Positions 1 through 64,000 of a stretch of 64,000 bases of DNA are shown in pieces (positions within the stretch are counted from its first letter, which is position 1; every line of letters begins with the position of its first letter). Under the pieces are notes generated by a model. That model did no database searches and was not told the origin of the DNA. It worked only from the letters and a program-made list of their open reading frames with translations. Source of the stretch: Watersipora subatra (Eukaryota > Bryozoa > Gymnolaemata > Cheilostomatida > Watersiporidae); assembly GCF_963576615.1 (NCBI RefSeq), contig NC_088708.1, positions 53,617,196 to 53,681,195 of the forward strand, given 5' to 3'. The translations under genes were made by a program, and so were the position numbers.

Positions 1-1200
1 TTTGGCGTAGATGTTAAATATATGATATATCACTGCACCCCAATCGCTCTTGCCTTAATAGGCTGGTACTCTTGTATTATCAGGACAATTCAGTCAATAT
101 TGACTTAGCCCAAGCTTTAATTAGTGCGTATGGGACAAGGGGGTTATATCAATGTCATGTTGAGCAAATATTGCGAGACATTTTCTTGCTACTCACAGCA
201 TTTCCATTCGTGCTTCCTTCATACCACCGAAGCGTTTGACTGGTCACCCCTAGCTCTCTATTCATGGTAGTTCACTCAACTAATAAGTTCACGCATCATA
301 GTGCCAATAGAATGGAAAACGCTGGATAATGATCTATGTAACGCCTGTTATGATTATTCAATATAACGTAAGTAGCTCCTACTAGCCACCGCTGATCGCG
401 TACTGGCTTACAGCTTGTTAATAGCTAAAAGCTAGTCGATGTAGCAACGCATAGCACAAGTCACTACACTCTATAAAACATCCTGTGCAGGGTTCTGAAC
501 AAAGTGTTGGCTAAAAGTTGGGACTTCAGGTAATTCTTCATGCTAAGTAGAAGTTCCTTATAATTTCCTCAACTATGAATCGGTCTGTATGTTAGGAGAC
601 ATATATATATAAGATATGTAATAAGAGGCTACAAATATGTGGAGGTTATTGAGACTTTCATGGTGGAAGTAATATTTAGTTTCATACTTTATTATAAACC
701 ATATAAAATAATATTGTAGTACAATAAATTTTAGTCACTCTATAACTTATTTTGTTTAGTTTCATAAGTTTTTCAACTAATTTTTTAACACAAAAGCTTT
801 GAAGGTTGTTTTCTAAAGCTTCAAAGGTGTAAAGAGAGATAAATATTTGCATGTATCTTATAGAAACAACTTCAAATCAACATAGCGGCTAGTGAAAACC
901 TGTTAGTTTGGAAACTTTATACAAAGACACATGTACAATAATACGTCTAGATATTATGACTAGTATACAGCTAGAGAGGGAGAGTAGTGGATGACTTGAG
1001 TCTAGGTAATTCATAAACAGGGCTTAAACCAAACTGAAACCGAATGGAATTTCAGTATTATGAGTTAGAACAGTGCTACTTGTCATACAACTAGAACAGG
1101 TTAGCGATAACACTGAAAATTATTTGCTAGAGAAGGCTATCTTCGCCTTGTCTTTGACCAACAAAAGGAAAAATATATCTGATGCATAGGAATAAGGTGA
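1..1200. other. Intergenic DNA without a recognisable gene
   Basis: No reading frame of convincing length, no splice-bordered homology and no terminal repeat pair was recognised here. The sequence is AT-rich, with a short AT microsatellite near 600-615. Confidence 0.5.
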
Positions 1201-1208
1201 TTGAGTAT

Positions 1209-2301
1209 CAAGGTTGGCTCGGTTTAAACCAGCCCGAAAAAAACCAGTTTTTATAGTTTTGTCGGTTTTTTCATTATTTTTTGTGAAAAACATAATATTT
1301 TAAGCTCCTAGTGGTTCATGTGCGGTAGAAATGCAATTATATATAATTATCAGCTGTGGAAGTTTATTTAGGACACAGTAGTAAATTGATGGCAGAGCTC
1401 AAGTTGAGCCTACATGAAATCCTAGCACAACAATGAATTAGTGAATTTCATTTTCAATTGGTTTTATCAAGTGATATGATGATTTCTTTACTGATGAAAT
1501 ATAAAAAACCATGTGAAATATACTAATCCAATCATCGTCTCTAATAATGAATGAATACTTTCTCAAGTCTGGCCAGTGAGAAAGGATTACTTATAATTAG
1601 AAATTAAAACAATAAAATCCTTTCGGGCAAAAGCTTTAAGTTTGCAAACTAATATTTCATTTATTGGGCACAAGCCAAAGTAGTTGGATTGTTAGAATTC
1701 AGTTTATCAAGTTTGTTGTGTTTTGAAAGGCAAAGGTTGTAAGGCAAAACGTAATACAGTGTAGGTGTGCTGTCGTAACGCGAGGTCACGCAGATAGGCT
1801 TAAAGCTCACGTAGCAAAATGTCAAGCTGAAAACACCAATTTAGACAGTGATGCTAATATTCAGGTGATAGAAGTTGAGTCATCTGCCACTGCTCCAAAC
1901 ACTCACAATGCATCTGCATTATGCTCTGCTCTACACTACCACACGACTAATCACTGGGATTAAAGTTCCTACGTATACATAAAGCTGTATGTAAAACATT
2001 CACTTTATGTGATAAGATTTCTGCTCTGTATTACATCGATCACGTTTGATTTATACTCATTCTGAAATTTCCATGTTTTCTCTCTTTTTTCCCATAGCAA
2101 CTCCCACAGTACCATCTTTAACAGATGATTCCACATATGTATGTTCAATACTCAATCATGCAGCTATAGTAAGTGATGTTAGTTAGACTTAAAATTGCAA
2201 AAACCTTGGTAAAATTATAAAAACCATAAAAAACCTGTTTAAACCAAAAAAACCTGGTTTTTTCGCTTTTTTCATAAAAACCGTGGTTTTTTCCAACTCT
2301 G
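1209..2301 (+). mobile_element. Decayed hAT-type DNA transposon, copy 1
   Basis: A block of about 1.09 kb nearly identical to 34417-35562. It begins CAAGGTTGGCTCGG and ends in the inverted match CCAACTCTG. It is flanked by TTGAGTAT (1201-1208) and TTGAGTAC (2302-2309), an 8-bp target duplication with one mismatch, the length typical of hAT elements. Inside, near 1780-1840, is the second half of a BED zinc finger (a segment with HADRLKAHVAKC). Its first half is deleted relative to the other copy and the frame is broken, so it is non-autonomous. The ends also carry matching GGTTTAAACC motifs. Confidence 0.8.
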
Positions 2302-3060
2302 TTGAGTACTGGAAATGAGGACAGTGCTTCCCAGCTCTTGACAGCAGTTTGTCTCTTGGGTTGTCAAGACTTGGCTAATATTAGTCTCCGAGACTACTAA
2401 CCAAGTTCATAAGAGTTGGCAATGCAAAACAGCTCGTGTACTGTTACTGCGTGCCAACACCATAAACTCTTACTTATCTAAATGTAAAATTACTAACTCA
2501 AAAGTTCTGTTGCTGCTTTACAGTAAAAAACACCCTCAGGCCAGTTTTTGCTTTAGAACACCTCTCTGGTTCAAATCTTACAAATCAATATCTGTGTTTG
2601 GCACCTTCCGAATAATTTATAAGCTGACTTGGAAATCTCACACTAGTCTGTATTACAATAATTGAAAATTTGAATAGATTTCGGTTGGAGCAAAGACATT
2701 TTATTTTAGCTACGCTTGTTAAACCTAAGTAAGACAAAGCAACATTGTCAAGTAAATGGCTCACCTTGAATCCTGCCTGTAAAGTACTGCATTATATTTT
2801 CTTCAAAGTTAAAACTTTTGCATCTTTTAAATGTTTTTTTAAATCTATTCATTGCCAAAAGTTTTTGTTTCACAGGTGTTTCCAGATAACTACTCCAATT
2901 CCTAATTCATAACGTTAAACTTGTGTATGTAAGATATCTGAATGTACATGTACGAAAATAATATCACATAATAAGTATCAATTTATATGTGCTATTAAAA
3001 ATTATATGTTATAAAGCACGTCAGTTGAACCTACAAAGGTTTTTCGGAACCTTCTTATTC

Positions 3061-3075
3061 TCTCCTATAGGAATA
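3061..3075 (+). promoter_or_regulatory. 3' splice site just upstream of the F-box gene start codon
   Basis: A pyrimidine-rich tract ending in CTATAG at 3070 lies five bases before the ATG at 3076. This suggests that a non-coding first exon lies upstream and that translation starts at 3076. An in-frame ATG at 2989 lies on the intron side of this acceptor and was not chosen. Confidence 0.55.
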
Positions 3076-3670
3076 ATGGTGGCGCAGCATGAGCATTGCG
3101 AACAATGTTATGACATGAACTGTCAGTTGGTGCTCACACCAAACGTTGAAGAAAACTGTTGCAAAGTGGTAGCTTGTCCATCTGGTTGTGAAACTCGTCT
3201 TCATGAATGCAAAGTCGAGGAGCATCAAGAACATATCTGCACTAGTCACGTGGTACCTTGCATCAACAGTAGTTATGGCTGTCCACACAAGTTCTCACGA
3301 AACAAACTCATATCTCACCTGCACCACTGCCCAGCCAGTGTCGTGACGTGTAAACTAGAATGGAATCGTGAGCTTGTTAGATCTCAACCGAATCTACAGG
3401 CAACTGAACGTCCTCAGAATGTTTCTGATATATTAGACATCTCTCTTGCTGCGAAAGATAAGCGCATTCTAGAAGCTTCTTTGAGAATGCCAAAGAGCTT
3501 ACGAAATGCTCTACAGAATACATATACAAGGAACTTCCCTGCTGTTCCTTTCGTTCAAAGGAGCAGTGACGTACCTGAGGAAGACACTGCAGATAACGGT
3601 ATTGATTGTCTGCTCTTTCCTCAGACACAGGACGCGAAGGCAGGCTGTCAAGCCCATCGGGATATTCCAG
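3076..3670 (+). CDS. FBXO30: F-box gene coding exon 1 (TRAF-type zinc finger)
   Basis: Encodes the start and the zinc finger: CEQC, CPSGC, HECKVEEH, CINSSYGC and HLHHC spacings give repeated Cys/His pairs. It ends CCAG|GTGACC at 3670 in phase 1. Using this donor gives IP-GLANSINNAL across the junction, which fits the family. Reading on runs into unrelated residues and a stop. Confidence 0.88.
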
Positions 3671-6600
3671 GTGACCTTACATATAGGCTGATTGCATGGA
3701 ACTTGAATTATCAGGTGTTGCATGGATACATACATGTACATATATGCATTTGATAGTGACTCTGCTTGGTTAGTGTGAAAGCAAGCATGTGTGGGTCTGC
3801 CTTCAACTCTTACACCAACTGTTTTCAATCTTGGAATGTATTTTCTCATATCGGTTGTGTGTAAAACTTGTCTCATTTTGCTTAAACTCTGGTTGCTGAA
3901 AAAGAGAGACTAAAAATTGAATTTTACAATTTCGTTCTGTAAGTGCTTAAAAATGATTAAAGCTGATAAAACAATAATAATAATAATAATAAAACAATAG
4001 CGTCGGTAACTTTTAGAGAATTTCACTGAAATGTTAGCCTCCTAAATTATAGCTTGTTCCGTGTAGCTAAAAACTACCTTTTTTATAATTCTGCATATTT
4101 TACCAACCTTTTGATAGTCCAATAAAATTTACAAGTTTGCATACATGTCACAATTTACATGATCTCAACTTTAAGAAGATAAATAGACAAATTTTGAATT
4201 GCCAGAAAGTAGTACTATTGCTCTGAAATTCAAAAGTTAAAATTCTTAATGATTGTACAACATTTTTTATTGCAATTGTCGGTTTTCACAAGTACTTTAT
4301 TTTTATTACATGTTTCTGTAAAACTGTTCTATAGGGTGAAACTAAGTACAGACAATAGAAGTTTTTCTAGCTTGTCATTCAATCAAATTGTTTGACTTTT
4401 ATTGAAAAGAAATAGAGACATCTGGATTAATGCTAAATATTAACCAAATCTTGTGACAGCCTTATCACAGGCATCAGCAATGCAACAGTTATACGCTCTA
4501 GATTTCTTGATCTCTGGTGTCATAACAATTTTTACTAAAACCATTATCAAGATGCTGACTGAGAGATTCACTAAGCAAAACTATATTTACTTTATGTAAA
4601 AGCCATGTTTGCATTGGAGACAAAAGAATAGATAGCGCTGCTTAATTAGGATTAGTCAATGAAGTTTCCGGTCTAAATGAACTGCATCACATAGACAAAC
4701 ACATTTCACAAACTAAAATAGCCGATCTAGATGTCTATAGCATTGGCTCAATAAGTTGTGAAAATTTTGTATAGTATTTGAGGCATAGTAGAATATTTTT
4801 GCATTCATTATGAATGACATTAGTGTTACAATTTTGTACCGTTTACTCAGATTAAAGAAGAAGGAATGACTGCAACTAACTTGTAATGAAAACATTGTTC
4901 GGAATTCTTGTATACAAGCATGCCTGCTTCTGTTCGGTGTGCCTTGCTTTAATGCCTTTTGTACAATTGAAGGGTATGCTGCATCCTCCCAGAGTGTACA
5001 TTGTAGCTTGTGTAAAGCACCAAAAGAGCACAGAGGAGGAGAAGGTAAGTCTGCTTGTCTAGACTTACTCTTGACATCTTTTATATTTGGTATATCGTGT
5101 AGTATGTCTGCTGCTACTGGTAAATGTTTGTCCTAGTTGTAAACAGAAGGGCATACCATATATCCCCGCATATAAGCTAATTTTTGAATGCAAAAAGTTA
5201 CCAAACTAAGGGATGCAGCTTATACGCCCATAACTCTGATTGAAAGCAAACAAACTGACATTATGCTAACTTACGTGTAATTTCAACAGCCACAACTTGA
5301 ACTATGTTAAGCATGCGGCTTTTTACTTCCAGCATGTTTTATGCACTAGCGATGGATTGCACTTGAAAAAACGTCGCATGTGAAAATTCCTTGACAAAAA
5401 ATGCAACCGAACCTGTGTATTCAGTCTTTTTCTGTCCAGCTTTTGTTCTCACGGTAAATCCCAAGTAAAACTAAGGTCGGCGTGAGATGCAAACATGTTT
5501 TCTATTGCATCTATTGCAAATAGATCTAATAGATCCAAATCATCTATTTTCTATTGCAAACAGACGATTGTTTCCTTTTAATTAAGCGGAGTCACCATAT
5601 GCTAGTTATACAACTACTCACCAATCAGAAACATTTTGTACTAAGCCTACAAAAACCGCTCCACTTTTGCAACATTTTGCTTTAATAGGTACGTACGGTG
5701 TGCTAAGTGTTATAGGATTGGCTTATATGCGAGATAGGCTTATATGCGGGGATATGCGGTACTTTAACTAATGGTTTTACACATTCAGGAAGCAGAAGCA
5801 ATCATGAACAGTCATGGCTGAAGACTTTAGAAATGTTTATAATTTTGAAACAATGTTATAATTTGGTTTTATGACATTTTCAGAAATATCCTTTTCATTT
5901 CTCTGTTCTAATTCTTGCTTTCTTCTTTAATTAAATAATAATTTTTTATTTTGAAATAAAAGAAGTGATTATTATCAAATTTTACTTCTACGTATGCATA
6001 ACCTTTTATTGGCATTTGTAATCATCAACAAAAGGATAATTTTTACAAGCCAAACAAAAATGAGTAGACGGAAATCTGTACTCATCTTTACAGATGAGTA
6101 CATCTGTACTCATCTGTACTTCATAGATGAGTACAGATGAGAAATTCTGTACTCATCTTCGAAAAGTGAGTACAGAATTTCGAAAATCCTGTACTCACTC
6201 ATTCAAATTTTACTCACTCATTTGAATGAGTGAGTAAAATTCACTCATTTATTCAAATTTATTGAGTGAATTTATTCAACTCACTCAATAAATGCGGGAT
6301 TATTAAGTAAGTTGAACAAAAGTTTTTTAAAAGTTGGTAATCTAATAGTATTGTAGAGGAGTCAGGATAGTAAACTGCAGGTTGTATAAGCAGAAAGTTC
6401 ATAAACTGAAACATGTACTAGTACTTTATATAGTTTTTTATAATCGTTTATAGTACTTGTAATAAATCAGTGAGGAGTAAGGAAGTTCTTCAGAAAGAAA
6501 AGTGTTTAACTTCTAGATTTTCTGGTTTATAGTTTCAGAAGAGATTGAAGTGTGTATGCTTTTTGGCTGTGGCTGCAGCAGGTACTCTGGGACAGTACCA

Positions 6601-9600
6601 TTATTATAATTTAAATTCATCATTCCGAGTGAGCATGTCATATAATAATGATAGTAACAATCTAATGTGAAAAATGGTTTACTGAACTATTTGCTAGAAA
6701 AATACTACCCTGGCAGTCCGGTGAGAGATTTTTAGATGTAATTGTACAATTATTCCAAAATGAAAAAAGTCTGTCGATTGGCACAGGCGCTAGTGTCAGT
6801 CTATTAAACAGAAAGTTGCGAGTACAAATCCCGTTAAAAACAGTATTTTTTCCTAATCTCTAAGCATGGTTCTGAGCAGACGGGCAGCTTCTATTATAGT
6901 AAAAATCATGTTTGGCTGGCTTAATCTTCGCAAAATGTTAACGTATTGGTGCAATGACATCATACAGACTAGCCAATAATCCAATGGATGTTCTAAATCA
7001 TCTTGGCAAATTGACTGTCACTAAAACAATGCTATCACGTGATTGGTTGATTATTAAAATACATAGCGCAATATTCACCTTGAACTCCTCTCTTTAGTCT
7101 AGCCTGATAAACAGCTATTTAGGTGATACTTGTTATTTAAAGGTAAGAAAGATTGCTGTGTTTGCCCTTATATAGGTCTCGCGAATAGCATCAACAACGC
7201 CCTCACTAAAATCAGGAATGACCAGTCACAGGACAAGAAGGTTCAAAAAAAAGAATCTGAAATTATAACAGAAAAGGATCGAAAAGTTGACCTAAATCTT
7301 CACTTGGGACAGGAAATGTATAGTTCATTTAGAGCTAAGCCGGAAAATATGATGACATTTTTATGCGCCCAAGACTTCCGCAGAGACCAGTTTTCTTCGC
7401 ACTACCTCACTTCTCACATGGTCATCCAAACAGGTAAGAATACAGCACGACAATACTGAAATAACCAGTCTTTCCTGCCATCATCTAAGTAGAATTTCAT
7501 GTCACTCAAGTAGAACTGTTACAGATACAGCGAGGTGAAAAGTGGTAATATTGAAATTGTGTCACTCATATGGAGATTGCCTCAGAAAGGTTGCGCCACT
7601 CTGATGCTCACAGATGCTTTGACAATATTTAGGCCAAGGCTGTAAAGCCCAACTCTCAATGACTGAGGATAGATAACTCAATGACGGATGACAGATAACT
7701 CAATGACAGACAATAGATAACTCAATGACAGATGATAGATAACACAGTTTACTGGAAGTATCTAGTCTCAACCTAATAATTTGATAGATGTATACTCCAT
7801 AGAGTGCATGAATTGGCTAAAATCATTTTTTTCATTATCTTCAAGCTTAGCCCTAATTATAAGCCAGAATGTGCTCACTAAGAACGGACTCACTATAAGT
7901 CTGTAGATGAGTGAACTCTCTTCATTCTGGTAGGTTTGAACGGATGGTTTCAAGAAAGGTGTCCTCTTGCCACATACGGCTGCCCATTTACACAACAGCG
8001 ATTCATCACTGATAAACATGAGCGAACATTCTTCAATCCTGTCACCGACAGTTTTTATCTCGGCTCTGCCATAGAACCTGGTAAAGACTTTCAAGTTTGT
8101 ATCGGGTCACTCATGTGTGTCCCCACTAATGTCTCATAGTTTTAGCCTCATACGGTGCGTGCGCAGTTTTCACATGCTTCAATTATTTGATAACAGCAGG
8201 TGAGGATTTCACCGTGGAGTGAGCTGAACCTTCTTTATGTTACTAATAGTCACACTTTGGTTTTGTGTTTATGTCAAGTTAGTGTAGGCTGCGTTTACAC
8301 TAATGAATGTTTAGATTTTGCTATTAACTTGGTTGGTTGTTCGAAAAGTTTTCGATTCTTAGTCAATTAATAATTTCACTAAATTTTAAGCATATAAGAA
8401 AAATCACTCTCTACTCATCAGATCTATCATAGCCATAAGTACTTCGATATGCAATGTATGGTATAACTTTTTTTACGATTCTAATCATCACAAGATATTA
8501 ACTTTTTGTTCTCTTTGCTGTTTGCATCGCCTTTTACAATTCCATTCGTTTCACCATTTAAAAACTTCGGAAAGTTTTTTATTTTAGTTATATTTATGAT
8601 GGTGTAAGCCAACAAAAACAGATTTTACTTGTAGTTGAGGTCGTACAAATGGACTGTGTATTTTGGGTGCAGGAATTGTTTGTCGTAAAATTTATGCAGA
8701 GACAAAGTACTTACAAGACAAGTTTTTATATACAGATAATTCTTTTGTTACATACTTTGTTCGCTTTATTGCCAGGACATTTCGCACCATCCATGTGTTG
8801 CAGACGTAGAGAAGAGTGTTGCAGGGGTAGCTGAGAGTCAGAGAGTACCTGAGGTCTTTTCTAAGCTTCCTGAATTGGTACTTCTTCAACTCTTCAGCTA
8901 CCTTGATTCTCTCAGTATTAAAAACTTGTCCCTGACCTCTAAGGTAAGCATGCTGTCACCCTTTCAAGGTTGATCTGACAGCACTCACACAGCCTTTAGA
9001 CATTAGAAACTAGTGCATCGAGTACTTATATAAAACTAGTTGAAACCTCGGCATTGCGCAGGTAGTGAAATAATTACCCAAGAATTTGAGTAACTTAAGC
9101 TAGTACCTTGAAGGTTGACTTGCAACAAAATTCACATTACAGTTATTTGGTAGCAAAAGATTCACCATGTCTTACTCTGCTGTTTTGTAGGTGCAAAATA
9201 TGTGGAAATGTGATTACAAGCTTTTAAAAGCTCACAAACGAATAGTTGATCGCAGCCATCACGAAAACGCTGTAGATTGGAATCCCTTCCCAAAATGACT
9301 CAAATGGGACTTAGCTGAACATGATGGCTTCTGTTTACACTTTCATGCAACCTCATTCATCGAAATATTTTCACAAATATACTTCCCGCATTCAATAAAA
9401 CCATGTCTATTGTCATTACGCGTTTATTTCATCATCATTGTAATGCTGTCACTTTGAGCACTGATATCTCAAAACCTACCATAAAAATTTGTTTAACTTT
9501 TTAACTTTAGCTAAAAGGAGTGCATATCATCCTCTGATAAACATGACGAGCCTGTTGGTCATCTGTGATAGTCAAAAAATGCTGCAGAAATTGTTCGCGC

Positions 9601-11148
9601 TATTTGGAAGGAAGTATGGGTCACATGATCAGATTACGACTACTGTAGATGATTAGACCAGTTTGAAACGAAACTGTAAAGTAGCGAGCATCTATTTTTG
9701 ATACAGGCTTTTCTGTAAAACCCGAAGTGTTTGTCATAAACTAGTGCTACAAGATGTTTTATATTGAGCCTTTTATTGGCCTTTCATTTTATGTGATAAC
9801 ATCACGTGTCAAAACAATAATCACAATGTTTGAGTACGTCATCGAAATAAAGAGATTCCAAACTACGGCGTTTTTGTGATGGCTGCGATTAACTGTTCGG
9901 TTTTTTAGCTTTTAAGAGCTTGTAATCACATTTCCACATATTTTGCACCTACAACACAGCAGAGTAAGACATTATGAACCTTTTGATACCAAATAACTGT
10001 AATGTGAATTTTGTTGCAAGTCAACCTTTTAGCTAGTCTAAATCTTTACTATAATAAGAGCCGTATCTGAAGCCAGCTTAATGATCAGTACGTTACGTGT
10101 AATGATCTCTAGCGCAATCATGATGTTCAAGCATGTTAGTAGTAATCAATAGTATTTTCCTTTAGTGTAGAGTATAAGCGCTTTAAGTATGCGTATTTTA
10201 ACCGATGTAATTACTATGACCACAATTTTTTATTGTATAGCAATGTAATTGTTTGGCCTACTGGATAGAAAGTCTTCCTGCAGACCTGGAGGTTCAGAGT
10301 TCAAATTCACCGCACAGTGAATTTTTCATACCAAAAATTTTATCGCTATATCTGGATGAACACCAAACACCAAAGTCTGAGATTTATATATACAGATTTA
10401 CCACAATACCTCTTCCAGTTTCTCCATATGAAGCTAGCAGTAAATCTTTACTATAATAAGAGCCGTGACTGTCCGTCGCCAGGATTAGAGGTTGGGATAA
10501 AAGTTTGCTGTGTACGAAAAAAAGTAAATAAATAAAATATAACACGGATAGAATACACAGTACTGAAACTCATGACATTCAACTTGGTAGACAGACATTG
10601 TAACACCTGTCTAACACCTGTCTAACACCTGTCTAACACCTGTCTAACACCTGCACCAACTGACCACCTTTCGACCTTCTGCAATATTTGTGCAGATAGT
10701 TGTTTATTGTGCTTTAATGGCACACCTGACAGTTTTCCACAGCACACTAGGCTTCCAAGGTATTAGTGACATTAAATATGATACATAGCACAAGAGTTGT
10801 CTGTTCATGTGACATCCTCTAGAGTTGCTGAAGGAGTGTTGTTAGCATTTATGCAAATCCTGTGTCGCCCAGTGACTATGCTATGGTTTTATAATTGATA
10901 AGGAAAATAGCTTGAAATGAGAAACTTTGAACTTGCATAAGTGGTATTGTCATAGTGCTAATGCCAAACTATAAATATATTGTGCTAAATAATCTTGAAT
11001 ATAACTCACATTTTTGAACCTGTCAAAGTACATACATGTATTTCAAATTCTCTCAATATGCAATGTAAGGTAGCTGTGGAGGTAGCTCTTTTTTCCCTCT
11101 CACCCTCTCTCCTCCTCTCTCCTCTCTCTCTCTTCCTCTCTCTCTCTA

Positions 11149-11196
<48 letters not shown>

Positions 11197-14100
11197 TATC
11201 TCTCTCTCTCTCTCTACCTCTCTCTCTCTCTCTCTCTCTCTCTACCTCTCTCTTTACCTCTCTCTTTACCTCTCTCTCTACCTCTCTCTTTACCTCTCTC
11301 TCTACCTATCCTTCTCTCTCCCTTTTCCGTTCTCCCTCTCTCTTCCTTTCTCCCTCTCTCTCCCTCTCTCTTCCTCTCTCTCCCCTCTCTCTCTCCCCCC
11401 CTCTTCTCTCTCCCTCTCTCTCTCGGCCCTCTCTTTCTCTCTCTCTCTCCCTTTTTTCACCTCTCTCCCCCCTCTTACCCCTCTCTCCCCTTCTCTTTCT
11501 CTCTCTCTCCCTTTTTTCACCTCTCTCCCCCCTCTTACCCCTCTCTCCCCTTCTCTTTCTCTCTCTCTCCCTTTTTTCACCTCTCTCCCCCCCTCTTACC
11601 CCTCTCTCCCCTTCTCTTTCTCGCCCTCTCTCTCCACTCTCTCTTTTTCCACTCTTTCTCTTTTCTTTCTCTTTATCTCTGAACTTCCTGTGATAACCAA
11701 ATTATGTTTAAACATTTAAACTGTTCTTATGTTGGTGGGTACATGGTGCTCTTTTGCTCATATACATCTTGTGTTTTTTCATCTTCACCAGTCGTCGTCT
11801 ACAAAGATTTTTGACTCAAAAGAAGTTCCTCTCTGAAACTCACTCGTGCAAATAAGAAAACAGTCTGAAACCATTAAACTGCAATTAAGTATGAAAATAC
11901 AGTCATATACAACATGTACATAATAAATATTGTAAAATGGTTTCTTTTAAATTTGCGTAAAATAGGCTTTATCTAATTTCAATTATGACCTTAAACAGTG
12001 TACTTGTTATATTTATTGACAACAGCAAAGCTATCACGTACATATCTACTGCTCAAAAGATGAAGCATTGGAAAATGTATTCACTTTTAGTGTTTCAATA
12101 ATTAAGTTCAATGTAGCAAGTACTAGAGCTTTAAAGTTGGATATTGTTAATCCCACTAGAAAAATAACACTTTTATTAAAGTTAGAATTCACATCTCTGC
12201 TCATAACTAATAGATTTAATGATCAAACTGAACTAGATCATCACTAGAGGTGTAAAGTGAAGGTAATTTTACTGGATACCTTGCAGTTCATTTAATATAA
12301 CTCACGTAATCTATTTGATGGACTAATGGTTCTTTGCAAACAGAACCTTAACAGCAGCTGTTTTGAATGTCGATAGACGTACACACATAAGAACTACCAG
12401 AGATTTCCTGTTTATACAGTAGGGTATTTACAGTAATTTTCTGTTTGAACAGTAAGGTACTCGCAGTAACTTTTTTGCTTGTACAGCATGGTACTTACAG
12501 GAGCTTTTCAGTTTGTACAGTAATGTACCGATACCTACAGTAATTTTTTTAGTTGTGCAGTAGGGTACTTACAGTGGCTTATCAGTTTGTGCAGTAAGAC
12601 ATTCACTGCAGCTTTTTGTTTATACAGTAGGGTACTTATGGTAGTTTTTTGTCTATCGTAGGGTACCTACAGTAATTCTTTTTTGTACAGTAGGGTACTT
12701 ACAGTAGCTTTTTAGTTTGTACAGTAAGGTACTTACAGCAGCTTCTTAATTGGCACAGTAGGGATTTACAGTCGCTTGTCTGTTTGCACAGTAAGGCATT
12801 CATTGCAGCTTTTTGTTTGTACAGTAGGGTACTTACGGTAGTTTTTTGTCTATCGTAGGGTACCTACAGTAGTTCCTTTTTTGTACAATAGGGTACTTAC
12901 AGTGGCTTATCAGTTTGTACAGTAAGGTACTTACAGCAGCTTCTTAGTTGGCACAGTAGGGGACTTACAGTAGCTTGTCTGTTTGTACAGTAGGGCACTC
13001 ACTGCAGCTTTTTGTTTGTACAGTAGGGTACTTACGGTAGTTTTTTGTCTATCGTAGGGTACCTACAGTAGTTCTTTTTTTGCACAGTAGAGGAATTACA
13101 GTAGCTTGTCAATTTATACAGTAGGGTACTTACAGTAGCTGTTCTGCTCGTAAAATAGGCTACTTACAGTACCTTCTATGTGTATACAGTAGTGTACTTA
13201 CAGTAACTTTCATGTTTATACATTAAAGTACTTACAGTAGTTTTTTTGTACAATAGGGTACCTGCAGTAGCTTGTCAATTTTCACAGTAGGCTACTTCAG
13301 TAGATTTTTTGCTTGCTAAGTAGAGTACTTACAGTAGCTTTTCTTTCTATACAATAATATACTTACAGTAGCTTTTCTGCTTGCATACTAGGGTATTTAC
13401 AGTAGCTTTTGCAGTACAAGTATATTAACCCTTATGCCTATTGTTCACAGGCAATGTACTTGTACACTAGGGTATTTACAGTAGCTGTTGTAGTACAAGT
13501 ATATTAACCTTTATGCCTATTGTTCACAGGCAATGTACTTGTACACTAGGGTATTTACAGTAGCTGTTGCAGTACAAGTATATTAACCTTTATGCCTATT
13601 GTTCACAGGCAATGTACTTGTACACTAGGGTATTTACAGTAGCTTTTGCAGTACAAGTATATTAACCTTTATGCCTATTGTTCACAGGCAATGTACTTGT
13701 ACACTAGGGTATTTACAGTAGCTTTTGCAGTACAAGTATATTAACCTCTATGCCTATTGTTCACAGGCAATGTACTTGTACACTAGGGAATTTACAGTAG
13801 CTTTTGCAGTACAAGTATATTAACCCTTATGCCTATTGTTCACAGGCAATAAGAGATAAATGTTGCGACTTGCTAGACAGCAAAGGAATAGTAGTTTTGA
13901 AATGGAGAAAAATAGATGGAGTTTGGAAGCCTATAGAAAAGGTAAAATAACCCAATTTTAAGCACTAGGGTCCAAGGTCATGCTAACATACAGTCAACCT
14001 CAGTTTTAGACTACACTACATTCAAGAAAGTGTTTAAAGAAGTGAATTATTTGAGTTTCAAAAATGTTTTTCTCGTTGCAAACAAAGTCGATAATTTTAA

Positions 14101-14851
14101 TGCCACAAAACTAGAAGACTTTTCAAAAGATCAAAAGCCAATATACTAGCTATAAGACTGATGAAAACCGAGGTTCAACTGTACATGTGGTAAATGTATG
14201 TTAAAGAAGTTTTGATTCACACATAACATCGCTGCTGTTATGAGTTGCTTTCAATCCATCAATCCACCGATGGACTTCAGTAACAAATCTGGTTCTGTAA
14301 TTTTTGCACGTTTTTTATGAGTACACATGACACAAACCATAATTCTATTCTAATCGTTCATTTGTGCTGCTTTTTACGTGGACAAATGGTGGTTACCTAC
14401 TTACTAGCCATATGGTGCAGAGCCGTATCTTATAGTGAATTGTTGAGGCTATGGCAATGCTTAGAGAGCACGACTCTCAATTAGACTGTTGCAAATAGGA
14501 TTACTGATATTTTAGTTATGTTAAGTATCATTAGTATGAATTTAATATCATGAAATTAGATAATTACCTCTATCAATAGAGCTACTGCAAACTTCTATTG
14601 CATTACTAGCTCTAACTGCAAAGTGTATGACTGTTTTACCATCATTTTAGATATGGAGCTTTAGTAATGCATTCGAAAGGCCGAGAGCTTGGCTATTTGC
14701 GGACAAAATACATATGGGAGAACACTTAAAGACGTGTCCTTATAACATTGATAAGAACCCAAACTCATCTGAGGAGGCGATCATCTCTAACCAGCAAGTA
14801 ATGATGCAGCTGTCTAGAAGGTTGAGCACAGAAAGCACTACATCTGCCTGA
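3076..14851 (+). CDS. FBXO30: F-box only protein 30/40-like, six coding exons
   Basis: Predicted substrate receptor of an SCF ubiquitin ligase. CDS: 3076-3670, 7176-7433, 7934-8080, 8804-8943, 13846-13941, 14651-14851 (1,437 bases, 478 residues). Domains in order: TRAF-type zinc finger with many Cys/His (about residues 7-95, ending HHCPASVVTCKLEWNRE as in FBXO30); a linker (LANSINNALTKIRND matches the family's LAAALDILNTATRD); a second cysteine-containing block, GLNGWFQERCPLATYGC; an F-box (KLPELVLLQLFSYLD, about residues 352-380); and the family C-terminus (RDKCCDLLDSKGIVVLKW, then FADKIHMGEHLKTCPYN). Intron phases 1, 1, 1, 0, 0 join without shifts. It is shorter than vertebrate FBXO30 (about 745 residues), mostly through a shorter linker. 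FBXO40 is the vertebrate paralogue and this gene could stand for both. It is tail to tail with the liprin gene. The exon 3 to 4 junction is the least certain. Confidence 0.87.
5156..5759. mobile_element. TA-bordered MITE of about 0.6 kb
   Basis: The two ends are inverted matches over about 20 bases (CCATATATCCCCGCATATAA at the left; the right end reads, reversed, CCGCATATCCCCGCATATAA). They are flanked by TA at 5154-5155 and 5760-5761, as expected for a Tc1/mariner-type non-autonomous element. No coding capacity was seen. Confidence 0.7.
6056..6300. repeat. Cluster of short palindromes built on ACTCATC and ACTCACT
   Basis: Overlapping inverted copies of GTACTCATCTGTAC-like and TCACTCATTT-like words run through the whole stretch and can fold into several hairpins. 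There is no gene. Confidence 0.6.
6772..6840 (+). repeat. tRNA-derived SINE head (decayed)
   Basis: An A-box-like GGCACAGGCGCTAGTG followed about 35 bases later by a B-box-like GCGAGTACAAATCCCG. There is no complete cloverleaf, so this is a SINE fragment and not a tRNA gene. Confidence 0.35.
7176..7433 (+). CDS. FBXO30: F-box gene coding exon 2
   Basis: Acceptor TTGCCCTTATATAG at 7175; donor CAG|GTAAGA after 7433; phase 1 at both ends. Encodes the linker (LANSINNALTKIRND) and the block FLCAQDFRRDQFSSHYLTSH, which matches the FBXO30 segment C-x-K-x-FRRDEFASHFKNVH. It is lysine-rich in the middle. Confidence 0.87.
7650..7745. repeat. Short tandem array, unit about 24 bp
   Basis: About four imperfect copies of GATAACTCAATGACAGATGATA in the second coding intron. 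Confidence 0.7.
7934..8080 (+). CDS. FBXO30: F-box gene coding exon 3
   Basis: Acceptor TTCTGGTAG at 7933. Encodes GLNGWFQERCPLATYGCPFT, the strongest block shared with FBXO30 (GLNGWMEQRCPLAYYGC). The donor is taken as CCTG|GTAAAG at 8080 (phase 1), which joins in frame to an acceptor at 8803. The alternative is TTTCAA|GTTTGT at 8094 (phase 0) joined to an acceptor at 8775. That adds 14 residues and is also in frame. Confidence 0.75.
8804..8943 (+). CDS. FBXO30: F-box gene coding exon 4 (F-box)
   Basis: Encodes the F-box core KLPELVLLQLFSYLDSLSIK and ends TCTAAG|GTAAGC in phase 0. The 5' edge is 8804 (acceptor TGTTGCAG) or 8776 (acceptor ATTGCCAG), depending on which exon 3 donor is used. 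The F-box recruits SKP1 in this family. Confidence 0.8.
9111..10030. repeat. Large inverted duplication with two arms of about 185 bp
   Basis: 9111-9300 and 9846-10030 are reverse complements of each other with about 10-15% differences, separated by about 545 bases. Both arms contain a splice-acceptor-like TTTTGTAG or GTTGTAG followed by the same open stretch (VQNMWKCDYKLLKA). It lies wholly within the fourth coding intron of the F-box gene. Confidence 0.85.
10245..10330 (+). repeat. tRNA-derived SINE head
   Basis: TTGGCCTACTGGATAG resembles a tRNA A box and GAGTTCAAATTCAC resembles a B box, about 35 bases apart. The flanks do not pair into an acceptor stem, so it is read as SINE-derived. 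Confidence 0.45.
10440..10720 (-). repeat. Dispersed repeat with a CTATAATAAGAGC edge and an 11-bp array
   Basis: Starts with TTTACTATAATAAGAGCC and shares, further in, ACTCATGACATTCA and TTTGTGCAG-like words with 54104-54310. A TAACACCTGTC unit of 11 bp is repeated about five times at 10601-10653, where the other copy has it once. On the minus strand the edge reads GGCTCTTATTATAGTAAA, a SINE tail seen elsewhere in the window. Confidence 0.55.
11090..11690. repeat. 600-bp CT-rich simple repeat
   Basis: Almost pure pyrimidine on the plus strand, (TC)n with scattered A and C. Within 11435-11615 a 60-bp unit (CCCTTTTTTCACCTCTCTCC core) is repeated three times. The long open frames here on both strands (Ser/Leu and Arg/Glu runs) come from the repeat and are not genes. 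Confidence 0.95.
11818..12068. repeat. Copy of a liprin-alpha exon edge and intron
   Basis: About 250 bases matching 19627-19876 with few differences, in the same orientation. The source segment includes the first 13 bases of a liprin-alpha exon (ending at 19639), its splice acceptor and its upstream intron. This copy has no coding partner around it and lies in an intron of the F-box gene. Confidence 0.85.
12405..13379. repeat. Degenerate minisatellite of TACAGTAGGGTACTTACAGTAG units
   Basis: About two dozen irregular copies, 35-45 bp apart, of a unit containing GGGTACTTACAGTAGCTTTTT and TTTGTACAGTAGGGTAC. It runs directly into the 79-bp array downstream, whose unit includes the same TATTTACAGTAGCTTTT core. 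Confidence 0.85.
13380..13850 (+). repeat. 79-bp tandem array duplicating a 3' splice site
   Basis: Six copies at exactly 79-bp spacing. Each contains TGCCTATTGTTCACAG followed by GCAAT, with the AG ending at 13450, 13529, 13608, 13687, 13766 and 13845. The last is the real acceptor of F-box exon 5 (13846). The five upstream copies carry the same branch and pyrimidine region plus the first five exon bases. Confidence 0.95.
13846..13941 (+). CDS. FBXO30: F-box gene coding exon 5
   Basis: Acceptor TTGTTCACAG at 13845, donor GAAAAG|GTAAAA, phase 0 both ends, 32 codons. Encodes AIRDKCCDLLDSKGIVVLKW, matching FBXO30 LMRDVCGSLLQSRGMVILQW, then VWKPIEK. The acceptor is the last of six identical tandem copies. 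Confidence 0.9.
14651..14851 (+). CDS. FBXO30: F-box gene coding exon 6 (C-terminus)
   Basis: Acceptor CATCATTTTAG at 14650; stop TGA at 14849-14851. Encodes IWSFSNAFERPRAWLFADKI and MGEHLKTCPYN, matching the FBXO30 C-terminal block (VWRFSTAF, FADILSMADHLKKCSYN), followed by a Ser/Thr-rich tail ending TTSA. Confidence 0.9.
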   Translation: MWSFSNAFERPRAWLFADKIHMGEHLKTCPYNIDKNPNSSEEAIISNQQVMMQLSRRLSTESTTSA

Positions 14852-15148
14852 TGCAGCTTGACAACTAGGGAAAATATTTTCTATTTATTGCTCAATTTTG
14901 TAGAGTTATAATTCTCCTAGAACAAAAATTAAACATCTAACCGCATGCCAATGACAAATGGTTTACTCGATCATTTGGTAAAAGGTGTATCCTTTAGCTC
15001 AAAATCCAGTCTATCAAAATTCATTATGACAGCTTTCAAAGATAAAAATATACATTGAGCTTGACTATTTGTGTGTACGCCACAAAGATCTATCATCCTA
15101 CATGACATAGAAACAACGGAAATAGTGTATCATACCAAAAAAATCTAC

Positions 15149-15154
15149 AATAAA
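15149..15154 (+). terminator. Possible polyadenylation signal of the F-box gene
   Basis: AATAAA about 300 bases after the stop codon. An ATTAAA near 14928 is an alternative. Position only; no cleavage evidence. Confidence 0.3.
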
Positions 15155-15280
15155 AACTGTATGTTACAAAAAAATGAGAAAACACTGTACAATTAGGTAG
15201 GATGCAATATATAACTAATGTACAGAAACTAAAAGTTACAAAAAATAAGTCTGATAAGAATATAAACGTGTATGACTGTA

Positions 15281-55505
<40,225 letters not shown>

Positions 55506-55510
55506 CTTCC

Positions 55511-57198
55511 TGCCGCTATGAAATAGATGTCATGTAAAAAATGAAATATTTTGTAAGAGAATTTTTATTCCAATCTTGAAGCAGTGAAAAACTAGGCCAC
55601 GCAAATATAGGAATGCTATACCTTCATGTAAATGGCCTAAAACTGCGAAAAAAAACTTATATGCAAAAATTAAATAAATAAACATTTTACAAATTTATGG
55701 CTCAACAGTTTAATGTTTGAGTACCATTTAATTGACAAAAGAGTGTGGTGTTGTCGTGTTTGTAATAAAACATGTTGAATTAAGAGAATGAGGTTGCCTT
55801 CTACGTAAGTCTTATAGCTACTAGTCAGTAATAATGTGATAGTCACAAAGCAAGTTGTAGTCTCACAAAACTGTTTATTCACATCATATCTATATAACCT
55901 AAATGGGAACGAACTAAATTAGCATTTGAGTTTGATCAAATATAAACTAATATACACATAAAACTTCAACTACCTGTACATTACGAGTTAAAAAGCTTTT
56001 CATTGAACTAATGTTTATATTTGAAATATAAACTGCAATAAAAAGCTCGGCTAACATTTAATTGTGTGGATAAAGACAAACTCACTAAGCTAATTGAAGC
56101 AATGATTCTATGGTAGGCTTCAAACTATACTTCTAAGCATAGTGTAATTCCAAGACTTTTTGACTCAGTACAGCCCAATATTAATATATCAAAAGTGTAA
56201 TGGCTACACGAATAAAACAACATGATGTTTACTACAAGCCTACCATACTAAGAAATTAGTGATTGTAGTGCTATTCTTTCCTCGATGGCTAGGCTACTTA
56301 CAAATCGTTTAAGAAACAGGTTAACAGCCTGAAGTAGCTGCTCAACTATCAGCATTTTCAGCACAGTTTGAAAAAAATGCCAACAATATTTTAAGAGCTG
56401 TCCAAATATATTGAAACAGCAACAACAGATATTAAAGTAGATCTGTTAGACTACAGACTGAGTAGGAAAGCTACAAACCGGTTAAATTACTTACTCGACA
56501 GCAGTTCAGTGGTAGCACACAAACCACAATGAAATTGGAAAACAATTACGATAAAAAAGTATCAAAAATTATCCATGCTGATAATGAAATATTGTAAGAC
56601 AACAATAAAAGGGGCAATCCATTCTAGATTTTTCAATGATTATTAAAGAACCTATTGACTTTGGCATTGAATATTCCCACAATGCTCTGCGATTTCCTTG
56701 ATTCGATCGTTCGTAAAAGTCGGCAATGGAGTTGCTTTTCTCTCGCTAGCGAACGAATTGATTCGCGAAAACTTAGCAACCAATAGCAACACGCATCTGC
56801 TAAGATACACAACATGGCCGCCAATATCGCGTTGTCTGACTAGAACAGTTTCTGGTGACAAATATGATGCTTTTAGATACTTAGCTTGTTGCTATTTACG
56901 AATCAACACGTATGTAGTTTTTAATAGCAATATTAGCAAGCTTGTGTAAAAATAAGTTTGTACATTGTGTTTTTATTGTGATTTTGCTGCAATTACTGCT
57001 GTCCAATAGCCATGTGGCTGTCTTTTTATTTTTTATACTAAAATTTGAAGCCAGTAGTATTTAAATGGTTTGTCAACAAAGGATATAGCAAAAGTTTTAA
57101 GCTTAAATAATAATTTATAAACCTAAAAATTATCAGCTAATTTGTGTTTTACTGGTAATGATTTTAACTAATCTTAAATACGTTTTAGACGCATAACT
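55511..57198. other. Head-to-head intergenic region, liprin to dynein
   Basis: 1.7 kb between two start codons pointing away from each other. 56690-56835 is richer in CG dinucleotides than its surroundings (ATTCGATCGTTCG, CTCGCTAGCGAACG, ATTCGCGAAAA) and contains CCAAT and ATGGCCGCC words, so it is the best promoter candidate. The rest is plain AT-rich DNA. Confidence 0.5.
56776..56790. promoter_or_regulatory. X-box-like (RFX) site
   Basis: GCAACCAATAGCAAC: two half-sites with a 3-base spacer, fitting the RFX consensus GTNRCC-N(0-3)-RGYAAC with one mismatch. It lies about 410 bases before the dynein start codon. RFX sites are typical of ciliary gene promoters. Sequence match only. Confidence 0.4.
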
Positions 57199-57463
57199 AT
57201 GGATGAACGACTGAAGTGGTTAGAAAGTCGTATTAGCTCATCACTCCGGCCACGAAATGAAGAACTCAAAGCCATGCTGGCGAGTGATGAAAACAGACTT
57301 GCTTTTCATGAATTTATCAAAAATGAGGACAGTAAAAGTTTGTATGTATACATAAAACCTCCAAAGAAGATAATCGCTTCTCTCAAGCCACCATATGAAC
57401 TTCACTCTAAGTCAATATTTTTTATGAAGAGTCAGGGAGCGAAGTTGACAAGAGACAACATTG
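57199..57463 (+). CDS. Dynein heavy chain coding exon 1
   Basis: Starts MDERLKWLESRISSSLRPRN and ends AACATTG|GTAAGT in phase 1. Lysine-rich, with IKPPKKIIASLKPPY. Divergent, as dynein N-termini usually are. Confidence 0.85.
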
Positions 57464-60400
57464 GTAAGTCATGCGTGTTCAAAAATATTTGATAAGTCTT
57501 ATTTTGGAGGCAATGTGATTTTAAGAAACTTTGAAACAATTTTGTTACTTAATGCAATTTACAGGAGAAGAAGTCACTTATACAGACTGTGATGGTGTTC
57601 TATTAGATGATATTGACTTAGTTACAAGAGAAGTGTTCCTTCCATTGCTCTGCTCTGATGAGTCACAAGTGAAGGGATCTTCAGTCAGTGCTGATCGTTT
57701 GATGGATCAGTTGCACAGAATCACAGCCAATGCTAAAGTATCTAGTGGTTATGTTAAGGTGAGCTTATGGTAGCATACTATATATAATGTTTGGCTTTTT
57801 CTGTTTATTTATATTATTATTATTATTATTATTGCGTGTTGTTGGTCTGTCTGTTTGCTTCTACAGTAACAAAGAACAGAAAATAAGGATTAGCACGATT
57901 ATTCTGAGACTTTTAACGATGTACCAATTAGCTCAGTTAGTTAGTGCAACAGTCTAATGAGCATGGGTTAGAGTCCCATATTGGCCTACGTTTTAGTCAT
58001 GGTATTAGTTGCATGTAGAGAGATTTGTGATGCGCAAAAGTTGACACATTCAAAACAATTGCTAATGTAGCACAAAAATAACAGGCTTTGACATCCATAC
58101 TGTACCTTATCAATTCTGATAATTTAGCACTGATTAAAAAGAGACCTTTTTATTTACCATGAATTTGTGTGTCCTTTTTAAACAAATCTCATATGAAGTT
58201 GATTTTGAAGTGATCACAATGGAAACCGTAGTCTGTCCAATCAGCACCACTCATTTCAATAAATCAACTATTACATAAATTATTTCTCGTTTTTCAATTA
58301 CGAAGGCTTATGAATGGAGAGAGCGGCAGAACTCTTATTACCATTGGCCACTTTACATTTACATATAAAGTGGCCAATGGTAATGAAAAAAACTACTTGT
58401 GATAATCATTTCTGTTTTAATTTTAACTATAATCAAGCTGGATGATAGGGTCTAGATATAAACCATCTAGGCTGATTACAAGAACTTTTATGCTTGTGTG
58501 GTAATGTCAGTGATTTTAGCGCTACAGTTTAGTGCATGAATCAAATTTTGCTGGTCGTAAGACAACTTACATGTATATAACAATTTTTCAAGATAATCTA
58601 TTTTGTAACACCATATATCACCATATAAAACATTATCATATACAGGATATGTCATATATTACATATATTGTATATGTATATCTTGTATATGACATATCTT
58701 GTATATGTCATCCTCCTCTATATGACTAGCCTCTATATCCATCCTCCATATGTACTAGCCTATAATAGGCTAGTACATAAACATATCCCTACTTTGAGTC
58801 TGCTCAGACTTACATAAAGCGAACCTTCCGGTATCAGCCAGCATTTTGGCTAAGAATTTAACACCAACAGTTTAGTCTCCGAAAGGTGCACAGGAGTGTA
58901 CGTCACCTTCTATGCCAAAACAAAACCTAAATTTCTCATTTTTTAGTGTCTTATTTTCTCGTAATTAGGGAGAGGTGGTGCTGTCATTGCCTTCAGTTGA
59001 AGTGCTATCGGAAGCTGCCCTTTCAACTAGTAGACGGGTCGCTGTCTTGCATGTTCTTGAGTCTACAGTCATTGGCTGGATGAAGCAAATCAAGGTAAAA
59101 GAATTAAAAAAATATCTTTCAGAACTCTAAATCATCTTCAAGATTTGAATACACCGAAATCTTTTACACTATTGCAGAATTACGCTTTTACAATTACACG
59201 AATTACATAATTACAATTTACACTTCCGAATTTGTATGACTCTATATTAAGATTAGGTGGGATTACTTGATTGAAAAAAGAAATGAAACATTGTGAATTC
59301 AATCAAATTTTTATCATTGAGCTAAACATATGATTAGCAAAACTTTTGGTTTGACGTTAATGTGTTTAGTCCGTTTTATTTTGTTACATCAACTTTTCTC
59401 ACAAAAACCTATTTAAAGGAACAGTCAGCAGTGCATGTGTAATAAAAACAACCACATAAAAGTATCACAAGCAGTGGTTTTTAGCCTTGTTGGCTGTACA
59501 GAATTCCACCAGTTTCATATTCGCTTTCAGTGAACCTTTTTATTGAAAAACAAAATATGACTTTTTTTCACATTCAAGGCAAGTATGCTTTACTGGTGCA
59601 CAAAATAAATTGTGTGTTTACATCATTGTATTCAAAGAACAAAACCAATATAATGCATGAACTCACAATAAATTACATATCTGTTTCATAGAGGTATGAT
59701 CTTAAAAATCAGTGTGACTTTGCTTTAGCCTTGGAAAGACCAGCTCAGAAATGCATGGCTGCCCTCAACATGGCAAGAGCCACTGCAATGTCAGTTTTAA
59801 AGCAAATCTGTCCTTTTTTCATTTTATGTTCAACATTCTTGAAAAAGAGTCCTCGCAAAGATATTTTTTAACATATCGTATATGTCTTGATCTTTACCAA
59901 ACCCCTGAGACTGACTCATCTAACCTCTAGGGTTAAGAACCACTAATCTGAAATAATTGTCAAACGAATTCCTTCACCATTTATTTTATGTACATTGATT
60001 ATTATTTGTGCTGATAAATTACATGGCTTAGGTTAGATCAGCAATAACTGCCATAATTTCTTTCTCTATTCAGTAACCAAAATTCAACACTAAAATTTCT
60101 CATTATTCTGCATTGTCATGAACTTGAACTTTGAACCCTGTTGAACTTTAGGGAGTGCTGAAACATGAGCCTGTGGAGGACCTGGAGAGGATATATGGAA
60201 AGAAACCGGGGCCTCTCGATGAGCTCTCGTTGTGGCAAAAAAGACAGCACATGTTACATTCTGTAGAACAGCAGTTAGACAGTCCTATTCCTAAAGACAT
60301 TATTATTAACCTCGAAGAAGCGCAGAGTCAGTATGCCGTTTCCTTCCAACAAATACGAGGAGAGATAGGACGTGCCCTAAGAGAGACGAATGAAATTCTG

Positions 60401-63026
60401 CAGTTCTGGGATACCATGAAACCATGGTTTACACAACTCCACGCCGCCACAGATCCTTTGGAGCAGCTACGGTTACTTCCACCGATCGTGCACACCGTTC
60501 TGCTTGTTTGGCAGTATAGCAGGTAAACTATTTTAGAATAAAACTGAAGTCTATCTTACCTTGTCTTTCCTTTGAAAAAACATGTCAGAAATTGGGATAA
60601 AAACTTTGTGTTCAGTCTTTGCCATTAGTCTCATCAGAAAATCTCGTCTCTACTTCTATCGTTTATAATAACTCATTTTGAACGATTTAGATTTTTTCTA
60701 AGCAGATCTTTTGCTTTTCATTTAAAAAAGCATTTCTGACGATTTTGTTTTGTGTCAGCACATTTATATACTTATGAAACTCATTTAGTCTTGTAATTGT
60801 GCTTCTTATCAGCGTGCTGAAGAAATTAAATGGTGGGTGATAAAAGTATTTGATAAAGGATTTGTATGTTTGGGGGCTCAAACTTGTAATATTAAGGTTA
60901 CAATGCCAACAATCTACCAACTACACCAAACTCAGTGCCTTGTGGATTTGCTGAACAACCTTCACTATAATACGAGTGGTTTTCCATGACGTTAGAAAAT
61001 TTTTACATAAGGGAAGAATTATAAGATCAGATTACCAGAGCTCCATGCGTTACCTACAGCTTATTTAATATGTAAAAACAGGTCCGCTTAGAGCAGTGTC
61101 GGGTTTAATTGACTATCTTAGACCTTTTACTTTCCATATAAATGCGCCACGATCTATCTGATTAGAAACGTAAGAATGCCTTTGAAGAGCGTGTTTATGA
61201 ACTGTTGCTGGAGTCGTTTAAGGATTGTCATTTTAAAAGCGGCGTATTAATTTGTGTATAATTGGAAGAAATCGCGAGCAACGCGTCTAGTGCTAGTATA
61301 TCAGCATAGCAGTGTGATAGTCAGACAATGATTGTTTTCATTTTGGTTTAATCCAACATCTAAAGCTGGGCTGTACACTCTAGTTAAATAAATTACTGAC
61401 ATTACAGATATTACCACCAACCAGCCAACTTCAGCACACTGCTCAGAGTTCTCTCCAATGAGATTGTGCACAGAGCGATGGCCATTATAGGAGATAATGT
61501 GATGAATGAGCCCCTACAGGTATATCTACGCGTAGTATTAACTCAATTTGGATGCATTGCCACAGAAATACTCAGTTCACACTTTATTTTCTCCCAGCAC
61601 CTATGTCATGAACATGTTTACTCGACTCAAATCATCCAACTTTAATTAAAAGATATATTTCATGTCATGAGAGGATAATTTCTATTATAATTTGTGCCAT
61701 CAGAGTTCCTATTCAATCAACTCTTTGGCAATCTTTCTTGGATTTTCGATGTTTGTTTGATGTGTTTAAAAATACTATCATCAAAAGTTAATCGGGCCAA
61801 ACTTAATGTTATATATAGCTACATGTATGATATGATAAAGAGTCTTTAAATTTCTCTGGAGCGCAGAATTCAAACTATTCAATGAAATAACTGCAAAAGA
61901 TTTTTAGCCTCAGGCTTTATGCTGGCCAAATGTTTATTGTTAAATCAATAAGGATGAAAGTACCTGATTAGTTATCTAATTAAGGCACTGTGACCTAGAT
62001 AGCCTCAGATCGGATGTTTTTTAAAGTCATACAGTTCATGATTGCAAGAAGATGACGAGTTTTATTTTAGTCACTACTAACTCACAGGCTTAAAATATTA
62101 TAGTATTGGTGACTTCTACTGAGCATCACCATTTAATTACGGTATTATAGGTTGATGCTGATTGTTAGTATGATGCAAATACTGATCAGAATTCTACTAT
62201 CACATTTTAGTGTGGCATATTGTTGAAAAATATGCCATTAATATTCATTACATTGTATAGTTTATGATGGAATAAAATGTAGAGATTACAAAAATAAAAA
62301 ACCTTTTTGTAAAATTACATGTTAAAGTATATTTTTGGTCAAATTTTAATAGGTTTAAAAATCTGGCAATTCTTATAGTAAAAATCTTACCATTATAGTA
62401 AAAGAGGCAATGTTTCTATTAGTCTTCTCTAATGGCCAGAATCAGCAAATTTCACTCAACTAGTTATTGTACTTGAACTTGTGAGGGTATGCTTAAACTG
62501 TCTGACCTTGAGTATCTTATTAAATATATTTTATTTCATTTTCACAATAAATATAGTATGCATTTTATGATAACAAGTATGGCCTTTTTGTCGGTAATTA
62601 TTTAAAGGAAATTATATTCATTACAAAAAACATCAGATCCAGTTTTAACAATTTGCGCCAGTTTCTGCAGAGTGAGGATGCAAGCCCTTGTTCCTTCTTT
62701 TTTACTTCACTGTTCAGAATTAGATATTTAATATACATAGACCGCTAAGAAAATCAGTTTTGAATTGTTAATGTTGTTATGTTGAATTGTTGATGTTGTT
62801 ATGTTGAATTGTTAATGTTGTTATTTTGAATTGTTGATGTTGTTATGTTGAATGGAACACTTGCACTAACATTTAACTAGTTTAAAAATTGATAATTTTT
62901 TCAGTCCTACTCCAAGCTGAAAGATGCGCTGAAAGTGTGTGCAGCGTTCAGAGGCACCTACTTGGACTACAGAGACAAGGCAGATGGCATCAATAGTGAA
63001 AATATCAAAGCACACTCAGACAAGAT
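57199..63026 (+). CDS. Axonemal dynein heavy chain, N-terminal part (continues beyond window)
   Basis: Ciliary motor heavy chain, tail (DHC_N1) region only. Exons 57199-57463, 57565-57758, 58969-59094, 60152-60522, 61408-61519, 62905-63026; all phases join, giving about 396 residues. Evidence: VTREVFLPLLCSDE, then VSSGYVKGEVVLSLPS, HVLESTVIGWMKQIKGVL, GPLDELSLWQKR, and LLPPIVHTVLLVWQYSRYY followed by LSNEIVHRA. These line up in order with the tail of dynein heavy chains; the order most resembles the outer-arm beta class (DNAH9/11/17: EVFSPLL, VKGKTLLPIP, HAIETTIIDWSHQIRDVL, FIWATSEYY). The exact paralogue is uncertain. Family proteins exceed 4,000 residues, so motor, stalk and AAA domains must lie to the right. 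The start at 57199 is the first ATG after a possible acceptor (CGTTTTAG, 57188). Confidence 0.85.
57565..57758 (+). CDS. Dynein heavy chain coding exon 2
   Basis: Acceptor GCAATTTACAG, donor GTTAAG|GTGAGC, phases 1 to 0. Encodes YTDCDGVLLDDIDLVTREVF then LPLLCSDE, the family's L-x-x-EVF-x-PLL motif. Confidence 0.88.
57917..57985 (+). repeat. tRNA-derived SINE head or tRNA pseudogene
   Basis: ATTAGCTCAGTTAGTTAGTG (A box) and an intact T-arm-like ATGGG-TTAGAGT-CCCAT (B box). The anticodon arm does not pair and the acceptor stem is weak, so it is not called as a functional tRNA. Confidence 0.45.
58337..58384. repeat. Perfect 19-bp stem hairpin
   Basis: ATTACCATTGGCCACTTTA and its exact reverse complement are separated by 10 bases, in the second dynein intron. 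Confidence 0.9.
58590..58785. repeat. Palindromic ATATAC/CTAGCC stretch
   Basis: Repeats of TTGTATATGACATATC and its inverse, then a near-perfect palindrome GTACTAGCCTATAATAGG continuing to CTAGTAC near 58755-58779. Confidence 0.6.
58969..59094 (+). CDS. Dynein heavy chain coding exon 3
   Basis: Acceptor CTCGTAATTAG, donor ATCAAG|GTAAAA, 42 codons in phase 0. Encodes GEVVLSLPSVEVLSEAAL and HVLESTVIGWMKQIK (family: HAIETTIIDWSHQIRDVL). Confidence 0.88.
59472..59945. mobile_element. hAT-type MITE, CAGTGGTTCTTAAC family, copy 2
   Basis: Begins CAGTGGTTTTTAGCCTTG and ends GGTTAAGAACCACTA, the inverted match. The body matches the reverse complement of 38076-38436. No clear 8-bp flank duplication, so it is an older copy. 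It lies in a dynein intron. Confidence 0.65.
60152..60522 (+). CDS. Dynein heavy chain coding exon 4
   Basis: Acceptor TTGAACTTTAG, donor AGCAG|GTAAAC, phases 0 to 2. Encodes GPLDELSLWQKRQHMLHSVE, TNEILQFWDTMKPWF and LLPPIVHTVLLVWQYSR, the core of the DHC_N1 tail match. Confidence 0.92.
61408..61519 (+). CDS. Dynein heavy chain coding exon 5
   Basis: Acceptor CTGACATTACAG, donor CTACAG|GTATAT, phases 2 to 0. Encodes YYHQPANFSTLLRVLSNEIV and GDNVMNEPLQ, matching the family's YY-x-TPARI-x-LLQE-x-CN helix. Confidence 0.9.
62757..62852. repeat. 22-bp array TTGAATTGTTAATGTTGTTATG
   Basis: About 4.5 copies, ending about 50 bases before the acceptor of dynein exon 6. Confidence 0.92.
62905..63026 (+). 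CDS. Dynein heavy chain coding exon 6
   Basis: Acceptor TTTTTTCAG, donor AAGAT|GTAAGT, phases 0 to 2. Encodes SYSKLKDALKVCAAFRGTYL then DYRDKADGIN, in the place of the family's L-x-x-FK-x-x-Y-x-x-YR segment. The next exon is outside the window. Confidence 0.85.
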
Positions 63027-63044
63027 GTAAGTTGTTCATCTCTG

Positions 63045-63430
63045 TTGATCTTTGTTACATCTCTGTTACCTCTTTGTTACGTCTCTGTTACATCTCTGTT
63101 ACGTCTCTGTTACATCTCTGTTATGTCTCTGTTACGTCTCTGTGACATTTCTATTACGTCTCTGTTACGTCTCTGTTACATCTCTGTGACATTTCTGTTA
63201 CGTCTCTGTTACGTCTCTGTTACGTCTCTGTTACGTCTCTGTTACGTCTCTGTGACATTTCTGTTACGTCTCTGTTACGTCTCTGTTACGTCTCTGTTAC
63301 GTCTCTGTTACGTCTCTGTTACGTCTCTGTTACATCTCTGTTATGTCTCTGTTACTTCTCTATTACGTCTCTGTTACGTCTCTGTTACATCTCTGTTGCA
63401 TCTCTGTTATGTTTCTGTTACATCTTTATG
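63045..63430. repeat. 11-bp array TCTCTGTTACG
   Basis: About 34 copies of an 11-bp unit, starting about 18 bases after the donor of dynein exon 6. The 148-codon open frame across it comes from the repeat. Confidence 0.97.
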
Positions 63431-63711
63431 TTACTTATGCTTGTTTCTAGACTCTATAATACTCTACAATTCTCCACACATTTCTAGCTAATGCACTGTA
63501 AGACTGTAAGCTGTTACTGTACATAACACTGCTATTTATTCAGAACCACTGAGCCTAGATAGACAGCATTATTCTTAAGATGTTTGCTGATTCCAATAAA
63601 GCAGATTGCTGAATGTTATTATTATTAATATTAGTACGCTTGCAATCCTTGCACCGTGAAAAATCCTCATGTGTCATCAGTATGGGCACAATTATTTCGT
63701 GAGGGTGGAAG

Positions 63712-63845
63712 GTGGCCCAATGGTGCAGTTGGTAGTGTTCTTGGCTGCAAAGCAAGATATGCTAGCTCAACTTCTGTGGGATGGTTTTTCTCCTAAATTC
63801 TAATAGGGGCTTCAGATGGTTAGACAAGGCTCTTCTTATAGTAAA
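63712..63845 (+). repeat. SINE, tRNA head to CTTCTTATAGTAAA tail
   Basis: GGCCCAATGGTGCAGTTGG (A box), GCTCAACTTCTGTGGG (B-box position) and the tail GGCTCTTCTTATAGTAAA. Same arrangement as 22660-22805 on the other strand. Confidence 0.6.
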
Positions 63846-64000
63846 GATCTTTATTATGGGAAATAGTCTTATTATTATAACGATTACTATTGTCGATTTT
63901 ATCACAGCTTAACTTGATAATATTTCCTCTCATCGACTTAGTTGTACTAGACTGGGATAGACAGACTAATTGTTATTAGTGTTGTTATTATTATTATTTG

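Follow-up and report, generated by a model that had tools for sequence, protein, structure and literature searches.

In a gene of the FBXO30/40 type from Watersipora subatra, a minisatellite appears to have swallowed the 3' splice site of intron 4 and to have expanded together with it, leaving six complete acceptors in a row. Our preferred reading, to which we give a probability of about 0.7, is that the last copy is productive, that the other five are probably weak, NMD-eligible decoys, and that the array is likely neutral or mildly costly. The window, i.e. the whole 64,000-nucleotide stretch of DNA that was analysed, corresponds to C1:53617196-53681195, and the genome searches covered 784 Mb in 239 contigs.

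The young array occupies positions 13380..13850 on the + strand, where TRF reported a period of 79, 6.0 copies, 97% matches and 0% indels. Each copy carries a branch-like TATTAAC heptamer, a CACAG 22 nt further on and then the five bases GCAAT with which exon 5 begins. The earlier note had described six acceptors with the same signals at an exact 79-bp spacing, and the TRF result and the positions of the 15-mer TTGTTCACAGGCAAT, present six times in steps of exactly 79 bp, agree with it. The G residues of the six AGs are at 13450, 13529, 13608, 13687, 13766 and 13845, and the first exon bases behind them at 13451, 13530, 13609, 13688, 13767 and 13846. Motif positions and a signal scan place the five upstream modules (TATTAAC ... 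CACAG/GCAAT), hereafter called decoys 1 to 5, at 13423..13455, 13502..13534, 13581..13613, 13660..13692 and 13739..13771, all on the + strand. The array thus has the features of a minisatellite or VNTR spanning a splice junction, with a unit longer than 10 bp, an overlap with the exon-intron boundary and a splice site within the unit.

Genome-wide, six matches of TTGTTCACAGGCAAT were reported on the + strand, all inside the array, and one on the - strand of contig C11; the reversed pattern used as a control also gave one - strand match, and these counts are lower bounds. A 691-bp query comprising the array and exon 5 returned one full-length and five partial matches, all within intron 4, and it found no second copy of the locus in the one assembly searched. 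Sequence variants among the copies affect 7 of the first 76 unit positions. None of the seven lies in the last 22 of these 76, a distribution expected by chance with a probability of ~0.09 (hand arithmetic) and giving no clear sign of constraint. The likeness of neighbouring copies does not clearly exceed that in chance orders (88 of 720 are as good) and gives no order of expansion.

Judged from the domains in its translated exons, the gene is FBXO30/40-like, with both zf-TRAF_2 and F-box_4. The coding part of the start-codon exon (3076..3670, + strand, 3' boundary inferred from the frame) encodes a TRAF-like zinc finger, zf-TRAF_2 (Pfam PF15965, E=3.2e-27, 95.4 bits), and the F-box_4 domain (PF15966) was detected at 9e-27, both above the Pfam cut-off. 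The joined exons between them yielded no Pfam family above its cut-off. We infer that one transcript links the two ends, a domain pair that we take to be the FBXO30/FBXO40 layout. Exon 4 (8776..8943, + strand) encodes the N-terminal part of the F-box; its 5' boundary is provisional, with a second possible acceptor ~30 nt downstream. The donor after 8943, AAG/GTAAGC, agrees with a simple consensus at 8 of 9 positions. U12 and U2 introns are told apart by their donor sequences, and a U12-type intron 4 was rejected on the basis of this U2-like donor. Exon 5 (13846..13941, + strand) is a purine-rich exon (0.69) of 96 nt or 32 codons, in phase 0 at both ends, followed by the donor AAG/GTAAAA (7 of 9 consensus matches). 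Exon 6 (14651..14851, + strand), the last coding exon, comprises the C-terminal part of F-box_4, a tail and the stop.

Motif positions, signals and domain homology concur in placing the true 3' splice site of intron 4, from TATTAAC to AG, at 13818..13845 on the + strand. Exons 4, 5 and 6, each taken alone, correspond to the successive F-box_4 stretches 4-33, 35-55 and 71-106. The last residue of exon 4 aligns with position 33, and exon 5 follows with its residues 2-22 on 35-55, so that no gap arises at the 13846 join. With this join the F-box_4 score is 93.7 bits, as against 23.9 for a decoy join (the copy 1 peptide, the only one scored) and 48 when exon 5 is skipped, which keeps the frame as it removes 96 nt. 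Domain homology thus shows the last copy of the array to be the true, productive acceptor. These results lend good support to the suggestion that the last AG is the only one fitted to the exon, as this site alone continues the F-box and enters purine-rich, TAGGG-free sequence.

We also searched the genome for relatives of this gene. The F-box_4 profile, scored exon by exon, gave one reported match, namely exon 6 alone of the present locus (29.3 bits, below the cut-off); the control likewise had a match below the cut-off, in 1 of 14 genomes. With zf-TRAF_2 the best match was again the present locus (97.1 bits; control, 0 of 14), and five weaker matches of 30.1-35.2 bits, above the cut-off, were found on contig C5. 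The latter (L028-L032) cluster at C5:38044960-38642717, within 0.6 Mb, and two of them contain stops. No full paralogue of the FBXO30/40-like gene was found in the genome by these profile searches of limited sensitivity.

Immediately upstream of the young array lies an older, diverged and TAGGG-rich minisatellite of ~34 bp (12405..13379, + strand; TRF matches 68-81%), for which TRF also reported periods of 67, 131, 199 and 233. Its 34-bp motif, with two mismatches at most, had 13 reported matches in the 784 Mb, all in intron 4 and four of them within the 79-bp units; the reversed control had none. Two 20-mers wholly contained in unit positions 1-31 (CTTGTACACTAGGGTATTTACAGTAGCTTTT) matched the older array at 17 of 20 and 19 of 20 positions, and six 20-mers at unit offsets 20 to 70 matched it at 11-13 of 20, which is chance level for 300 random 20-mers (mean 11.7, maximum 15). 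The 79-bp unit is therefore a chimera of 31 bp of older minisatellite, 45 bp from the end of the intron and the edge of the exon, and 3 bp of filler. These boundaries were set by eye, positions 32-76 being the native intron end plus GCAAT and the filler being GTA. The chimeric unit and the restriction of the 34-bp motif to this intron suggest that a local minisatellite extended to the exon and carried the acceptor along. The earlier note's proposal that the expansion had captured the exon edge is thereby well supported. Its statement that the two arrays share a core holds for TTACAGTAGCTTTT, which has three matches, and fails for the exact TTTACAGTAGCTTTT, which has none; the exact common core is thus one base shorter than first claimed. 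A dispersed repeat as the source of the array was looked for and not found with the 691-bp query or with the 34-bp motif search, both of which may skip very common words.

Minisatellites are common in the window: after merging TRF rows by hand we counted 25 arrays covering 5572 bp, or 8.7% of its length. Intron 4 contains other repeats. A large inverted repeat at 9104-9288 and 9850-10035 has arm segments of 136 nt (92% complementary) and 53 nt (87%), which are 660 and 561 nt apart, and looks like a fold-back (MITE-like) element. A 249-bp repeat at 11820-12068 recurs on the same strand further down the window, at 19627-19875 (89.6% identity). A CT-rich stretch at 11097-11680 includes a 60-bp pyrimidine array (97% matches), and the GC skew of the 10001-12000 bin is -0.389. 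Further along the window, exon-like minus-strand frames at 17636-24839 presumably belong to a liprin-alpha-like gene with SAM domains.

Entry at any of the five upstream acceptors reads 18 codons and then meets TAA, in line with the stop that had been predicted within about 19 codons. The fact that 79 cannot be divided by three is of little consequence, since the frame already closes at the TAA of whichever unit is entered first. The decoy-extended exons would measure 175-491 nt. A stop codon more than 50-55 nt upstream of a later junction generally elicits NMD, and for all five decoys the TAA lies 118-434 nt ahead of the exon 5/6 junction, the anatomy of alternative splicing coupled to NMD. 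Decoy use that varies with tissue or dose could consequently tune the level of the F-box protein, given five complete acceptor modules, each with an NMD-eligible product. The report of the present locus alone in the F-box_4 genome search speaks weakly in the same direction, as it concerns exon 6 only and a score below the cut-off. Against such regulation, the array looks young and locus-specific, and the absence of variable sites from the last 22 of 76 positions provides no clear constraint. Unproductive splicing could tune the gene, but this is unsupported: the anatomy allows it, the sequence gives it no preference over neutral growth, and we regard it as unlikely. NMD can give shelter to new introns whose splice sites are weak (available text of PMC2809761).

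The core signals hardly distinguish the six sites. TATTAAC occurs once per unit (17 times in the window), its last A being 22 nt before the G of the AG, and in copies 1 and 6 positions -20 to -5 contain 12 pyrimidines out of 16. As these signals are shared, site strength has no power to explain a preference for the last copy. The sequences that follow the AGs do differ. The 96 nt behind the true AG have a purine fraction of 0.69, 18 GAA/GGA/AGA/GAG triplets and no TAGGG, whereas behind the five decoys the purine fraction is 0.46-0.52, one TAGGG is present in each case and the triplets number 0, 0, 0, 0 and 5, the last value arising where the stretch extends into exon 5. Within the array, no donor-like site exceeds 6 of 9 consensus matches, compared with 8 for the exon 4 donor and 7 for that of exon 5. 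A putative 21-nt in-frame microexon after decoys 1-4, AG/GCAATGTACTTGTACACTAGG/GTATTT, was judged unlikely with its 6/9 donor; after decoy 5 the donor position reads GAATTT rather than GTATTT.

The density of TAGGG per kb is 15.4 in the older array, 12.9 in the young array and 0.7 in the window, the last figure including both arrays (21 of the 45 TAGGG). This enrichment arises because one unit is repeated. Within its 975 bp the older array has 15 TAGGG, as well as 26 acceptor-like YAGs preceded by 11 or more pyrimidines out of 16, so that acceptor-like AGs already abounded at this end of the intron when the capture took place. For hnRNP A1 the selected binding motif is UAGGGA(U), and purine-rich enhancers recruit SR proteins (PMC3794818, as far as its available text goes). 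These motifs are vertebrate ones, and their roles are extended to the Watersipora subatra gene by analogy.

Given the like core signals, the first copy to be transcribed could win. If upstream acceptors dominated in this manner, the allele would be hypomorphic and the copy number would set the output of the gene. The similarity of the six cores and the plausible size of the 175-491-nt exons are compatible with this. However, the decoys are followed by TAGGG-bearing repeat and not by exon, the distal site wins in the CBS case discussed below, and the intact F-box frame suggests a working output, all of which makes dominance of the upstream sites quite improbable.

The sequence CAG/GCAATG might also be dual-specific, serving both as acceptor and as GC donor, in which case the 79-nt units would be GC-AG introns, respliced stepwise down to the true exon. 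Each acceptor indeed precedes GCAATG (GCAATA in the last copy), with 6 of 9 matches to the donor consensus when the C at +2 is counted as a miss, and every unit has its TATTAAC. Yet +5 and +6 are T and G, which is not donor-like, and GC donors normally require a strong context. There are precedents for the elements of such a scheme in the available parts of two reports: splicing occurs at tandem dual-specific AGGT sites in the human UBC gene (PMC10809524), and in Drosophila introns can arise from duplicated AG/GY proto-splice sites (PMC2891723). If it were real, the ladder would be self-correcting, any decoy-spliced transcript being ratcheted unit by unit to the true exon, and the array would represent a recursive-splicing track derived from a minisatellite; we consider this very unlikely. 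Falsely repeated copies in the assembly are hardly credible, for although miscounts are common in tandem arrays, the copies carry variants at 7 positions and the 471-bp array sits inside a contig of >53 Mb, presumably from a long-read assembly.

Masking of the decoys by RNA structure was considered as well and was rejected as anything more than a side lead, as it was not robust under shuffles, context changes or growing prefixes. The unit contains an inverted repeat, GUACAAGUAUAUU / AAUGUACUUGUAC, of 13 bp with one wobble or 9 bp without. As the 3' arm of this repeat spans the duplication junction, only in copies 1-5 can the acceptor be enclosed; the true copy cannot form the hairpin. Of the decoys, copies 1, 3 and 4 were folded locally and gave -18.3 kcal/mol, against -11.4 for the true copy. 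An equally long stem occurred in 12 of 1000 shuffles with the wobble and in 24 of 1000 without. The local folds had z-scores of -1.85 to -1.88, with 10 of 200 shuffles folding as well, and the array plus exon 5 a z-score of -0.93, with 18 of 100 shuffles as good. Pairing between neighbouring units competes with the hairpin (-16.8 versus -18.3), and the within-unit stem had a probability of 0-0.48, mostly <0.1, at spans of up to 120. The probability of the AG being unpaired depended on context (0.03-0.44 for decoys, 0.03-0.86 for the true copy), and the branch-like heptamer showed little consistent difference in pairing between decoys and true copy. With shuffled downstream sequence, values as low or lower were obtained in 6 and 29 of 150 shuffles in two contexts for the copy 4 decoy; the true site in copy 6 was ordinary (49 and 51 of 150).

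We favour the following history for the captured acceptor. An old ~34-bp minisatellite would have stood at the 3' end of intron 4 of the FBXO30/40-type gene. Tandem duplication of a segment reaching from the last minisatellite unit to five bases inside exon 5 would then have copied the whole acceptor module, i.e. the branch-like TATTAAC, the pyrimidine tract, the AG and GCAAT, and slippage or unequal exchange would have brought the copies to six. It is the chimeric nature of the unit that suggests duplication followed by growth. The last copy alone adjoins the real exon and, by domain homology, is the productive acceptor. The five upstream copies lead into TAGGG-bearing repeat with weak donor-like sites and probably act as weak decoys under exon definition. 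Their use would open a frame ending in TAA 118-434 nt before the next junction, and NMD of the decoy-spliced RNA is probable. Most probably the array is neutral or carries a mild cost; productive output, or the in-frame loss of exon 5, could be modulated by its length. Copies 1-6 amount to a natural competition experiment, with same-core acceptors in cis that differ mainly downstream. They could show whether transcription order or exon context decides the choice of acceptor, and they bear on how well a gene tolerates a growing ladder of decoys.

Several known systems resemble parts of this arrangement; we compare them on the portions of the cited reports available to us. The human CBS 844ins68 allele is likewise a tandem duplication carrying a 3' splice site and an exon edge, and the distal of its two tandem sites is strongly favoured (PMC2630376; that text speaks of 'donor' sites but refers to Romano 2002, whose title concerns 3' splice site selection). 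It has one extra copy rather than five and, as far as can be seen in that text, no older minisatellite as a base. In the human ABCA7 intron 18 VNTR, a splice site also lies inside the minisatellite unit, the 25-bp unit starting with the GT of the exon 18 donor; retention of one unit, which was independent of array length, creates a premature stop, and longer arrays show more in-frame skipping of the exon that follows (PMC5954066). By analogy, the length of the present array may affect the skipping of exon 5. The ABCA7 VNTR differs in being on the donor side, in having a unit without branch point, tract or exon bases, in being highly polymorphic and in having been tested at the RNA level. The human FAM20C VNTR, which may be the closest known case, likewise spans an intron-exon junction, with a reported effect on alternative splicing; this comparison relies on a one-sentence description that does not give the side of the exon (PMC5941971).

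Minisatellites that form internal tandem repeats at exon-intron boundaries within human segmental duplications alter gene structure and can give rise to novel introns (PMC2812944). Those repeats differ from ours in lying mostly within exons that become introns, and the available text describes no acceptor ladder. The human UBC array has regularly spaced splice signals, one per tandem unit (PMC10809524), as does the present array, but its sites are AGGT in coding repeats with in-frame units, whereas ours are AGGC, intronic and in units that are not a multiple of three. NAGNAG tandem acceptors also provide several acceptors for one exon; their AGs are 3 nt apart, however, and not 79 nt, and each copy here has its own branch-like site. 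Tandem duplications can create introns from AG/GY sites (PMC2891723). Among the titles, opening lines of abstracts and text passages covered by the literature searches, which drew on an incomplete collection, we found no acceptor-side minisatellite with several complete modules. Splice-junction minisatellites, a duplicated acceptor, intron birth from AG/GY sites and dual-specific arrays are thus already known, and a six-copy array of whole branch-to-exon acceptor modules is apparently new. It illustrates one step by which minisatellites may capture splice signals and seed new introns or isoforms.
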